DNA of 64,000 bases from an uncultured Acidimicrobiales bacterium (lineage in GTDB: Bacteria > Actinomycetota > Acidimicrobiia > Acidimicrobiales > CADCSY01), in contig CADCSY010000024.1 in NCBI GenBank assembly GCA_902805555.1, positions 1-64,000 of the forward strand, written 5' to 3'. Positions within the stretch are counted from its first letter, which is position 1, and every line of letters starts with the position of its first letter. A program made the translations under genes and the position numbers. Positions 1 to 64,000 of the stretch are shown one piece after another. The notes below the pieces were generated by a model. The model was given only the letters and a program-made list of their open reading frames with translations. It was not told the DNA's origin and made no database searches.

Positions 1-16
1 TTGGACCCTGCCCTCG

Positions 17-89
17 GCCCTCGTAGCTCAGGGGATAGAGCATCGGTTTCCTAAACCGTGTGTCGCAGGTTCGAATCCTGCCGAGGGCG
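17..89 (+). tRNA. tRNA-Arg (anticodon CCT)
   Basis: A complete cloverleaf can be folded. The acceptor stem GCCCTCG (17-23) pairs with CGAGGGC (82-88), the D stem is 26-29 with 38-41, and the anticodon loop 48-54 reads TTCCTAA, giving anticodon CCT at 50-52. The T stem is 65-69 with 77-81 around a TTCGAAT loop. The anticodon stem has one T-T mismatch at its base (43/59). CCA is not encoded after the discriminator G89. No integrase or direct repeat of the 3' end was seen nearby. Confidence 0.95.
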
Positions 90-604
90 CCCACAGCAGG
101 CCTGGCCAACGACCTGCGGACCAACGGCCAGTCTCATGCAGCGGTGCACCTTCTCCCGTTCTCCAGCGCCCCGACCACATGTCGAGATGCTTGTCGAGGC
201 GACAGCCGATGCGCTGCTGCACCTGGAGGACGACCTCAACCTCGGCACGGCGGTCGCCCGCGGACGAAAGTCCGTTGGCCGTTGCACCGGACGTCCTCGT
301 ATTGGCCCCGGGGGGTCGGTGTTCGTCGGCGCACAGCCCTTCGAGCAGGTCGAGCAAGCCGCAGGAGCGCTCCCGGCCGTCGACTCGGTGGTGCGAACGC
401 GGCCGTCCCCCTTTCCCTTCATCGCAACCAAGCAGCTCGCGCCGCACGCTTCTGGACACTAGAGCCAGGCAGCCCCTGACCCCTCGCGACATCCAGGTCG
501 CGCAACGGTCCGCCTAGGGCCTCCGGTCGCGCACCGTCTTGACGAGCGCGAGCGCTCCTGGCTCACGAGCGTGGCATCCGGTGTCGTCCGGGTAGAGGGC
601 GGCG
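90..604. other. Intergenic stretch with no convincing gene
   Basis: This stretch between the tRNA and the first protein gene is open in several frames, as expected at this GC content. None of those frames starts behind a ribosome binding site or a TANNNT hexamer, and the longest reading frame runs antisense through the tRNA. I see no hairpin or repeat of note. Confidence 0.5.
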
Positions 605-1342
605 ATGGATCGCCCACTCGGCCCGTTCACACCGGCGGTCGACGCCACCGCCGGAGTCGCCGCCGCGGCACTGTTCGGCGCAGCCTCCGCAATCCGCAGG
701 GCGCGGATCTTCCACCCGGACGGCGCAGCCTTCCACGCCACGTTGGTGGTCGATCCGGGGGCCGAACCGGCGACCGGTGCGGCGCTGTTCGATGAGCCCG
801 GCCGACGCTCGGCGATCGTCCGGTTGAGCCGGGGCGCGGGCGTTCCCGAGCCGCTGCCCGACATCTTCGGGTTCGCGCTGCGGGTGCCCGACGCATACGG
901 GCCCGGGCTGCACCAGGACCTGTTGGTCAACACCACCGGCAAGGGGCTCGGGCGGTTCGTGTTCGTCCCCCGTCGAGGGCATGGCGACGGCCAGTACTCG
1001 AGCGTGTTGCCCTACCGCATCGGGGAGCAGCTCGTGCTGGTCGGTGCGTCGGCGCTCCCCGGAGCGTGGTCCGGCCCGCCGAACCGCCAGCACGACGTGG
1101 TGTCCGCCGCGGAACGCGGCGAGCTGGCCTTCCGCCTCGAGGTCGCCCCGCTCGTCGGTGGCTGGAGGACCGTCGCCACCGTGGAGCTGGGTGGCGCCCT
1201 GACGGACGAGGAGTCCGAGAGCCTTCGGTTCAACCCCGTCGAGAACACTGGATCCGGCATCGAACCCGTCGGCTTTTTCCAGACCCTGCGTCGTCGGGCC
1301 TACCGCGGGAGCCAGGCGGCGCGACCCCAACCCACAGGCTGA
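605..1342 (+). CDS. Catalase-superfamily-like protein of unknown substrate
   Basis: The 245-residue product starts with an alanine-rich stretch, then RARIFHPDGAAFHATL (about residues 32-47), VRLSRGAGVPEPLPDIFGFALR (split here as VRLSRGAG around residue 72 and LPDIFGFALR around 84), and a HQDLLV motif. This order, with HPDG first and a strand such as VRxSxGxGxP later, resembles small proteins of the catalase fold that lack the rest of classical catalase. I cannot confirm heme ligands. The ATG follows a purine-rich GAGGGCGG. It converges on the next gene and has no obvious operon partner. The family call is by resemblance and is only moderately secure. Confidence 0.55.
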   Translation: MDRPLGPFTPAVDATAGVAAAALFGAASAIRRARIFHPDGAAFHATLVVDPGAEPATGAALFDEPGRRSAIVRLSRGAGVPEPLPDIFGFALRVPDAYGPGLHQDLLVNTTGKGLGRFVFVPRRGHGDGQYSSVLPYRIGEQLVLVGASALPGAWSGPPNRQHDVVSAAERGELAFRLEVAPLVGGWRTVATVELGGALTDEESESLRFNPVENTGSGIEPVGFFQTLRRRAYRGSQAARPQPTG

Positions 1343-1434
1343 GGCTCCCGCCGGCGGCGCCCGTGAGCAACGGCGGCCATGTTCCAGCCTGGACGAGCCA
1401 ACCGAGCAGGTGGACGAGAGGGGAGGGCGGCGGG

Positions 1435-1794
1435 TCAGGTGACGAGCTCGACCGATCGGCGGGTGCGGCGCTGGTCGTCGATCCACCTGAGGGCGCCCTC
1501 GACGGTGCCGTCGTGACGCATCACGTTGGCCAGGAGCTCGCCAACCGTGCCGGTCTCGACTGTGTCGGCTGCTACGTCGCGCACGGTGGCCAGGAAGGTG
1601 ACGACAGGCCCGCCGTTGGCGATGGCGTGGATGGTGGCGGACACCTGCTCGCCGTCGGCCAGCCCGCTGAGGCCGTTGTCCCCGAAGCAGACAAGATGGT
1701 CACCGGCCAGCGTGTAGCGGGCGGACACCGAGCGGTCGTCGCCGTGGCGGATCCAGACGGTGTGGAACGAACGGGCCTCTGCGGGCAGTGACAC
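1435..1794 (-). CDS. Small conserved-looking protein of unknown function
   Basis: The 119-residue product is soluble, with no signal peptide or membrane segment. It reads like a small beta-rich domain (residues 8-70: alternating strands such as SARYTLAGDHLVCFGDNGL) followed by a helical tail ending near residue 115. I do not recognise the family; a small flavin- or PNPOx-like barrel is possible but unsupported. The GTG start at 1794 is fixed by a good ribosome binding site, GGAGG five bases upstream. A striking CTAG-rich inverted repeat at 1808-1835 lies just upstream and probably controls it. It stands alone, converging on the catalase-like gene. Confidence 0.65.
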   Translation of the reverse strand: MSLPAEARSFHTVWIRHGDDRSVSARYTLAGDHLVCFGDNGLSGLADGEQVSATIHAIANGGPVVTFLATVRDVAADTVETGTVGELLANVMRHDGTVEGALRWIDDQRRTRRSVELVT

Positions 1795-1807
1795 CTCGGC
1801 CTCCGGT

Positions 1808-1835
1808 CTAGTTCTTCTAGTGATGACTAGAACTA
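1808..1835. promoter_or_regulatory. Candidate operator with three phased CTAG sites
   Basis: CTAG occurs at 1808, 1817 and 1827, that is at 9- and 10-bp steps, inside an inverted repeat whose arms are TAGTTCT (1809-1815) and AGAACTA (1829-1835). It lies 14-41 bp upstream of the GTG start of the leftward gene at 1794. CTAG is generally a rare tetranucleotide in bacterial DNA, so the cluster suggests a regulator binding site. The regulator is unknown. Confidence 0.5.
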
Positions 1836-1878
1836 TCGCTGGGCTGGAGGATGCGGCACAGGGCCGAAGGTCGGATCG

Positions 1879-1960
1879 TCACCGCCACCTGCTGCCGGTG
1901 CACCCACACGCTCTGCCGTCCACGAGCCACCGCCTCCTGCGGCAGTCGGCTCGGAGCCGG
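1879..1960. repeat. Direct repeat copy 1 (about 80 bp)
   Basis: This copy and the one at 2055-2134 share the blocks ACCGCCACCTGCTGCCGGTG and GGCAGTCGGCTCGGAGCCGG with a few substitutions and a 2-bp length difference between them. The copies lie about 175 bp apart in a gene-free stretch. A shorter shared block, CATCGACCAGCC, occurs at about 1990 and 2091. No protein signal was found on either strand. Confidence 0.7.
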
Positions 1961-2054
1961 TGGCCACCGGGGCGACCCCCGACAGGGCTGCATCGACCAG
2001 CCCACGGGCTGACATCGGGCGTGCCGTCCGGCCACGAGCGAGGTCCTGGGATCT

Positions 2055-2134
2055 TCACCGCCACCTGCTGCCGGTGCACCCGTGCTTTGCCATCGACCAG
2101 CCGCCGCCTCCCACGGCAGTCGGCTCGGAGCCGG
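2055..2134. repeat. Direct repeat copy 2 (about 80 bp)
   Basis: Second copy of the element described at 1879-1960. It ends about 60 bp before the start codon of the DinB-like gene, so it may lie in that gene's promoter region or leader. Confidence 0.7.
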
Positions 2135-2195
2135 GGGCCGCGGGGGCCACGCCTTTGGGACGGGGGCGGCGGCCGGAGGTGGTAGAGGTTCAGCC

Positions 2196-2822
2196 ATGGA
2201 CCTCTTCGCCGTGCTTGCCGCCGAGCGTCAGTCGCTCGCCGACGAGCTCGACACGCTCGACCCGGCTGCCTGGGCCCGGCCGTCCCTGTGCGCCGGGTGG
2301 TCGAACCACGTGGTCGCCGCCCACCTGAACATGCCGTGGACGGTGCGCCCGCCTGCGTTCGTCCTCGGGCTGGTGAGCGCCCGAGGGAGCATCGACCGGG
2401 CCATCGACCGCTTCGCGCGCCAGACCGCCGATCGCCTCGATCCCCAGGCCTGCGTCGACCTGCTCCGGGCAAACGCGACGAGCCGACGCACGCCCCCCGG
2501 CCTCGGCCCGGAGGCGCCCCTCGCCGACCTGGTCGTCCACGGGGCGGACATCCTGCACCCCCTCGGCAGGTCCCGCTCGGTCTCACCCCAGGCGCTGCGC
2601 AGCGCCCTCACCTTCGTCACCAGCAGGAAGGCTGTCCTGGGCTTTGGTGCACGGTCGATCAGCGACCTCACCGTCGAGGCCACCGACATCGACCTCCGGC
2701 TCGGCTCTGGTCCTGCACTCGTGTCGGGCTCGGCGCTTGCGCTGTGCGGCGCGCTGCTCGGCCGGGCCGACCACCTCTCCGACCTCACCGGCGACGGCGT
2801 CAGCCGCCTGCGGTCCGGCTGA
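2196..2822 (+). CDS. DinB-fold / mycothiol-dependent maleylpyruvate isomerase-like protein
   Basis: The 208-residue protein opens with a helix (DLFAVLAAERQSLADELDTL), followed by WARPSLCAGWSNHVVAAHL at about residues 26-45. The pattern LCAGWSxxxVxAHL is the typical first metal-ligand region of the DinB-like four-helix bundles called the maleylpyruvate isomerase family, many of which use mycothiol as thiol cofactor. A second histidine region, ADLVVHGADIL, follows at about 111-121, and the C-terminal half carries the small extra domain seen in these proteins. The substrate is unknown. The ATG at 2196 follows GGAGG and AGAGG; longer upstream frames run into the repeat. The TGA overlaps the start of the hairpin array downstream. 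Confidence 0.75.
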   Translation: MDLFAVLAAERQSLADELDTLDPAAWARPSLCAGWSNHVVAAHLNMPWTVRPPAFVLGLVSARGSIDRAIDRFARQTADRLDPQACVDLLRANATSRRTPPGLGPEAPLADLVVHGADILHPLGRSRSVSPQALRSALTFVTSRKAVLGFGARSISDLTVEATDIDLRLGSGPALVSGSALALCGALLGRADHLSDLTGDGVSRLRSG

Positions 2823-2892
2823 CCACCCCGGGGCCGACGGGCGCAACCCGCCTGCGCCCGACTCCCTGAGCACGCATCGGCCGAACCGACGG

Positions 2893-3610
2893 CGTGACCC
2901 GCCTCTGGTCCGGTCATCGACGACAGCACGGCCCGCCCACCGGAGTCGGTCAGTGACGACCCGTCCACCGGGTCGGCGACGGCGTCACCGGCCGCCACCG
3001 CTTCGGCCGTGATGCCGATCCGGCGAATGAGCGACGAGGTGATCGGGAGCCGGAAGGCTGCGTGACACGGCGCCGCTCCGGTCACCGACCCAACCCACCC
3101 CGCGACCGTCACCGCATGACCAGCGCCGCTCCGGACACTGACGACCAGTGCGGCAGGTCGAGGACGGGATGAGACGCCTTCGCTCCGGTCACCCGCCACC
3201 GTCGGGCGGATCGACGGCGTGACCGCCCCCCAGCCGGTCGCCGACGCTCACGCCGGCGGGTCGGTGAGGGTGACACGCTTCCCCTCCGGTTCACCGTCCC
3301 ACGGATCTTGCGGCCCGACCACCGCCTGAGCCCCGCCGCTCCGGTCGCTCACCATCCCGCCCGCGCCCTGAAGAGTCGTGACCCGCCCGACGCTTCGGTC
3401 GCTGACCACCAGCCCGCGGCCCGACGACCTCATGACCGTGCTCCGGTCGCTGACGACCATCGGCAGCCGACGCCGCGTGACCCCCCTGGAGCTCCGGTCG
3501 CTGACCGCCAGCCCCTGCGGCCCGACGACCCCGTGACCGCCTGCGCTTCGGTCACCGTCCACCCGACCGCCGGCGTCGAGGAGGCGCCTCCCCCGCCTCC
3601 ACTCCGGTCG
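2893..3610. repeat. Degenerate tandem array of about 52-bp hairpin-like units
   Basis: Two short blocks recur together. Block A (consensus CGTGACC) starts at about 2893, 2983, 3061, 3115, 3168, 3218, 3269, 3325, 3377, 3431, 3476 and 3532. Block B (consensus CCGGTCGCTGACC) starts at 2910, 2968, 3020, 3078, 3131, 3185, 3234, 3286, 3341, 3395, 3443, 3494, 3548 and 3604. B usually lies 16-18 bp after A, and the mean step is about 52.6 bp. In many units A and B can pair, and the pairing changes with the unit: GTGAC/GTCAC at 3061, GGTGA/TCACC at 3269, TGAGC/GCTCA at 3325, GTGACC/GGTCAC at 3532. Unit lengths are not multiples of three, so this is not a protein repeat. Traces of the array reach back to the stop codon at 2822. 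No gene is seen in 2823-3882. Confidence 0.75.
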
Positions 3611-3882
3611 ATGGCGACCCGTCCCGCGACGTCGGCGGGCAGGGAGGCCACGGGGTCGCCGGCGCAGCTGACTGGTTCGACCGTCGCCCTCCGGGGCGAA
3701 TCCGCACGGGTCGATCGAGGGAGCCAGGCGAAGACCAAGATCCACTTGGAGACGACGTGCGTCCGCCTCGCCACGCACGGCGGTGGGTCGCCACCGGACC
3801 TGCTGGAGCGTTCCACGAGCGTTCACCTGCCGGCCAGGGAGGACACATCCCCTCGTGCGCCGCAGTGTGCTTTGCTCTGCCC

Positions 3883-5466
3883 ATGGACCGCAGAACGCTG
3901 CTCAAGGCCGGCGGCGGAGCCCTGGCTCTGTCCGCCCTCGACATGGTGCCCGGCGGACTGATGGTCGCCGAGGCCCACCAGCCGTCGGGGGGGCCCGGCG
4001 CCGCGCCCTTCACCCTCGGGGTGGCGTCCGGGGACCCCCTGCCGAAGAGCGTCGTCCTCTGGACCCGTCTCGCCACCGACCCGTTCGACGGCGGCGCCGG
4101 GACCAGGCAGGTGCACGTGAAGTGGGAGGTCGCAGCGGATGAGCACTTCAGACGGGTCGTGCGCAGGGGCAACACGATGGCGGGGCCCGAGCTCGGCTAC
4201 TCGGTCCACGTCGAGGTGAAGGGCCTGCGGCCGTCGACGACCTACTGGTACCGCTTCAGGTCCAGGGGCGCCATCAGCCCCGTCGGCCGCACCAGGACCG
4301 CCCCCTCGGCCGGGGCATCGCCCCCCTCGCTGCGCTTCGCCTTCGCGTCCTGCCAGCAGTGGCAGCGGGGCTACTACACGGCGTACCGCCACATGGCCGA
4401 GCAGGACCTCGACCTCGTGATCCACCTCGGCGACTACATCTACGAGGGCAACCTCAACAACTTCGAGGTCCGCGCTGCCCCGCCCGAGCCGGTGCGGCCC
4501 GAGCCGATGGACCTCGCCTCCTACCGCAACCGCTACGCGCTCTACAAGCTCGACGCCGACCTGCAGGCGGCGCACGCCGCCTTCCCGTTCCTCGTCACGT
4601 GGGACGACCACGAGGTCGAGAACAACTACGCGAGCGACATCTCCCAGGTCGACGCCGAGCCCGACCAGGACCGGGCCGTGTTCCGCCAGCGCCGGGCTGC
4701 GGCGTACCAGGCCTGGTACGAGCACATGCCCGTCCGCGCCTCCCAGGTCCCGGCCGGGCCCGACCTGCTGCTCTACCGCCGCCTCCGGTTCGGCGACCTC
4801 GCCGAGATCAACATGCTCGACACCCGCCAGTACCGCAGCGACCAGGCCTGCGGCGGCGGCCTGACCCCGCCGTGCGACGAGCTCGTCGACCCGGCCCGCA
4901 CGATCACGGGACCCGAGCAGGAGTCGTGGCTGCTCGACGGGCTCGCGACCTCCCGCTCCCGCTGGAAGGTGCTGGCCCAGCAGGTGTTCATGGCCCAGCT
5001 CGACATCGCCCCGGGCCCCGACGCCCTCCTCAACACCGACGGCTGGGACGGCTACCCCGCCTCTCGCGACCGGTTGTTCGGCTTCATCGCCGACCGGGAG
5101 GTGAGCGACGTGGTCGTGCTGACCGGCGACATCCACACCAGCTGGGTGAACGACCTCAAGGCCGACTTCGCCGACCCTGCGTCGGCCACCCTGGCCACCG
5201 AGTTCGTCGGCACCTCGATCAGCTCGGACGGCGACGGCGACGACAACGGCATCAGCGCCCTGCTGCCGGGGAACCCCCACATCAAGTTCTTCTCCAACCG
5301 GCGCGGCTTCGTCCAGTGCGAGCTCACCCGCCGCGAGTGGCGCACCGACTACCAGGAGGTGCCCTACGTGACCCGACCCGACGCACCCCTCACCACGAGG
5401 GCCAGCTTCGTCGTCGAGTCGGGCCGTCCCGGCGCCGAGCAGGTCGGCGGAGCACCAATCGTCTGA
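3883..5466 (+). CDS. phoD: Secreted alkaline phosphatase D (PhoD-like), Tat-exported
   Basis: A 527-residue metallophosphoesterase of the PhoD family, expected to hydrolyse phosphomono- or diesters outside the membrane. The N-terminus MDRRTLLKAGGGALALSAL is a twin-arginine signal. An immunoglobulin-like PhoD N-terminal domain follows (LGVASGDPLPKSVVLWTRL, about residues 45-63). The catalytic domain shows FASCQQWQ, HLGDYIYEG, TWDDHEVENNYA and, near residue 411, VLTGDIHTSW, which supply the metal-binding Asp, Asn and His residues. The start at 3883 was chosen because it gives the Tat signal; there is no clear ribosome binding site, so the mRNA may be leaderless. It stands alone, with the repeat array upstream. 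Confidence 0.92.
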   Translation: MDRRTLLKAGGGALALSALDMVPGGLMVAEAHQPSGGPGAAPFTLGVASGDPLPKSVVLWTRLATDPFDGGAGTRQVHVKWEVAADEHFRRVVRRGNTMAGPELGYSVHVEVKGLRPSTTYWYRFRSRGAISPVGRTRTAPSAGASPPSLRFAFASCQQWQRGYYTAYRHMAEQDLDLVIHLGDYIYEGNLNNFEVRAAPPEPVRPEPMDLASYRNRYALYKLDADLQAAHAAFPFLVTWDDHEVENNYASDISQVDAEPDQDRAVFRQRRAAAYQAWYEHMPVRASQVPAGPDLLLYRRLRFGDLAEINMLDTRQYRSDQACGGGLTPPCDELVDPARTITGPEQESWLLDGLATSRSRWKVLAQQVFMAQLDIAPGPDALLNTDGWDGYPASRDRLFGFIADREVSDVVVLTGDIHTSWVNDLKADFADPASATLATEFVGTSISSDGDGDDNGISALLPGNPHIKFFSNRRGFVQCELTRREWRTDYQEVPYVTRPDAPLTTRASFVVESGRPGAEQVGGAPIV

Positions 5467-5717
5467 CCGTCCGGCGGACGCCGCACGTCAGCGGTGGCCC
5501 GTCCGCGAGGCGCCGCCGGGCCCTCCCTGCGCAAGGTGCGGGGGCGGGCTCGCAGCCGTCGGGTGGCGGCACCAGGAGGCGGTCGCCCCCGCGGCAGGCG
5601 GTGAGCCCGCCACATGGACCGACGGACGCGTCCGGGCCGAGACGGGGTCCGGCGCTAGCGTCACTGCCCCTCGGCGCCGACGCACCACACCCGCCCCTCA
5701 CCAGCACCCGGAGGACC

Positions 5718-6569
5718 ATGAAGCTCCATGCTCGAGCCCGGGCGCTCGCCGCCGCCTGGGCGTTGGCGGCCGTGCTCACGGCGTGTGGGAGCGACGCCGA
5801 TGGCGACGGGGAGCGGGCCGCCGCCGGCACGGACGAGGTGACGACCGCCTCGACGGCGCAGGGAGGGACGCGAGCGGCTGCGCCCGATGCCGCCATCGAG
5901 GGCACGGTGACGGTGTTCGCAGCCGCGTCGCTCACCGACGCGTTCGAGGAGGTGGCTGCGGCGTTCGAGGCGGGCAACCGCGAGGTGACGGTCGAGCTCA
6001 GCTTCGCCAGCTCCTCGACGCTGCGGGAGCAGATCCTGGCCGGCGCACCGGCCGACGTGTTCGCGTCCGCCAACCAGTCGAACGTGGAGGAGCTGGTGGA
6101 GGCCGGCGCTGCGACCGGCGCCGCCGACTTCGTCGAGAACGAGCTGCAGATCGTGGTGCCGGCCGGGAACCCGGGGGCGGTGAAGGGGCTGGCCGACCTC
6201 GCCGACGACGACCTCCTCGTCGGGCTGTGCGCGCAGGAGGTGCCCTGCGGCCAGCTGGGACGGGAGGCCCTGGCCAAGGCCGGCGTGACCCCCTCGATCG
6301 ACACCGACGAGCCGGATGTCCGCTCGCTGCTGACCAAGGTCGGGGCCGGGGAGCTCGACGTCGGGCTCGTCTACCGCACCGACGTGCTGGCCGCGGGGGA
6401 GGCGGTCGAGGGGATCGACCTCGCCCCCGACCAGGAGGTGACGACCACCTATCCCATCACCACGCTCACAGATGGGGGCAACCCCGAGGCGGGGGCGGCC
6501 TTCGTGGCCTTCGTCCTCTCGGCACGGGGCCAGGAGATCCTCGCCTCCTACGGCTTCGACCCGCCGTGA
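5718..6569 (+). CDS. modA: Molybdate-type ABC transporter substrate-binding lipoprotein
   Basis: A 283-residue lipoprotein. Signal peptide with lipobox LTAC places the lipidated Cys at about residue 25, followed by a charged linker and the ModA domain from about residue 58 (VTVFAAASLTDAFEEVAAAFE). The motifs FASSSTLREQILAGAPADVFASA and GLVYRTDV are typical of periplasmic molybdate/tungstate binders. Two cysteines (CAQEVPC) lie near residue 173. The ATG follows GGAGG with ideal spacing. The stop overlaps the GTG of modB, so the pair is translationally coupled. A possible promoter hexamer TAGCGT lies at 5656-5661. The leader 5467-5717 shows no recognisable riboswitch. Confidence 0.9.
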   Translation: MKLHARARALAAAWALAAVLTACGSDADGDGERAAAGTDEVTTASTAQGGTRAAAPDAAIEGTVTVFAAASLTDAFEEVAAAFEAGNREVTVELSFASSSTLREQILAGAPADVFASANQSNVEELVEAGAATGAADFVENELQIVVPAGNPGAVKGLADLADDDLLVGLCAQEVPCGQLGREALAKAGVTPSIDTDEPDVRSLLTKVGAGELDVGLVYRTDVLAAGEAVEGIDLAPDQEVTTTYPITTLTDGGNPEAGAAFVAFVLSARGQEILASYGFDPP

Positions 6570-7375
6570 GCCTCCGCCCCGGCAGACGGTCGCCCATGCG
6601 AGGTCGCACGCCGTGGGTGGTCGTCCCGCTGGCCGCCGTCGGCGTCGCCTACGTGGCGCTCCCCTTCGCCGCGCTGCTTCAGCGGGCGCCGTGGACGAGC
6701 CTCCTCGACGAGGTCCGCCGGCCCGTCGTCACCGATGCGCTGCAGCTGAGCGTCACCACGGCCTTGGCTGCGACCGCCTTCTCCCTCGTCATCGGGATCC
6801 CGCTCGCCTGGGTGCTGGCCCGCACGAGCATCCCCGGGCGTTCGTCGGTACGGGCCCTCGTGACGCTGCCGATGGTCCTGCCGCCGGTGGTGGGAGGCGC
6901 TGCGCTGCTGTTCGCCTTCGGCCGGCGGGGCCTGCTGGGCGGGCCGGTCTACGACACCACCGGCCTGCTGCTCCCCTTCTCGGCGTGGGGAGTGGTCGCC
7001 GCGAACACCTTCGTGGCCATGCCGTTCCTCGTCCTCACCGTCGAGTCGGGCCTGCGAGCGGCCGACACCCGGTACGAGGACGCCGCAGCCACGCTCGGCG
7101 CCAGCCGGTGGACGATCTTCCGGCGGGTCACCGTCCCCAACGCCGCACCCTCGATCATCACCGGCGCCCTGCTGTGCTGGGCGAGGGCACTGGGCGAGTT
7201 CGGGGCCACCGTCACCTTCGCGGGCAACCTCCAGGGCCGGACGCAGACGATGCCGCTCGCCGTCTTCCTCGCCCTCGAGTCCGACCGGGATGCCGCCATC
7301 GCCCTCTCCCTGGTGCTGATCGCCGTGTCGCTGGCCGTCCTCGTCCCGCTCCGCGACCGCTGGCTGGCGGGCTGA
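6566..7375 (+). CDS. modB: Molybdate ABC transporter permease
   Basis: A 269-residue inner-membrane permease with about five to six hydrophobic segments. The binding-protein-dependent transport signature is visible at ENTFVAMPFL..EDAAATLGASRWTIFRRVTVPNAAP (the EAA loop, around residues 160-185), and the C-terminus has GEFGATVTFAG and QTMPLAVFLALES, characteristic of ModB/CysW-type subunits. The GTG at 6566 overlaps the modA stop (GTGA); an ATG at 6596 is an alternative start that removes ten residues. modC begins directly after its stop. Confidence 0.9.
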   Translation: MSLRPGRRSPMRGRTPWVVVPLAAVGVAYVALPFAALLQRAPWTSLLDEVRRPVVTDALQLSVTTALAATAFSLVIGIPLAWVLARTSIPGRSSVRALVTLPMVLPPVVGGAALLFAFGRRGLLGGPVYDTTGLLLPFSAWGVVAANTFVAMPFLVLTVESGLRAADTRYEDAAATLGASRWTIFRRVTVPNAAPSIITGALLCWARALGEFGATVTFAGNLQGRTQTMPLAVFLALESDRDAAIALSLVLIAVSLAVLVPLRDRWLAG

Positions 7376-8431
7376 GTGCTGCACGCCGTCCTCGGGGTCC
7401 ACCTCGGGGACCTCCACCTCGACATCGACCTCCGCATCGACGACGGGGAGGTGGTCGCGCTCCTCGGTCCCAACGGCGCCGGGAAGACCACGGCGCTGCG
7501 GGCCATCGCCGGCCTGCACCCGCTCGACCACGGCCGCATCACGCTGGACGACACCGTCGTCGACGACCCCGGGACCGGCACCTTCGTGCCCACGGCCGAG
7601 CGCTCGATGGGGATGGTGTTCCAGGACCACCTCCTCTTCCCCCGCCAGTCGGCGCTCGACAACGTCGCCTTCGGGCTCCGGGCCAGGGGGGCCAGCAAGG
7701 CCGCCGCCCGTCACGCCGCCCGGGCCTGGCTCGACCGCTTCGACCTCACCGACCACGCCGGGGCCCTGCCACGGACGCTCTCCGGCGGCCAGTCCCAGCG
7801 GGTCGCCCTGGCCAGAGCCCTCGCCACCGAGCCACGCCTCCTCCTCCTCGACGAGCCGCTCGCCGCGCTCGACGCCAGCACCCGGCTGCGGGTCCGCACC
7901 GAGCTCAGGCGCCACCTCGCGACCTTCGCCGGCGCCCGCCTCCTCGTGACCCACGACCCCCTCGACGCCATCGTGCTCGCCGACCGGCTCGTCATCCTCG
8001 AGGCGGGTCGCGTCACCCAGACCGGCACGCCTGCACTGGTGACGTCCCGCCCGGCCTCCCGCTACGTCGCCGAGCTCGTCGGCATCAACCTGCTGGGGGG
8101 TGTCGCCGACGGGGAGCGGGGCGTCCTCCTCGAGTCCGGGACGGTGCTCACGGTGGCCGACCCGCTCCCCGGGCAAGAGGTGTCGGTGGCCATCCGCCCC
8201 CGAGCGATCGCGCTCCACCGCCACCAGCCAGACGGCAGCCCCCGCAACGCGTGGAGGGCGACGGTCGCCGACCTCGAGGCCGACCGGGACCGGGTGCGCG
8301 TCACGCTCGCAGGTCCCGTACCGGTGACCGCCGAGCTCACCCCCGCCGCCGTCGCCGAGCTCGACCTCGCCCACGGGACCCCCGTCTGGGCCTCGGTCAA
8401 GGCGGTCGACCTCACGACCTACGAGCGGTGA
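7376..8431 (+). CDS. modC: Molybdate ABC transporter ATP-binding protein
   Basis: A 351-residue ABC ATPase that powers ModB. Walker A is GPNGAGKTT at residues 31-39, the Q loop reads VFQDHLLFP, the signature is LSGGQSQR near residue 136, Walker B is LLLLDEPLAALD and the H loop VTHD. A C-terminal TOBE-like domain (from about 235, including VAIRPRAIALHRH) fits ModC and related importers. The GTG start abuts the modB stop without a gap. The stop overlaps the GTG of chrA, so the exporter is coupled to the importer. Confidence 0.92.
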   Translation: MLHAVLGVHLGDLHLDIDLRIDDGEVVALLGPNGAGKTTALRAIAGLHPLDHGRITLDDTVVDDPGTGTFVPTAERSMGMVFQDHLLFPRQSALDNVAFGLRARGASKAAARHAARAWLDRFDLTDHAGALPRTLSGGQSQRVALARALATEPRLLLLDEPLAALDASTRLRVRTELRRHLATFAGARLLVTHDPLDAIVLADRLVILEAGRVTQTGTPALVTSRPASRYVAELVGINLLGGVADGERGVLLESGTVLTVADPLPGQEVSVAIRPRAIALHRHQPDGSPRNAWRATVADLEADRDRVRVTLAGPVPVTAELTPAAVAELDLAHGTPVWASVKAVDLTTYER

Positions 8432-9891
8432 GCGTGGTCGTCGACCGGCTGCGTCGGCGGCGTGACCGGAGGCCAGGTGCGCCGTCCCGGCCGGCGCCGA
8501 CTGCGACGAGCTTCCCCCTCCGGGGTCGACTCGGAGGCGACAGGGGCGGTGACCTCATCCCGCTCCGGGAGGCGGCAGCGGTCTGGTTGAAGGTGTCGCT
8601 CCAGAGCTTCGGAGGACCGGCAGGCCAGATCGCCGTGATGCACCGGGAGCTCGTCGAGGACCGCCGCTGGATCGGGGAACGGCGCTTCCTCCACGCCCTG
8701 AGCTTCTGCACCCTGCTCCCCGGCCCGGAGGCGCAGCAGCTGTCCATCTACCTCGGCTGGCTGCTCAACGGCACGGCAGGGGGCCTGATCGCCGGGTGCC
8801 TGTTCGTGCTCCCGGGCTTCCTCGCGATCATGGCCCTCTCGGTCGTGTACGCCGGGTGGGGTGGGACGGTGGGCGTCGCCGCCCTGTTCGCCGGCGTCGC
8901 CCCGGCCGTGATCGCCGTGGTCACCCAGGCGGTCATCCGTCTCGGCCGCCGGGCCCTGGGCAACCGGGTGCTCGTCGCGCTGGCCGCCCTCTCCTTCGTC
9001 GCCCTCGCGCTCCTCTCGGTCCCGTTCCCCGTCGTCATCGGCGCGGCCGGCCTGGTCGGCTTCGTCGTGGGGCGGGCCCGCCCGGCGTGGTTCCGCTCCG
9101 ACCGCGCTGAGGCGACCCCCGCCGACGGGCCGGTGCCCCTGATCCCCGACGACAGCCTCCACCAGGCCGCCCGATCGCCCGGACGGTCGACCCGCATCCT
9201 GGCGGTCGGCGCCGTCGTGTGGGCCGCCCCGGTGGTGGGGCTCGGGGTGGTCCTCGGGGGGAGCCACGTCTTCGTCCAGGAGGCCCGGTTCTTCAGCGGG
9301 GCTGCGCTCGTCACGTTCGGCGGCGGCTACGCCGTGCTCTCCTACGTGGCACAGCAGGCGGTGGAGGTCTACGGCTGGCTGGCACCGGGCGAGATGGTCA
9401 CCGGCCTCGCCATGGCGGAGACGACGCCGGGGCCGCTCATCCAGGTGGTGCAGTTCGTCGGGTTCATGGGCGCCTACCGGCAGCCCGGCAGCCTCGACCC
9501 CTGGGTGGCCGCAGCGCTCGGGGCGACCCTCGTCACCTGGGTCACCTACGTCCCGTGCTTCTTGTTCATCTTCTTGGGCGCCCCGCACGTCGAGCGGCTG
9601 CGCCACGACCGCCGTCTGGCCGCCGTCCTCACCGCCATCACCGCAGCCGTCGTGGGGGTGATCGCGGACCTGGCCGTGTACTTCGCGGTGCACACCCTCT
9701 TCTCGAGGACCGACGACCGGATGTTCGGCCCGCTGGGCATCGAGGTGCCGGACCCGGCGACGACGAGCCCGCTCGCCGTCGGCGTCGCCGGCCTCGCCTT
9801 CCTCCTGCTCTTCAGGCTCCGGTGGAGCGTTCCCAGGACGCTCGGCGCCTGTGCGGTGCTCGGCGGCACCATCCACCTGCTCAGCAGCTGA
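8428..9891 (+). CDS. chrA: Chromate transporter ChrA family, two-domain form
   Basis: A 487-residue membrane protein of the CHR family, which exports chromate in characterised members. It has two homologous halves. The first opens with SFGGPAGQIAVMHRELV and SFCTLLPGPEAQQLSIYLGW (about residues 57-110); the second has FGGGYAVLSYVAQQAVE and ETTPGPLIQVVQFVGFMGAY (about 294-350). The GTG at 8428 overlaps the modC TGA and gives a basic, low-complexity 50-residue N-terminus; no better internal start was found. Coupling to modABC makes an oxyanion-handling operon. Whether the real substrate here is chromate, sulfate or another oxyanion cannot be read from the sequence. Confidence 0.88.
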   Translation: MSVVVDRLRRRRDRRPGAPSRPAPTATSFPLRGRLGGDRGGDLIPLREAAAVWLKVSLQSFGGPAGQIAVMHRELVEDRRWIGERRFLHALSFCTLLPGPEAQQLSIYLGWLLNGTAGGLIAGCLFVLPGFLAIMALSVVYAGWGGTVGVAALFAGVAPAVIAVVTQAVIRLGRRALGNRVLVALAALSFVALALLSVPFPVVIGAAGLVGFVVGRARPAWFRSDRAEATPADGPVPLIPDDSLHQAARSPGRSTRILAVGAVVWAAPVVGLGVVLGGSHVFVQEARFFSGAALVTFGGGYAVLSYVAQQAVEVYGWLAPGEMVTGLAMAETTPGPLIQVVQFVGFMGAYRQPGSLDPWVAAALGATLVTWVTYVPCFLFIFLGAPHVERLRHDRRLAAVLTAITAAVVGVIADLAVYFAVHTLFSRTDDRMFGPLGIEVPDPATTSPLAVGVAGLAFLLLFRLRWSVPRTLGACAVLGGTIHLLSS

Positions 9892-10064
9892 GCCCCCCGA
9901 CCACGACGGGCGGCGCCGAGGTCGGAGGGATCAGCGCCGGGGCGGGTCGCCTGATCAGAGGAGCTGCGTCGGCGACCGGGTGGCCCGCAACGTCTCGTGC
10001 TCGCACGGACGACGCTGCGGACCACCCCTCTCGACGAGGCGTGGACCGCTCCGTCCGGGACGGC

Positions 10065-10904
10065 TCAGGGGATGATGATGACCTGCTCGGCGAGCAGGTC
10101 CTCGGGCACGAGGATGCCGTTGCGGGCCGCGATGTAGGGCCAGGCGTCGCCGTTGCCGTAGTGCTGGATGGCCATCTTGTAGAGGGTCCCACCCATGCCG
10201 AGGACCTGCTGGATCTCGTGCGCAGCAGCCGGGGCCGGAGCAGCCTGGACCGGAGCAGCCTGGACCGGAGCAGCCTGGACCGGAGCAGCCTGGACCGCAG
10301 CAGCCTGGACCGGAGCAGCCTGGGCTGCGCCGCCCGCCAGGAACTCCCGGACGAGGGGTCGCAGGGCGGGCCACCCGTTGTACGGCGCGTCCCAGTGCCG
10401 CTGCGCCTCACCCGAGGTGAAGGTGTGCCAGGCGCCGAAGCTCGTGCCGGCAGACGAGATGTCGTACATGGCCCTGGCCGCCTGCACCGGGTCGTCGGCC
10501 GTGGCGTCGCTGATCGCCGGCCACCAGTACGAGTTGATCTGGTAGAGGCCACGGTCGGCGTGGGACTGCGACCCGTCCGCTGCGTAGACCCAACCCGGGC
10601 CGGCCACGCCGAGCTGCGTGCCGGCGGGCTGGTTCCCGAACTCGGGGTGCCAGTTCCGCAGACCGCTGTAGAGCGAGGACTCGGCGATGGCGATCGAGGT
10701 GGCGGTGAGCAGCTGCTCCTCGGTGTGGAAGCCGCCCGCGTGGGCGCTCTGGATCGTCTCGGTGATCGAGAGCTGCTCGCCGGCGTACGTCATGTCGGTC
10801 GCCGCGCTGGCCGGGCTCGCACCGACCACGGTCGCCGACACGACCAGCGTCGCCAGCAGCGTCACCGCCGCCGAGGCGCGCTTGAAGAGACGGGGGGATG
10901 GCAT
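10065..10904 (-). CDS. Secreted lysozyme-like protein with LysM-like C-terminus
   Basis: A 279-residue exported protein, probably cell-wall active. A Sec signal ends near ASPASA (residue 34). The domain at about 40-195 has SIAIAESSLYSGLRNW, with a candidate catalytic Glu, and DRGLYQINSYWW, as in soluble lytic transglycosylase-type domains of actinobacteria. An Ala-Pro-Val-Gln-rich linker of 15-bp DNA repeats (10236-10335) leads to a LysM-like segment (TLYKMAIQHYGNGDAWPYIA) at about 240-260. The ATG follows AGGAGAA. The divergent upstream region carries several GTNAC half-sites. Role in division or wall turnover is inferred. Confidence 0.8.
   Translation of the reverse strand: MPSPRLFKRASAAVTLLATLVVSATVVGASPASAATDMTYAGEQLSITETIQSAHAGGFHTEEQLLTATSIAIAESSLYSGLRNWHPEFGNQPAGTQLGVAGPGWVYAADGSQSHADRGLYQINSYWWPAISDATADDPVQAARAMYDISSAGTSFGAWHTFTSGEAQRHWDAPYNGWPALRPLVREFLAGGAAQAAPVQAAAVQAAPVQAAPVQAAPVQAAPAPAAAHEIQQVLGMGGTLYKMAIQHYGNGDAWPYIAARNGILVPEDLLAEQVIIIP
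10236..10335. repeat. 15-bp tandem repeats encoding the AAPVQ linker
   Basis: About six near-identical 15-bp units (CAGCCTGGACCGGAG) encode the repeated Gln-Ala-Ala-Pro-Val linker of the lysozyme-like protein. Being a multiple of three, copy number can change without breaking the frame, so the linker length may vary between strains. Confidence 0.85.
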
Positions 10905-10942
10905 CAGGGGGTTCTCCTGGGGGGTTGGAGCGAGGGGGCGCC

Positions 10943-10993
10943 GTCACATGACGATCGCCTGACCAGTTGGTCACGAAACCGTAACACGGTGAC
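10943..10993. promoter_or_regulatory. Cluster of GTNAC half-sites between divergent genes
   Basis: GTCAC at 10943, GTCAC at 10970, GTAAC at 10981 and GTGAC at 10989 lie upstream of the leftward lysozyme-like gene. The last three are spaced 11 and 8 bp. The pattern recalls the GTNAC-type direct repeats reported for the actinobacterial cell-division regulator MtrA, which controls wall hydrolases; that link is inference. Confidence 0.4.
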
Positions 10994-11091
10994 CCCGGGC
11001 CGTGGTGACGCGACCGCGAACGGACGGCAACTTCGCCGTTGCCTCCCGTCCGCATGCTGCGACCGCGCACCGTGGGCAGTCGTCGCCTGGT

Positions 11092-11103
11092 TACTGTCCC
11101 CAG
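11092..11103 (+). promoter_or_regulatory. Leaderless promoter -10 (TACTGT) for the GT-C-like gene
   Basis: TACTGT at 11092-11097 lies six bases before the GTG at 11104; there is no ribosome binding site. Confidence 0.6.
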
Positions 11104-12543
11104 GTGCGGGGCCGCGGGGATCGTTGGTCGTGGGCGGCGGTGGGGGTCTCCGCCACGGCCGCCGTCGTCGCCCTCGCCACCCACGAGATGTGGCGCGACG
11201 AGTGGCAGGCGTGGTTGCTGGCCGACAACAGCTCCTCCCTGCGCCAGCTGCTCTCCGACGTGCGCCACGAGGGCCACTCCCCGCTCTGGCACGTCCTGCT
11301 CTTCGGCCTCTCGCGCATCGGCTCGGTCGAGCTCATGCGCCTGCTCGTGGCCGCTGTGGCGGTGGCCTCGACTGCCGTGGTCGCGTGGTTCGGGCCGTTC
11401 CGCAGCTGGCAGAAGCCGGTCTTCGCCCTCGGCTACTTCTCGGCGTTCGAGTACCTGGCCGTCAGTCGGCCCTACGGGCTCAGCGCGCTCCTCGCCTTCA
11501 CCTACGCCGCCCTCTCGTGGAGCTCGAACCGGGATCACACCGGTTGGCGGGCGGTCCTCCTGGTGCTGCTCGCCCTCACGAGCGTCTACGGCGCGATGTT
11601 GGCGCTGGTGCTGGGCGCCGCAGCCGTGCTCGAGCGGTGGCCGAGGCGGCCGCCGAGCGCGCTCGTCCCGGCAGCCGCAGCTGCGGCCGGGGTGGGCCTG
11701 TCACTCGTGCTGGCACGACCACGTGCGACGACGACCGGGTTCTTCTCGTCGAGCCCGCTGCTCAACCCGTTCCTCGGCCTCGACCCCGATCGCATCGACC
11801 TCCGCCAGGTGGTGCGAGCGCTCGTGCCCGTCCCGCCACTGCGCCACGACGGCTGGTGGGACAACAGCGTCGTCGACTCGCCGAGCGGCGTCGTCGTCGG
11901 GCTCTTCGCCGCCGTCGCGATCGGGATCGTCGCCCTCGGGCTGCGGCGGTCACCGGTCTCGGTGGCCATGTGGGTCGCAGGCGTCGCCGGGTTCCTGGTC
12001 TTCGGCTACGTCGTGTACACGGGCTCGATCTACCACTACGGGCACCTCTACGTGCTCGCCGTCGCCGCGATCTGGGCGGGCTCGTCACGGGCCGGGGCGG
12101 CCGTCGACCAGCGCATGGTCGTCGCCCTCCTCGGGGTGCAGGCGCTCGGCGGCGTCGCCGCCCTCGCCCTCGATGCGACAGGACCGTTCTCCAACGGGGA
12201 GCAGGTGGCGGCGGTGGTCGACGGGGAGGAGGTCGTGGTCGTCGACCCCGACTGGTTCGGCGCCACCGTCGCCGGCGAGCGAGGCAGCAGCGTGCTCATG
12301 GCCGCCTCGAACGAGCAACGGACCTTCGTCCGGTGGAACGAGGGGAGGGAGTGCCGGGAGGGCGCCGCACCCCTGTGCCTCGACCTGGACGAGGTGCTGG
12401 CGCGAGCCGATCGGGCGGGGGCCGACGTGCTCGTCCTGCCGCCCGAGGTGCGGCTCCCCCCGTCGGCGCCGTGGCGTCTGCTCGAGGTGCTCGACGGGGC
12501 TGCCACCGACGAGGACTTCGCCGTGCACCGCCGCACGGGCTGA
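11104..12543 (+). CDS. Multi-spanning membrane protein, GT-C/GT39-like glycosyltransferase
   Basis: The 479-residue product has about eight to ten hydrophobic segments in residues 8-350 and a soluble C-terminal tail of about 130 residues. After the first membrane segment it carries HEMWRDEWQAWLLA and EGHSPLWHVLLF, the acidic loop and following helix typical of polyprenyl-phosphate-sugar-dependent GT-C enzymes. A transferase acting on an exported sugar or lipid acceptor is therefore likely, but donor and acceptor are unknown. The GTG at 11104 is preferred over upstream starts because a TACTGT hexamer sits six bases before it. It is divergent from the lysozyme-like gene. Confidence 0.75.
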   Translation: MRGRGDRWSWAAVGVSATAAVVALATHEMWRDEWQAWLLADNSSSLRQLLSDVRHEGHSPLWHVLLFGLSRIGSVELMRLLVAAVAVASTAVVAWFGPFRSWQKPVFALGYFSAFEYLAVSRPYGLSALLAFTYAALSWSSNRDHTGWRAVLLVLLALTSVYGAMLALVLGAAAVLERWPRRPPSALVPAAAAAAGVGLSLVLARPRATTTGFFSSSPLLNPFLGLDPDRIDLRQVVRALVPVPPLRHDGWWDNSVVDSPSGVVVGLFAAVAIGIVALGLRRSPVSVAMWVAGVAGFLVFGYVVYTGSIYHYGHLYVLAVAAIWAGSSRAGAAVDQRMVVALLGVQALGGVAALALDATGPFSNGEQVAAVVDGEEVVVVDPDWFGATVAGERGSSVLMAASNEQRTFVRWNEGRECREGAAPLCLDLDEVLARADRAGADVLVLPPEVRLPPSAPWRLLEVLDGAATDEDFAVHRRTG

Positions 12544-12595
12544 CCGGCCGGGTCTCCTGGGCGCGGCAGGGACCGGGACGGGCTCGCTCGCTCGC

Positions 12596-13204
12596 TCAGC
12601 CCACGCTCGAGCCCGGGACGTCGGGGTACGCGAGGGGGCACGCCGGTGCGAGCGCCTCCTGCGTGGTGGGATCCACCTCCGTCAAGAAGGTGGCGTGGAA
12701 GCGGTTGATCATGTTGGACAGCCCGACCGTGAAGCAGAGCTCGATGATCTGCTCGTCGTCGAAGTGCTCGGCGAGGGCGCCGTAGGTGGCGTCGTCGATC
12801 ACGTCCATCCGGGTGGCGCGCTGGGCGTAGCGCACGATCGCCGCCTCATCAGGGTCGTAGAGACCCTCCGGGAGGGGGTCGTCACCGAGGTGGGCGAGCT
12901 TCTCCTCGGTCAGGCCTGCCGCTCGACCGAGCAGCACGTGGGTGGGGATTCAATAGTGGCAGTCGTTGGTGAGCGAGGCGGTGAGGTACGCGAGCTCCCG
13001 CTGCGCGGGGCTCATCGTGTTGTCGAAGTAGACGACGGTCCCGAACCTCACCATCGCGTCGAGGGCCCGAGGGTGGTTGGCGGCCGCCCGGTACACGTTG
13101 GGAGCCACGCTGCGGCCCCGAGTGCCGGTGACGCGGTCGAGGACCTCGCGGGCGAGCGGGTCGGCCCCCTCGTCCCCTGGGTCGACGAGCGGCAGCCGTC
13201 CCAT
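12596..13204 (-). CDS. Probable selenoprotein: AhpD/carboxymuconolactone decarboxylase family, CxxU motif
   Basis: One frame runs from ATG 13204 to 12596 with a single in-frame TGA at 12950-12952. Reading TGA as selenocysteine gives 202 residues with Sec at position 85 in the motif NDCHYUIPTH. The family's catalytic pattern is E...CxxCxxxH, so Sec replaces exactly the second redox Cys, and both flanks (RELAYLTASLT before, VLLGRAAGLTEEKLAHLGD after) are intact family sequence. A stable hairpin with loop GGUC starts 13 nt after the TGA (see 12917-12936). Such proteins are thiol peroxidases or disulfide reductases in peroxide defence. ATG 13204 has TACGGT seven bases upstream. A nonsense mutation or sequencing error is the alternative. 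Confidence 0.8.
12917..12936 (-). promoter_or_regulatory. SECIS-like hairpin downstream of the in-frame TGA
   Basis: On the minus strand TGCTGCTC (12936-12929) pairs with GAGCGGCA (12924-12917), including one G-U pair, around the four-base loop GGUC (12928-12925). The loop begins 21 nt after the UGA. Bacterial SECIS elements lie immediately 3' of the Sec codon, and the E. coli fdhF element, as I recall it, carries the same GGUC loop about 18 nt after its UGA. This supports recoding by SelB. Confidence 0.75.
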
Positions 13205-13217
13205 CGCGCCGACCGTA
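13205..13217 (-). promoter_or_regulatory. Leaderless promoter -10 (TACGGT) for the selenoprotein gene
   Basis: TACGGT (13217-13212) is seven bases before ATG 13204, with no ribosome binding site. Confidence 0.55.
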
Positions 13218-13296
13218 CACCGAGCCGTTCGGCAGGACCGCCGGTGGGCATGGCTAGCGTGACCGGCCGGAGTCCGACGTGCGCTGGGGGGATGCG

Positions 13297-14532
13297 ATGT
13301 CCGTGCTCGAGGTCGAGGTGGAGCCGGGCGCAGCCGGGTTCGACGCCGGACGGCTGGCCAGGATCGATGCCCACTTCGGCCGCTACGTCGACGACGGGCG
13401 GCTCCCCGGCTGGCTCGTGCTGGTCGCCCGCAGGGGCCAGATCGTGCACCTGTCGACCTGCGGCCAGCGGGACGTCGAGGCGGCCGCCCCGGTGGAGCTC
13501 GACACCGTGTGGCGCATCTACTCGATGACGAAGCCGATCACCTCGGTGGCGGCGATGATGCTGTACGAGGAGGGCGGGTTCGAGCTGAAGGACCCGATCG
13601 CACGGTGGCTCCCCGCCTTCGCCGACACCAAGGTGTACAGGTCCGGATCGACCGTGAACCCGGTGCTCGAGGCCCAGATCGAACCCATCCGGGTGTGGCA
13701 CCTCCTCACCCACACCTCCGGGCTGACGTACGGGTTCCACCACGCCACCCCCGTCGACGCCATGTACCGGGCCGGGGGCTACGAGTGGGGCGCCCCCGGG
13801 AAGCTGTCCCTGGCCGAGCACTGCGAGCGCTGGGCCTCGTTCCCGCTGCTGTTCCAACCGGGGAGCGAGTGGAACTACGGCGTCAGCACCGACGTGCTCG
13901 GTCGTCTCGTCGAGGTCGTGTCCGGCCAGCCCCTCGACGTGTTCCTGCGGGAGCGGATCTTCGAGCCACTCGGCATGACCGAGACCGACTTCTTCGTCCC
14001 CGAGGCCGACCACGACCGGCTGGCGGCGCTCTACGTCCCGTCACCGACCACCCGCCGGGCCGTCCGGGCCGACGCCATGGGCCAGGTGGCGAAGGCCGAG
14101 CCGGACTTCCTCTCGGGCGGTGGCGGCCTCGTCTCGACCGCGGCGGACTACCACCGCTTCACACAGATGCTGCTCGGCGGCGGGCAGCTCGACGGCGTCC
14201 GGCTGCTCGGCACCCGGACACTGCGCTACATGGCGAGCAACCACCTGCCCGGCGGGGCAGACCTCGAGGCCTTCGGGAGGCCGCTGTTCGCCGAGACCTC
14301 CTTCGCCGGCGTCGGCTTCGGGCTCGGCTTCTCGGTCGTCCAGAGCCCGGTCGACAACAAGGTGCTGTCCTCGGCCGGGGAGCTCGCGTGGGGCGGTGCG
14401 GCAAGCACCGCGTTCTGGGTGGACCCGACGGAGGAGATCACCGCCCTGTTCCTCACGCAGCTGCTGCCCTCGAGCACCCATCCGATCCGCTCACAGCTGA
14501 AGCAGCTCGTCTACCAGGCGCTCGTGGACTGA
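13297..14532 (+). CDS. Beta-lactamase-fold serine hydrolase (class C / EstB-like)
   Basis: A 411-residue cytosolic-looking serine hydrolase of the penicillin-binding-protein fold. The nucleophile motif SxxK is SMTK at about residue 77, followed by WHLLTHTSGLTYG and the YxxS motif in WNYGVSTDVLG at about 193. A late GELAWGGAAST stretch supplies the third-motif region. Such proteins act mostly as esterases or peptidases, rarely as beta-lactamases; the substrate is unknown. ATG 13297 was preferred over an in-frame GTG at 13279 because the shared family sequence starts there. TAGCGT at 13255-13260 may be its promoter. It is divergent from the selenoprotein gene. Confidence 0.88.
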   Translation: MSVLEVEVEPGAAGFDAGRLARIDAHFGRYVDDGRLPGWLVLVARRGQIVHLSTCGQRDVEAAAPVELDTVWRIYSMTKPITSVAAMMLYEEGGFELKDPIARWLPAFADTKVYRSGSTVNPVLEAQIEPIRVWHLLTHTSGLTYGFHHATPVDAMYRAGGYEWGAPGKLSLAEHCERWASFPLLFQPGSEWNYGVSTDVLGRLVEVVSGQPLDVFLRERIFEPLGMTETDFFVPEADHDRLAALYVPSPTTRRAVRADAMGQVAKAEPDFLSGGGGLVSTAADYHRFTQMLLGGGQLDGVRLLGTRTLRYMASNHLPGGADLEAFGRPLFAETSFAGVGFGLGFSVVQSPVDNKVLSSAGELAWGGAASTAFWVDPTEEITALFLTQLLPSSTHPIRSQLKQLVYQALVD

Positions 14533-14593
14533 GCAGCCGCCTCCTCACTGACAGCAGTCCTCACACCACGGACCGACGTGCCGATGGCACGGG

Positions 14594-16654
14594 ATGGTCG
14601 AACGAAGCACCTCACGGCGCGCCCGGTCCCGCCTCGCCCTCGCCGCCGGCGTCGGCCTCCTGCTCGCTGGGGCGCCCCCCGTCCCGGTCGGGGCCCAGGC
14701 CTCGGCGCAGCCCACGCTCCGCTGGGAGCGCCAGCTGGGCGGGATCGTGCGCGAGTCCTCCCCGGGGATGGGCGACGTCGACGGGGACGGCCAGCTCGAC
14801 CTCGTCGTCGGGAGCCACGACGGCCGGGTCAACGTGCTGCGGGCAGGTGACGGGAGCTCGACGCCGGGGTGGCCGCAGCAGACGACCCACGCGATCAACT
14901 CCTCGCCCGCCGTCGCCGACACCACCGGGGACGGGCGGCCCGAGATCCACATCGGGGTCGGCACCGACGACGCCCCGGGCGGCGGCGTCTACTCGTACGC
15001 GCCCGACGGACGCGTCCGCTGGCGCTACGCGGCTGCCGACAAGGTCTTCTCCAACCCGTCGATCCACTCGACGCCCGCCATCGGCGACGTCAACGGCGGT
15101 GGCGGGCCGGAGGCGTCCTTCGGTGCCCTCGGGCTCGAGAGCATCCACGCCGTGGACCCGAACGGCGTCCGGTTGGGAGGGTTCCCGTTCTACTGGGACG
15201 ACACCGTCTTCTCGTCGCCCGCCCTGGTGGACGTCGACAGGAACGGCGTGGCCGACATCGTCATCGGCGGCGACTCCTCGCCCGGCGCCCCGGTGGACCA
15301 CCGCGGCGGGATGGTGAGGGCCATGGACGGGGGCGGCCGGCCCCTGTGGGAGCACCGGGTCGACGACATCGTCCGTGGCGCGCCCTCCGTCGGCGACATC
15401 GACGGTGACGGGCGACCCGACATCGTGTTCGGTGGCGGTGACTACTGGGGCGGCGCCGACTCCACCAAGGTCTACGCGCTCGAGCTGGACGGACGGCTGA
15501 AGCCGGGCTGGCCGCAGTCGACCGACGGCGTCACCAACGCCTCCCCGACGCTCGCCGACCTCGACGGCGACGGCCGCCTCGACATCGCCATCGGCACGTT
15601 CGACAGCCGCCACGGTCGTGGCGGCGGCGGCTCCGTCTACGCCTGGAACGGGGCCGGCGGACGCCTCGCCGGCTTCCCCCGGGCCTCGGGTGGAGGCGTC
15701 GTGCTGGCGCAGCTGGTGACCGCCGACCTCGACGGCGACGGTGGCCAGGACCTCCTGGTGCCCACCGGTGGAGCCGTCTTCGCCTACAGCGGGCGGACGG
15801 GCGCCCGCCTCTTCAGCCTGGCCGAGGGGAGGGGCACGGGGTTCCAGGGCTCTCCGCTGGTCGCCGACGTGGACCGCAACGGCCTGCTCGACGTCGTGCT
15901 CGCCGGGTTCCGCGACGGCAGCGGGGTCGTGCTCCGCTACGAGCTCGGCCCGCAGGCGGCGGCCGGACCGCTGGCCTGGCCGCAGTTCCGCCGGGACAGC
16001 CGGCGCACGGGGACCATCACCTCCCTGGCCGAGGCCCGCTCGATCACCGACGCCTGCCCGCCCGGGCGGGTGCCGCCGAGTGGCTTCGCCGACGTCCCCG
16101 ACGGCAACGTCCACCGGGGCGCCATCGACTGCATCAAGTGGTGGGACGTCACCCGGGGCTCCTCCGGCGGGTACAACCCCGCCGGCGTCGTGAACCGGGG
16201 CCAGATGGCGACGTTCGTCGCCAACACCATCGAGCGGTCGGGAGGCAGCCTGCCGACGGCCCCGCCCGACGCCTTCGACGACGACGACGGGACCACCCAC
16301 GAGACCGACATCAACAAGGTCGCTGCGGCCGGCATCGTGGTCGGCGGGGGCGACGGCCGGTACCGGCCGGCCGACCCGGTGAGCAGGGCGCAGATGGCGA
16401 CGTTCCTCGCCAAGGCCCACGACGTCCGGGCCGGAAGACCGCTCGGCGCCCCACCGGTCGACTACTTCGACGACGACGACGGTGACGTCCACGAGGCGAA
16501 CGTGAACCGGGCGGCCGCCGAGGGGTTGACGGGGGGGACGGCCAGCGGGGCCTACCGCCCCGGTGCCCCTGTCGCCAGGGACCAGATGGCGTCGTTCCTG
16601 GCCCGGCTGCTCGACCTGCTCGTCGACGCCGCCGGCGCCAGGCCCCCGGGCTGA
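14594..16654 (+). CDS. Secreted FG-GAP/VCBS repeat protein with three SLH domains
   Basis: A 686-residue exported protein. An Arg-rich Sec signal ends near GAQASA (residue 38). Residues 50-470 contain about seven beta-propeller-type repeats with calcium-binding signatures such as DVDGDGQLD, DIDGDGRPD, DLDGDGRLD and DVDRNGLLD. From about 500 three S-layer homology domains follow, each ending in a phrase like GYNPAGVVNRGQMATFVA, RYRPADPVSRAQMATFLA and AYRPGAPVARDQMASFLA. The protein is therefore likely anchored on the cell surface by its C-terminus, with a propeller that binds a ligand or partner. The ATG at 14594 gives the signal peptide. It is monocistronic, convergent with the next gene. Confidence 0.85.
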   Translation: MVERSTSRRARSRLALAAGVGLLLAGAPPVPVGAQASAQPTLRWERQLGGIVRESSPGMGDVDGDGQLDLVVGSHDGRVNVLRAGDGSSTPGWPQQTTHAINSSPAVADTTGDGRPEIHIGVGTDDAPGGGVYSYAPDGRVRWRYAAADKVFSNPSIHSTPAIGDVNGGGGPEASFGALGLESIHAVDPNGVRLGGFPFYWDDTVFSSPALVDVDRNGVADIVIGGDSSPGAPVDHRGGMVRAMDGGGRPLWEHRVDDIVRGAPSVGDIDGDGRPDIVFGGGDYWGGADSTKVYALELDGRLKPGWPQSTDGVTNASPTLADLDGDGRLDIAIGTFDSRHGRGGGGSVYAWNGAGGRLAGFPRASGGGVVLAQLVTADLDGDGGQDLLVPTGGAVFAYSGRTGARLFSLAEGRGTGFQGSPLVADVDRNGLLDVVLAGFRDGSGVVLRYELGPQAAAGPLAWPQFRRDSRRTGTITSLAEARSITDACPPGRVPPSGFADVPDGNVHRGAIDCIKWWDVTRGSSGGYNPAGVVNRGQMATFVANTIERSGGSLPTAPPDAFDDDDGTTHETDINKVAAAGIVVGGGDGRYRPADPVSRAQMATFLAKAHDVRAGRPLGAPPVDYFDDDDGDVHEANVNRAAAEGLTGGTASGAYRPGAPVARDQMASFLARLLDLLVDAAGARPPG

Positions 16655-16702
16655 TCCCGGCGGCGCCGGCTGGCCCACCGAGCCACGCCAGGCGGGCTCG
16701 CA

Positions 16703-17935
16703 CTACCGGGCGACGCCCGGCGGTGGGCTCGCAGCTGGCGCCGGTGCCACCACGACCTCGGCGGGGACCTGCTCCAGCGTCGCGTCCGCACCCCCACCGG
16801 GTGGCGTCGAACCGCCCCCGCTCCCACCGTCGGGGGCGGGGTCGACGGCCGGCCCCGGATCGCCGGCCCAGTCCTGGTTCGGCGTGGGCAGCGGCTCGTC
16901 CGCCTCGGTGGCGGCGGCATCCGCCGTGGCCAGGAGGAACACGGCGAGGGCGACGCCGTAGAGGGCGCCACCGATGCCGTACACCTCGAGGCCCACCGAC
17001 CCGACGATGACCGGGATGGCGGGACCCACGTGCAGGGTCCGCCGGTCCACGAGGCGGCGCACGACGAGCGCCTCCACGACCTGGGCGGTGAGGGCCACGG
17101 CGACGATCGCCGCACCCGCCTCCGGCGACCGCAGCCCGGCGGTCATGAGGACCGTGGGGACGACACCGATGACGATCCCGATGTACGGCACCGACGCGGC
17201 CACGGCGGCCACGAGCCCGAGCACGGTCGGCGCCGGCAGGTCGAGCTGGTCGGCCACGAGGAACGTCGCTCCCCCGACGACCGAGCCCTGGAGCAGCGCC
17301 CACCACAGATAGCTGCGCCCGCGCCGGACGCCGGTGCGCACGACGTTCTCGAAGCGGCGCCGTCGTCTGGGGTCGTCGACCTGGTCGACGGCCCCCCGGA
17401 AGATCCGGTTGCCGTAGAGGATGAAGAAGATCGTGAGGATGAACGACACGAAGTAGCTGGGGACCGTCCCGGCCGCCGTGGCCAGCACCTGGGTGCCGGC
17501 GCCGAAGCGCTCCTCGAGCGCCTCGAAGGCGTCCTCCGCCCGCTCGGTGAGCCGCAGGTCCCTCGCCACGTCCCCGATGCGGTCGTCTCGCTCCTCGAGG
17601 CTGGCTGCAGCCGCCGGCCCCCGGTCGCGCAACGCCGACGTCTCCGTCTCGAGGTCGTCGAACACCCCGTAGACGAGCGCACCGGCGACGGCGGCGATGC
17701 CGAGCCCGGCGAGGAGCAGGGCCAGCACCTTCGGCACGAAGCGCGACAGCCAGGTGATCGGCGGGTCGAGGAGCGTCGCCACCACGACGGTGGCGACCCC
17801 CCAGCCGATGACCCGGTGGGCCGCCACGAAGATGTTGCGGAGCACGAGCGCACCGAGCAGCGCCAGGACCAGCAGCACCGCCGTCGAGGGCGTGAACCGG
17901 GCGCTGTGGCGCTCAGCCGGTCCGGTCGCGGTCAC
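16703..17935 (-). CDS. AI-2E family transporter (PerM/YdiK-like), copy 1
   Basis: A 410-residue membrane protein of the AI-2 exporter superfamily. Two N-terminal helix pairs (VLLVLALLGALVL, LALLLAGLGIAAVAGALVYG) precede a charged soluble segment (about 95-150). The conserved core follows: YLWWALLQGSVVGGATFLVA, SVPYIGIVIGVVPTVLM and ALTAQVVEALVVRRLVDRRTLHVGPAIPVI. A Pro/Gly/Asp-rich 65-residue C-terminal tail is extra. The transported substrate is unknown; an autoinducer is not implied. GTG 17935 is placed by TACTGT seven bases upstream. It is divergently transcribed from a second family member 53 bp away. Confidence 0.85.
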   Translation of the reverse strand: MTATGPAERHSARFTPSTAVLLVLALLGALVLRNIFVAAHRVIGWGVATVVVATLLDPPITWLSRFVPKVLALLLAGLGIAAVAGALVYGVFDDLETETSALRDRGPAAAASLEERDDRIGDVARDLRLTERAEDAFEALEERFGAGTQVLATAAGTVPSYFVSFILTIFFILYGNRIFRGAVDQVDDPRRRRRFENVVRTGVRRGRSYLWWALLQGSVVGGATFLVADQLDLPAPTVLGLVAAVAASVPYIGIVIGVVPTVLMTAGLRSPEAGAAIVAVALTAQVVEALVVRRLVDRRTLHVGPAIPVIVGSVGLEVYGIGGALYGVALAVFLLATADAAATEADEPLPTPNQDWAGDPGPAVDPAPDGGSGGGSTPPGGGADATLEQVPAEVVVAPAPAASPPPGVAR

Positions 17936-17948
17936 CGCTCCGACAGTA
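17936..17948 (-). promoter_or_regulatory. Leaderless promoter -10 (TACTGT)
   Basis: TACTGT (17948-17943) lies seven bases before GTG 17935 of the leftward AI-2E-family gene. Confidence 0.6.
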
Positions 17949-17976
17949 GCGACCGCCCGCTGCGCGACGCCGCCCG

Positions 17977-17988
17977 TACGATGCGCAC
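17977..17988 (+). promoter_or_regulatory. Leaderless promoter -10 (TACGAT)
   Basis: TACGAT (17977-17982) lies six bases before ATG 17989 of the rightward AI-2E-family gene. The two divergent -10 hexamers are only about 28 bp apart. Confidence 0.6.
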
Positions 17989-19149
17989 ATGACGTCCGGT
18001 CCCGAGCCTGCGGCCGGGACGGGCCGCTGGGGGGGCCCCCGGTCGACCTCGACGCTCCCCGACGACCTCGTTTCGGTGGCCTACGCGGTCGCCGCCCTGC
18101 TCGCGACGCTGGGGATCCTCGCCCTCTTCCGTGCCGGGTCGGATGCGCTGACGAAGGTGGCGGTGGGCCTCCTCCTGGCGGTTGCGCTCGACCCGCTCGT
18201 GGTGCGGGCCCGCCGGACGTTCCGATGGACGAGGACGGGAGCGGTGGCGCTGGTGGCCAGCGTGCTCATCGGTGCGTTCGCCGCGATCGCGCTGCTCCTG
18301 GCACCGCCGGCGATCCGCCAGGCGCAGGACCTCACCGACGAGCTCCCGGACACGGTGCGGCGCACCTACTCCTGGCCGGTGGTCGGCGAGCGCCTGGCGG
18401 AGGCCGACGCCGCGCAGGAGGTCGAGCGCTTCATCGAGGAGCTCCCCGGGCGCATCGACGACGACACCATCGGGGTCGCGGCCGAGGCCGCCCTCGGCGG
18501 CGTCCAGACCCTCGCCGCGGTGCTCATCACCGCAGTCGCCGTGATGGTCGACGGGGAGGCCCTCGTGGCACGCGCCCGCCGGCTGATCGCACCGGCGCGG
18601 CGCGAGCGGGCCGACGAGATCGGTCGCATCGTCTACCGCACGGTCGGCAACTACTTCGCCGGCTCGCTGCTCGTCGCGGTGATCAACGGCTTCGTGATCC
18701 TCACCGCCGGCCTCGTCCTCGGCGTCCCCCTCACACCACTGGCGGCCATCTGGGCCACGCTCACCAACCTGATCCCGCAGGTCGGTGGGCTCCTCGGCGG
18801 CTCGTTCTTCGTGCTCCTCGCCATCACCGAGGGCCCCTTGGTGGGGGTGGCGGCCCTCGTCACCTACCTCCTGTACCAGCAGGTGGAGAGCAACATCGTC
18901 CAGCCGGCGGTGGTCGGCAAGGCCGTCAACCTGTCGCCGCCGACGACGATGCTCGCCGCGCTCGTCGGGGGCGCCGCCGCCGGCGTGCCCGGCGCGCTGG
19001 CCGCCACGCCCCTGGTCGGGACGGTGAAGGCGATCTCCCTCGAGCTCCGCCGAGGGCCTCCCCCGGAGGAGGAGCAGGCAGCGAACGTGCCGCCTGGGGC
19101 CCGCCCTGCGCCGAGGACGATGCACCGCCCTGGGCGGACGCCGGGCTGA
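17989..19149 (+). CDS. AI-2E family transporter (PerM/YdiK-like), copy 2
   Basis: A 386-residue paralogue of the divergent neighbour. Hydrophobic segments at about 28-45, 82-105 and 175-185 flank the soluble region, then the core reads IVYRTVGNYFAGSLLVAVINGFVIL, TNLIPQVGGLLGGSFFVLLA and YLLYQQVESNIVQPAVVGKAVNLSP, closer to the canonical family sequence than copy 1. The Pro-rich C-terminal tail is unconserved. Location is the cytoplasmic membrane; substrate unknown. The ATG has a TACGAT hexamer six bases upstream and no ribosome binding site. Confidence 0.87.
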   Translation: MTSGPEPAAGTGRWGGPRSTSTLPDDLVSVAYAVAALLATLGILALFRAGSDALTKVAVGLLLAVALDPLVVRARRTFRWTRTGAVALVASVLIGAFAAIALLLAPPAIRQAQDLTDELPDTVRRTYSWPVVGERLAEADAAQEVERFIEELPGRIDDDTIGVAAEAALGGVQTLAAVLITAVAVMVDGEALVARARRLIAPARRERADEIGRIVYRTVGNYFAGSLLVAVINGFVILTAGLVLGVPLTPLAAIWATLTNLIPQVGGLLGGSFFVLLAITEGPLVGVAALVTYLLYQQVESNIVQPAVVGKAVNLSPPTTMLAALVGGAAAGVPGALAATPLVGTVKAISLELRRGPPPEEEQAANVPPGARPAPRTMHRPGRTPG

Positions 19150-19221
19150 GGGCAGGTCGACCGACGGCCCTTCGCGGTCGGCGGGGTCGCCCGGCTGCCG
19201 ACGGTCGGGCACACTCCGGGG

Positions 19222-20205
19222 ATGCCCGGCGAGGACCTGCCCCCGGCGAGCACGCTGCGCCCGATGCTGGCCACCGCCGGCCCGCTGCCTCCCGACGAGG
19301 GGTGCACGTTCGAGGCGAAGTGGGACGGCGTACGTGCGCTCGCCCGGTGGGACGGGACCAGGTTCGCCCTGCACACGAGGAACGGCAGGGAGGCGACCGG
19401 GACCTACCCGGAGCTCGCCGGCATCGGGCCCTCGCTCGGCGCGATCGCGGCGATCCTCGACGGGGAGGTGGTGGCGCTCGACGAGCGGGGGTTGCCCTCC
19501 TTCCAGCGGCTCCAGGGCCGCATGCACGTCGCCAGCCAGCGGTCGGCGGCCGGGCTGGTCCCGACCGTCCCGGTCACGTACCTCGTCTTCGACGTGCTCC
19601 ACCTCGGGCGCCGCTCGCTCCTGGCCGAGCCGTGGTCGACGCGCCGCGACGCGCTCGAGGACCTGTCGCTCGCCGGTCCGTCGTGGGCCACGCCCCCGTC
19701 GTTCGAGGGCGAGGGGGAGGGCACGCTGGCGGCGATGCGGGCCCGGGGCATGGAGGGCGTCGTCGCCAAGCGGACCGACAGCGCCTACCTCCCCGGTGTC
19801 CGGAGCAAGGCGTGGACGAAGGTGGTGCTCACCGCCAGGGACGAGTTCGTCGTCGGGGGCTGGCTCCCCGGTGAAGGTCGCCGGGCAGGGGGCCTCGGCG
19901 CGCTCCTCCTCGGCCTGCCCACCCCGGAAGGGCGGCTGCGCTTCGTCGGCGGGGTGGGCACGGGCTTCAGCGACGCCGAGCTGCGGCGCCTGCAGGCCGC
20001 CCTCGAACCGGCCGTCACCACCGTCAGCCCGTTCGCCGAGAAGCTCCCCGGAAAGGCGGTGTTCGTGACCCCGACCCTGGTCGTCGACGTCGAGTACCGG
20101 GAGCGGACCTCAGCGGGGATCCTCCGCCACCCGTCGTACAAGGGCACGAGAGTCGACAAGGAGCCTGCAGATGTGGACACTGTTGCCGGGGTAGACCATC
20201 CCTGA
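19222..20205 (+). CDS. ATP-dependent DNA ligase, LigC/LigD-ligase-domain type
   Basis: A 327-residue stand-alone ligase. The adenylation motif is EAKWDGVRA (Lys at about residue 33), followed by the nucleotidyltransferase motifs LDGEVVALDE, YLVFDVLHL and MEGVVAKR, then the OB-fold domain with KAWTKVV, ending in the family-typical HPSYKGTRVDK. No polymerase or phosphoesterase domain is attached, so it resembles LigC or the ligase part of LigD. It joins DNA ends using ATP. With Ku 40 bp downstream on the same strand, the pair forms a minimal non-homologous end-joining unit. The ATG at 19222 is six bases after CACACT, a weak leaderless-type signal. Confidence 0.9.
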   Translation: MPGEDLPPASTLRPMLATAGPLPPDEGCTFEAKWDGVRALARWDGTRFALHTRNGREATGTYPELAGIGPSLGAIAAILDGEVVALDERGLPSFQRLQGRMHVASQRSAAGLVPTVPVTYLVFDVLHLGRRSLLAEPWSTRRDALEDLSLAGPSWATPPSFEGEGEGTLAAMRARGMEGVVAKRTDSAYLPGVRSKAWTKVVLTARDEFVVGGWLPGEGRRAGGLGALLLGLPTPEGRLRFVGGVGTGFSDAELRRLQAALEPAVTTVSPFAEKLPGKAVFVTPTLVVDVEYRERTSAGILRHPSYKGTRVDKEPADVDTVAGVDHP

Positions 20206-20245
20206 TGGACGCACGGGCCGTGGCCCGGGGAGCGAGGACACCACG

Positions 20246-21244
20246 ATGGCGAGGTCTCTGTGGAGCGGGTCGATCAGCTTCGGGCTGGTCAACATCCCCA
20301 TCAGGCTCTACCCGGCGGTGTCGAAGAAGGGCGTCTCCTTCCACCAGATCGACAGCAAGACCGGGGCTCGCGTCAAGATGCAGCGGGTGTCGTCGAAGGA
20401 CGGCAGCGAGGTCCCCTACGAGCAGATCGTGAAGGGCTACGAGCTCTCGAAGGACCAGTACGTCCTGGTCGAGCCGGAGGAGCTCGACGCACTCGACCCC
20501 GAGTCGACCCGCAGCATCGAGATCGAGGAGTTCATCGACCTCGAGGACATCGACCCCGTCTTCTTCGACACCCCGTACCTGGTGGCCCCGGTCAAGGCCG
20601 CAGAGAAGCCCTACGCGCTGCTGGCGAAGGCGATGGAGGAGCAGGGCAAGGTCGGCATCGCCCGGTTCGTGATGCGCACGAAGCAGTACCTGGCGGCGCT
20701 GCGGCCGAAGGACGGCATGATCATGCTGTCGACGATGGTCTACGCCGACGAGCTCGCCGCTCCCGACGAGATCAAGGAGCTGCAGGACGTCGCCGCCATC
20801 GACGTCTCCGACCGCGAGCTCAAGATGGCCAGCCAGCTGATCGACTCGCTCAGCGTGGACTTCGACCCCACCCGGTTCAGGGACGAGTACCGCGACCGCG
20901 TCCTCGGCCTCATCGAGCAGAAGGCGGCGGGCGAGGAGATCCGCATCGAGGCACCGGCACCGGCGGACAGCGGCAAGGTCGTCGACCTCATGGCTGCGCT
21001 CGAGGCGTCGGTGGCCGAGGCCCGCGCCGCTCGCAAGCGGCACCCGGCGGCCAGCGCCGGCGCAGCAGCGGACGGGCAAGCGGACGCCGACGAGGGGGAC
21101 GACGAGGTGGCGGAGGCGCAGGAGCCGGCCGGGCCGGTCAAGACCGCGAAGCGGGCCCCGGCCAAGAAGACGGCTGCGAAGAAGGCTCCTGCGAAGCGGG
21201 CCCCTGCGGCCAAGGCGTCGACCCGGGCCAAGAAGGCTTCGTGA
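20246..21244 (+). CDS. ku: Ku DNA end-binding protein with lysine-rich tail
   Basis: A 332-residue bacterial Ku. The core domain begins MARSLWSGSISFGLVNIPIRL and contains FHQIDSKTGARVKMQRV, KGYELSKDQYVL and the dimerisation region around ARFVMRTKQYLAALRP. From about residue 260 the sequence turns into an acidic stretch followed by an AKK/APAK-rich basic tail like histone H1, which in other Ku proteins helps DNA binding and ligase recruitment. GAGGA precedes the ATG. It follows the ligase gene with a 40-bp gap and is likely co-transcribed. The two together repair double-strand breaks. Confidence 0.95.
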   Translation: MARSLWSGSISFGLVNIPIRLYPAVSKKGVSFHQIDSKTGARVKMQRVSSKDGSEVPYEQIVKGYELSKDQYVLVEPEELDALDPESTRSIEIEEFIDLEDIDPVFFDTPYLVAPVKAAEKPYALLAKAMEEQGKVGIARFVMRTKQYLAALRPKDGMIMLSTMVYADELAAPDEIKELQDVAAIDVSDRELKMASQLIDSLSVDFDPTRFRDEYRDRVLGLIEQKAAGEEIRIEAPAPADSGKVVDLMAALEASVAEARAARKRHPAASAGAAADGQADADEGDDEVAEAQEPAGPVKTAKRAPAKKTAAKKAPAKRAPAAKASTRAKKAS

Positions 21245-21299
21245 CCACGACCGGGTCGGTGCCCGCCTCGGCCCTGCGCTGAGCAGGACTGCGCCTGCG

Positions 21300-24200
21300 T
21301 CAGGCGACGGCCGGTGCGCCGGCGGCGACCCGGAACAGGTCGTCCCAGCCGGCGGCGTCGATGCCGATGCGGGCGAGCCGTGCGTCGGCGTCGGCCAGTG
21401 CGACGTCGGCTCCGGCGTCGGCGCCCACCGCCTCCAGCACGCGCGACCTTGCCAGGGCGACGATGCCCCCGGTGAGGATGTCGTCGGTGGCGTCGGCGAT
21501 GCTGGCAGCGCGTTCGATCGCCTCCAGCGCGCGCGCCGTCTCCCCGGCCCTCGTCTCGGTGCAGGCGAGCCCGATGAGCGCGATCACCCGGTCGAGGTAG
21601 GTCGCCCACTCGATCCCCTCGACCGCCGTTGCGCTGTCGCGGGCCTCGTCGACCCGGCCGAGTGTGGCGAGCGCGAGCGCGTTGACGCCGTGCATGGCCG
21701 GCCGGCCCGGATGGCGGCTGAGGCCCCGTCCGAGGACGGCGGCCGCGTCGTCGAAGCGACCCGCCTGGAGCAGGGCGGTCCCGAGGACGTGCGCCAGCTC
21801 GCGGTCGCCGCCCGCCCCCACCGCCGAGCGCAGGTCGCTCGAGGCGCCGAGGAGCTCGAGGGCGCTGTCGCCCTCGCCGCAGTGGACCGCCAGCTCGGCC
21901 GCGAGGAGGGAGGGCACGATCCGCTCGTCCGACCCCTCCGGGAGGCGCTCGACGAGCCGCTGCGCGACGAACACCGCTGCCTCGGCCTCGGCCCGCCGGC
22001 CGGTGACGAGCAGGGCCCTGCTGAGCGGCCCCACCGCCCGGCACTGCCCCCAGACGTCGCCGATCTCGGCGAAGCGCTCCTGGGCCCGACCCGCCAGGAC
22101 GACGGCCTCCTCGGCATGGCCCTGCCAGAGCCGGATGGAGCCGAGGAGGACGGTCATCATCGCCACACCGAACGGGTCGCCCCGCTCGCCGGCCTCGTCG
22201 AGCACCCGGGTGGCGATGCGCTCGGCCTCCGGCGCGCCGCCCTGGGCGAAGCGGACGTACGCCTGGAGCCCCCGGGCCCAGCCGAGGCCCCCCCAGTCGC
22301 CGATGTCACCGAAGAGGGCGATGGCGGCATCGAGGCGCTCGTCCGCCAGCGCGATGTCACCCCGGGTGAACGCGATCCACGCCAGGTTCTGGTTCGCCCA
22401 GGCGATGCCCTTGCGGGCGCCGATGGCCTGGAAGGCGACGAGCGCCTCACCGATGGCGTCCTCGGCTGCGTCGGGGTCGCCTGCGAACAGGCTCGTCATG
22501 CCCTGGCGCCGCAGCGCAGCAGCCTCACCCCGCCGGTCGCCGAGCTGGCGCCAGAGGGTGACGGCCTGTTCCAGCGTCGCCATCGACGCCCCCAGGTCGC
22601 CCTCGTTCTGCTCGACGTCGCCGAGGACGGTGAGGGCGCGCGCGACGACGAGCTCGTCCTCCACCTCCCGCGCCTCCACGAGGGCCTGCTCGAGGTCGGC
22701 TCGGGCGAGGTCGTGGTGGCGCAGCGCGGTGTGCGCCCGTGCCCGACCCACGAGCGAGTGGCGCCGGTGTGACCCCGGCTCGGTGCCGAGGAGGCGGAGC
22801 TGCTGGTCGTAGAGGCGGACGGAGGCCAGGTGGCTCTCCCGTTCGTCTGCGCGCGTCGCTGCAAGCTCGAGGGCGGCGACGGCCTGTTCACGGATGTCGT
22901 CCGGCACCCCGCGGACGTGGCCGACCTCGGCGGTGAGCTCGGCCGCCAGCGACGCGTGGCGGGCCAGCTCCTCGAGCAGCTCGTCGCTGCGCTCGCTCGC
23001 CGAGCGCGTCGTGAGCCACGACGCCAGGCTGGCGTGGCGCCGGGCCCGCTCCGCCTTCGTGAGGATGCCGTAGGTGACCTCCCGAACGAGGTCGGAGCCG
23101 AAGCCGACGGAGCCGTTGTCGACCGCCAGGATGTCCCTGGCCACGAGGGAATCGAGCGTGGAGGACACCGCGGTGGCGCCCCTCGTCTCGGCCAGCGCCT
23201 CGAGGGCGACGACCGGCCCGCGCCGACCGAGCACGGCAGCGTCCTCGAGGATGCTCCGCTCGTTGGCGGGGAGGACGTCGAGGCGGGCGGCGACGAGGCC
23301 GCGCAGGGTCGCCGGAAGGGTCGCCGCCCCCCTGAGGTCGGCCAGGGACGGCAGCTGGCCGCCCACGGCCGCCGCCTCGCTCAGCAGCGCCGCCAGCTCC
23401 TCGATGAAGAACGGGTTGCCCCCGCTGCGCTCGATGAGCAGGTCGCGCACGTCCTCGCTCGGCTCGGCTTCGAGCAACGCGGAGAGCATCTCCCCCGCAG
23501 CCGCGTCCTGGAGCGGGTCGAGGTTGAGCACCACGAGGTTGTGGCGACCGGGCCGGGGCTGCCAGGTCTCGCCGACCTCCGGCCGGGCGGTCAGGAGGAC
23601 GACGATCGGGAGCCGGTGGAGACGGTCGACGATGTCGTCGATGAGGTCGAGCACGAGCCGGTCGGCCCACTGCACGTCGGCGATGGAGACCACGACCGGG
23701 CGCACCTCGGCGGAGCCCTCGATGAAGGCGCGCACCGCGCGCCCGGCCTCGTCCCGGGCCCGGGCGGGATCGACCTCCGAGAGGGCTCCCTCGAACCCCA
23801 TGAGGTAGAGCAGCGCGTCGGCGGTCCGCTCGACCTCGCTCGAGTCGTGGGGGGCCCGCAGGGCGGCGGCGACGGCGGTCGTGCACCGCTCCCTGGCACC
23901 GTCCTCGCCGAAGACGATGCCGCAGGCCATGGCGAGCGCCTCCGCCAGCGGCCACCACACGTTCGCCTCGCCGTAGGGGACCGACCGCCCTTCGAGGACC
24001 AGCGCGTCGTGGTCGTCCCGGGCGTGCTCGAGCACCTCCTTGACGAGGCGGCTCTTGCCCATGCCGGCCTCGCCCGAGACGAGAGCGAGGTACGGCCGCT
24101 TGTAGGTGACGGCCGCGCTGAGGGCGTTGCACAGCATCGACATCTCGGCCTGGCGTCCCACCAGCGGCCCCCGGTTGCGGGCCGGCCGTCGCCCCGGCGG

Positions 24201-24830
24201 CGTCATGACCTCCCCGGCCAACCACGCCTCCACCGGCTCCTCGCGCCCGCGTGCGAGCACGCCACCGAGGGACTCGTAGCAGATGACCGACCGGGTGGCG
24301 GCCCAGGTGTCGGCACCGACGACGACCTGGCCCGGCTGCGCGATCGTCTGGAGGCGGCTGGCGATGTTCACCACGTCGCCCATGGCCGTGTAGTCGCCGC
24401 CCGCCCTGAGCGCCCCGACGAGGACCTCGCCGGTGTTGATGCCGATGCGCATGCGGATCGGCGCCCCGAGGTCGTCGGTCATCTCCGCGAGCGTGCGCTG
24501 CATGGCGAGGGCGGCGCGCACGGCCCGCTCGGCGTCGTCCTCGTGGGCGACCGGCGCGCCGAAGAGGGCGACGACGGCGTCCCCGACGATCTTGTCGACC
24601 CGCCCGCCGTGGCGGGTGATGTCGACCGCCAGGCGCTCGAAGCTCCGGTCGACGAGGTTCTTCACCTGCTCCGGGTCTCGGGTCTCACTGAGCGCCGTGT
24701 ACCCGACGAGGTCGCCGAAGAGCATGGTCACCACCCGCCGCTCGTCGGTCAGGCTGAGCAGGGGGTGCCCGCAGCTCGGGCAGAAGCGCGCCCTCGTCGG
24801 CACGTCCGCCGAGCAGGAGGGGCAGGTCAT
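21300..24830 (-). CDS. Class III cyclase domain fused to AAA ATPase and TPR region
   Basis: A 1176-residue regulator. Residues 1-25 form a zinc ribbon (CPSC, CPSCG). The class III nucleotide cyclase domain at about 28-200 shows LFGDLVGYTALSE, KIVGDAVVALFG, GINTGEV and GDVVNIASRLQ, so both metal-binding Asp residues are kept. An ATPase module follows from about 225 (GREAEM-like GRQAEMSML, Walker A SGEAGMGKSRL, VQWADRL), then a helical TPR-like region from about 640 to the end. Such fusions are thought to make cAMP or act as signalling ATPases of the LuxR/MalT type without a DNA-binding domain. ATG 24830 is set by TATCCT six bases upstream; the open frame extends further but has no support. Confidence 0.88.
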   Translation of the reverse strand: MTCPSCSADVPTRARFCPSCGHPLLSLTDERRVVTMLFGDLVGYTALSETRDPEQVKNLVDRSFERLAVDITRHGGRVDKIVGDAVVALFGAPVAHEDDAERAVRAALAMQRTLAEMTDDLGAPIRMRIGINTGEVLVGALRAGGDYTAMGDVVNIASRLQTIAQPGQVVVGADTWAATRSVICYESLGGVLARGREEPVEAWLAGEVMTPPGRRPARNRGPLVGRQAEMSMLCNALSAAVTYKRPYLALVSGEAGMGKSRLVKEVLEHARDDHDALVLEGRSVPYGEANVWWPLAEALAMACGIVFGEDGARERCTTAVAAALRAPHDSSEVERTADALLYLMGFEGALSEVDPARARDEAGRAVRAFIEGSAEVRPVVVSIADVQWADRLVLDLIDDIVDRLHRLPIVVLLTARPEVGETWQPRPGRHNLVVLNLDPLQDAAAGEMLSALLEAEPSEDVRDLLIERSGGNPFFIEELAALLSEAAAVGGQLPSLADLRGAATLPATLRGLVAARLDVLPANERSILEDAAVLGRRGPVVALEALAETRGATAVSSTLDSLVARDILAVDNGSVGFGSDLVREVTYGILTKAERARRHASLASWLTTRSASERSDELLEELARHASLAAELTAEVGHVRGVPDDIREQAVAALELAATRADERESHLASVRLYDQQLRLLGTEPGSHRRHSLVGRARAHTALRHHDLARADLEQALVEAREVEDELVVARALTVLGDVEQNEGDLGASMATLEQAVTLWRQLGDRRGEAAALRRQGMTSLFAGDPDAAEDAIGEALVAFQAIGARKGIAWANQNLAWIAFTRGDIALADERLDAAIALFGDIGDWGGLGWARGLQAYVRFAQGGAPEAERIATRVLDEAGERGDPFGVAMMTVLLGSIRLWQGHAEEAVVLAGRAQERFAEIGDVWGQCRAVGPLSRALLVTGRRAEAEAAVFVAQRLVERLPEGSDERIVPSLLAAELAVHCGEGDSALELLGASSDLRSAVGAGGDRELAHVLGTALLQAGRFDDAAAVLGRGLSRHPGRPAMHGVNALALATLGRVDEARDSATAVEGIEWATYLDRVIALIGLACTETRAGETARALEAIERAASIADATDDILTGGIVALARSRVLEAVGADAGADVALADADARLARIGIDAAGWDDLFRVAAGAPAVA

Positions 24831-24842
24831 GGGCCCAGGATA
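24831..24842 (-). promoter_or_regulatory. Leaderless promoter -10 (TATCCT)
   Basis: TATCCT (24842-24837) lies six bases before ATG 24830 of the cyclase/ATPase gene. Confidence 0.6.
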
Positions 24843-24979
24843 GGGGGGCTCACCCCGCCGGTCCGGCTCGTTCCGCTCCACCGGACCCCGGCGACGCCTC
24901 CCCGACACGCGGGGGGTCGGGCCGGCTGGGGCCCTCCGGGCGGCCTCGGCGTCCAGGCGGCCGCCGGCACAGGCGCCGC

Positions 24980-25495
24980 TCAGAGGTCGACGAACCCCGG
25001 GCCCCGGCCGTAGCGCACCGGCCCCCTCGCCGTGGCCGGGTCGACCACCCGCCCGCGCTGGCGCACGACCACCTGCCCAGCGGCTGCGAGCTCCGCCGCG
25101 ACCGTCCGGACGAGGTCCATCGTGTCCCGCCACCCCGGCGAGGCCACCACCCGCGCCACCTCCGACGGGCAGATGGTCACCCCGTCGGGACGGTGGCGCA
25201 GCAGCGCCCGGGCCGCCGCCGCCGCCCTCGACCGCACCGCCGCCTCCGTGGCCGGTTCCCACCACGGCGCGCCTCGCTCCCCGAGCGCGACCTTCGCGTC
25301 CTGCACCCGACGACGAGCCGCCGCCACCGCCTCGGGATCGCTCCCACCGGCCTTCACGGCCCGACGGGCGGCCATGAGCTCGTGCACGAGCTCGCTGCGG
25401 AGCCCCTGGGGGATGGCCGGGTCGCTCGCCCGCCACCGTCGGCCGTCGACCACCAGGTGCCGTCCGTCCTCCGTCAGCCCGGGTTCGTCGGTCAC
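24980..25495 (-). CDS. DUF3253-type winged-helix-like protein
   Basis: The 171-residue product begins with RHLVVDGRRWRASDPAIP (about residues 12-29), a segment rich in Arg and Trp, followed by helices and a C-terminal domain with VTICPSEVARVV, GWRDTMDLVRTVAAEL and GQVVVRQRGRVVDP, which is the DUF3253 pattern and looks like a small winged helix. Some relatives are mislabelled as Tol biopolymer transporters. No signal or membrane segment is present. It sits 18 bp downstream of the MpaB-family gene on the same strand, so the two are likely one operon. Confidence 0.75.
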   Translation of the reverse strand: MTDEPGLTEDGRHLVVDGRRWRASDPAIPQGLRSELVHELMAARRAVKAGGSDPEAVAAARRRVQDAKVALGERGAPWWEPATEAAVRSRAAAAARALLRHRPDGVTICPSEVARVVASPGWRDTMDLVRTVAAELAAAGQVVVRQRGRVVDPATARGPVRYGRGPGFVDL

Positions 25496-25513
25496 GGCCT
25501 GACCGCCACGGCC

Positions 25514-26299
25514 CTACGCGACTGCGACGCGGGCCCTCGCCTCCCGCAGCGCCGGGGGGTCGGGCAGCGCCAGGTTGAGCGCGCGGAGCAGGCTGTAGGT
25601 CGTGAGCCGGACCGCCGGCTCGGCCGGCGGGAACCACGGCAGGCCGTACAGGCGGCGGACCTGGCGGGGCAGCAGGCTCACCGCAGCGGCGGTGGGGATG
25701 GCGTAGAGGGGCCTGGCCAGGGCAGGCATGGGCGGGGCGAGGATGAAGCGCATGCCCCGCACGGCGGCATCGGAGAGCTCGATCGACGCCGACCGCAGGC
25801 GTGCCCGGAGGGTCGCCAGGTCGTGGGGCACCTCGTCGGCCGAGAGCCCGACCAGCTCGGCCGCCCGCACCATCTCGGCGACGTACCGGTCGGCGTCCCG
25901 GTCGCTGACCCGCCCCCCGTAGCGGCGGTACGCGACGAGGAAGGAGTGGACCTCGACGTCGTGCACCCACGCGAGCAGGTCGTGGTCGGCGGCCGAGTAG
26001 GCCCGGCCGGTGTGCGGGTCGATCCCCCTGACCCGCCGGTGCACCGCCTGCACGGCGGCACCTGCAGCCACGGCCGTCTCGGTGTCGCCGAAGGTGGTGT
26101 CGGCCACGTAGGCCGACGTCCGCCGGAGGCGGCCCCAGGGGTCGACCCGGAAGTCGCTGTGCTGGTCGACCCCCGCCATGGCCCGGGGGTTGAGCGCCTG
26201 CACGAGCAGGGAGCGGAGGCCCCCGACGATCATCGACGGGTCGCCGTGGATCCGCCACGTCACGCTGTCCGGACCGAACAGTCCCACGTCTCCCGCCAT
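25514..26299 (-). CDS. MpaB-family (DUF2236) oxygenase-like protein
   Basis: A 261-residue protein of the DUF2236/MpaB family, related to the latex-clearing heme oxygenase fold. Signature segments are [18 protein letters not shown] (about 27-44), [22 protein letters not shown], the His-rich [17 protein letters not shown] (about 106-122) that should hold the heme or metal ligands, and [17 protein letters not shown]. The reaction in vivo is unknown; family members oxidise unsaturated lipids or polymers. ATG 26299 is placed by TAGCGT six bases upstream. Confidence 0.85.
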
Positions 26300-26311
26300 C
26301 GGCCCACGCTA
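26300..26311 (-). promoter_or_regulatory. Leaderless promoter -10 (TAGCGT)
   Basis: TAGCGT (26311-26306) lies six bases before ATG 26299 of the MpaB-family gene. Confidence 0.6.
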
Positions 26312-26544
26312 CCGACGACGTCGCGCCTACCTGCAGCGGGTCGACCGCCGCACCGCCCCGACACCGGCCGCAGACCTGCGCCGTCCCCACCACCCTGGCT
26401 ACGTTCGTCGGCAGGTCCGTGGTCCGGGCCGCTCGGACGGAGGGCGTCTGGCGGGGGGGCCGGCGGGAGCACGTGCACCAGGGAGGCGGTTTCGGACCCC
26501 ACCAGGGAAGGGGCGTCGCGACCGCAGGCGAAGAGGGGGACGAC

Positions 26545-27708
26545 ATGGCGGAGATCCACGGCACGTGCGACGAGCGCTTCGGGGCGGTGCGAGAGGTGCT
26601 GGCAGGTGCGCTCGACGCCGGGGACGACCTCGGCGCCTCGGTCGCCGTCACGATGGGCGCCGAGCCGGTCGTCGACCTCTGGGGGGGCTGGGCCGACGAG
26701 GCCAGGCAGACCCGGTGGCAGGAGGACACGGTCACCAACGTCTGGTCGACGACCAAGACGATGACCTCGCTGGCCGCACTGCTCCTCGTCGAGCGGGGAG
26801 AGCTCGACGTGTACGCCCCGGTGGCGAGGTACTGGCCCGAGTTCGCGGCCAACGGCAAGGAGGGCATCGAGGTCCGCCACCTCATGTCGCACACGTCCGG
26901 GGTGTCGGGGTGGGCGCAACCGGTCCAGATGGAGGACATCTTCGACTGGGAGCGCTCGACGTCGATGCTGGCCGCGCAGGCGCCGTGGTGGGAGCCGGGC
27001 ACCGCATCCGGCTACCACGCCCTGAACCAGGGCCACCTCGTCGGCGAGGTCGTCCGCCGGATCACGGGGGCGCCGCTGCGAGCCTTCTTCGCCGAGGAGA
27101 TCGCGAGGCCCCTCGGTGCCGACTTCCAGATCGGCCTCGACCCGGCTGACCGGGGACGGGTCTCCAACGTGGTGCCGCCCCCGCCGATGGCGTTCGACCT
27201 CGAGGCCATCGGTGCCGACAGCGTGGCCGTGAAGACGCTGACCGGGCCGCTGGCCGACGCGTCGGTGGCGTGGACGGACGGCTGGCGGGGGGCCGACATC
27301 GGCGCTGCCAACGGCCACGGCAACGCCCGGTCGGTCGCCAGGATCCAGTCGGTGGTGGCGAACGGCGGCGAGGTGGACGGCGTGCGCCTCCTCTCCCCCG
27401 GGACGATCGACCTCATCTTCGACCAGCAGTCCGACGGCGTCGACCTCGTGATCGGCATCCCCCTCCGCTTCGGCATCGGCTACGCGCTCCCGCAGACCGC
27501 GACGCTGCCCTACATCCCCGACGGGAGGATCTGCTTCTGGGGTGGCTGGGGGGGCTCGATGGTCGTCGTCGACGTCGAGCGTCGGCTCACGATCGCCTAC
27601 ATGATGAACAAGATGCAGGCGGGGATCATCGGCAACCCGACGGCCGGGGCGCTCATCAGCGCCGTCTACAGCGCCCTCGGGGTCGCAGGACCGGTCCCCG
27701 CCATCTGA
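26545..27708 (+). CDS. Beta-lactamase-fold serine hydrolase (EstB-like)
   Basis: A 387-residue cytosolic serine hydrolase. The N-terminal phrase [20 protein letters not shown] (about 34-53) and the nucleophile STTK at about residue 72 are typical of esterase members, followed by [13 protein letters not shown], the YxxN-like [13 protein letters not shown] and a Gly-Gly-rich end ([13 protein letters not shown]). The ATG at 26545 follows GAGGGGGA and is preferred; an in-frame GTG at 26419 would add 42 residues of unconserved sequence. The 130-bp leader may start at TACGTT (26400-26405). Substrate unknown. Confidence 0.88.
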
Positions 27709-27768
27709 GCGGCACCCGGCGACCGGACCGGACCCCGGAGGGCAGTGGCAGCGTGCGGGCGCGCCCGG

Positions 27769-29049
27769 TCAGCCGACGGCGTCCTCGACGGCCGCCTGCC
27801 CACCGCCCGTCGCCTGTGCCACCCCGGCAGCCAGCTCACCCTGCCCGAACCCGGCGCCCTCGGGACCGGCTCCGGCGCCGAGGCGGGTGGCGACGACGCC
27901 GTCGCCGGGGTAGACGCCGACGAGCTGGTTGTTCAGCCCCAGTGCTGCGTAGCTGGCCTCCGCGTCGTCGGTGCCGGCGCCGTCGCTCCCTGGGGCCCCG
28001 CCGGTGGCCACGTCGCTCGTGCCGGTCGAGCTCAGCCACCAGAGGAACCCGTAGCCCCGGTTCAGGTCCTGCGACGGGGAGGTCGCCTCCTCGACCCACT
28101 CCTCCGAGACGACCTGCTCCCCGTCCCACTCGCCGCCCCGGAGGAACAGGAGGCCGAAGCGGGCGAGGTCGCGGCACGAGGCCTGCGCACCCATGAAGGT
28201 GAGCGTGTTGCCCGAGGCGTCCCGGTTCATGGTGGTGCTCATCCCGAGCGGCTCGAAGAGCGCCTCCTCGGCGAAGTCACCGGTGGGCATGCCGGTCGCC
28301 ACCTCGAGGACCTCGTCGAGGGTCTGGATGGCCGCGTTGTTGTAGACCCACGTCGTCCCGCGCTCGTGCTGCTGGCTGAGCCCGATCGAGAACGCCGTCT
28401 TGTCCGCCTCCCGGGTGGCCATCTTGATGTAGTCGGACTCGACGTCCTGGTAGCGGCCGGAGTCGTTGGAGACGAGGTTGCGGATGGTCACGTCTGCGCT
28501 CGGCGTCCCCTGCCACTCCTCGATGTACTCCGACGCCGGGTCGTCGATGTCGAGCAGGCCGCGGTCCTGCGCGATGCCGACGAGCGTCGACGTGATCGAC
28601 TTCGTGACCGAGAAGACCTCCCGCTCCGTCGTCGGCCCGGCACCGCCCCAGTACCACTCACCGACCAGCGCACCGTCCTTGGTGACGACCAGGCACTCGG
28701 AGCCGGCGGCCTCGGCGGCGGCGGCCATGGCCTCGAGGGCGGCCGGGTCGAGTCCGGCGGCGGCGGGGTCGACGATGGTCCAGTCGGGCACCGGCCACGT
28801 CTCGTCGGCACCCTCATCGGCGGGCCCACCCTGCTCGTCGACCACGTCGGCCGACTCCGACGGCTCGGCCCCCTCGGCCGGTCCCTCTGACGGCGCCCCC
28901 TCCGGCGCGCCCACCGCCGTGGTCGGCGCGGCCGATGCCTCGTCGGCGGTCGACTCGCCCCCGCCCTCGCTCCCGCAGGCGACGAGCCCGACGAGGGCGA
29001 GCGCACAGGTGAGCCGGGCGGCCCGGGTGGTGGTCGGGCGATGGGGCAC
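27769..29049 (-). CDS. Beta-lactamase-fold serine hydrolase lipoprotein
   Basis: A 426-residue exported lipoprotein. The signal sequence ends in the lipobox LVAC, with lipidated Cys at about residue 25, followed by an acidic Glu/Ser/Ala linker to about 85. The hydrolase domain has the nucleophile SVTK (about 150), VRNLVSNDSGRYQ-like IRNLVSNDSGRY, and the YxN motif YNNAAIQ. GTG 29049 follows GAGGA with good spacing. A likely -10 hexamer TACCCT is at 29133-29128. This is the third SxxK hydrolase in the window and the only one placed outside the membrane. Substrate unknown. Confidence 0.87.
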   Translation of the reverse strand: MPHRPTTTRAARLTCALALVGLVACGSEGGGESTADEASAAPTTAVGAPEGAPSEGPAEGAEPSESADVVDEQGGPADEGADETWPVPDWTIVDPAAAGLDPAALEAMAAAAEAAGSECLVVTKDGALVGEWYWGGAGPTTEREVFSVTKSITSTLVGIAQDRGLLDIDDPASEYIEEWQGTPSADVTIRNLVSNDSGRYQDVESDYIKMATREADKTAFSIGLSQQHERGTTWVYNNAAIQTLDEVLEVATGMPTGDFAEEALFEPLGMSTTMNRDASGNTLTFMGAQASCRDLARFGLLFLRGGEWDGEQVVSEEWVEEATSPSQDLNRGYGFLWWLSSTGTSDVATGGAPGSDGAGTDDAEASYAALGLNNQLVGVYPGDGVVATRLGAGAGPEGAGFGQGELAAGVAQATGGGQAAVEDAVG

Positions 29050-29248
29050 GGGGCGTCCTCGGGTCGGGGAGCGGGAGCAACGAGGTCGGTGGCGCACGCG
29101 CAGGCGCCGACCGGAAGCGGTCCGGCCAGGGTACCGGCTGCGACCGGCCAGCCGAGGGGCGGGGCAGCCCGGGCACCACGATCGACGCCCGGTCCCGACG
29201 CGACCTCACGACCCGCCGAGGACGACCCGCCGAGGTGCACCCCGACGC

Positions 29249-29284
29249 GACGAGGGGGAGGCGCTGGTGCGCCTCCCCCTCGTC
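29249..29284 (-). terminator. Strong hairpin terminator after the fasciclin gene
   Basis: A perfect 16-bp stem (29249-29264 with 29269-29284) closes a four-base loop. It lies about 47 bp past the stop of the leftward fasciclin gene and before the next leftward gene. There is no T-run, as is common for terminators in very GC-rich genomes. Confidence 0.8.
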
Positions 29285-29330
29285 CATCAGTGGTGCTGTG
29301 CTGATCGTGCAGGAGCGAGGCTCCAGGCGA

Positions 29331-30077
29331 TCAGGCGCCCGGCATCATCACCGAGTCGATGATGTGCACGACGCCGTTGCCGACCTCGACGTTGGCGCAG
29401 ACCACCTGGGCCTGGCCGTTGACCTCGAGCGAGCCGCCGGCGGGGGCGATGGTGATCTCCTCGCCGTTGACCGTGGGGACGCTGTCCATCTCCGACAGCG
29501 CAGCGCCGTCGAGGACCTCACCCTGCACGACGTGCAGCGTCAGGATGCTGGTCAGGGTCTCCTTGTCGGCCATGACCGCGCTCATGTCCGCCGCCGGGAT
29601 CTTGGCGAAGGCCGAGTTGGCCGGGGCGAAGATGGTGAAGGGCCCCTCGCTGTTCAGCGTGTCGACGAGGCCCGCCTCCGTCACCGCGGTGACGAGGGTG
29701 GAGAGCTCGGGGTTGTTGCTGGCTGCGGTGGCGGCGGGGTCGTCGGCCATGCCGGAGAAGCTGCCTTCGCCCTCCTCGGGGATGGAGGCGCAGGCCGGGC
29801 CCACGGGGCCCTCCTCGAGGGTCATGCCGCCGCCCGCGGACTCGGAGCCCATCTCGGACTCGGACTCGGACTCGGACTCGGACTCGGAGCCCATCTCGGA
29901 CTCGGACTCGGACTCGGACTCCGACTCGGTGGCCTCGGTCGCAGCCTCGGTGGCCTCGGAGGTGGCGTCGCCGGCGGCGTCGGTCGTCTCCTCGTCGTCG
30001 CCACAGGCGGCGGCGACGAGCGAGAGCGAGGCGAGCATGCCGATGAGGGTGATGCGCATCTTCTTGCTGCTCTGCAT
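29331..30077 (-). CDS. Fasciclin (FAS1) domain lipoprotein with Ser-Glu repeat linker
   Basis: A 248-residue secreted lipoprotein, comparable to the MPT70/MPT83 proteins of mycobacteria. The signal ends in LVAAAC, with lipidated Cys near residue 25. Residues about 50-85 are an acidic linker of alternating Ser-Glu with two MGSES interruptions. The FAS1 domain (about 115-248) shows STLVTAVTEAGLVDTLNSEGPFTIFAPANSAF (written here as its hallmarks LVDTL and FTIFAPANSAF), LTLHVVQG and NGVVHIIDSVMMP. FAS1 domains mediate adhesion. AAGGAAC precedes ATG 30077. A terminator hairpin upstream separates it from the oxidase gene. Confidence 0.9.
   Translation of the reverse strand: MQSSKKMRITLIGMLASLSLVAAACGDDEETTDAAGDATSEATEAATEATESESESESESEMGSESESESESESEMGSESAGGGMTLEEGPVGPACASIPEEGEGSFSGMADDPAATAASNNPELSTLVTAVTEAGLVDTLNSEGPFTIFAPANSAFAKIPAADMSAVMADKETLTSILTLHVVQGEVLDGAALSEMDSVPTVNGEEITIAPAGGSLEVNGQAQVVCANVEVGNGVVHIIDSVMMPGA
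29838..29930. repeat. Low-complexity Ser-Glu codon repeat
   Basis: Tandem GGACTC hexamers encode alternating Ser and Glu inside the fasciclin lipoprotein linker. Two MGSES interruptions mark a duplicated block, so the tract can change length in frame. Confidence 0.85.
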
Positions 30078-30163
30078 GTGGATGTTCCTTCTGGGTTGGG
30101 GGTTGTGGTGCGGGGCCGCCGGTGTCGGCGACCCGATCCTCCGCCTATGGAGGCGGTGGTCGT

Positions 30164-30190
30164 CCGGTGCGGCGGGGGGCGCCGCACCGG
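30164..30190 (-). terminator. Hairpin terminator after the sulfite-oxidase-like gene
   Basis: CCGGTGCGGCG (30164-30174) pairs perfectly with CGCCGCACCGG (30180-30190) around a G-rich loop, 13 bp past the stop of the leftward oxidase gene. A second small inverted repeat, CCGCCT/AGGCGG, lies at about 30141-30156 in the leader of the fasciclin gene. Confidence 0.75.
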
Positions 30191-30202
30191 AGATCTTGGA
30201 GA

Positions 30203-31813
30203 TCAGGCGTCCTGCACGAGGACGACGACGTTGTGCCACCCGGTGGCGCCCGAGGGGATGGGCTCGGTGCGCTCGTCGGTCTGGAGCTCGCCCTGGCCGT
30301 CGGTCGCCCTGACGGTGATCGTGTGGTTGCCGGGGGTCGCGTCCCACTCGTGGACCCACTGTCGCCACGTGGTCGCGGTCAGCTCCTCGGCCAGGCGGGC
30401 CTCGGCCCACTCGCCGTCGTCGATCCTGACCTCGACCTTCTCGATGCCACGGGGCTGGGCCCAGGCGACGCCGGCCACGGCGGTCCTGCCCGGGGGGATC
30501 TTGGCCAGGCCCTTGGGGGTGTCGATGCGGGACTGGGTCCTGATCGGCGCCTCCTTGGCCCAGGTGCGCTTCACCCAGTAGCCGTCGAAGTCCTCGAGGC
30601 GGGTGAGCTCGAGCTCGGTGACCCACTTGGTGGCCGACACGTAGCCGTACAGCCCGGGGACGACGATGCGGGCGGGGAAGCCGTGCTCGATGGGGAGGGG
30701 GGCGCCGTTCATGCCCACGGCCAGGATCGCGTCGCGGCCGTCGAGGGCGTTCTCGGTGGGGAAGCCGTTGTTCCACCCGTCGAACGAGCGCCCGACGATC
30801 TGGGTGGCGCCGTCCTGCACGCCCGCCTCCTCGAGGAGGTCCGCAAGTGGGACGCCGAGCCAGCGGGCGTTGCCGACGAGCTTGCCGCCGATCTCGTTCG
30901 AGACGCACGTCATCGTGATGTCGGTCTCGATCATCGGCCTGCTGAGGACGTCGGCGTAGGTCAGCTCGAGCTCGTTGTCGACCATGCCGTGGATGCGCAG
31001 CGACCAGTCCTCGGCCGGGATCTGCGGGACGACGAGGGCGGTGTCGATGCGGTAGAAGGCGATGTTGGGGGTGGTGAACGGCGAGAGGCCCGGGATGTCG
31101 AGGTCGACGCCGGCGGGGATGGCGGGCAGCACCCGGTCCGGGCGGGGGAGCACGACGGAGCTGCGGGAGCCGGCGGCGCTGAAGCCCCGGGTGAGGAAGC
31201 GCCCGATCGAGCCGGCACCTGCTGCGAGGGCGGCCACCGCCACGCCCGTGGTGAGGAAGCGCCGGCGGTCCAGCCGGCCCGTGGTGGGAGCGGTCGCTGC
31301 CGCCGCCGTCCCGGCGAAGGGGCGACCGCTGAGGCCTGCGACGAAGGCGGTCAGCGCGACCATGCCGACCAGGGCGCCGACGATGCTGGGCAGGACGTCG
31401 AACGCGCTCGACGCCGGACGGGAGAGCGCGGCGGCGGCACCCACCACGCCGAAGAGGGCGACGCCGGCCAGGCCGAGGACCAGCCGTCGTGCGGCCAGGA
31501 TGCCGAGGATCACGCCGAACGCCGCCAGCAGCACGACGATGCCGACGACCAGCGCCACCTTGTCGTTCGTGCCGAACGTGGCGATGGCGAAGTCCTTGAC
31601 CGGTGCCGGCACCGCGTCGATGACCTCGCCGCCCACGGCGACGATCGGTGAAGCGGTGCCCTTCCTCAGCCCGGCGACGAGCTCGGCGACGCCGAGTGCG
31701 AGGGCGGTGGTGAGCAGCCCGGCGACCGCAGGTCGCAGGAGGCGGCGGCCGTCAGGTCCATCGGCCGACGCGGGCGTGCGCTGCTCGTCACGCTCTGCGC
31801 TCACCGTGGTCAC
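30203..31813 (-). CDS. Membrane-anchored sulfite-oxidase-like molybdopterin oxidoreductase
   Basis: A 536-residue protein with four N-terminal membrane segments (about residues 25-170), then LDRRRFLTTG, a twin-arginine-like stretch before another hydrophobic segment, and an oxidoreductase molybdopterin domain from about 230. The molybdenum-ligand Cys is in TCVSNEIGGKLVGNARWLGVPL (about 320). Further hallmarks are HGFPARIVVPGLYGY, ATKWVTELEL and the C-terminal dimerisation domain with VRIDDGEWAEA. The active site is expected on the outer face of the membrane. Substrate unknown. The molybdate importer lies elsewhere in the window. GTG 31813 follows AGAGGT. Confidence 0.88.
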   Translation of the reverse strand: MTTVSAERDEQRTPASADGPDGRRLLRPAVAGLLTTALALGVAELVAGLRKGTASPIVAVGGEVIDAVPAPVKDFAIATFGTNDKVALVVGIVVLLAAFGVILGILAARRLVLGLAGVALFGVVGAAAALSRPASSAFDVLPSIVGALVGMVALTAFVAGLSGRPFAGTAAAATAPTTGRLDRRRFLTTGVAVAALAAGAGSIGRFLTRGFSAAGSRSSVVLPRPDRVLPAIPAGVDLDIPGLSPFTTPNIAFYRIDTALVVPQIPAEDWSLRIHGMVDNELELTYADVLSRPMIETDITMTCVSNEIGGKLVGNARWLGVPLADLLEEAGVQDGATQIVGRSFDGWNNGFPTENALDGRDAILAVGMNGAPLPIEHGFPARIVVPGLYGYVSATKWVTELELTRLEDFDGYWVKRTWAKEAPIRTQSRIDTPKGLAKIPPGRTAVAGVAWAQPRGIEKVEVRIDDGEWAEARLAEELTATTWRQWVHEWDATPGNHTITVRATDGQGELQTDERTEPIPSGATGWHNVVVLVQDA

Positions 31814-31890
31814 AGCACCTCTACGGTGTGACCACCCTCCGTGGATGGCGCGACGACCGGCACCGTTGGCAGGACCGGCGCTGGGCGCCC

Positions 31891-33996
31891 TCAGGCCAGG
31901 CGGCGCAGCAGCACGAGCGACCGGCTGGAGACCTCGAACGGATCGCCTGACTCGACGGAGCGATGGTCGGCGTCAGGGGCGGGAGGGAGGCGCTCGGCCG
32001 TGTCCATCACGATCGACCACCGCTCGCCCCACTGCTGGGGGAGCCGGAAGTCGAGCGGCTCGTGGTGGGCGTTGAAGAGCACGCAGAAGCTGTGGTCGGT
32101 GACGGGATCCCCTCCGTCGTGGCGGCCGGAGATGGCGTCGCCGTTGAGGAACACCCCGAGCGACTTCGCGAAGCCGGCGACCCAGTCCTGCTCCGACATC
32201 TCGCTGCCGCCCGGGCTGAACCAGCCGATGTCGGCGGTGCCACCGCTCGGCCGCCCCTCGAACCACTGCCGGCGCCTGAACGTCGGGTGCTCCTTGCGGA
32301 GGTGCAGGAGCCATCGGGTCCACTCCAGGAGCGCGAGGTCGGCGCCCTGCCAGTCGTACCAGGAGACCTCGTTGTCCTGGCAGTAGCCGTTGTTGTTGCC
32401 GTGCTGGGTGCGGCCGAGCTCGTCGCCCGCGAGCAGCATGGGCACCCCCTGGGAGAGCAGCAGCGTGGCCAGGATGTTGCGGCGCTGCCTCGCCCGCAGC
32501 TCCAGCACCTCGTCGTCGTCGGTCGCCCCCTCCACGCCGCAGTTCCAGCTGCGGTTGTGGCTCTCGCCGTCGCGGTTGCCCTCGGCGTTCGCCTCGTTGT
32601 GCTTCTCGTTGAACGAGACGAGGTCGTGCAGGGTGAAGCCGTCGTGGGCCGTCACGAAGTTGATGCTGGCGTCGGGTCGGCGACCGGTCGGCTCGTAGAT
32701 GTCGCTGCTGCCGGTGAAGCGGAGGGCGAACTCGCCGAGCGTCGCCGGCTGGCCCCGCCAGTAGTCCCGCACCGTGTCGCGGTACTTGCCGTTCCACTCC
32801 GACCACTGCGCCGGGAAGCCGCCGACCTGGTAGCCCCCCTCGCCGACGTCCCACGGCTCGGCGATGAGCTTGACCTGGCTCACGACCGGGTCCTGCTGGA
32901 TGAGGTCGAAGAAGGCGGAGAGCCGGTCGAACGCGTGCAGCTCGCGGGCCAGCGTCGAGGCCAGGTCGAAGCGGAAGCCGTCCACGTGCATCTCCGTGAC
33001 CCAGTACCGCAGCGAGTCCATGAGCAGCTGCAGCGCGTTGGGGTGGCGCGTGTTGAGGGTGTTGCCCGTGCCCGTGTAGTCCGTGTAGCGACGGCGGTCG
33101 CCGGGGGCCAGCCGGTAGTAGGCGGCGTTGTCGATCCCCTTGAACGACAGCGTGGGGCCGAGGTGGTTGCCCTCGGCCGTGTGGTTGTAGACGACGTCGA
33201 GGATCACCTCGATGCCGGCGTCGTGCAGCGTGCGCACCATCCGCTTGAACTCCTGCACCTGCTGGCCCCTGGTGCCGGTGGCCGCGTACTCGTGGTGGGG
33301 TGCGAGGTAGCAGATCGAGTTGTAGCCCCAGTAGTTCCGCAGGCCCTTCTCGACGAGGCGGTGGTCCTGGGTGAACTCGTGCACCGGCAGCAGCTCCACC
33401 GCCGTCACGCCGAGGCGGGTGAGGTGGTCCACGGCCTCGGGCGTGGCCAGGCCGGCGTAGGTGCCCCTGAGCTCCTCCGGCACCGACGGGTGGCAGGCGG
33501 TGAAGCCCTTGACGTGGACCTCGTACACGACGGTCTCGTGCCACGGCGTGCGGGGCGGGCGGTCGTCGTCCCAGTCGAAGTAGGGGCTGACGACGACCGA
33601 GCGCTGCGCCGACGGCCCGCTGTCGTCGTCGTTGGCGGGGCCGTCGGGGTCCGAGAGGCGGTGGCCGTACATCGACTCGTTCCAGTCGATGTCGCCCTCG
33701 ACCGCCTTGCTGTAGGGGTCGAGCAACAGCTTGGAGGGGTTGCAGCGATGGCCGGCGACGGGGTCGTCCGGGCCGTGGACCCGGAAGCCGTAGCGGGTGC
33801 CGTCGGGGACGTTCGGGAGGTAGCCGTGCCAGACGAAGGCCGTGACGTCGGGCAGCTCGTGGCGGGTCTCGACGCCCTCGTCGTCGAAGAGGCACAGCTC
33901 GACCTTCGTGGCGACCTCGGAGAAGAGGGCGAAGTTCGTGCCGGCCCCGTCGTAGGTGGCGCCCAGCGGGTAGCTGCGGCCGGGCCGGATCTGCAC
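31891..33996 (-). CDS. glgX: Glycogen debranching enzyme GlgX
   Basis: A 701-residue GH13 glycogen debranching enzyme (isoamylase type) that removes alpha-1,6 branches during glycogen breakdown in the cytoplasm. The N-terminal CBM48 domain starts YPLGATYDGAGTNFALFSEVA. The catalytic barrel shows ILDVVYNHTAEG, DGFRFDLAS (nucleophile Asp), IAEPWDVGEGGYQVG (acid Glu) and FVTAHDGFTLHDLV (transition-state Asp), then WNCGVEG and MLLAGDELGRTQHGNNNGYCQD. GTG 33996 is placed by TAGCCT six bases upstream; the TAG of that hexamer is also the stop codon of the nei gene. No other glycogen gene is in the window. Confidence 0.94.
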   Translation of the reverse strand: MQIRPGRSYPLGATYDGAGTNFALFSEVATKVELCLFDDEGVETRHELPDVTAFVWHGYLPNVPDGTRYGFRVHGPDDPVAGHRCNPSKLLLDPYSKAVEGDIDWNESMYGHRLSDPDGPANDDDSGPSAQRSVVVSPYFDWDDDRPPRTPWHETVVYEVHVKGFTACHPSVPEELRGTYAGLATPEAVDHLTRLGVTAVELLPVHEFTQDHRLVEKGLRNYWGYNSICYLAPHHEYAATGTRGQQVQEFKRMVRTLHDAGIEVILDVVYNHTAEGNHLGPTLSFKGIDNAAYYRLAPGDRRRYTDYTGTGNTLNTRHPNALQLLMDSLRYWVTEMHVDGFRFDLASTLARELHAFDRLSAFFDLIQQDPVVSQVKLIAEPWDVGEGGYQVGGFPAQWSEWNGKYRDTVRDYWRGQPATLGEFALRFTGSSDIYEPTGRRPDASINFVTAHDGFTLHDLVSFNEKHNEANAEGNRDGESHNRSWNCGVEGATDDDEVLELRARQRRNILATLLLSQGVPMLLAGDELGRTQHGNNNGYCQDNEVSWYDWQGADLALLEWTRWLLHLRKEHPTFRRRQWFEGRPSGGTADIGWFSPGGSEMSEQDWVAGFAKSLGVFLNGDAISGRHDGGDPVTDHSFCVLFNAHHEPLDFRLPQQWGERWSIVMDTAERLPPAPDADHRSVESGDPFEVSSRSLVLLRRLA

Positions 33997-34008
33997 CGGC
34001 GGAGGCTA
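33997..34008 (-). promoter_or_regulatory. Leaderless promoter -10 (TAGCCT) for glgX, shared with the nei stop codon
   Basis: TAGCCT (34008-34003) is six bases before GTG 33996. Its TAG (34008-34006) is the nei stop codon. Confidence 0.6.
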
Positions 34009-34842
34009 CCCGGGGCCCTCAGGAGCCGGACCGGCCGACGTCGGCCTGCGCTGGCACGTCGGGCACCAGTACGTGCCCCGTGCCTGGGGCCCCTGTGGCC
34101 GCCAGGCGATCGGGGTGCCGCAGCGGCGGCAGGGCTCGTCCCGCCGTCCGTAGACGGCCACGCCACCCTCGACGGTGATCCGCACGCTGTGGTGCAGGTT
34201 CGCCTGGAGCAGGCGGCTGCTCGTCTCGATGAGCCGCCGCCTGAGGGGCTCGTCGACCTCGTGGAGGGGGGTGAACGGGTCGAGCTCGCACACGAAGCAG
34301 ACCTCGCACTTGTAGACGTTGCCGACGCCGTTGGCGATGCGCTGGTCGAGCAGGGCGTCGCCGATCTCCCGCTCCGGCGGGCTCAGGCGGCCGAGCCGCG
34401 CGACCGCCTCGTCGAGGTCGGCGCCCGCCTCGCACAGGTTCGGGCCGAGGTGGGCGGTGGGATCGGCGCCGGGACGGCCGGCGTCGATGCGATCGACGAG
34501 GTCGACCACGGGCGCCGCGAAGCACACCGCGACCCAGCCGGCGCGCTCACCGTCAGCCGCCACCTCGAGCCACACCCGGGCGGCGGAGGCCTTCTTCCGC
34601 CACCGCTCCGACGGCCGGTAGAGGTGCCAGCTCCCGGTCATGCGCATGTGGGTGTGCAGGCTCCGGCCGTCGTCGAAGTGGACGAGGCAGTGCTTGCCGC
34701 GAGCCTCCGAACCGAGGACCACCGTCCCCTCCGGGAAGGGGCGGTGCGGGAGCCGCGGCGCCTCGAAGCGGGTGAGGGTCCGCCCGGCGAGCGCCTGGTC
34801 GAGGGCCCGCGCCGCCCGGAAGATGGTGTCACCCTCGGGCAC
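34006..34842 (-). CDS. nei: DNA glycosylase/AP lyase of the Fpg/Nei family (Nei2-like)
   Basis: A 278-residue base-excision repair enzyme that removes oxidised bases. After the initiator it begins PEGDTIFRAARAL, with catalytic Pro2 and Glu3. It continues with GKHCLVHFDDGRSLHTHMRMTGSWHLY-type core (hallmark THMRMTGSW, about 64-72), the H2TH region with IGDALLDQRIANGVGNVYK, and the C-terminal zinc finger CRRCGTPI...YWCPTCQR. GTG 34842 has TAGCCT six bases upstream. glgX begins ten bases after its stop, so the two may be read through despite glgX's own promoter. Confidence 0.93.
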   Translation of the reverse strand: MPEGDTIFRAARALDQALAGRTLTRFEAPRLPHRPFPEGTVVLGSEARGKHCLVHFDDGRSLHTHMRMTGSWHLYRPSERWRKKASAARVWLEVAADGERAGWVAVCFAAPVVDLVDRIDAGRPGADPTAHLGPNLCEAGADLDEAVARLGRLSPPEREIGDALLDQRIANGVGNVYKCEVCFVCELDPFTPLHEVDEPLRRRLIETSSRLLQANLHHSVRITVEGGVAVYGRRDEPCRRCGTPIAWRPQGPQARGTYWCPTCQRRPTSAGPAPEGPG

Positions 34843-34854
34843 CCGCCCAGGCTA
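34843..34854 (-). promoter_or_regulatory. Leaderless promoter -10 (TAGCCT) for nei
   Basis: TAGCCT (34854-34849) is six bases before GTG 34842. Confidence 0.6.
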
Positions 34855-34937
34855 CGGGCGCGCCCCCCCGGCCCCCCCGTTCCGGCGGCGGGGGCGGGCA
34901 CCAGGCCGAAGACCGAGCCGCAGCTCGGGTGCATCCC

Positions 34938-34986
34938 GTTCTGGCGGCTGGAACGGGCCTCAGGCCCCCGTGCCAGCCGCCAGAAC
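34938..34986. terminator. Long inverted repeat between MFS and nei genes
   Basis: GTTCTGGCGGCTGG (34938-34951) pairs perfectly with CCAGCCGCCAGAAC (34973-34986) over a 21-base loop. It lies just past the stop of the leftward MFS gene, so it likely ends that transcript. The motif CCGTTCYGGCGG also occurs at about 34877, 34937 and 34996. Confidence 0.6.
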
Positions 34987-35009
34987 CGAGCATCGCCGTT
35001 CCGGCGGGT

Positions 35010-36455
35010 TCAGGCTCGGGCGCCGGCCAGGTCGGCTTCTTCCGTGCGCTCGTCTGCCGGCGGCTCCCGGACGGCCGAGCGCATGCACCAGCAGGCGGCG
35101 GTGCACACCAGCGCCAGGCCTGCGCCGACCACGTAGGCGGTGGCGAAGTCGCCCGCCTCCCCCGTCCCGCCGTAGATGACGGTCAGCACGGTGATGCCGA
35201 ACGAGGCGCCCACCTGGAAGAGCATGCGCTCGGAGGCGGCGGCGATGCCGAGGTCGCCCTGGGGGACGCTGTTGGCGAGCGACGCGCTGATCGACGGCCG
35301 GTTGAAGCCGTGGCCGAGCCCCTGCATCACCGACGCCACCAGGAACAGCGGCATGGACCTGTCGAGCACCGACACAGCGAACAGCGCGAGCGAGACCGCC
35401 AGGGAGGCCGAGCCGGCGACGGCCGTCGCCCGCTCCCCCACCCGCACCGCGATGCGACCCCCGACGGGAGACGACGCGCTGTAGACGACGGGCCGGATGA
35501 CGAGGACGAGCGCGGTGGCCGACAGGGAGTACCCGAAGACCGAGCGCAGCGTGAGGGGTGCGAGGACGAAGCCGCCCATGTAGGCGGCACCGGTGAAGGC
35601 CGAGGCCACGATCGGCGCGCTGAAGTTGCGGCGGCGGAGGAACTCGAGTGGCAGCAAGGGCGCAGGCGCCCGTCGCTCGGCACGCACGAAGAGCAGGAAG
35701 CCGAGGGGCGCGAGCAGGAGCGGGCCGAGGACGAGCGGGCTGGCCAGGCCCTCGGTGTCCCCCAGCGTCAGCGCCAGCATCAGCATCCCGGTGCCGAGGG
35801 CGAGGGAGGCGGAGCCGGCCACGTCGAAGGGGACCCGCTCCCTGGTCGGCGTCTCCCGCAGCACCACGAGGGCGAGCAGGAGCGCACCCGTCGACAGCGC
35901 CGCCTGCATGAGGAACAGGACCTGCCAGCCGAGCGCCTCGACCAGCGGTCCCCCGACGGCCAGGCCGACCGCCGGCGCGCCCGCCGCCACCATCGCCCAC
36001 CATCCCATGGCCTTCACCCGCTCGCCGGGGGCGAACACCGCGAGCACGAGCGCCATCGACGTGGGCTGGGTGGCCGCCCCGATCGTCTGGGCGATCGTGC
36101 GCCACCCGATGAGCTGGAAGGCGTTGCGGGAGGTGGCGGTCAGCACGGCGGCGACCGTCGCCAGCGCGAAGCCGAGGAGGAAGACCTTCCGGTGGCCGCG
36201 GAGGTCGCCGAGCTTGCCGAGCACCGGCAGCGCCAGGGCCGAGATGAGGAGGGGCAGCGAGACGACCCAGGCGATCGTGGTCTCCGACGTCTGGAAGTCG
36301 GCTGCGATCTCGCCCAGCGACACCGTCAGCAGCGTCACCGGGAAGGACGTGGCGAACATGCCGGCGAGCGCGGTGAACAGCACCCAGCGCTGGTAGGTCC
36401 CCCTCCCCTCCAGCTGCTCGATGGTCCGCTCCCGGACCGCTGCGAGCCGGCTCAC
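35010..36455 (-). CDS. MFS drug-efflux-type transporter (DHA2/EmrB-like)
   Basis: A 481-residue membrane protein with about 12-14 hydrophobic segments. The first is WVLFTALAGMFATSFPVTLL; motif A follows as LGKLGDLRGHRKVFLLG (about 82-98), and TAAIWV-like SETTIAWVVSLPLLISALALPV precedes it. Mid-protein FLMQAALSTGALLLALVVLRETPTRE is the loop seen in DHA2 exporters. It probably pumps drugs or metabolites using the proton gradient. GTG 36455 overlaps the TGA of a short upstream ORF (GTGA), and has no ribosome binding site of its own, so its translation is probably coupled to that leader. Confidence 0.85.
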   Translation of the reverse strand: MSRLAAVRERTIEQLEGRGTYQRWVLFTALAGMFATSFPVTLLTVSLGEIAADFQTSETTIAWVVSLPLLISALALPVLGKLGDLRGHRKVFLLGFALATVAAVLTATSRNAFQLIGWRTIAQTIGAATQPTSMALVLAVFAPGERVKAMGWWAMVAAGAPAVGLAVGGPLVEALGWQVLFLMQAALSTGALLLALVVLRETPTRERVPFDVAGSASLALGTGMLMLALTLGDTEGLASPLVLGPLLLAPLGFLLFVRAERRAPAPLLPLEFLRRRNFSAPIVASAFTGAAYMGGFVLAPLTLRSVFGYSLSATALVLVIRPVVYSASSPVGGRIAVRVGERATAVAGSASLAVSLALFAVSVLDRSMPLFLVASVMQGLGHGFNRPSISASLANSVPQGDLGIAAASERMLFQVGASFGITVLTVIYGGTGEAGDFATAYVVGAGLALVCTAACWCMRSAVREPPADERTEEADLAGARA

Positions 36456-36484
36456 GAGCCCGAGGTGGTGAGGCCCTGGCGCAC
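36452..36484 (-). CDS. Ten-codon leaderless upstream ORF ahead of the MFS gene
   Basis: GTG 36484 starts a ten-residue peptide (MRQGLTTSGS) whose TGA overlaps the GTG start of the MFS gene. TACGGT (36496-36491) is exactly six bases before this GTG, the same spacing as the other leaderless genes in the window. The peptide may serve to deliver ribosomes to, or attenuate, the exporter. It could also be chance. Confidence 0.5.
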   Translation of the reverse strand: MRQGLTTSGS

Positions 36485-36496
36485 CGGTCGACCGTA
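36485..36496 (-). promoter_or_regulatory. Leaderless promoter -10 (TACGGT) for the uORF-MFS transcript
   Basis: TACGGT (36496-36491) is six bases before GTG 36484. The transcript would start on the short ORF, about 30 bases before the MFS start. Confidence 0.5.
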
Positions 36497-36538
36497 CCTG
36501 GGCCCCTCCACCCCGAGGCACGGGACAGGGGTCAGGGG

Positions 36539-41137
<4,599 letters not shown>

Positions 41138-41149
41138 GGGACGAGGCTA
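41138..41149 (-). promoter_or_regulatory. Leaderless promoter -10 (TAGCCT) for lhr
   Basis: TAGCCT (41149-41144) is six bases before GTG 41137. Confidence 0.6.
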
Positions 41150-41185
41150 CCGGCGAGCCGGCGCCCGCCGGAGTGGCGACGGCGG

Positions 41186-41761
41186 TCAGGCGTCGGCCAG
41201 ACGTCCCTGCTCGTCGGCTCGGCGGAGGCTGAGCGGGCCCGTCCCCCGCAGCGCCTGGACGACGTCGTCGACCTTCGTGCGGTCGCCGGTGTGGACCGCG
41301 AGGCGCGGCTGGCCGGTGCCCTCGGACGCCTCGGCGTTGTAGGTCTCCCCCCACGCCTCGCTCACCGGCAGGCCGGTGGCGCCGCCGTAGAAGCCGCCTG
41401 CGTAGCCGCCGAAGATGGCCCCGCCGAGGGCGCCGCCGAGCCCGAGCGCGAGCGGCGAGTAGAGGTCGAACACGGCGCTGGCTGCCGCACCGACGAGCGC
41501 GCCGATCAGCGCACCGATCAGCGCACCGCCGACGAAGCCGACACCGGCGCGCTTGCCCACCTTGCCCGTGGCCTCCATGTCGGCGTCCCGCTGCGCCTCG
41601 TTGCTGAGCGGCTTGCGCTCGGCACCGGGGACGTCGAGCTCGATGGCGCCCCCCTCGACGCCGTGGCGCTCGAGGATGGTGATGGCCGCCCGCGCTGCAT
41701 CGAGGTCCGGGTAGATGGCGATGACGTCGTTCGCGCTCGCGCGGTCGCTGCCTGAGTCCAT
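41186..41761 (-). CDS. Glycine-zipper protein resembling general stress protein 17M/YflT
   Basis: A 191-residue protein. Residues 11-45 (VIAIYPDLDAARAAITILERHGVEG) resemble the ferredoxin-like start of heat-induced stress proteins that carry an N-terminal YflT-like module. Residues about 70-130 are two Gly/Ala-rich hydrophobic hairpins (GGALIGALIGALVGAAAS and LGGALGGAIFGGYAGGFYGG) that look like glycine zippers and may insert in the membrane. The C-terminal part (RLAVHTGDRTKVDDVVQALRG) repeats the first fold. Function unknown; stress or membrane role is inferred. TAGAGC, a poor -10, lies six bases before the ATG. Confidence 0.65.
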   Translation of the reverse strand: MDSGSDRASANDVIAIYPDLDAARAAITILERHGVEGGAIELDVPGAERKPLSNEAQRDADMEATGKVGKRAGVGFVGGALIGALIGALVGAAASAVFDLYSPLALGLGGALGGAIFGGYAGGFYGGATGLPVSEAWGETYNAEASEGTGQPRLAVHTGDRTKVDDVVQALRGTGPLSLRRADEQGRLADA

Positions 41762-41816
41762 GGCCGCGCTCTACCCCGCGGGCTCGGCTGCGTCACGCCG
41801 GGCTGGCCTGCCCGGG

Positions 41817-42215
41817 CTAGCCCGCGGTGATCGTTCCCCTCATGGTGGCGGGGTGGACGTCGCACAGGTAGGGGACCTCACCCGGCTCGTCCAGGGTGAA
41901 GGTCAGCTCCTGGGTGACGGGACCGTCCTCCACCTCGGTGATCGGCTCGTCGGGACCGCCGGTGTCCACGTGCAGGTTGTGCGGGACGCCTTCGTGGTCG
42001 TTCTCGTAGGTCACCGTGACCTCCTCACCGACCGGCACCTCGAACGCCTCGATGTCGAAGCTCAGGTCCGTGCTGGTGATGGTCAGGCTGGTGACGGGCC
42101 CCTCCGGCGCGGCCGCCGCGTCGTCGTCGTCCCCGCCGCAGCCGACCACCGGCAGGGCCACGAGGGCGGCGAGGAGGGCGAGCCGGCCGACGTCGGACCG
42201 GGCGGTGGAAGCCAT
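41817..42215 (-). CDS. Cupredoxin lipoprotein (plastocyanin-like, copper-binding)
   Basis: A 132-residue exported lipoprotein. The lipobox is PVVGC (Cys near residue 26), followed by an acidic linker. The cupredoxin domain has all expected type 1 copper ligands: His in VPHNLHV (about 81), and Cys, His and Met in YLCDVHPATMRG (about 117-127). It probably carries electrons outside the membrane or binds copper. It is divergent from the DtxR-family gene with a 58-bp gap that holds two leaderless promoters and a 14-bp palindrome. ATG 42215 has TACGGT six bases upstream. Confidence 0.88.
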   Translation of the reverse strand: MASTARSDVGRLALLAALVALPVVGCGGDDDDAAAAPEGPVTSLTITSTDLSFDIEAFEVPVGEEVTVTYENDHEGVPHNLHVDTGGPDEPITEVEDGPVTQELTFTLDEPGEVPYLCDVHPATMRGTITAG

Positions 42216-42227
42216 GCCGGAACCGTA
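42216..42227 (-). promoter_or_regulatory. Leaderless promoter -10 (TACGGT) for the cupredoxin gene
   Basis: TACGGT (42227-42222) is six bases before ATG 42215. Confidence 0.6.
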
Positions 42228-42230
42228 ACG

Positions 42231-42244
42231 ACCGAGCCCTCGGT
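42231..42244. promoter_or_regulatory. 14-bp palindrome between divergent cupredoxin and dtxR-like promoters
   Basis: ACCGAG (42231-42236) and CTCGGT (42239-42244) form an inverted repeat around CC, lying between the two -10 hexamers. It could be an operator acting on both genes. It does not match the TTAGG/CCTAA box found before the iron transporter. Confidence 0.4.
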
Positions 42245-42260
42245 AGGACCAACCCGCCGG

Positions 42261-42273
42261 TAGCCTCGCCGCG
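42261..42273 (+). promoter_or_regulatory. Leaderless promoter -10 (TAGCCT) for the DtxR-family gene
   Basis: TAGCCT (42261-42266) is seven bases before ATG 42274. Confidence 0.6.
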
Positions 42274-42951
42274 ATGGCCGACTCCCACCCTGCGTTCGAG
42301 GAGTACTGCGAGGCGATCTTCGAGCTCGAGGAGGACGACCTCGACGTCATCCAGGCCCGGATCGCCGACCGCCTGCACGTCTCCCGGCCGGCCGTGTCGG
42401 AGATGGTCCGGCGGATGGCGGGCGAGGGGCTCGTGACCCTCGACGGGGGCATCCACCTCACGGCCGCCGGCGCCCGGCTCGCGGAGCGGGTCGTCCGCCG
42501 CCACCGCCTCGCCGAGCGCTTCCTCACCGACATCCTCGGCCTCAGCTGGGCGGAGGCGCACACCGAAGCCGGTCGCTGGGAGCACGTCCTTTCGGACCCG
42601 GTGGAGGCGGCCATGAACCGGCTGCTGGGTGACCCCACCACGTGCCCGCACGGCAACCCCATCCCCGGCTCCGCCTACACCACGCCCGACACGGTGGTGC
42701 TCTCGTGCGTGGCCGTCGGCACCAGCTTCGTGGTGACCCGCATCCCCGAGGAGCTGGAGTTCACACCCGGCCTGCTCGAGTTCCTCGAGGAGGCCGCGCT
42801 GCTGCCCGGCACGCGGGGCGAGGTCACGGCCACCTCCCCCGAGGGGGTGGTGACCGTCTGCATCGACGACCGCCACATCGGCATCGGGTCGTTCGCCAGC
42901 GACCGCATCCTCGTGCTCGCCGAGGCCGACGCCGAGGCCGTCGCCGTCTGA
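42274..42951 (+). CDS. DtxR/IdeR/MntR-family metal-dependent repressor
   Basis: A 225-residue regulator. The N-terminal winged helix (about 8-62) includes YCEAIFELEEDD, RIADRLHVSRPAVSEMVRRMAGEGLV, and the dimerisation/metal domain has VRRHRLAERFLTDILGLSW, EAGRWEHVLSDPVEAAMNRLLGDPTTCPHGNPIPG, whose His, Glu and Cys residues form the metal sites. A C-terminal SH3-like/FeoA-like domain follows from about 150. Because it precedes an iron-type ABC transporter with a perfect TTAGG-CCTAA palindrome over its start, iron is the likely co-repressor, though manganese is possible. It starts leaderless. Confidence 0.9.
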   Translation: MADSHPAFEEYCEAIFELEEDDLDVIQARIADRLHVSRPAVSEMVRRMAGEGLVTLDGGIHLTAAGARLAERVVRRHRLAERFLTDILGLSWAEAHTEAGRWEHVLSDPVEAAMNRLLGDPTTCPHGNPIPGSAYTTPDTVVLSCVAVGTSFVVTRIPEELEFTPGLLEFLEEAALLPGTRGEVTATSPEGVVTVCIDDRHIGIGSFASDRILVLAEADAEAVAV

Positions 42952-43029
42952 CCGGTGCCGGTCGGCGGCCCCCAGGGGTCGTGGCCCCGGCCGGTGGGCG
43001 ACTTGGCCGCCGCCGGAAGGTCGTGCCAC

Positions 43030-43047
43030 TGTTAGGCATGCCTAACA
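43030..43047. promoter_or_regulatory. Perfect 18-bp DtxR-type iron box over the fbpA-like start codon
   Basis: TGTTAGGCATGCCTAACA is its own reverse complement and its centre lies within the ATG at 43038-43040. The TTAGG...CCTAA arms match DtxR/IdeR-type operators. The DtxR-family gene ends 78 bp upstream. Binding would block the -10 region and the 5' end of the transcript at once. CACTGT (43027-43032), five bases before the ATG, may be the -10. Confidence 0.8.
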
Positions 43048-44105
43048 GCCTCCGCCCGCCGGTCTGGCGGCGCCTGCCCGTCCTGCTCGTGTCCCTCGCC
43101 CTGGTCGCGGCCGCCTGCGGCTCCGACGACGGCGACGAGCCGGCCGGCTCGGCGGAGGGCAGCGGCGCCGACGAGGCCGGGTCCCTCACCGTCTACTCGG
43201 GCCGCAGCGAGGAGCTGGTCGGCCCGCTCCTCGAGCGCTTCGAGACGGACACGGGCATCGGCATCGAGGTCCGCTACGGCGACACCGCCGAGATGGCCGG
43301 CCAGATCATCGAGGAAGGTGACAACTCCCCTGCCGACGTCTTCTACGGGCAGGACGCAGGTGCGCTGGGGGCGCTGTCGTCCGAGGGCCTGCTTGCCCCG
43401 CTCGACGCCGAGGTGATCGGTGTGGTGGAGGAGCAGTTCCGCTCGGTCGACGACCTGTGGGTGGGGACGTCGGGCCGGCTCCGGGCGCTCGCCTACAACA
43501 CCGAGGCCGTCTCCGAGGAGGAGATCCCGGCCTCGATCCTCGACCTCACCGACCCGGCCTGGGAGGGGCGCCTCGGGTGGGCGCCGACGAACGGCTCGTT
43601 CCAGGCCTTCGTCACCGCCCTGCGCGTGCTCGTCGGCGAGGACGGGGCCCGGGCCTGGCTGGAGGGCATCGAGGCGAACGGCGTGACCGTCTACGAGAAC
43701 AACGTCGCCATCGTCGAGGCCGTCGCGGCGGGCGAGATCGACGCCGGGTTCGTGAACCACTACTACCGCTTCCAGCTCGAGGCGGACGGGTCCGACATGT
43801 CGGACGTCGAGAACCACTACTTCACCGACGGCGACCCGGGCGCGCTGGTCAACGTGGCCGGCGTCGGGATCGTCGAGGGCACCGACGAGCAGGCGAGCGC
43901 CGAGCGACTCGTCGAGTACCTGCTCGAACCGGAGGCCCAGGAGTACTTCGCCACCGAGACCTTCGAGATCCCCCTCGTCGACGGCGTCGAGGCGGCGGCG
44001 GCGCTGCCCGACCTGACGGTGCTCGAGCAGCCCGACCTCGACCTGGCCCAGCTCGAGGACCTGGAGGGCACGCTCGCCCTCCTCACCGACGTGGGCGTCC
44101 TCTAG
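43038..44105 (+). CDS. Iron(III) ABC transporter substrate-binding lipoprotein (FbpA-like)
   Basis: A 355-residue exported lipoprotein. The lipobox LVAAAC gives a lipidated Cys at about residue 27, then an acidic linker. The binding domain begins LTVYSGRSEELVGPLLERFE, typical of the ferric-ion binding family, with GDTAEMAGQIIEEGDNSPADVFYGQDAGALG, a hinge region RLGWAPTNGSFQAFV and the paired tyrosines in FVNHYYRFQLE (about 240) that coordinate Fe(III) in FbpA. It delivers iron to the permease encoded next. Transcription is probably repressed under iron sufficiency through the palindrome covering its start. Confidence 0.9.
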   Translation: MPNSLRPPVWRRLPVLLVSLALVAAACGSDDGDEPAGSAEGSGADEAGSLTVYSGRSEELVGPLLERFETDTGIGIEVRYGDTAEMAGQIIEEGDNSPADVFYGQDAGALGALSSEGLLAPLDAEVIGVVEEQFRSVDDLWVGTSGRLRALAYNTEAVSEEEIPASILDLTDPAWEGRLGWAPTNGSFQAFVTALRVLVGEDGARAWLEGIEANGVTVYENNVAIVEAVAAGEIDAGFVNHYYRFQLEADGSDMSDVENHYFTDGDPGALVNVAGVGIVEGTDEQASAERLVEYLLEPEAQEYFATETFEIPLVDGVEAAAALPDLTVLEQPDLDLAQLEDLEGTLALLTDVGVL

Positions 44106-44146
44106 CCCGTGCGCCGGAGGAGCCCCCGCAGGGGCGCACCGGTGGC

Positions 44147-45817
44147 GTGACGCTCATCGAGGGTGTCGGGGGCGGCGACCTCGCGGTCCCCGCACCGCCG
44201 GCGTCTGTCGCGACCCGTCGCCCGGCGACGGCCGCCACCGGCGCGGTGGTGGCGGCGGCGGTCGCGGTCTCGGTCGGCAGCCTCGTGCCGGCCGGGTACC
44301 TCGTCGTGCGCGGGTCCGAGGCCGGGCTCGCCCGCATGCTCGAGGTGGCGAGCGAGGGACGGACGCTCGCCCTCCTCGTCCGCAGCGGCCTCCTCGCCCT
44401 GGCGGTCACCGCCGCGTCGGTGGCCATCTCCGTCCCGGTGGCGTGGCTGACGGCCAGGACCGACCTGCCGTGGCGGCGAGCCTGGGTGGTGCTGACCGCC
44501 CTCCCGCTCGCCATCCCGACCTACGTCGGCGGCTACGCCTTCGTGGCCGCACTCGGGCCGCGGGGCATCGCCCAGGGGTGGCTCGAGCCGCTCGGGGTCG
44601 AGCGGCTCCCGTCGATCTACGGCTTCCCCGGCGCCTTCCTCGCCCTCACCCTGTTCAGCTACCCGTACGTGCTGTTGACCGTGCGGGCTGCGCTGCGCCG
44701 GCTCGACCCGAGCCTCGAGGAGGCAAGCAGGTCACTCGGCAGGGGGCGGCTCGCCACCTTCGTGCACGTCACGCTCCCGCAGCTGCGCCCGGCGATCGTC
44801 GCCGGCTCGCTCCTCGTGGCGCTCTACGCGCTGCACGACTTCGGCGCCGTGTCGCTCCTGCGCTTCGACTCCTTCACCCGCGTGATCTACACGCAGTACC
44901 GGGGGTCGCTCGACCGGTCGGCCGCCGCCGTGCTCGGGCTCGTCCTCATGGCCGTCACCCTGGCGCTCGTCACCGCTGAGCTGCGGACCCGGGGGAGCTC
45001 GGCCTACCACCGGCTGCACGGCGGCGGTGCCAGGAGCGCCCCGCCCGTCGGCCTCGGCCGCTGGCGGTGGCCGGCCGCCGCCGCCTGCGGCCTCCTCGTG
45101 GCCGCCGCCCTGCTCGTGCCGCTCGGCGTCATCGCGTACTGGCTCGTGAGGGGCACGACCTCGGCCGACCCCCTCCGTCTGACGCTCGACCTGGTCGGCA
45201 ACAGCCTGCAGGCGTCAGCCCTCGGGGCGGTGGTGTCACTCGCCGCGGCATGGCCGGTGGCCGTGCTCAGCGTCCGGCGGCCGGGCCTCCTCGCCTCGGT
45301 CGTCGAGCGGGCGACCTACGTCGGCTACGCCCTGCCCGGCATCGTGGTCGCCCTCTCGCTCGTCTTCTTCGGGGCACGGGTGGCGCCGGCGATCTACCAG
45401 ACCCGCACCCTGCTCGTGTTCGCCTACGTGGTCCTGTTCCTGCCCCAGGCGGTCGGCGCGCTGCGGGCGTCGCTGCTCCAGGTCCCCCCGTCGCTCGAGG
45501 AGGCGTCCCGGCTGCTCGGCGTCCACCCGTTCGGCACCGCCCGCCGGGTGGTCCTGCCGCTCGTGCGGCCGGGCGCGCTCGCCGGCCTCGCCCTCGTCTT
45601 CCTGACCTGCATGAAGGAGCTGCCGGCGACGCTGCTGCTGGCCCCGACCGGGTACCAGACCCTCGCCACCCAGGTGTGGGGGGCGACGAGCGAGGCCTTC
45701 TTCAGCCGGGCGGCGGCGCCGGCCCTCGCCCTCGTGGCGCTCTCTGCGATCCCGATGGTGCTCCTGACGAGGGGTGAGGAGCGCCAGCCGCCCCGCCGGC
45801 GCCCCGACGGGCGCTGA
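44147..45817 (+). CDS. Iron(III) ABC transporter permease (FbpB-like, fused two-domain)
   Basis: A 556-residue membrane protein made of two homologous permease halves of six helices each. Both halves carry the EAA loop: SLEEASRSLGRGRLATFVHVTLPQLRP (about 190-215) and SLEEASRLLGVHPFGTARRVVLPLVRPG (about 448-475). The second half ends in FLTCMKELPATLLLAPTGYQTLATQVW, characteristic of ferric-iron permeases. GTG 44147 lies 42 bp after the fbpA-like stop. The end of the gene is three bases from the end of the convergent ATPase gene. Confidence 0.9.
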   Translation: MTLIEGVGGGDLAVPAPPASVATRRPATAATGAVVAAAVAVSVGSLVPAGYLVVRGSEAGLARMLEVASEGRTLALLVRSGLLALAVTAASVAISVPVAWLTARTDLPWRRAWVVLTALPLAIPTYVGGYAFVAALGPRGIAQGWLEPLGVERLPSIYGFPGAFLALTLFSYPYVLLTVRAALRRLDPSLEEASRSLGRGRLATFVHVTLPQLRPAIVAGSLLVALYALHDFGAVSLLRFDSFTRVIYTQYRGSLDRSAAAVLGLVLMAVTLALVTAELRTRGSSAYHRLHGGGARSAPPVGLGRWRWPAAAACGLLVAAALLVPLGVIAYWLVRGTTSADPLRLTLDLVGNSLQASALGAVVSLAAAWPVAVLSVRRPGLLASVVERATYVGYALPGIVVALSLVFFGARVAPAIYQTRTLLVFAYVVLFLPQAVGALRASLLQVPPSLEEASRLLGVHPFGTARRVVLPLVRPGALAGLALVFLTCMKELPATLLLAPTGYQTLATQVWGATSEAFFSRAAAPALALVALSAIPMVLLTRGEERQPPRRRPDGR

Positions 45818-45820
45818 GGA

Positions 45821-46981
45821 TCAGCCCACCGGCCACGAGGGCGCCGGCTCGCCGGCGTAGGCGACGCCGACCAGGTCCCCCCGCCGGAACGCCGTCCCCG
45901 GGCCCGTCCTCGCCCGGAGCACGTCGCCGTCGCGGAGGGCGAGCTCGTACACCGTGTCGTGGCCGTAGAACTCGACGAGCGTGACGGTGGCCGCCTCCCC
46001 CGAGACGAGGCGCAGGTGCTCGGGTCGGACCAGGACCGTCCGCTCGCCGTGGCCGGGGGCGTCGAGCGGCACGGCGCCCACGGACGTGCGGGCGACCCCG
46101 CCGTCGGCCTCGCCTCGCACGAGGTTGGCCTCGCCGACGAACCCGGCGACCCAGGCGGAGGCGGGCCGGGCGTACAGCTCCGCCGGGGTGGCCTGCTGCT
46201 CGATGACGCCCGCCCGCATCACGGCGACCTGGTCGCCGAGCACGAACGCCTCCTCCTGGTCGTGGGTCACGAACACCGTGGTGACGCCGAGGTCGCCGAG
46301 CAGGCGGTGCACCTCAGTCCTCACCTCGACCCGCAGCGCGCTGTCGAGGTTGGAGAACGGCTCGTCGAGCAGCAGCACGCCGGGGCGGGGGGCAAGGGCA
46401 CGGGCCAGGGCCACCCGTTGCTGCTGGCCACCCGAGAGCGTCCCGGGTCGCCGGTCCCCGAGGCCCTCGAGCCCGACCAGGGCCAGGCTCTCCTCGACCC
46501 GCCCGCTCCTGCGCCCCGCCCGGTCCAGCCCGTAGCCGACGTTGGCGGCGACGCTCAGGTGGGGGAACAGCGCCCAGTCCTGGAACACCATCCCGACGTG
46601 GCGGCGCTCGGGGGCGACCTGGCCGTCTGGGCCCGTGAGCACCCGGCCGCCCACGGCCACCTCACCCTCGTCAGGGCGCTCGAGCCCTGCGATCGTGCGG
46701 AGCAACGTGGTCTTGCCGCAGCCGCTCGGCCCGAGCAGGGCGACGACCTCGCCCGGCGCCACGCGGAGCGAGACCTGGCGCAGCACGGCCACGCCCGGGG
46801 TGAACGACTTGGAGATGCCCCGGACCTCGACCCCGGGGGCGGGAGCCGAGCCGGCACCCCGGACCCGCCCGCCTGCGACCTCCCGGCGCCCGGCCTGCCT
46901 GGGCCCGGCCCGCCCGGCGCCGACCTGCCCGTCGTCGGCCTGCCCGTCGACAGCCTGCGTCCGGGCGGCGGCGGTCTCCAT
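45821..46981 (-). CDS. Iron(III)/spermidine-type ABC transporter ATP-binding protein (FbpC-like)
   Basis: A 386-residue ABC ATPase. A low-complexity N-terminal extension of about 45 residues precedes VEVRGISKSFTPGVAVLRQV. Walker A is GPSGCGKTT, the Q loop VFQDWALFPHLSV, signature LSGGQQQRVALARAL, Walker B LLLDEPFSNLD, H loop VTHDQEEAF, and the C-terminal TOBE domain includes VLVRPEHLRLV. It most likely energises the permease encoded convergently next door, although it is transcribed in the opposite direction. ATG 46981 follows GAGGTGG; GTG 46987 is an alternative. TAGACT at 46996-46991 overlaps the helicase stop codon. Confidence 0.88.
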   Translation of the reverse strand: METAAARTQAVDGQADDGQVGAGRAGPRQAGRREVAGGRVRGAGSAPAPGVEVRGISKSFTPGVAVLRQVSLRVAPGEVVALLGPSGCGKTTLLRTIAGLERPDEGEVAVGGRVLTGPDGQVAPERRHVGMVFQDWALFPHLSVAANVGYGLDRAGRRSGRVEESLALVGLEGLGDRRPGTLSGGQQQRVALARALAPRPGVLLLDEPFSNLDSALRVEVRTEVHRLLGDLGVTTVFVTHDQEEAFVLGDQVAVMRAGVIEQQATPAELYARPASAWVAGFVGEANLVRGEADGGVARTSVGAVPLDAPGHGERTVLVRPEHLRLVSGEAATVTLVEFYGHDTVYELALRDGDVLRARTGPGTAFRRGDLVGVAYAGEPAPSWPVG

Positions 46982-46993
46982 GACCACCTCAGT

Positions 46994-49285
46994 CTACGGC
47001 CGGCCCGGCCCCCCGGCCGCTGTCGGCTCGACCGCTGCGAGCGCCGGCGGCAGCGGCTCCGCGTGGACGAGCGTGAGGCGCCGGGTGGAGCGGGTGAGGG
47101 CGACGTAGAGCGAGCGCAGCCCCTGCGGCTCCTCGGCGACGATGCGGGCGGGCTCGACGACGACGACGGAGTCGAGCTCGAGCCCCTTCACCAGTCGCAC
47201 CGGGACCACCGTCACCTGGCTGGCGAGGCCGGTCCGCTCCGCCTCCCCGTGGGCGATCGAGGCTTCCCGCAGGGCCGCTGCGATGTCGGGGGTGAGGGAG
47301 TCGGGGCCGATGATGGCGACGTTGCCCTCTCCGACGGCGTCCCGCTCGACCTCGGCCAGGGCCGCCACCTGCGCCGGGAGGGAGGCGGCGTCGACCGCCA
47401 CGACCTCCGCCGGGGCGTCGCCCTGGCGCACCGAGTCGGGGGGTCGGAGGCCCGGGAAGGCCACCGCCAGGACCCGGTTGGCGAGGGCGAGGATCGAAGC
47501 CGGGGTCCGGTAGCCGATGCTCAGCTCGCGCACCCGGGACGGTCGGCGGGTGGGGAGGTGGGCGAGCACGGCGTCCCAGTCGGGCGGTGCCCACGGCCCC
47601 GTCGCCTGGGCGATGTCACCCACCACGGTCATCGAGCCGCCGAGCGAGCGCCGGCTGAGCATGCGGAGCTGCATCGGCGAGAGGTCCTGCGCCTCGTCGA
47701 CCACGATGTGGCCGTAGGTGCGGACGCCCTCGTCCTCGTCCCGGGGCCGGTGGCCCAGCAGCGAGCGAGCCTCGTCGAGGAGCGGGACGTCGCTCGTCGC
47801 CCACCGGACCGGCTGACCGGGCTCACCCCGGGAGCGGGCCAGCGCCGCCTGCTCGCGCTCGGAGAACAGGTCGTGGCTGGCGAGGCGCAGCAGCGCGGCC
47901 GAACCGAACAGGTCTCGCAGCAGCTCGCCGGGGCTCAGCACCGGCCACATCCGCTCCAGCGCCTCCTTGACGTCGGGATCGCCACGCAACCGCTCCCGCA
48001 CCACATGGGGCTCCAGCTCGGTCCGCGCACTGGCGGCCAGCTGCTCCCAGAGGCCCTGCTCGACCAGCTTGCGCCCGGCGTTGTGGGTGCGGGAGCGGCG
48101 CCGGGCGCTGCGGACGATCCGCTCGGTCGCCTCGGCGCTGCACCGCAGGGTCATCACCCCGAACCCCACGGCCAGCTCGCGGCGGAGGGGGCGCTCCCGG
48201 TCCCTGACGGCCTTGCCGAGGACGTCGACCATGCGCAGGTCGCCCTTCACCCGGCCGGCGAGCGGGTCCTCCCGCTCGTCGCCGACCTCCTCGGCCACGA
48301 GGTCCGACAGCACGGCGAGCTCGACCCCGGCCTCGCCGAGGGACGGCAGCACCCGCTCGATGTAGCGCAGGTAGAGCCGGTTGGGGCCGACGACGAGCAC
48401 GCCCTGGCCCTCGAGGGGGAAGCGGTACGTGTAGAGCAGGTACGCAGCCCGGTGCAGGGCGACCACCGTCTTGCCGGTCCCGGGCCCCCCCTGCACGACC
48501 AGCACCCCGGCCAGCTCGGAGCGGATGATGTCGTCCTGCTCGGCCTGGATGGTGGCGACGATGTCGCCCAGGTAGCCGGAGCGGCGCTGGTCGAGGGCGG
48601 CCAGCAGTGCGCCCTGGCCGACGATCCCGCCGGTGGGCCCGTCGTCGACCGGACCGAGGCCGTCCGCGCCGCTGCCGAAGACCTCGTCCTCGATGCCGAG
48701 CAGCTGGCGGCCCTTCGTGGCGAAGTGACGGCGGCGGCTGAGGCCCATCGGGCTGCGGCCCGTCGCCCGGTAGAACGGCTCGGCCACCGGCGCCCGCCAG
48801 TCGACGACGACCGGCTCCTGGTGCTCGTCGGCCACCGCCACACGGCCGATGTAGAACGCCTCGTCGGCCACCGCCCCGCTGCCCCGGCCGGCGTCGTCCG
48901 GCTCGCCGTCGACCGGAGCCGACGCGCCGCCCGCTGCGCCCGGCTCCTCCTCGGGGGCGGCTCGGCCGCCGTCCTGCCCCGGGCGAACCTGGTGCGCCCC
49001 GTCGCCAGAAGGCGTGCGGTCGTCCCCCGCCGGGTCGGCACCGCCGTCCGCCCGCCGGTCGATCCGTCCGAACACCAGCGCCACGTCGCCGAGGCGGAGC
49101 TGGGCCAACCTCGCCCTGATGGTCTCCTCGACGACCTCGCTCTCGATGCGGGCCTGGTGGGTGCCGCCGGGACCCACCGACGAGAGGTTGCGGAGGCTCA
49201 TCGCCCGCTCGCGGGCCGACGCGAGGCTCTCGTAGGCGTGGTCGATGTACGCCTGCTCGGCCTCGAGCTCCGGATGTCCGGCCAT
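46994..49285 (-). CDS. UvrD/HelD-like superfamily 1 helicase
   Basis: A 763-residue protein resembling HelD, which removes stalled RNA polymerase. It opens with a coiled-coil-like helix (ELEAEQAYIDHAYESLASARERA), a linker rich in Gly and Asp (about 75-140), then VDWRAPVAEPFYRAT (about 163-177). Walker A is GGPGTGKTVVALHR (about 275), with TYGHIVVDEAQDLSPMQLRML for Walker B, SIGYRTPASILALAN, and VRLVKGLELDSVVVVEP and LYVALTRSTRRLTLVH near the end. The helicase stop is 12 bp from the ATPase start, so the two may share a transcript. The ATG follows a G-rich GAGGGG. Confidence 0.9.
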   Translation of the reverse strand: MAGHPELEAEQAYIDHAYESLASARERAMSLRNLSSVGPGGTHQARIESEVVEETIRARLAQLRLGDVALVFGRIDRRADGGADPAGDDRTPSGDGAHQVRPGQDGGRAAPEEEPGAAGGASAPVDGEPDDAGRGSGAVADEAFYIGRVAVADEHQEPVVVDWRAPVAEPFYRATGRSPMGLSRRRHFATKGRQLLGIEDEVFGSGADGLGPVDDGPTGGIVGQGALLAALDQRRSGYLGDIVATIQAEQDDIIRSELAGVLVVQGGPGTGKTVVALHRAAYLLYTYRFPLEGQGVLVVGPNRLYLRYIERVLPSLGEAGVELAVLSDLVAEEVGDEREDPLAGRVKGDLRMVDVLGKAVRDRERPLRRELAVGFGVMTLRCSAEATERIVRSARRRSRTHNAGRKLVEQGLWEQLAASARTELEPHVVRERLRGDPDVKEALERMWPVLSPGELLRDLFGSAALLRLASHDLFSEREQAALARSRGEPGQPVRWATSDVPLLDEARSLLGHRPRDEDEGVRTYGHIVVDEAQDLSPMQLRMLSRRSLGGSMTVVGDIAQATGPWAPPDWDAVLAHLPTRRPSRVRELSIGYRTPASILALANRVLAVAFPGLRPPDSVRQGDAPAEVVAVDAASLPAQVAALAEVERDAVGEGNVAIIGPDSLTPDIAAALREASIAHGEAERTGLASQVTVVPVRLVKGLELDSVVVVEPARIVAEEPQGLRSLYVALTRSTRRLTLVHAEPLPPALAAVEPTAAGGPGRP

Positions 49286-49372
49286 GCCACCCCTCGCCCC
49301 CTCGGTCAGGCACCGGCCCGGGGGAGTTCGCCATGGTAGGCGGCGCGCGCCCGCCCCCCGGCCACCTCCGGG

Positions 49373-49837
49373 TCAGCCGTGGCGGGCGATCTCGGCGGCG
49401 AGGTCGAGGGGGGCCACCACGGCCTGCCCCTCGTACTCGCCCCACGAGGCCCGGGGCACGGCCCACATCACCTCGAACTCGTTGCCGTCGGGATCGGCGC
49501 CGTAGAGCGACTTCGAGGCGCCGTGGTCGCTCTCGCCCCGGAGCGCGCCGAGCTCCACGAGCGTGCGACGGGCCTCGGCCAGGTCGTGGATCGAGTCGAC
49601 CTCCCACGCCAGGTGGTAGAGCCCCACCCGACCGGGCTCGGGGCCCGGCGCCCCGGCGCCGATCCCGAACAGCCCGAGGTCGTGGTGGTTGTCCGTCCCC
49701 GCCGACCGCAGGAACGCGGCCCGGCCGGGGACCTGGTCGACGACCTCGAAGCCGAACGCGGCCTGGTAGAACCCGACGGCTCGCTCCACGTCACGGACGT
49801 AGAGCACGGCGTGGTTGAGGCGCTTGACGGGGATCAT
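49373..49837 (-). CDS. VOC-family (glyoxalase/extradiol dioxygenase-like) protein
   Basis: A 154-residue vicinal-oxygen-chelate protein. Two beta-alpha-beta-beta-beta modules are visible: NHAVLYVRDVERAVGFYQAAFGFEVV (residues 8-33) and LYHLAWEVDSIHDLAEARRTLVELG (about 72-96), with the late GADPDGNEFEVMW motif giving the metal-binding Glu. Metal ligands are likely His8, His74 and Glu125. Substrate unknown; relatives open aromatic rings, act on methylglyoxal or bind antibiotics. The ATG follows AGGAGCG. It is followed leftward by the helicase gene, 87 bp away. Confidence 0.87.
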   Translation of the reverse strand: MIPVKRLNHAVLYVRDVERAVGFYQAAFGFEVVDQVPGRAAFLRSAGTDNHHDLGLFGIGAGAPGPEPGRVGLYHLAWEVDSIHDLAEARRTLVELGALRGESDHGASKSLYGADPDGNEFEVMWAVPRASWGEYEGQAVVAPLDLAAEIARHG

Positions 49838-49987
49838 GTGTCGCTCCTGTTCCGGACGCCGGTCACCGTCCGCCGACGGCGACCGGGCGTCCCTGTGCTG
49901 ATGCTGCGTGTGCTGGTTGCTGCCTGTGCTGGTGTCTAGGGCGGGACGGCGGGCCGGGTGCCCGCCGTCGCACCCGTCCGGTGAGGC

Positions 49988-50581
49988 TCAGGCCTCGCCG
50001 CCCGCCGCCGCCGGGGCCTGGAGGACGACCTCGGCCTCGATCTCGATCTTGACCTTCTTGCCCACCAGGACGCCACCGCTCTCGAGGGCTGCGTTCCAGG
50101 TCATGCCGAACTGCTCGCGGTCGACCTCGGTGGTGGCGGTGAAGGCGGCGCGGCTCCCGCCCCAGGGGTCGGAGGCCGTCCCCTCGAAGGTGGTGTCGAG
50201 GGTGACCTGCCTGGTGACGCCCCGGATGGTGAGGTCGCCGGTGACCTGCCAGTCGCGGCCGCTGCCGGAGACCGAGGTGCTGGTGAACGTCATCGTCGGG
50301 AACTCGGTGGCGTTGAAGAAGTCGTTCGTGCGCAGGTGCTCGTCGCGCTTCTCGTCGCGGGTGTCGATGCTCGTCACGTCGACGGCGACCTGCACGCTCG
50401 ACCTCGCGGGGTCCTCGGCCACGACGACGTCACCGGTGAAGGAGCTGAAGCGGCCTCGGACCTTGGAGAGGCCCAGGTGGCGCACGCTGAAGCCCACCGA
50501 CGTGTGCGACGGGTCGATGGACCAGGTGCCGGCGGCGGGAAGGGTGTCGTCTCCGACGGTGCGGGTCATGGCTGCGGTCAT
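49988..50581 (-). CDS. YceI-family lipocalin-like protein
   Basis: A 197-residue YceI-domain protein without a visible signal peptide. Hallmarks are WSIDPSHTSVGFSVRHLGLSKVRGRFSSFTG (read here as SIDPSHTSVGFSVRH at about 21-35), VDVTSIDTRDEKRDEHLRTNDFFNATEFP at about 67-95, and TGDLTIRGVTRQVTLD. YceI proteins form lipocalin-type barrels that bind polyprenoid chains. The ATG follows GAGGAGG. It is divergent from the MarR-family gene, with three GTTG-TGCAAC operators between them, so it is probably a direct MarR target. Confidence 0.93.
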   Translation of the reverse strand: MTAAMTRTVGDDTLPAAGTWSIDPSHTSVGFSVRHLGLSKVRGRFSSFTGDVVVAEDPARSSVQVAVDVTSIDTRDEKRDEHLRTNDFFNATEFPTMTFTSTSVSGSGRDWQVTGDLTIRGVTRQVTLDTTFEGTASDPWGGSRAAFTATTEVDREQFGMTWNAALESGGVLVGKKVKIEIEAEVVLQAPAAAGGEA

Positions 50582-50602
50582 CGTGTGCCTCCTCGGCTGT
50601 CG

Positions 50603-50662
50603 GTTGCGGGTGCAACCGTTGTACCTGCAACCACTCTAGCGTTCGGTCGTTGCGACTGCAAC
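50603..50662. promoter_or_regulatory. Three 14-bp operators between yceI-like and marR-like genes
   Basis: GTTGCGGGTGCAAC (50603-50616), GTTGTACCTGCAAC (50618-50631) and GTTGCGACTGCAAC (50649-50662) share the inverted repeat GTTGY-N4-5-GCAAC. Starts are 15 and 31 bp apart, so the sites are close to helical phase. They lie between the divergent genes, and the last overlaps the expected -35 region of the marR-like promoter. This strongly suggests autoregulation and joint control. Confidence 0.75.
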
Positions 50663-50671
50663 GAGTTTCTG

Positions 50672-50683
50672 TAGACTGTGGTG
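50672..50683 (+). promoter_or_regulatory. Leaderless promoter -10 (TAGACT) for the MarR-family gene
   Basis: TAGACT (50672-50677) is followed by three in-frame GTG codons; the third, at 50684, has the usual six-base spacing. Confidence 0.55.
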
Positions 50684-51187
50684 GTGCCCACGGCCCGCTC
50701 CCGCTGCGAGGACGAGCGGATCACCGCCTTCGGGATGCTCCTCGAGGCGCACGCCGCCGTCACCTCCGTCGTCAACCGGGAGCTCGAGGCCACGGCAGGG
50801 ATGCCGATCACGTGGTTCGAGCTGCTCATCCGCCTGTCCCGCTCGCCCGAGCAGCGCCTCCGCATGAGCGAGCTGGCGGGGCAGGTCGGCCTCAGCCACA
50901 GCGGGCTGACGAGGCTCGTCGACCGGGTCATCGAGGCCGGGTTCGTGCAACGGGAGGCGTGCCCGGATGACCGTCGGGGCGCCTTCGCGGTGCTGACCCC
51001 GGCCGGCGGGGCGGCGCTCGACTCGGCCCTCGACGGACACCTCGAGAGCATCGATCGCCACCTCGTGACCCCGCTCGGGCCCGAGGGCCTCGCGAGGCTC
51101 ACCGACCTCCTGCGCACGCTGCGCGACGCGTCGCCGACCGGTGCGAGCCCGTCGAGCGCCTGCCCCACGGGGCCGAGCCCGGCCTGA
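50684..51187 (+). CDS. MarR-family transcriptional regulator
   Basis: A 167-residue winged-helix repressor. The dimerisation helix (ITAFGMLLEAHAAVTSVVNREL) is followed by MPITWFELLIRLSRSPEQRLRMSELAGQVGLSHSGLTRLVDRVIEAGFV (the reader helix is SHSGLTRLVDRV, about 72-83) and the wing with CPDDRRGAFAVLTPAG, the family-typical DRR motif. The C-terminal helices close the dimer. Ligand unknown. Its likely sites are the three operators shared with the divergent yceI-like gene. GTG 50684 was chosen over 50678 and 50681 by its distance from TAGACT. Confidence 0.9.
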   Translation: MPTARSRCEDERITAFGMLLEAHAAVTSVVNRELEATAGMPITWFELLIRLSRSPEQRLRMSELAGQVGLSHSGLTRLVDRVIEAGFVQREACPDDRRGAFAVLTPAGGAALDSALDGHLESIDRHLVTPLGPEGLARLTDLLRTLRDASPTGASPSSACPTGPSPA

Positions 51188-51260
51188 ACGACCCGCCCCC
51201 CCGCCGCCCGCCGGAAGGGAGGGCAGGTGGTCGCCGCCGCCGACGACGGGGCAGGCTGCT

Positions 51261-52274
51261 GTGGTGGCTGGCGCGAGCGAGGTGGGGACGGGCGGCGTGG
51301 GCCTGGTGCTCGGTGCCGGTGGGGTCATCGGCCACGCCTGGCACGCAGGGGTGGTGGCGGCTCTCGCCGAGGAGGGTTGGGACGCCAGGCGCGCCGACGT
51401 GGTGGTGGGGACGTCAGCCGGCTCGGTCGTCGCGGCGCTGCTGCGGGCCGACCTCGACCCGAGCGACATCTACGCCCGAGCCGTCGACCAGCCGCTGTCG
51501 CCCGCAGGCCAGCGCATCGTGGCCGCCGGCCTCGGCAGCCGCCCGCCGATCCCCCCGTCGTTCCGCCCACCGGCCCGGGGCGGCTGGGCTCCGGCGGCCC
51601 CCCGGACGGTCCTGCGGGCGCTCAACCCGCTCAACCCGAGGTTCGGCCTGCTCACCGGGGCACTGCCCAGGGGGACCAACGACACGGCCATGATCTCCGA
51701 CGGGATCGGCCGCCTCCACGCCGAGGGCTGGCCGTCCGCCACCATGTGGATCTGCGCGGTGCGCCTGCGGGACGGTCGCCGGGTCGCCTTCGGCAGGGAC
51801 GTCCCGGGTGAGGTTCCCGACGGCGGACCCGCCCAGGTGCCGGTGGGGCTGGCGGTGGCGGCGTCGTGCGCCATCCCCGGCTTCTTCGCGCCGGTGGCCA
51901 TCGACGGCGTGGACCACGTCGACGGTGGCGTCCACTCCCCCACCAACGGCGACCTCCTCGCTGCGGTGCGCCCCCGCCTCGTCGTGGTGTCGTCGCCCAT
52001 GTCGATGGACCGGTCGGCGCTGCGGGGCATGCGGCCGGACCGGGCCCTGCGGCTGGGCCACCGCACGACGCTGCTCCGGGAGGTGGGGGCCCTGCGCCGG
52101 GCCGGCTCGGTCGTGATCAGCCTGCAGCCCGGCCCCGAGGACATCGCGGCGATGGGCCCCCCGGGCACGGCCATGGACCCCAGCAGGCGGGGCCCCGTGG
52201 CCCTGCAGGCCAGGGAGACGACGCTCCGCCGGCTCCAGCGCAAGCCCGTGAAGGACGCCCTCGCCGGCGTGTGA
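51261..52274 (+). CDS. Patatin-like phospholipase family protein
   Basis: A 337-residue lipid hydrolase of the patatin family. The oxyanion-hole stretch VLGAGGVIGHAWHAG (about 16-30) is followed by the nucleophile motif GTSAGS (about 54-59) and DGGVHSP, which supplies the catalytic Asp of the Ser-Asp dyad. Substrate unknown. The start is uncertain: GTG at 51261, 51264, 51282 and 51297 are all in frame, none with a strong ribosome binding site; the first gives a ten-residue leader before the conserved part. It is co-oriented with the marR-like gene, 73 bp downstream. Confidence 0.85.
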   Translation: MVAGASEVGTGGVGLVLGAGGVIGHAWHAGVVAALAEEGWDARRADVVVGTSAGSVVAALLRADLDPSDIYARAVDQPLSPAGQRIVAAGLGSRPPIPPSFRPPARGGWAPAAPRTVLRALNPLNPRFGLLTGALPRGTNDTAMISDGIGRLHAEGWPSATMWICAVRLRDGRRVAFGRDVPGEVPDGGPAQVPVGLAVAASCAIPGFFAPVAIDGVDHVDGGVHSPTNGDLLAAVRPRLVVVSSPMSMDRSALRGMRPDRALRLGHRTTLLREVGALRRAGSVVISLQPGPEDIAAMGPPGTAMDPSRRGPVALQARETTLRRLQRKPVKDALAGV

Positions 52275-52346
52275 ACGGGCACCCACCGGGACCGGCTCGC
52301 ACTTGCGGCGCCCGGGACCACCGCGCCGCACGGGCGCGGGGGCTGC

Positions 52347-52598
52347 CTAGCGACCGGGCGCCTCGCCCACCTCTGCGAGGGCGTCGGCGACCGCCGCCCG
52401 CAACCGTCGGGCGCCGTCGGCGTCGAGGTGGGCGACGATGCCGGTGCCTGCCGCGCTGACCTCCTCCACCGTGAGGGTGACGCGCAGGTCGCCGCACCCG
52501 TCGCAGTCGTCGGACAGGCCGACCATCCACGACGACGGGGGCTGCTCGACGTCCCCCGGTGGGTGGGCGTCGCGGGCGTCGTCGATCGAGCGTCGCAT
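52347..52598 (-). CDS. Small uncharacterised protein with CxxCG motif
   Basis: An 83-residue acidic protein. Residues 26-45 read MVGLSDDCDGCGDLRVTLTV, giving a CxxCG pair that could bind a metal or form a disulfide, followed by a strand and an Ala-rich helix (AHLDADGARRLRAAVADAL). No signal peptide. I do not recognise a family. It is divergent from hemE with a 35-bp gap. The composed strand-helix pattern and Asp-rich linker suggest a real gene, but a ribosome binding site is not visible. Confidence 0.5.
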   Translation of the reverse strand: MRRSIDDARDAHPPGDVEQPPSSWMVGLSDDCDGCGDLRVTLTVEEVSAAGTGIVAHLDADGARRLRAAVADALAEVGEAPGR

Positions 52599-52621
52599 GG
52601 GCCCATGGTCGCGCCCACCGG

Positions 52622-52633
52622 TAGGTTGCCGCG
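52622..52633 (+). promoter_or_regulatory. Leaderless promoter -10 (TAGGTT) for hemE
   Basis: TAGGTT (52622-52627) is six bases before GTG 52634. Confidence 0.6.
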
Positions 52634-53704
52634 GTGCCGGACCCTGCTGTGCCCCCGTTCCTCGCCGCCTGCCGCCGCCAGCCGACGGCCCGCACGCCGG
52701 TGTGGTTCATGCGCCAGGCCGGCCGGTCGCTCCCCGAGTACCGGGCCATCCGGGGAGACGGCAGCATCCTCGACGCCATCAAGGTCCCGGACCTCTCGAC
52801 CGAGATCACGCTCCAGCCGGTGCGCCGCTACGGGGTCGACGCCGCCATCCTCTACTCCGACATCGTCGTGCCCGTCCACGCCATCGGCTTCGGCGTGGAC
52901 ATCGCGCCCGGGGTGGGACCCGTCGTCGAGGCGCCCTTCGAGCGCGAGGCCGACCTGGCCCGCCTCCGGCCGCTCGAGCCGGAGGAGGACACGCCCTGGG
53001 TGCTCGAGACCGTGCGCCAGCTGGTCGACGAGCTGCCGGCGGCGGTGCCGCTCATCGGCTTCGCCGGGGCCCCCTTCACCGTGGCCAGCTACCTCATCGA
53101 GGGTCGGCCGTCCCGGACCTACGAGAAGACGAAGGCGATGATGCTCGGCGAGCCCGCCCTGTTCTCGAGGCTGCTCGACGCGATCGCCACGCTCTCGCTG
53201 GCGTCACTGCGGTCGCAGGTGGAGGCGGGAGCCCAGGCCTTCCAGCTCTTCGACAGCTGGGCGGGGGCCCTGAGCGTCTCCGACTACCGCACGCACGTGC
53301 TCCCCGCCAGCCAGCGGATCTTCGCCGGCATGGCCGACCTGGGCGTCCCCGGCATCCACTTCGGCGTCGCCACCGGCGAGCTGCTCACGTCCATGGCGGA
53401 CGCAGGTCCGGATGTGGTCGGGGTGGACTGGCGGGTCCCGCTCGACGCAGCGAGGTCGCGCCTCGGCGACCGGGTCGCCGTCCAGGGCAACCTCGACCCG
53501 GAGGCCGCCTTCGCCCCGTGGCCGGTCCTCGAGGCCAAGGTCCACGAGGTCCTCGACGCGAACCAGGGCCGCCCAGGTCATGTCTTCAACCTCGGCCACG
53601 GGGTGCTGCCGGGGACCGACCCCGACCAGCTGACCCGGGTCGTGGAGACCGTGCAGGCCGCCGGGCCCTGCGCGGCCGCCGGCGCTGCGGCAGCGAGCGG
53701 CTGA
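52634..53704 (+). CDS. hemE: Uroporphyrinogen decarboxylase
   Basis: A 356-residue cytosolic enzyme that converts uroporphyrinogen III to coproporphyrinogen III in heme synthesis. Signature segments are TPVWFMRQAGRSLPEYRAIRG (hallmark FMRQAGR, about 24-30), AAILYSDIVVP, IGFAGAPFTVASYLIEG, FDSWAGALS, HFGVATGELL, GVDWRVPLD, VQGNLDPEAAF and HVFNLGHGVLPGTDPD. Length matches the family. GTG 52634 starts leaderless. hemG/Y begins one base after its stop, so the two form a heme operon. Confidence 0.96.
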   Translation: MPDPAVPPFLAACRRQPTARTPVWFMRQAGRSLPEYRAIRGDGSILDAIKVPDLSTEITLQPVRRYGVDAAILYSDIVVPVHAIGFGVDIAPGVGPVVEAPFEREADLARLRPLEPEEDTPWVLETVRQLVDELPAAVPLIGFAGAPFTVASYLIEGRPSRTYEKTKAMMLGEPALFSRLLDAIATLSLASLRSQVEAGAQAFQLFDSWAGALSVSDYRTHVLPASQRIFAGMADLGVPGIHFGVATGELLTSMADAGPDVVGVDWRVPLDAARSRLGDRVAVQGNLDPEAAFAPWPVLEAKVHEVLDANQGRPGHVFNLGHGVLPGTDPDQLTRVVETVQAAGPCAAAGAAAASG

Positions 53705-53705
53705 C

Positions 53706-55112
53706 GTGCGGGTCGTCGTCGTCGGGGGCGGCATCGCCGGGCTGGCGGCAGCCCACGAGCTGGCCGACCTGCCCGACGTGATCACCACGGTCGTCGAAGG
53801 CGCCGACCGCCTGGGCGGCAAGGTGCACACCGCCCCCTTCGCCGACGCCGACCTCGACACCGGACCCGATGCGTTCCTCGCCAGGCGCCCCGAAGCCGTG
53901 CAGCTGTGCCGAGAGCTCGGCATCCTCGACCGGCTCGAGGCGCCCGCCACCGGGAAGGCGTGGCTGTGGGTCAGGGGCCGGCTCCGGCCCGTGCCCGAGG
54001 CCACGCTGCTCGGCGTCCCCACCGACGTCGGCGCCGTCGCCCGAACGGGTGTGCTGTCACCGGCCGGCCTCGCCCGCCTGGCCGCCGCCCCCCTCGTCAC
54101 CCGGCGGCAGCGCCCGCTCGGACCCGGCGAGGACCGCACGATCGGGCAGGTGGTCCGGCGATCCCTCGGTGACGAGGTGCACGAGCGCCTCGTCGACCCG
54201 CTCGTCGGCGGCATCAACGCCGGGAACACCGATGCGCTGAGCATCGACGCCGTCGCCCCGCAGCTGGCGGCGGCCGCACGCCGCTCGGCCGACCTCGCGG
54301 CGGGCGCGAGGGAGGTGCAGGCCGCCGCGCCCGCAGCCCCTCCCGGCGCGCCGGCACCGGTCTTCTTCGGGCTCCCGGGCGGGATGGCGCGGCTCGTCGA
54401 CGCGCTCGAGGCGCGGCTCGTGCGAGCCGGGGTCGAGGTGCGGACCGGCTCGCAGGTCGCGTCCCTCGGTCGCGACGGCGCCACCTGGCTGGCGCGCACC
54501 GCCGCCGGCGACGACGTCCGGGCCGACGCCGTGGTCCTGGCCGCCCCGGCGCCGGTCAGCGCACGCCTGGTCCGCCCGTTCGACGAGGCGGTCGCGGCCA
54601 CGCTCGGGAACATCGCCCACGCCTCGGTGACGCTCGTCGCCCTCGCCTGGCCCCGCGAGGCGGTGCCCCGCCTCCCGCCCGGGAGCGGCTTCCTCGTCCC
54701 GAGGGGCGAGGGCCGGCTCATGACCGCCTGCTCCTGGTCGTCGAGCAAGTGGGCGCACCTGGCCGCGCCGTCCGGTCGGGTGCTGCTCCGGGTGTCAGCC
54801 GGCCGGGCCGACGACCACCGGGCGGGTGCCATGGACGACGACGAGCTGGAGACCAGGCTCCGCCTCGAGCTGCGGGACGCGATGGGCATCGTCGCCACCC
54901 CGTCGGCCGTCCGCATCACCCGCTGGCCCGATGCCTTCCCGCAGTACGCCCCCGGGCACCTGGGTCGGATCGCCGCTGCCGAGGCCACGCTGTCGGCCCG
55001 GCACCCGGGCCTGGTCCTGGCCGGCGCCGCACTGCGGGGCGTGGGCATCCCCGCCTGCATCGGGTCCGGCCGTGCGGCAGCCCGAGCGGTGGTGGCGGGC
55101 GTCGCGGCGTAG
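53706..55112 (+). CDS. hemG: Protoporphyrinogen/coproporphyrinogen oxidase (HemY/CgoX-like)
   Basis: A 468-residue FAD-dependent oxidase. The N-terminus VVVVGGGIAGLAAAHEL is a Rossmann dinucleotide site, followed by DTGPDAFLARRPEAVQLCRELG (hallmark GPDAFL), VDPLVGGINAGNTDALSI, GGMARLVDALEARL, VVLAAPAPV and the FAD-binding end LVLAGAALRGVGIPACIGSGRAAAR. In actinobacteria this enzyme usually oxidises coproporphyrinogen III to coproporphyrin III in the coproporphyrin-dependent route. GTG 53706 follows the hemE stop after one base. The rest of the heme pathway is not in the window. Confidence 0.9.
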   Translation: MRVVVVGGGIAGLAAAHELADLPDVITTVVEGADRLGGKVHTAPFADADLDTGPDAFLARRPEAVQLCRELGILDRLEAPATGKAWLWVRGRLRPVPEATLLGVPTDVGAVARTGVLSPAGLARLAAAPLVTRRQRPLGPGEDRTIGQVVRRSLGDEVHERLVDPLVGGINAGNTDALSIDAVAPQLAAAARRSADLAAGAREVQAAAPAAPPGAPAPVFFGLPGGMARLVDALEARLVRAGVEVRTGSQVASLGRDGATWLARTAAGDDVRADAVVLAAPAPVSARLVRPFDEAVAATLGNIAHASVTLVALAWPREAVPRLPPGSGFLVPRGEGRLMTACSWSSSKWAHLAAPSGRVLLRVSAGRADDHRAGAMDDDELETRLRLELRDAMGIVATPSAVRITRWPDAFPQYAPGHLGRIAAAEATLSARHPGLVLAGAALRGVGIPACIGSGRAAARAVVAGVAA

Positions 55113-55146
55113 GCCCGTCCCGGTCCGCCCGTCGACCGACCGACCC

Positions 55147-55390
55147 GTCCCCGGGGGCGTCGGCGTGGATGCGTCGCGCAGGGGACCCGTCGAGGTGGGC
55201 CCGCCGCGGGACCCCGTCCCGGGGGCGTCGGCGTGGATGCGTCGCGCAGGGGACCCGTCGAGGTGGGGCCGGCGCGAGCCCCGTCCCGGGGGCGTCGGCG
55301 TGCGTTCGTCGGACGCGGGTGCGCCCATCGAGGTGAGGCCGTCGCGAGCCCGTCCCGGGGATGTCGACGTGCGTTCGTCGCACGCCGGGG
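55147..55390. repeat. Tandem repeat of about 68 bp, four copies
   Basis: Units begin at about 55153, 55221, 55288 and 55356 with GGGGGCGTCGGCGTG or a variant, then TGCGTCGCGCAGGGGACCCG and CGAGGTGGG. Copies 1 and 2 are nearly identical; 3 and 4 have diverged. The unit length is not a fixed multiple of three and no coding signal was found. The array fills the gap between the convergent hemG/Y and alpha/beta-hydrolase genes. It shares no sequence with the 52-bp array at 2893-3610. Confidence 0.85.
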
Positions 55391-55395
55391 GTGGC

Positions 55396-56178
55396 CTACG
55401 CCGACGGCTCCGAGCGGCGCCGGACGTCGGGCCGGCCGAGGACGGCAGCCAGCGCACGGTAGGCCGGGGCGCCAGCGGCGAGGCCGAGGTGGGTCGCCCG
55501 CAGCTCGACGTCCTCGGCCGCCGGGTCGAGGCAGGCCCGCCAGTCGACGACGCCGTCGGTCTTCGACCACATCGTGATGAACGGGAGCTCGGCCGGGAAC
55601 GCCGCCTCGCGATCGCGATGGAAGTCCTCCTCGTCGAAGCGGGCGCCGGGCCCGAGCACGCCGAACCGCGCGGCCAGGCGCAGGCCCTCGATGGGCAGGC
55701 GGACGTAGAAGTGGGGCGGGTACGCCTGGCGGTGCGGCGACCCGAGCGTGACGAGCAGCGCCAGCTTGTCGGGGTACCGCACGGCCGCCACCCGGGCCTG
55801 GTGGCCCCCCCGGCTGTGCCCGATCACCACGGGCCGGCGACCGGTGCCGGCCCGCAGCTCGTCGACGGCCTGGTTGATGGCCGCCACGCTGCGCTCGCTC
55901 GGGCCGACGTTGCGCCCGACGGCTGCATCGGCCACCACGTAGCCGGCTCGCCGCAACCAGCGCTCGAGGATGGCCGAGCTCCCCGCACCGGCCCCGAAGC
56001 CACCGACGACCAGCACGGGCCGCCCCTCCCCCGGGGGGACACCCTCGCCCCGCCACACCGGCGAGCGGAACAGGTCGGCCAGCTCCAGCGCCCAGCCCGC
56101 CTCCCGCCAGGTCGGTCGGCCGAGCAGGCCGGCCAGACCGGCCTGGGGCGGCTCGAGGGGGACGTCGGGCTCGTGCAC
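55396..56178 (-). CDS. Alpha/beta hydrolase family protein
   Basis: A 260-residue hydrolase. The fold's elements appear in order: PVLVVGGFGAGAGSSAILERWLRRAGY (strand and oxyanion loop, about 54-80), the nucleophile elbow GHSRGG at about 119-124 (Ser121), YPDKLALLVTLGSPH, and ITMWSKTDGVVDW with the acid Asp near residue 209, then a late His in RATHLGL. No signal peptide. Lipase or esterase activity is inferred. GTG 56178 is preceded by TAGGGG at six bases, a weak leaderless signal. Confidence 0.85.
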   Translation of the reverse strand: MHEPDVPLEPPQAGLAGLLGRPTWREAGWALELADLFRSPVWRGEGVPPGEGRPVLVVGGFGAGAGSSAILERWLRRAGYVVADAAVGRNVGPSERSVAAINQAVDELRAGTGRRPVVIGHSRGGHQARVAAVRYPDKLALLVTLGSPHRQAYPPHFYVRLPIEGLRLAARFGVLGPGARFDEEDFHRDREAAFPAELPFITMWSKTDGVVDWRACLDPAAEDVELRATHLGLAAGAPAYRALAAVLGRPDVRRRSEPSA

Positions 56179-56262
56179 GCGCAGCCCCTACCCAGCGAGA
56201 CGGCAGCTGCCGATCATCCCGGCACCCGACGGCCGCCGTCGACCGGACGGGCGGGCCCGGGG

Positions 56263-56922
56263 TCACGGACCGTCCGTCGCCCCGCCGTCGTCCGGCGCCG
56301 AGAGCCGCTCCGCCGGGATTGCGATGAAGAGGCCCTCGGCCGTGGCGATGCGCACGCCGTCGTGCCACGCCTCGCCGTCGATCCACAGCTTCCGACCGTC
56401 CCGCTCCCGGAGGCGTGACCGCAGCTCGAGCTCCGCCCCGACGGGCGTCGGCGCCAGGTACGAGACGGTGAGGCGGCCGGTGAACGCAGGCGTGCCCTGC
56501 ATGGCGAGCACGAAGCCCATGGTGTCGTCGAACACGGCCGCGACGATCCCGCCGTGGGCACGGCCGGGCGCACCCTCGAAGGCGGCGCCGAGCGTGACCC
56601 GGGCGACCGCCTCCTCACCCTCTCGCCGGACCACGATGGCGATCCCCATCGGGTTGGCGGCGCCGGAGACGACGCAGTCGGGGAAGTGGTCCATCGTCTG
56701 GCCGTCTTCGGGCGGCGCCTCGAACAGGCGCCGCTTCATGTCGCCCACCGGCCGGCGCCGCTCGCTCCCTGCCTCCACCGCCGGCAGCACGTCCTCGACG
56801 AGCGCCCTGACGCGCCGGAGCACCTCGTCGGGGACGTGGTGGCCGACGAAGGCGTGGCCGAGCCGCCGGAGCGCAGCGGCGGCGGACAGCCGGTCGGGGG
56901 ATGCGTCGACGTCAGGCGGCAC
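56263..56922 (-). CDS. PaaI-type hotdog-fold thioesterase
   Basis: A 219-residue protein. The N-terminal 60 residues are an extra helical region. The hotdog domain (about 75-205) shows the PaaI pattern GRAHGGIVAAVFDDTMGFVLAM (hallmark HGGIVAAVFDDTMG, about 122-135), with the catalytic Asp/Glu-like residues and FTGRLTVSYLAPTPVG. It likely hydrolyses acyl-CoA thioesters. GTG 56922 is set by TAGTGT six bases upstream. The gene is 84 bp upstream of the alpha/beta hydrolase on the same strand. Confidence 0.87.
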   Translation of the reverse strand: MPPDVDASPDRLSAAAALRRLGHAFVGHHVPDEVLRRVRALVEDVLPAVEAGSERRRPVGDMKRRLFEAPPEDGQTMDHFPDCVVSGAANPMGIAIVVRREGEEAVARVTLGAAFEGAPGRAHGGIVAAVFDDTMGFVLAMQGTPAFTGRLTVSYLAPTPVGAELELRSRLRERDGRKLWIDGEAWHDGVRIATAEGLFIAIPAERLSAPDDGGATDGP

Positions 56923-56934
56923 GGCCGGACACTA
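56923..56934 (-). promoter_or_regulatory. Leaderless promoter -10 (TAGTGT) for the thioesterase gene
   Basis: TAGTGT (56934-56929) is six bases before GTG 56922. Confidence 0.6.
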
Positions 56935-57049
56935 CGAGCGGACGGAGCGGGGGGGCTGTGCCCGTCCGCTCGACCTGGCGACGGGCGTCCTCGGCCGAGG
57001 GCCGGCGGGGTGGTTGGGGGCAGCGGTGGCGGACCCGCGATCATGGGGC

Positions 57050-58612
57050 GTGCGCGCCGACCCCGATCCGGACCTGGAGCGCCCGCCCGCCACCGGTGGA
57101 CGGGCGGGGGCCGTCGCAGCGACGGACCCTCCGGCTCGGACCGCGCGGGCCCGCCGACGTCGACGTGCCGGGACGGGGCTCGTCGCCGGGCTGCTCCTCA
57201 CGGCGGGGCTCCCCCCCTTCGGCTGGTGGCCGCTCGCCCTCCTGGGCGCAGGCGTGCTCGCCCTCGGGCTCAGCGACGCGCCGCTGCGGGGTCGCATCGC
57301 CGTGGCGGTGGGGACGGGGTTCGGGCTGCTCGCACCGGGGCTGTTCTGGATGTCGGAGTTCAGCGCCCCCGGCTACGTGCTCGCCGTCCTGATCGAGGTG
57401 GTGCTGCTTGCGGTCGGCCTCACGCTCGTACCGTCCGGCCCCGCCCGCGTGGTCGGCCTCCCCGCCGCCCTCGTCCTCGCCGAGTCCCTGCGTGGGATCT
57501 GGCCGTTCGGGGGCGTGCCGATCGCCACCGTCGCCCAGACCCAGATCGGCGGCCCCCTGGCGTTCACGGGCCGCCTCGGTGGCGGCCTCCTGCTCACCGC
57601 GCTGGTCGGCGTCGTCGGCGCGGCGCTCCTCGCGGCCGCACGTCGACGCCCCCGCACCGCCTCCGCCGGTCTCGCCCTCGTGGTCGTCGTCGCCGTCGCC
57701 GGCGCCGCCACCGACCCGGGGAGACCGGTGGGCACGCTGTCGACCGCCGTCGTCCAGGGCGGGGGCGAGCGCGGCCTCCTGGCGTCCGACGACGGCGCCG
57801 ACGACGTGATCCGGGCCCACCTCGAGGCGAGCGACGAGCTGCCGGACGAGCTCGACCTGGTGCTGTGGCCGGAGAACGTGATCACCGTGAAGGAGCCGGT
57901 GGCGGGGACCTCCCAGGCCGCATCCCTGGCCGCGCTCGCGCGCCGGCTGGACGCCACCGTCGTGGCCGGTGTGGTCGAACGGGAGGGGGACCGGTTCCGG
58001 AACGCGTCCGTGACCTGGAGCCCGGACGGCGAGCTGTCCGCCCGGTACGAGAAGAACCAGCGCGTCCCCTTCGGCGAGTACGTGCCGATGCGCGACCTCA
58101 TCGAGGAGGTCACCGACCTCAGCGCCATCCCCCGAGACGCCATCGCCGGGACGGAGCCGGGCCTCCTGGCCACGCCCGCCGGGGACCTCGGGGTGGTCAT
58201 CTCCTACGAGGTGTTCTTCCCCCGCCGGGCCCGGGACGCCATGGTCGCCGGGGCCGAGGTCCTGCTCGCCCCGACCAACGCCTCGTCCTTCACCACCTCG
58301 CAGATGCCGGCGCTCGAGCTGGGGGCGGCCCGGATGCGGGCCGTCGAGACGGGCCGGGACGTCCTCCAGGCCGCCCCCACGGGCCTGTCGGGCGTCATCC
58401 GCCCGGACGGCACGGTGGTCGAGCAGTCGGACCTGGGGCGTCGACAGCTCCTCCTGGCCGACGTCGAGCGGCGGGTCGGCGACACGCCGTACACGACCCT
58501 CGGCGACGGTCCGTTCGTCGTCGGTGCGCTGCTCGCCCTGGCCGCTGCCTGGGTGCTCGAGCGTCGGGCACGGCGCCCTGTGACCCGTGTCACCGGTCCC
58601 GTCCGTACTTGA
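57050..58612 (+). CDS. lnt: Apolipoprotein N-acyltransferase-like protein with Ser in place of catalytic Cys
   Basis: A 520-residue inner-membrane protein that would N-acylate lipoproteins. Six or so hydrophobic segments (LLTAGLPPFGWWPLALLGAG and on) precede a nitrilase-type domain from about 235. The triad region can be read: Glu275 in LWPENVIT, Lys335 in YEKNQRVPFGEYVP and, where E. coli has Cys387 in a CYE motif, Ser385 in ISYEVFFP. The spacing fits E. coli Lnt E267-K335-C387, so the alignment is secure but the nucleophile differs. The enzyme may be altered or use Ser. GTG 57050 is uncertain (57026 is also in frame). The window encodes several lipoproteins that could be substrates. Confidence 0.85.
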   Translation: MRADPDPDLERPPATGGRAGAVAATDPPARTARARRRRRAGTGLVAGLLLTAGLPPFGWWPLALLGAGVLALGLSDAPLRGRIAVAVGTGFGLLAPGLFWMSEFSAPGYVLAVLIEVVLLAVGLTLVPSGPARVVGLPAALVLAESLRGIWPFGGVPIATVAQTQIGGPLAFTGRLGGGLLLTALVGVVGAALLAAARRRPRTASAGLALVVVVAVAGAATDPGRPVGTLSTAVVQGGGERGLLASDDGADDVIRAHLEASDELPDELDLVLWPENVITVKEPVAGTSQAASLAALARRLDATVVAGVVEREGDRFRNASVTWSPDGELSARYEKNQRVPFGEYVPMRDLIEEVTDLSAIPRDAIAGTEPGLLATPAGDLGVVISYEVFFPRRARDAMVAGAEVLLAPTNASSFTTSQMPALELGAARMRAVETGRDVLQAAPTGLSGVIRPDGTVVEQSDLGRRQLLLADVERRVGDTPYTTLGDGPFVVGALLALAAAWVLERRARRPVTRVTGPVRT

Positions 58613-58646
58613 CCGGGCGGTCGAGAGAGACCAACGTTGCCCCTTC

Positions 58647-59996
58647 ATGCGACCCGACAGCCCCCTCCGGATCGCACTCCTCGTCTACCGCGGCAAGGCG
58701 CATTGCGGCGGTCAGGGCGTGTACACCCGGCACCTCAGCAAGGCGCTCGTCGACCTCGGCCACCACGTCGAGGTCTTCTCCGGGCCCCCCTACCCCCAGC
58801 TCGACGAGCGGGTGCCGCTGCACCGCCTCGAGAGCCTCGACCTCTACCGGGAGCCGGACCCCTTCCGCATCCCGAGGCCCCGCGAGATCCGGGACATGAT
58901 CGACGTGCGGGAGCTCGCGCTGATGTGCACGGCCGGCTTCCCCGAGCCGTACACGTTCTCCCTGCGGGTGAGGCGGGCCCTCGCCGCCCGTCCCCACGAC
59001 TTCGACATCGTGCACGACAACCAGAGCCTCGGGAGCGGGCTCCTCGGCGTCCAGGCCCCCCGGCCCGACGGCCTCGGCATCCCCGTGCTCGGCACGATCC
59101 ACCACCCGATCACCATCGACCGCAAGGTCGAGATCGCCCACGCCGCCACGCTGCGCCGCAAGCTGACGCTGCGCCGTTGGTACGGCTTCACCAGGATGCA
59201 GACGAGGGTGGCCCGCCGGCTCCCCCGCATCATCACGGTGTCGGAGTCGAGCCTGGGCGACATCGTCGCCGACCACGGCGTGCGGCCCGAGCAGCTGCGG
59301 GTGGTCAACGTCGGCGTCGACCCCGACCTGTTCCGGCCGCTGCCCCACGTCGCCCGGGTGCCGGGCCGGCTGATGACGACGTCGTCGTCGGACGTGCCGA
59401 TGAAGGGCCTCGTCCACCTGCTCGAGGCGGTGGCCAAGGTGCGCACCGAGCGACCCGACGTCGAGCTGACCGTGATCGGCAAGCCCACGCCCGACGGGTC
59501 CGTGCAGCGGACGGTGGACCGGCTCGACCTCGGCGACGCGGTGCACTTCGTCAGCGGCGTCAGCGACGAGCGCCTCGTGGAGCTGTACGCAGAGGCGGAG
59601 ATCGCCGTCGTCCCCTCCCTGTACGAGGGCTTCTCACTGCCCGCAGTCGAGGCGATGGCAACCGAGGTGGCGCTGCTGGCCACCACCGGCGGTGCCATCC
59701 CCGAGGTGGTCGGGACGGACGGGACCACCGCGGCGCTGGTCCCCCCGGGTGACGCCGGCGCCCTCGCCACGGCCATCCTGGAGCTGCTGGCGGACCCGGA
59801 GCGACGGGCCCGCATCGGTGCTGCTGGCCGGCAGCGCGTGGCGAGGCGCTTCAGCTGGACCGCCGCGGCGGAGGGCACCGTCGCCCAGTACCGGGAGGTG
59901 ATCGCCCTCCACGCCGGGACCCCGGGGATGAGCGCCTCCATCCCGGCCCCGGCCGACCCCGCCGTCGCCGACGATCCGACTGTCGAGTCGTGCTGA
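58647..59996 (+). CDS. GT4-family glycosyltransferase
   Basis: A 449-residue GT-B enzyme. The N-terminal domain starts LRIALLVYRGKAHCGGQGVYTRHLSKALVDLGHHVEV (hallmark GGQGVYTRHLSKAL, about 21-34) and contains HDNQSLGSGLLG and GTIHHPITIDR. The C-terminal domain has VVNVGVDPDLFRPL and the EX7E-type nucleotide-sugar site PSLYEGFSLPAVEAMATE (about 331-348). The acceptor is unknown. A sequence TTGACC at 58609 with CAACGT 17 bp later may be its promoter. It is the first gene of a co-oriented cluster with a methyltransferase and a toroid-fold protein, suggesting a glycolipid or polysaccharide pathway. Confidence 0.9.
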   Translation: MRPDSPLRIALLVYRGKAHCGGQGVYTRHLSKALVDLGHHVEVFSGPPYPQLDERVPLHRLESLDLYREPDPFRIPRPREIRDMIDVRELALMCTAGFPEPYTFSLRVRRALAARPHDFDIVHDNQSLGSGLLGVQAPRPDGLGIPVLGTIHHPITIDRKVEIAHAATLRRKLTLRRWYGFTRMQTRVARRLPRIITVSESSLGDIVADHGVRPEQLRVVNVGVDPDLFRPLPHVARVPGRLMTTSSSDVPMKGLVHLLEAVAKVRTERPDVELTVIGKPTPDGSVQRTVDRLDLGDAVHFVSGVSDERLVELYAEAEIAVVPSLYEGFSLPAVEAMATEVALLATTGGAIPEVVGTDGTTAALVPPGDAGALATAILELLADPERRARIGAAGRQRVARRFSWTAAAEGTVAQYREVIALHAGTPGMSASIPAPADPAVADDPTVESC

Positions 59997-60727
59997 CCGT
60001 CAGGTACGACCGGCTGGGGCTCCGGCCCGGTGACCGGCTGCTCGACCTCGGTTGCGGCGGTGGGCGCCACGCCTTCGAGGCCGCCCGCCTCGGCGCGAGG
60101 GTGACCGCCGCCGACCTCGACCTCGTCGAGCTCAAGGACGTGCACCAGCTCTTCGCGGCGATGTCGGAGGGCGGCGAGCTGGACCCTGGAGGGACGGGCG
60201 CAGCGGTGGGCGCCGACGCCCTCCGGCTCCCGTTCGCCGATGGCACCTTCGACCGGATCATCGCCTCCGAGGTGATGGAGCACATCCCCGACGACGCAGC
60301 CGCCGCGAGCGAGCTGGCGAGGGTGCTGCGCCCGGGCGGGACCATGGCGGTGACCGTCCCGTCGTGGTTCCCCGAGCAGGTGTGCTGGGCGATCACCGAC
60401 GAGTACCACGCCCCCCACGTCCCCGGCGGCCACGTCCGCATCTACGCCGAGTCCCAGCTGCGGACCCGGTTGCGCGCAGCCGGGCTGAAGCCGGGGTTCG
60501 CCCACCGCGCCCACGCCCTGCACACCCCGTACTGGTGGCTCAAGTGCGCCGTGGGCACCACCAACGACTCGCACCCCCTCGTCGCCGCCTGGCACCGGCT
60601 GCTCGTGTGGGACATCACGGCCCGCCCGGCCGTCACCCAGATCGCAGACCGCGTGCTGAACCCCGTGCTCGGCAAGAGCCTGGTGGTCTACGCCACCAAG
60701 CCAGCGCCGTCCGGTCCGGGCACATGA
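59990..60727 (+). CDS. Class I SAM-dependent methyltransferase
   Basis: A 245-residue methyltransferase. The SAM-binding motif I is RLLDLGCGGGRHAFEAARLGARVTAADLD (hallmark LDLGCGGGRH, about 17-26), and later FDRIIASEVMEHIPDD and LARVLRPGGTMAVTVPSWFPE are the usual motifs III-V. GTG 59990 overlaps the end of the glycosyltransferase gene by seven bases, so they are co-translated. It probably methylates the glycan or lipid product of the neighbouring transferase. Confidence 0.9.
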   Translation: MLTVRYDRLGLRPGDRLLDLGCGGGRHAFEAARLGARVTAADLDLVELKDVHQLFAAMSEGGELDPGGTGAAVGADALRLPFADGTFDRIIASEVMEHIPDDAAAASELARVLRPGGTMAVTVPSWFPEQVCWAITDEYHAPHVPGGHVRIYAESQLRTRLRAAGLKPGFAHRAHALHTPYWWLKCAVGTTNDSHPLVAAWHRLLVWDITARPAVTQIADRVLNPVLGKSLVVYATKPAPSGPGT

Positions 60728-60948
60728 CGGTGGCTGCCCCGCCCGCCCGGCCGCGGGCCGAGCCTCCGGCGCCCGCACCGGGCGCCGTCGTCGCCGAGCC
60801 GCCGGCCACAGGACGGCTGGCCGGCCCGAGCGGGGCCGCCCCCGTCAGCCAGGTGCACGGGCACGACGCACCGAGCCGAGCTCGACTGCGCGGATGCCGG
60901 GCCCCCGTCGGCGAGCGCAGCCCGGACCCACGATCGGGCACGACATGA
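60724..60948 (+). CDS. Possible small Pro/Ala-rich ORF coupled at both ends by ATGA
   Basis: A 74-codon frame whose ATG overlaps the methyltransferase TGA and whose TGA overlaps the ATG of the toroid-protein gene, in both cases as ATGA. The product is Ala/Pro/Arg-rich with no recognisable motif. Its only support is this double overlap, which would let ribosomes pass from one long gene to the next. It may simply be an untranslated spacer. Confidence 0.3.
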   Translation: MTVAAPPARPRAEPPAPAPGAVVAEPPATGRLAGPSGAAPVSQVHGHDAPSRARLRGCRAPVGERSPDPRSGTT

Positions 60949-62018
60949 GCGGCTTCGCAGTCCCGGTGGTCGAGGGCGCCATCTCCGCCGGCCGCATCGC
61001 CGCGACGGTCGACGCCATCGCCGCCGTGCAGCTGCCGGACGGGATGATCCCGTGGTTCCCGGGGGGGCATGCCGACCCGTGGAACCACACCGAGGCGGCG
61101 ATGGCCCTCGCCCTCGGCGGGCGTCGCAGCGCGGCCGAGCGGGCCTACCAGTGGCTCGTCGACCGCCAGCGGCCCGACGGCGCCTGGCACCAGTACTACC
61201 TCGACGGGGGGATCGAGGAGACGAAGCTCGACGCCAACGTCTGCGCCTACGTGGCCACCGGGGTCTGGCACCACTTCCTCCTCCACCGTGATTCCGGCTT
61301 CCTCGACGTCATGTGGCCCGTCGTCGAGGCGGCGATCGACTTCGTCCTCGACCTGCAGACGCCTCGCGGTGAGATCCTCTGGGCCCGCCACGACGACGGG
61401 ACGCCGTGGAGCTTCGCCCTGCTCACCGGGTCGAGCTCGATCTGCCACAGCCTCCGCTGCGCCATCGCCATCGCCGAGCACCTCGGGCAGGAGCGCCCCG
61501 ACTGGGAGCTGTCGGCGGCCCGCCTCGCCCACGTCGTGGCCCACGAGCCCGACGCCTTCCAGCCCAAGGAGCGCTGGGCGATGGACTGGTACTACCCGGT
61601 GCTGGCCGGGGTGCTCCCCGAGGGAGACGGCCGCCAGCACCTGGCCGAGGGCTGGTCGACCTTCGTGATGGAGGGGAAGGGCACGCGCTGCGTCAGCGAC
61701 CGACCCTGGATCACCGCCGCCGAGACGTGCGAGTGCGTGCTGGCGCACCTCGTCGTCGGCGAGGACGAACGGGCGTCGGACCTGTTCCGGTGGATCCAGC
61801 ACCTCCAGTCGGAGGACGGCGGCTGGCACACCGGCATCGTGTACCCCGAGCTGAAGCACTACCCCGGTGGCGAGTGCTCGACCTACACGGCGGCCGCCGT
61901 CGTGCTCGCAGCCGACGCCCTGAGCGGCACCAGCCCCGCCTCGGGGCTGTTCACCGACCGCGCCGTGCTCCCCGAGCTCCTCGACCCCTCGGAACCCGTC
62001 GACCGACCCGTCGACTGA
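60945..62018 (+). CDS. Alpha/alpha-toroid (prenyltransferase/squalene-cyclase-like) protein
   Basis: A 357-residue protein with a series of helix repeats of the terpene cyclase/protein prenyltransferase type: AYQWLVDRQRPDGAWHQYYLDGG (hallmark RQRPDGAWHQYYLD, about 69-82), WEWARHD-like ILWARHDDGTPW, AIAIAEHLGQERPDW and FRWIQHLQSEDGGWHTGIVYPE (the QxxDGGW repeat, about 284-298). A canonical catalytic DxDD acid of squalene cyclases is not seen. The function is unknown, perhaps a glycan or lipid processing step in the same pathway as the two upstream enzymes. ATG 60945 overlaps the preceding stop; ATG 60894 in the same frame would add 17 residues. Confidence 0.8.
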   Translation: MSGFAVPVVEGAISAGRIAATVDAIAAVQLPDGMIPWFPGGHADPWNHTEAAMALALGGRRSAAERAYQWLVDRQRPDGAWHQYYLDGGIEETKLDANVCAYVATGVWHHFLLHRDSGFLDVMWPVVEAAIDFVLDLQTPRGEILWARHDDGTPWSFALLTGSSSICHSLRCAIAIAEHLGQERPDWELSAARLAHVVAHEPDAFQPKERWAMDWYYPVLAGVLPEGDGRQHLAEGWSTFVMEGKGTRCVSDRPWITAAETCECVLAHLVVGEDERASDLFRWIQHLQSEDGGWHTGIVYPELKHYPGGECSTYTAAAVVLAADALSGTSPASGLFTDRAVLPELLDPSEPVDRPVD

Positions 62019-62035
62019 GGCTGCCGAGTCCCGCC

Positions 62036-62788
62036 TCACCCTCGTCCCGGGGTCAGGACGGCCACGTCGACCGCCTCCTCGCGACCCCGCACCTCGACGC
62101 AGGACCGGGAGGCCCCGGGATGCTCGTCCTGCACGAGGGAGTACAGCGGCTCCGCCAGCACCACCTGTCCGACCCTGGCGGTCGACTGGAGGCGTGACGC
62201 GACGTTGACGGCGTCGCCGAGGGCGGTGAAGTCGACGACGGTGCCAGACCCCACCTTGCCGACGAACGCGCGCCCTGCGTTGGCGGCCACGCCGACGGGG
62301 AGATCCCCCATCGCGACGGCAAGGTCGATCGCCGCGAGGGCGGTGCGGCGGCGGTACGCGGTGCCGGCGACGCCCGGGACGAAGATCGCCATGACCTCGT
62401 CACCGATCAGCTTGTCGATGATCGCGTCGTGGTCGATCAGGACCTCGGTGGCGGTCGCATAGAAGCGGTTCAGGCCCTCGGCGAACTCGGTGGGCGAGCT
62501 GTGCTCACCGAGCCCGGTCGACCCGCGCACGTCGGCGAAGAGGATGCCGACGTCCAGCTCGAGGCCGCCGTCGGGGAGGTGGTCGAAGCAGAAGGAGCAC
62601 AGGTTCGGGTTCTTCCGGCTCGGCCCGCGGCCGATCCAGCCGCACACCCGCCCGCCCGCGCCCCCGAACGGGTTGCGGCACATCCGGCAACGCGGGTCGT
62701 GGGGGAGGTGCCTGAACACCCGCTGCGCCAACCGGAGCGGCTCGTAGCCGTCGACCAGCACCTGCTGCCACGCCAGAGGCCGCACCAC
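62036..62788 (-). CDS. Class III adenylate/guanylate cyclase with N-terminal Cys cluster
   Basis: A 250-residue protein. The N-terminal part holds cysteines in CRMCRNPFGG (about 34-43), VCGW and CSFCFDH (about 65-71), likely a zinc or other metal site. The cyclase domain from about 78 reads VGILFADVRGSTGLGE, IIDKLIGDEVMAIF, VAANAGRAFVG and FTALGDAVNVASRLQ, retaining both metal-binding Asp residues. It is soluble, without membrane anchor. GTG 62788 or GTG 62785 is the start; no ribosome binding site is clear. It converges on the toroid gene with a 17-bp gap. Confidence 0.85.
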   Translation of the reverse strand: MVRPLAWQQVLVDGYEPLRLAQRVFRHLPHDPRCRMCRNPFGGAGGRVCGWIGRGPSRKNPNLCSFCFDHLPDGGLELDVGILFADVRGSTGLGEHSSPTEFAEGLNRFYATATEVLIDHDAIIDKLIGDEVMAIFVPGVAGTAYRRRTALAAIDLAVAMGDLPVGVAANAGRAFVGKVGSGTVVDFTALGDAVNVASRLQSTARVGQVVLAEPLYSLVQDEHPGASRSCVEVRGREEAVDVAVLTPGRG

Positions 62789-62868
62789 GGGAGGATCATG
62801 GCCGCTGCAGGACGCCGGCGGACGGTCAGCGCCGATCCCGAGGCGGCTCGAGGACGTGACCGGCGCGT

Positions 62869-63558
62869 CTAGGCCAGCGCCGGCGGCGGCGTGCCGGCAG
62901 GCGCCTCGCCGGGCGGGGCGGGGAGCCAGGCCATGAGCGCCTCTGTGGCCCTCCCGGGGTCGGCGAGCGGGACCCAGAGGTGGCCGACGGGCTCGTTCGG
63001 ACGTGGGACGGTGCTGCGGTGCTCGCCCTTGGCTCGGGAGACCTTGCGGCGGGCGTGGTCGAACACGACGAGGTCCTCGAACACCACCAGCAGGTCGACC
63101 GGCTCGTCGTCGGGCGCCAGGCTCACCTCACGAGCCGGGTCACGGGCGCCGAGCCACTCGTCCACCCCCGGGCCGATCCAGGCGGTGGCGACGGCCTCCC
63201 TGGGGATGGCCTCGGCTGCACGGAACAACCCCTTGTCGGCGACGACGAGCGCATCGGAGCGCAGGACGAGCGTGACGTGGCGCCCGGCCACGAGCGGACG
63301 GGCGACGCCGGCGGCGAAGCCGAGCAGGGCCAGCGGCACCACGAGGCCGACGGCGACCCCGGCGACCGATGAGCCCGACCGCACCACCGTGACGGCGATG
63401 GCCACGGCCACCGCGAGGGGGAGGGCGACGAGGAGCGACACCGCCACCACCAGGGCGGGGGTCGAGAACGTGTGGCGCCGCAGCGGCAGCACGACGGGCC
63501 GACCGGACGTGTCGTCCCCCGTCATCGCCGGCCCGCCGGCCGGCTGGCTAGCGGTCAC
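62869..63558 (-). CDS. Two-helix membrane protein with cytosolic C-terminal domain, unknown function
   Basis: A 229-residue protein with an N-terminal charged tail, two hydrophobic segments (about 34-60 and 67-85) and a C-terminal domain of about 140 residues (HVTLVLRSDALVVADKGLFRAAEAIPREAV and on) that reads like a PH-like beta domain. No family is recognised. GTG 63558 overlaps the end of the upstream methyltransferase gene by 11 bases, implying coupling; ATG 63525 is an alternative start. Confidence 0.65.
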   Translation of the reverse strand: MTASQPAGGPAMTGDDTSGRPVVLPLRRHTFSTPALVVAVSLLVALPLAVAVAIAVTVVRSGSSVAGVAVGLVVPLALLGFAAGVARPLVAGRHVTLVLRSDALVVADKGLFRAAEAIPREAVATAWIGPGVDEWLGARDPAREVSLAPDDEPVDLLVVFEDLVVFDHARRKVSRAKGEHRSTVPRPNEPVGHLWVPLADPGRATEALMAWLPAPPGEAPAGTPPPALA

Positions 63559-64000
63559 GCCGCAGCACCCGGAGCGAGCCGGTCGCCGCCTGGTCGACGA
63601 AGCCGTCGGCCAGCGCTCGCAGGTACACCTCGTAGGGCGGGCGCCCGCCGTCGGCAGGGTCGGGGAACACGTCGTGGATGGCGAGCAGCCCGCCGACCGC
63701 GACCTTGGGCGACCAGGCGTCGTAGTCCGCGTGGGCGGGCTCGGCGCCGTGGCCGCCGTCGACGAACACGAGCGCTGCGGGTCCTGCGACGAGGGACGCC
63801 GCCACCGGTGACGACGCCACCACCGCCACGACGTGGGGTTCGAGGCCGGCCTCCCAGATCGTCCGGCGGAAGGTGGGCAGCGTGTCGATGAGGCCGACCC
63901 CCGGGTCGACGAGGGACGGGTCGTGCCACTCCCACCCCGGCTGGTTCTCCTCCGAGCCGCGGTGGTGGTCGACCGCCACGAGCACGGTGCCTCCCTCCCT
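63548..64000 (-). CDS. Class I SAM methyltransferase (CmcI/TylF-like), 5'-truncated by window edge
   Basis: The frame enters from the right edge and has 150 codons plus a stop in the window. It contains LVAVDHHRGSEENQPGWEWHD, LVFVDGGHGAEPAHADYDAWSPKVAVGGLLAIHDVF (hallmarks FVDGGH and DYDAW) and YEVYLRALADGF, the pattern of macrocin-O-methyltransferase-type proteins, where the His and Asp residues bind a metal. The SAM-binding glycine motif lies beyond the window. It is followed directly by the overlapping membrane-protein gene. Confidence 0.75.
   Translation of the reverse strand, partial: REGGTVLVAVDHHRGSEENQPGWEWHDPSLVDPGVGLIDTLPTFRRTIWEAGLEPHVVAVVASSPVAASLVAGPAALVFVDGGHGAEPAHADYDAWSPKVAVGGLLAIHDVFPDPADGGRPPYEVYLRALADGFVDQAATGSLRVLRRDR

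Follow-up and report, generated by a model that had tools for sequence, protein, structure and literature searches.

A degenerate tandem array between two genes, upstream of phoD, in an uncultured Acidimicrobiales bacterium

The array and its genomic setting

The source genome is a 2.93-Mb draft in 135 contigs, 91% complete, and the window analysed here is the 64-kb stretch formed by bases 1–64000 of its contig C24. Near the start of the window, a gap of 1060 bp (2823–3882) lies between a TIGR03083-type gene and the ATG at 3883 of a phoD gene. It hosts a tandem array spanning 2887–3634 with 12 recognisable degenerate units, perhaps 14, which begins 65 bp past the stop codon of the upstream gene and lies about 250–1000 bp upstream of the phoD ATG. 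The features of the locus are as follows:

2082–2822, plus strand: TIGR03083/MDMPI_N gene (mycothiol-dependent maleylpyruvate isomerase-like), upstream of the array (Pfam PF11716, E 5.6e-8; NCBIfam TIGR03083, E 1.3e-19)
2887–2936, plus strand: unit u1 (E 4.1e-4 in the window when left out of the profile)
2946–3054, plus strand: doubtful slots u2 and u3; the spacing fits, u2 has E 0.26 and u3 was not convincingly found
3055–3579, plus strand: ten consecutive units u4–u13, consensus approximately CGACCGCGTGACCCGCCNCCGCTCCGGTCGCTGACCACCAGCCCGCGGCCCGA (TRF, profile and alignment; eight of ten at E ≤ 0.0053 by leave-one-out)
3580–3634, plus strand: last unit, u14, with the 5′ block lost and the core kept (left-out E 0.0039)
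3757–5466, plus strand: PhoD-type alkaline phosphatase gene, downstream of the array (Pfam PF09423, E 7.5e-119)

The phoD open reading frame opens at a GTG at 3757. The nearest phoD relative found is an uncultured Acidimicrobiales MAG with 74% PhoD protein identity, and DNA homology to it begins only at 3876, just before the ATG at 3883; the rest of the DNA upstream of that relative's phoD is unrelated and holds no tandem array. No close orthologue of the upstream gene was found in 39 relatives (best 41% identity). The gap 2823–3882 is probably non-coding, because its codon-position G+C is flat in every frame, unlike that of both neighbours and of an ABC gene further on. The lengths of the units do not divide by three, and the evidence supports a preliminary description of this DNA in taking the array as not coding. 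A terminator and promoter scan gave a single terminator-like site, at 3855–3870, outside the array.

TRF reported a repeat at 3310–3553 with a period of 54, 4.7 copies and a score of 179. Among 300 dinucleotide shuffles of 2823–3882, six gave any match with a period of at least 20, and the top score was 62. Head-to-tail copies are thus present above chance, and the periodicity exceeds that of every shuffled sequence. Simple autocorrelation of the gap gives a weak signal (z at most 3.0, for lag 99) because unit length varies; units recur at 45 to 59 bp, with a mean of 53.3–53.4 over the 14 slots, and the core-to-core distances are rather regular, from 48 to 58 bp (mean 53.4, s.d. 2.9 bp). A leave-one-out profile run over the 64-kb window returned ten of 12 units at E ≤ 0.0053 and did not recover u7 (E 3.4) or u8 (E 0.073), while a profile built from u4–u13 also recovered the excluded units u1 (E 9e-5) and u14 (E 0.0096). 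These results bear out the report of a degenerate array in a gene-free gap, and the strong divergence of the copies supports the earlier judgement that recent slippage did not produce it.

The finer geometry first ascribed to the array did not hold. Two blocks had been placed at a fixed 16–18 bp from one another, but the TGA-to-CGG distance varies, from about 10 to 17 bp. The spacing had also been likened to five helical turns, but helical phasing was not significant (maximum Rayleigh R 0.63, p 0.082, with the core position set one base early throughout, a constant shift).

Core conservation and block pairing

Conservation within the unit is highest in one block, the approximately 10-bp core CGCTCCGGTC. 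Its 10-column mean conservation is 0.892 vs. 0.699 for the unit overall, a statistic flattered by the prior dropping of the poor units u2 and u3. Uniform decay simulated on a star tree reached 0.892 in 2 of 100 and 0 of 100 runs, and in duplication-tree simulations, which have a lower mean conservation (0.56–0.60), 4 of 100 and 5 of 100 reached the excess of the core over the mean. One of the two conserved blocks originally described is therefore kept better than star-tree uniform decay gives. This is a hint of constraint on CGCTCCGGTC, although the core may be better kept either through weak constraint or because mutation is unevenly distributed.

The two blocks of a unit had further been described as pairing, with pairs that change together. 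In a 12-unit alignment (A2), which omits u2 and u3 as their register is uncertain, none of six pairs was altered on both sides, and the stem GTGACC/GGTCRC could pair in 79.2% of cells vs. 79.5% with shuffled partners. RNAalifold predicted no pairs on the alignment. The hairpin examples first given rely on different registers in different units, and they are a useful caution: when blocks are matched by eye and the register is left free, their pairing can mimic covariation.

Folding gave a similar picture. On neither strand did the array as a whole fold better than its shuffles (z 0.15 and –0.75), and the stability of the unit hairpins was slightly above that of shuffles (mean z –0.56 with an s.e. 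of 0.20, across 14 units that are related to one another). Of three comparisons of own with swapped partners, one was positive: a free-register stem score placed own partners above swapped ones (p 0.029), while hairpin energy gave p 0.19 for 14 units and 0.67 for 11, in a test where the 5′ and 3′ windows overlap in the short units u3 and u11 so that one or two bases are doubled. The alignment count, folding and two of the three swapped-partner tests thus give no support to the co-varying hairpin. As a control, a dyad-symmetric repeat of the same genome (A3, 49 copies) had arms that were 81.0% paired vs. 82.1% with shuffled partners; since this repeat is also not above shuffles, a covariation count alone is weak and cannot tell an RNA stem under selection from a DNA site that is symmetric, but it does show that the claimed covariation is not needed. 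An Rfam scan of the window at gathering thresholds found only a tRNA, at 17–89, and nothing at the array.

Distribution of the array and other repeats

A sequence-only profile search of the source genome found the 12 units at E ≤ 3e-5, followed by scattered weak matches from E 0.0044, and no second copy of the array. In an order-wide profile search, 120 of 148 genomes, the source genome included, gave some match at E ≤ 0.1; matches so widespread may be what is expected of a G+C-rich profile. No array was found in the 147 other genomes, which include none from the same genus; among the matches listed, all were isolated, the best having E 2.3e-4. A whole-genome profile search of the nearest phoD relative gave scattered matches only (best E 0.0047). 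The pattern is therefore absent from the relatives searched, both at the nearest phoD locus and, among the matches listed, across the order, and as far as these genomes reach the array appears specific to its source lineage.

Intergenic tandem arrays are common in the source genome. In 460 kb (the window and 20 further stretches), tandem arrays with a period of 54–85 bp occur at six loci: the focal one, window 55144–55371, and stretches L185, L186, L191 (over a called ORF) and L193, none with a period or position suggesting a repeat protein. The array at 55144–55371 has 3.3 copies of 68 bp at 87% matches, better kept than the focal units, and fills the gap between convergent called genes. Elsewhere in the window, a 15-bp tandem repeat at 10224–10323 (AGCAGCCTGGACCGG, 6.7 copies at 95%) has a period that is a multiple of three and is possibly coding, and in the genome of a relative a 126-bp repeat with 5.3 copies (L181, 1671–2333) resembles a repeat-domain protein gene.

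The arrays in L186 and L193 are made of copies of a dyad repeat of 53 bp that is dispersed through the genome; it is present in the window at 34936–34988 and reads approximately CGTTCTGGCGGYYRGATC...GATCYRRCCGCCAGTTCG. Further copies in the source genome lie at, among others, C5:18170, C21:27468, C42:23789, C48:4649, C90:27651, C92:44853, C108:11444 and C131:35010. A search of the source genome for its exact 43-bp frame, CTGGCGGY-N28-CCGCCAG, gave 40 positions spread over 18 contigs, vs. 0 and 2 for reversed-pattern controls; in 29 relatives the frame occurs 0–2 times each, in matches unlike the consensus. Copies are often in tandem, at 61–84 bp, and in the outer trinucleotides, TTC/AAC, changes on one side are independent of those on the other. 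At 14 of 17 sampled loci of these arrays, a gene called from third-position G+C ends within about 70 bp of the array, with array limits partly set by hand. The dyad repeat resembles a REP-like or DNA-site family restricted to this lineage, and it is of more interest than the focal array. The focal array was considered as a member and rejected: a 40-copy profile of the dyad repeat gave no match to 2887–3634.

Origin of the array and competing readings

The spacers of u4–u13 are themselves related, with a mean pairwise local score of 15.0 vs. 11.9 both for G+C-matched segments drawn at random from the window and for shuffled spacers (0 of 500 reach 15.0 in each case). Homology therefore extends over the whole unit and is not limited to the motif sites. 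Likeness between spacers peaks at a distance of two units (18.25; p 0.025 on permuting their order), mainly owing to u8, u10 and u12, and adjacent units are no more alike than distant ones. Related spacers that are closest two units apart argue for tandem duplication, probably via a dimer of about 105 bp. The divergence of the units had been taken to imply selection on the pattern; this does not follow, since the spacers between the blocks are related too, as an old tandem duplication predicts. As judged from these alignments, such homology is the mark of tandem duplication, which would explain the array better than independent sites placed by selection.

We therefore consider the array to be probably an old, decayed intergenic minisatellite. 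A G+C-rich sequence of about 53 bp downstream of the TIGR03083-type gene would have undergone tandem duplication, in part at least as a dimer of about 105 bp, through slippage or unequal recombination; drift and the gain or loss of bases in the copies would later have given the present 12–14 units. The whole-unit tandem homology, confinement to a single locus, lack of a reading frame and lack of a co-varying structure are observed, and from them we infer how the copies were duplicated and that constraint is lacking over most of the array. The recurrence of arrays with periods of 54–85 bp elsewhere in this genome also favours the account. Counting against the minisatellite account are a core kept above uniform decay, the rather regular spacing and the lack of greater likeness between neighbouring units than between distant ones, and against the dimer step that the two-apart signal comes from the spacers, likeness between whole units two apart not being significant (p 0.14).

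The strongest rival to this account is a protein-binding array, which we regard as possible but unlikely. Each unit would be a putative site, with the core CGCTCCGGTC flanked by TGACC or CTGACC and bound cooperatively, serving local regulation or chromosome organisation while the spacers drift and the core is selected. Core conservation above uniform decay, the recognisability of ten of 12 left-out units, the semi-regular spacing and the position between genes are consistent with such a role; the relatedness of the spacers, the variable block-to-block distance, the absence of helical phasing and the lack of an array at the nearest relative's phoD locus argue against it, as does the search result, with neither a second array nor solitary strong copies in the source genome and no array among the matches listed in relatives. 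Rather less probable still is the specific form in which a lineage-specific platform, with the core held by selection every ~53 bp as its surroundings drift, would support cooperative binding of a putative protein between the two genes. If instead the array were a control region for phosphate-dependent expression of phoD with repeated PHO-box-like sites, its position ahead of phoD would be explained, and some units do read GGTTCACC or GGTCACC, loosely like an actinobacterial PHO-box unit. PHO boxes repeat at about 11 bp, however, vs. 53 bp here, nothing alike precedes the phoD of the 74%-identical relative, and other phoD loci examined gave no significant unit match (best E 0.14 and 1). This reading is highly improbable, and a regulatory link to phoD was dropped given the relative's phoD locus without the array.

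It is very unlikely that the locus encodes a structured RNA or an array of transcribed hairpins, for example one at the 3′ end of the upstream gene that affects termination or the stability of its mRNA. The start of the array close behind a stop codon, the ability of GTGACC and GGTCRC to pair in most units, the slight excess stability of the unit hairpins and the free-register preference for own partners would fit it; the alignment shows neither changes on both sides of the stem nor pairing above shuffled partners, RNAalifold gave no structure, the energy tests and whole-array folding were negative, and neither a described Rfam family nor a covarying consensus structure was found at the array. 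The suggestion of a structured RNA thus fares poorly. Descent from a gene for a repeat-containing protein is scarcely credible. Minus-strand ORFs at 3248–3826 and 2228–3199 do cross the array, and VSDRS recurs in one of them, but the unit lengths do not divide by three and neither ORF has a codon-position G+C signal within the gap (0.79/0.64/0.78 in 3248–3826 vs. 0.69/0.50/0.96 in phoD); a coding repeat was dropped for want of that signal.

Among known systems, the array most resembles bacterial intergenic minisatellites or VNTR loci, of which mycobacterial interspersed repetitive units are an example, in its head-to-tail units of about 50 bp between genes, variable unit length and single locus, but it is far more diverged than the VNTRs used for typing. 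It shares with REP, BIME and REPIN elements an intergenic position downstream of a gene and short complementary blocks in most units; unlike them it is not dispersed, being confined to one locus, and has no good palindrome and no compensating changes. Tandem clusters of REPs are among the arrangements described in one report (PMC3733652). The Y1 transposase (PF01797) had no matches in the source genome, at 91% completeness, and is present in 5 of 14 control genomes. CRISPR arrays likewise have regular repeats with diverged stretches between them, but the focal repeats are far too diverged, their spacers are mutually related and no Rfam match lies at the array. A literature search on intergenic tandem repeats, REP/BIME, MIRU and Acidimicrobiia tandem repeats found nothing on this repeat.

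As it stands, the focal array is one more decayed intergenic tandem repeat, of little significance. Should the core be under selection, this would suggest that a little-studied actinobacterial order has an undescribed DNA-binding protein.

Follow-up and report, generated by a model that had tools for sequence, protein, structure and literature searches.

The locus considered here raises the question of whether an in-frame TGA in a gene of the AhpD/CMD family marks a broken or misread gene or a codon decoded as selenocysteine, and, in the latter case, what the encoded enzyme might do. The gene lies on the minus strand of the window, by which we mean the whole stretch of 64,000 nucleotides analysed, from an uncultured Acidimicrobiales bacterium. 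Its principal features are as follows.

12596..13204, minus strand: predicted AhpD/CMD-family selenoprotein gene, 202 codons plus a TGA stop, the frame being open with the internal TGA read through
13204-13202, minus strand: ATG start of the gene, which aligns with the starts of its relatives
12950..12952, minus strand: in-frame TGA, predicted to be read as selenocysteine at residue 85, the second position of C82-H-Y-U85; TGA in 8/8 sub-group members and Cys in more distant homologues

The initial annotation placed a single in-frame TGA on the second Cys of the CxxCxxxH redox motif, described intact family sequence on both flanks, and anticipated that naive annotation would fragment the gene, and all three claims are borne out. 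The translation, MGRLPLVDPG...NDCHY-U-IPTHVLLGRAAGL...SSVG-stop, has 202 residues; the sole internal TGA is at 12952-12950 (residue 85), the terminal TGA stop is at 12598-12596, and the motif reads C82-H-Y-U85-I-P-T-H89 with TGA in place of the second Cys. A profile search matched PF02627 to residues 45-105, across the TGA, at 50.2 bits against a cut-off of 23, and codon-position GC is similar in both halves (GC3 of 0.93 before the TGA and 0.92 after it). Because the PF02627 match crosses the TGA and codon-position GC is alike, the two sides are halves of one protein. The ordinary ORF list splits the gene into 12950-13204 and 12596-12937 (84 and 113 aa), and with standard gene calling of this kind the enzyme is missed. 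We read the locus as a functional gene for an AhpD/CMD-fold selenoprotein in which TGA would be decoded as selenocysteine, with a probability of about 0.93.

The protein belongs to the CMD/AhpD superfamily, as defined by PF02627 and by TIGR00778 (34.9 bits, cut-off 27.8). An AlphaFold model made from seven sequences with Cys in place of Sec (pLDDT 82) has a predicted helical fold that matches AhpD structures in Foldseek with E values of 1e-6 to 1e-5 and TM scores of 0.7-0.8. Three further codons complete the putative active site.

12959..12961, minus strand: codon of Cys82, the presumed resolving cysteine of CxxU, invariant in aligned members and corresponding to the leading Cys of CxxC in AhpD-like proteins of known structure
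12995..12997, minus strand: codon of Glu70, the presumed proton-relay acid, invariant in aligned members and 12 residues before Cys82, with a role suggested by that in AhpD
12938..12940, minus strand: codon of His89, the presumed active-site histidine of CxxUxxxH, invariant, its role likewise suggested by AhpD

The active site of M. tuberculosis AhpD consists of Glu118, Cys130, Cys133 and His137. Glu70, Cys82, Sec85 and His89 are invariant in an alignment of seven members and have the AhpD active-site spacing, and Sec85 presumably occupies the place of the peroxidatic cysteine. By analogy Sec85 would be the peroxidatic and Cys82 the resolving residue, and Glu70 and His89 would probably form the proton relay; a selenenyl-sulfide intermediate would form and then be reset by a cellular thiol donor, as the chemistry of the family suggests. 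The reaction is most likely the reduction of a hydroperoxide or of some similar electrophile, and probably of a hydroperoxide in particular. A selenoprotein that uses this fold for another activity, such as thiol-disulfide or dehalogenating reduction, is unlikely but carries real weight, since proteins of the CMD fold have diverse functions, the debrominase Bmp8 is among the structural matches of the predicted fold, and Tyr84 stands where AhpD has His between its two redox cysteines. Arguing against such an activity are the AhpD spacing kept by the four active-site residues and the fact that the nearest named families are peroxidase-related.

Among 395 genomes of the class there is one close relative, in G064 (47% identity), and a search of 11 other genomes of the same family gave no close relative. 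The 396 genomes of the phylum yielded five more close copies, all from one other family and spread over four genomes (G455, G592, G553 and two in G465), and an additional, frame-shifted relative occurs in G764. These proteins are 46-58% identical to the window protein where aligned, and the Sec codon is TGA in all eight members of the sub-group (the window gene and seven relatives in six other genomes, spanning two families of the phylum). Such agreement on one codon far exceeds chance. A Cys version of the CHYUxPTH sub-group was found in none of the eight members examined. Alignment of Cys-containing homologues across the TGA, the check proposed at the outset, places Cys at the position of residue 85 in 2ouw, 2ijc and 6e8l and in proteins from Variovorax (CHYC) and Haloferula (CAYC); the PDB homologue 2gmy has Cys there as well. 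The Haloferula protein is one of two distant homologues, the only ones returned by a protein search of genome contigs, and the Variovorax protein is the one read across the motif in a plasmid search in which all relatives were below 60% identity.

These data bear directly on whether this could be a common CxxC AhpD gene in which the TGA arose by nonsense mutation or sequencing error, leaving a pseudogene or artefact. The assembly is a draft of 135 contigs, and frame shifts do occur in the extra G465 copy and in the G764 copy, which lends this explanation some credit. It is nevertheless very improbable and we reject it: the identical TGA recurs in eight copies from seven genomes at the identities given above, protein conservation carries on downstream of the TGA, and selenocysteine machinery is present in the host. 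Since seven other copies share the TGA, sequencing error, such as a misread TGC or TGT, is excluded in practice. The second G465 copy (L098) has its N-terminal part in a different frame from its Sec-containing part, reflecting either a frame shift or a decaying copy. ORF-level neighbourhoods of the window copy and its relatives contain no recognisable shared partner. Close to the left end of the window, at 17-91, is a tRNA-Arg (cct).

The selenocysteine machinery that the initial annotation implied for the host is encoded in its genome. In the assembly (2.93 Mb, 91% complete) tRNA-Sec scores 69.2 bits (cut-off 47), and ARAGORN calls this tRNA as tRNA-SeC with anticodon tca. SelA, selB and selD score 380, 265 and 322 bits against cut-offs of 268, 242 and 125, respectively, and selA adjoins selB on one contig. 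Absence of selB or selC had been named as the finding that would count against a selenoprotein; both are present in the same genome, and the selenoprotein reading stands. All six other genomes tested also have tRNA-Sec, namely the five with close copies and G544, which carries a more distant CNYU relative (G764 lay outside this set). Decoding of UGA as Trp or Cys through an altered genetic code or by a suppressor tRNA would likewise open the frame but otherwise found no support, and we reject it as of negligible probability, given that the window gene and the G064 relative themselves terminate in TGA, that no CxxC/CxxU homologue examined has Trp at the position of residue 85, and that the host has a genuine tRNA-Sec with SelA, SelB and SelD. 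No second host selenoprotein was found among CMD proteins, formate dehydrogenase-like proteins and SelD: the host SelD is without an internal TGA, and formate dehydrogenase was dropped as a candidate, its TIGR01591 matches scoring under the cut-off and containing no internal stops.

In the proposed selenocysteine mechanism, SelB with Sec-tRNA-Sec would recognise a GGUC-loop hairpin 21 nt downstream of the UGA at codon 85, and the comparative data support insertion of selenocysteine at this codon rather than termination.

12917..12936, minus strand: putative bacterial SECIS hairpin, UGCUGCUC-GGUC-GAGCGGCA, which fits the published bSECIS model and has conserved spacing and loop and a covarying stem

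The hairpin had been described as having a GGUC loop 21 nt from the TGA and a stem starting just 3' of it. The loop is as described, at 12928-12925 on the minus strand and starting 21 nt after the TGA; the stem was misplaced, and begins 14 nt after the TGA. With a stem of 8 bp, a 4-nt loop containing GG, the 21-nt distance and an energy of -12.3 kcal/mol, the structure falls within the published bSECIS constraints (model from the review PMC13188914). Taken alone the hairpin is weak evidence, because 18.7% of 4974 codons in the ORFs of this GC-rich window also satisfy those constraints. Stable hairpins form at the same place in some non-Sec homologues too, and hairpin energy alone was dropped as proof in light of these controls. 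Requiring a GGUC loop that is 4-6 nt long, sits on a stem of 7 bp or more and lies at the right distance leaves 0.15% of positions. An Rfam scan of the SECIS region gave no match. A competing hairpin, CUCGGUC...GACCGAG (window 12900-12952, minus strand), shares bases with the SECIS hairpin and has a lower energy than it in longer folds of the window RNA.

It is conservation, not the hairpin by itself, that in our comparison of relatives makes the case for a selenoprotein. In every copy (8/8) exactly 21 nt separate the TGA from the start of the apical loop. The loop sequence is GGUC in the window and GGUCG in six relatives, whose stems have 7-8 bp, and UGUCG in G764, the last assigned by reading the sequence. 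In seven sequences 98.2% of the alignment cells of the stem are paired, versus 30-54% for slid versions, and the covariation score is 0.333 versus 0.152 in shuffles, with 1 of 500 shuffles as high; the sequences are few and related, and an N was inserted manually into the window's loop, which is one base shorter than the others. Covariation is seen in the outer base pairs, and one stem pair switches from G-C to C-G through a synonymous Val change (GTC/GTG). The Gly codon of the loop is GGT in 7/7 copies versus 39 of 367 Gly codons (11%) in window genes, and the window gene has CGA, an infrequently used Arg codon, at the point where the stem requires it. Stem covariation backs a SECIS function as supporting rather than conclusive evidence. 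The loop conservation is partly a protein constraint, because GGUC falls within Leu-Gly-Arg codons and Leu-Gly-Arg is conserved as protein too.

Sec-containing AhpD-like proteins were rightly said to be known already. AhpD-like CxxU selenoproteins were reported in 2005 in a Sargasso Sea set (PMC1088965), and a 2026 review lists them, mapped to TIGR01926 (PMC13188914). The Sargasso Sea proteins and the window protein are alike in the AhpD/CMD fold, the second-position Sec in CxxU and a SECIS directly downstream. What sets the window protein apart from the known CxxU set is its membership of a distinct sub-group, marked by CHYUxPTH and by a GGUC SECIS at a constant 21 nt. It scores 54.6 bits with TIGR01926 (peroxidase-related enzyme), below the cut-off of 81.8, and is outside that family. 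Two related AhpD-domain families are annotated as (seleno)proteins, AhpD_rel_CFYUT (NF041238) and YciW-related (seleno)protein (NF053654), and the window protein, which scores 23 bits with the former (cut-off 175) and 31 bits with the latter (cut-off 310), is a member of neither. The Cys-containing AhpD-like structures 2ouw, 2ijc, 6e8l and 3lvy share its fold and active-site spacing and have Cys where it has Sec, at 20-31% identity. Judged from these comparisons, the window protein is an AhpD-like CxxU selenoprotein of known type that forms its own sub-group within the superfamily, because it lies below the cut-offs of TIGR01926, NF041238 and NF053654. Somewhat short of even odds, and hence only tentatively, we suggest that the CHYUxPTH proteins of Actinomycetota make up an AhpD sub-family of their own that is exclusively Sec-containing, no Cys form having been found; it would be distributed patchily among Sec-trait genomes (probably by horizontal transfer), with a GGUC SECIS at a nearly constant 21 nt as its unifying feature.

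The sub-group escapes standard models, falling below the cut-offs of existing full-length families, and the eight genes with their covarying SECIS supply an alignment and a hairpin model that can be used to find it. They also suggest that the Sec trait is being used in a class that commonly has tRNA-Sec (245/395 genomes) and for which a literature search on selenocysteine together with Acidimicrobiia turned up a single paper. Further candidates were encountered among CMD-family genes. G064 has two CMD-family selenoprotein candidates, one at L078:1378-1962 with NRCHY-TGA-LSTH and one at L079:1453-1953 with TDCGY-TGA-RNVR, in which a GGUC loop follows the TGA at 17 nt. In G553 a CMD-like gene with an in-frame TGA (L095:789-1500, NQAEY-TGA-GPHH) lies directly upstream of the CxxU relative and is possibly a Sec protein without a resolving Cys. 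The more distant CMD protein of G544 (L097:1501-2043) reads ECNY-TGA-QSHG, and its hairpin loop starts 20-21 nt away.
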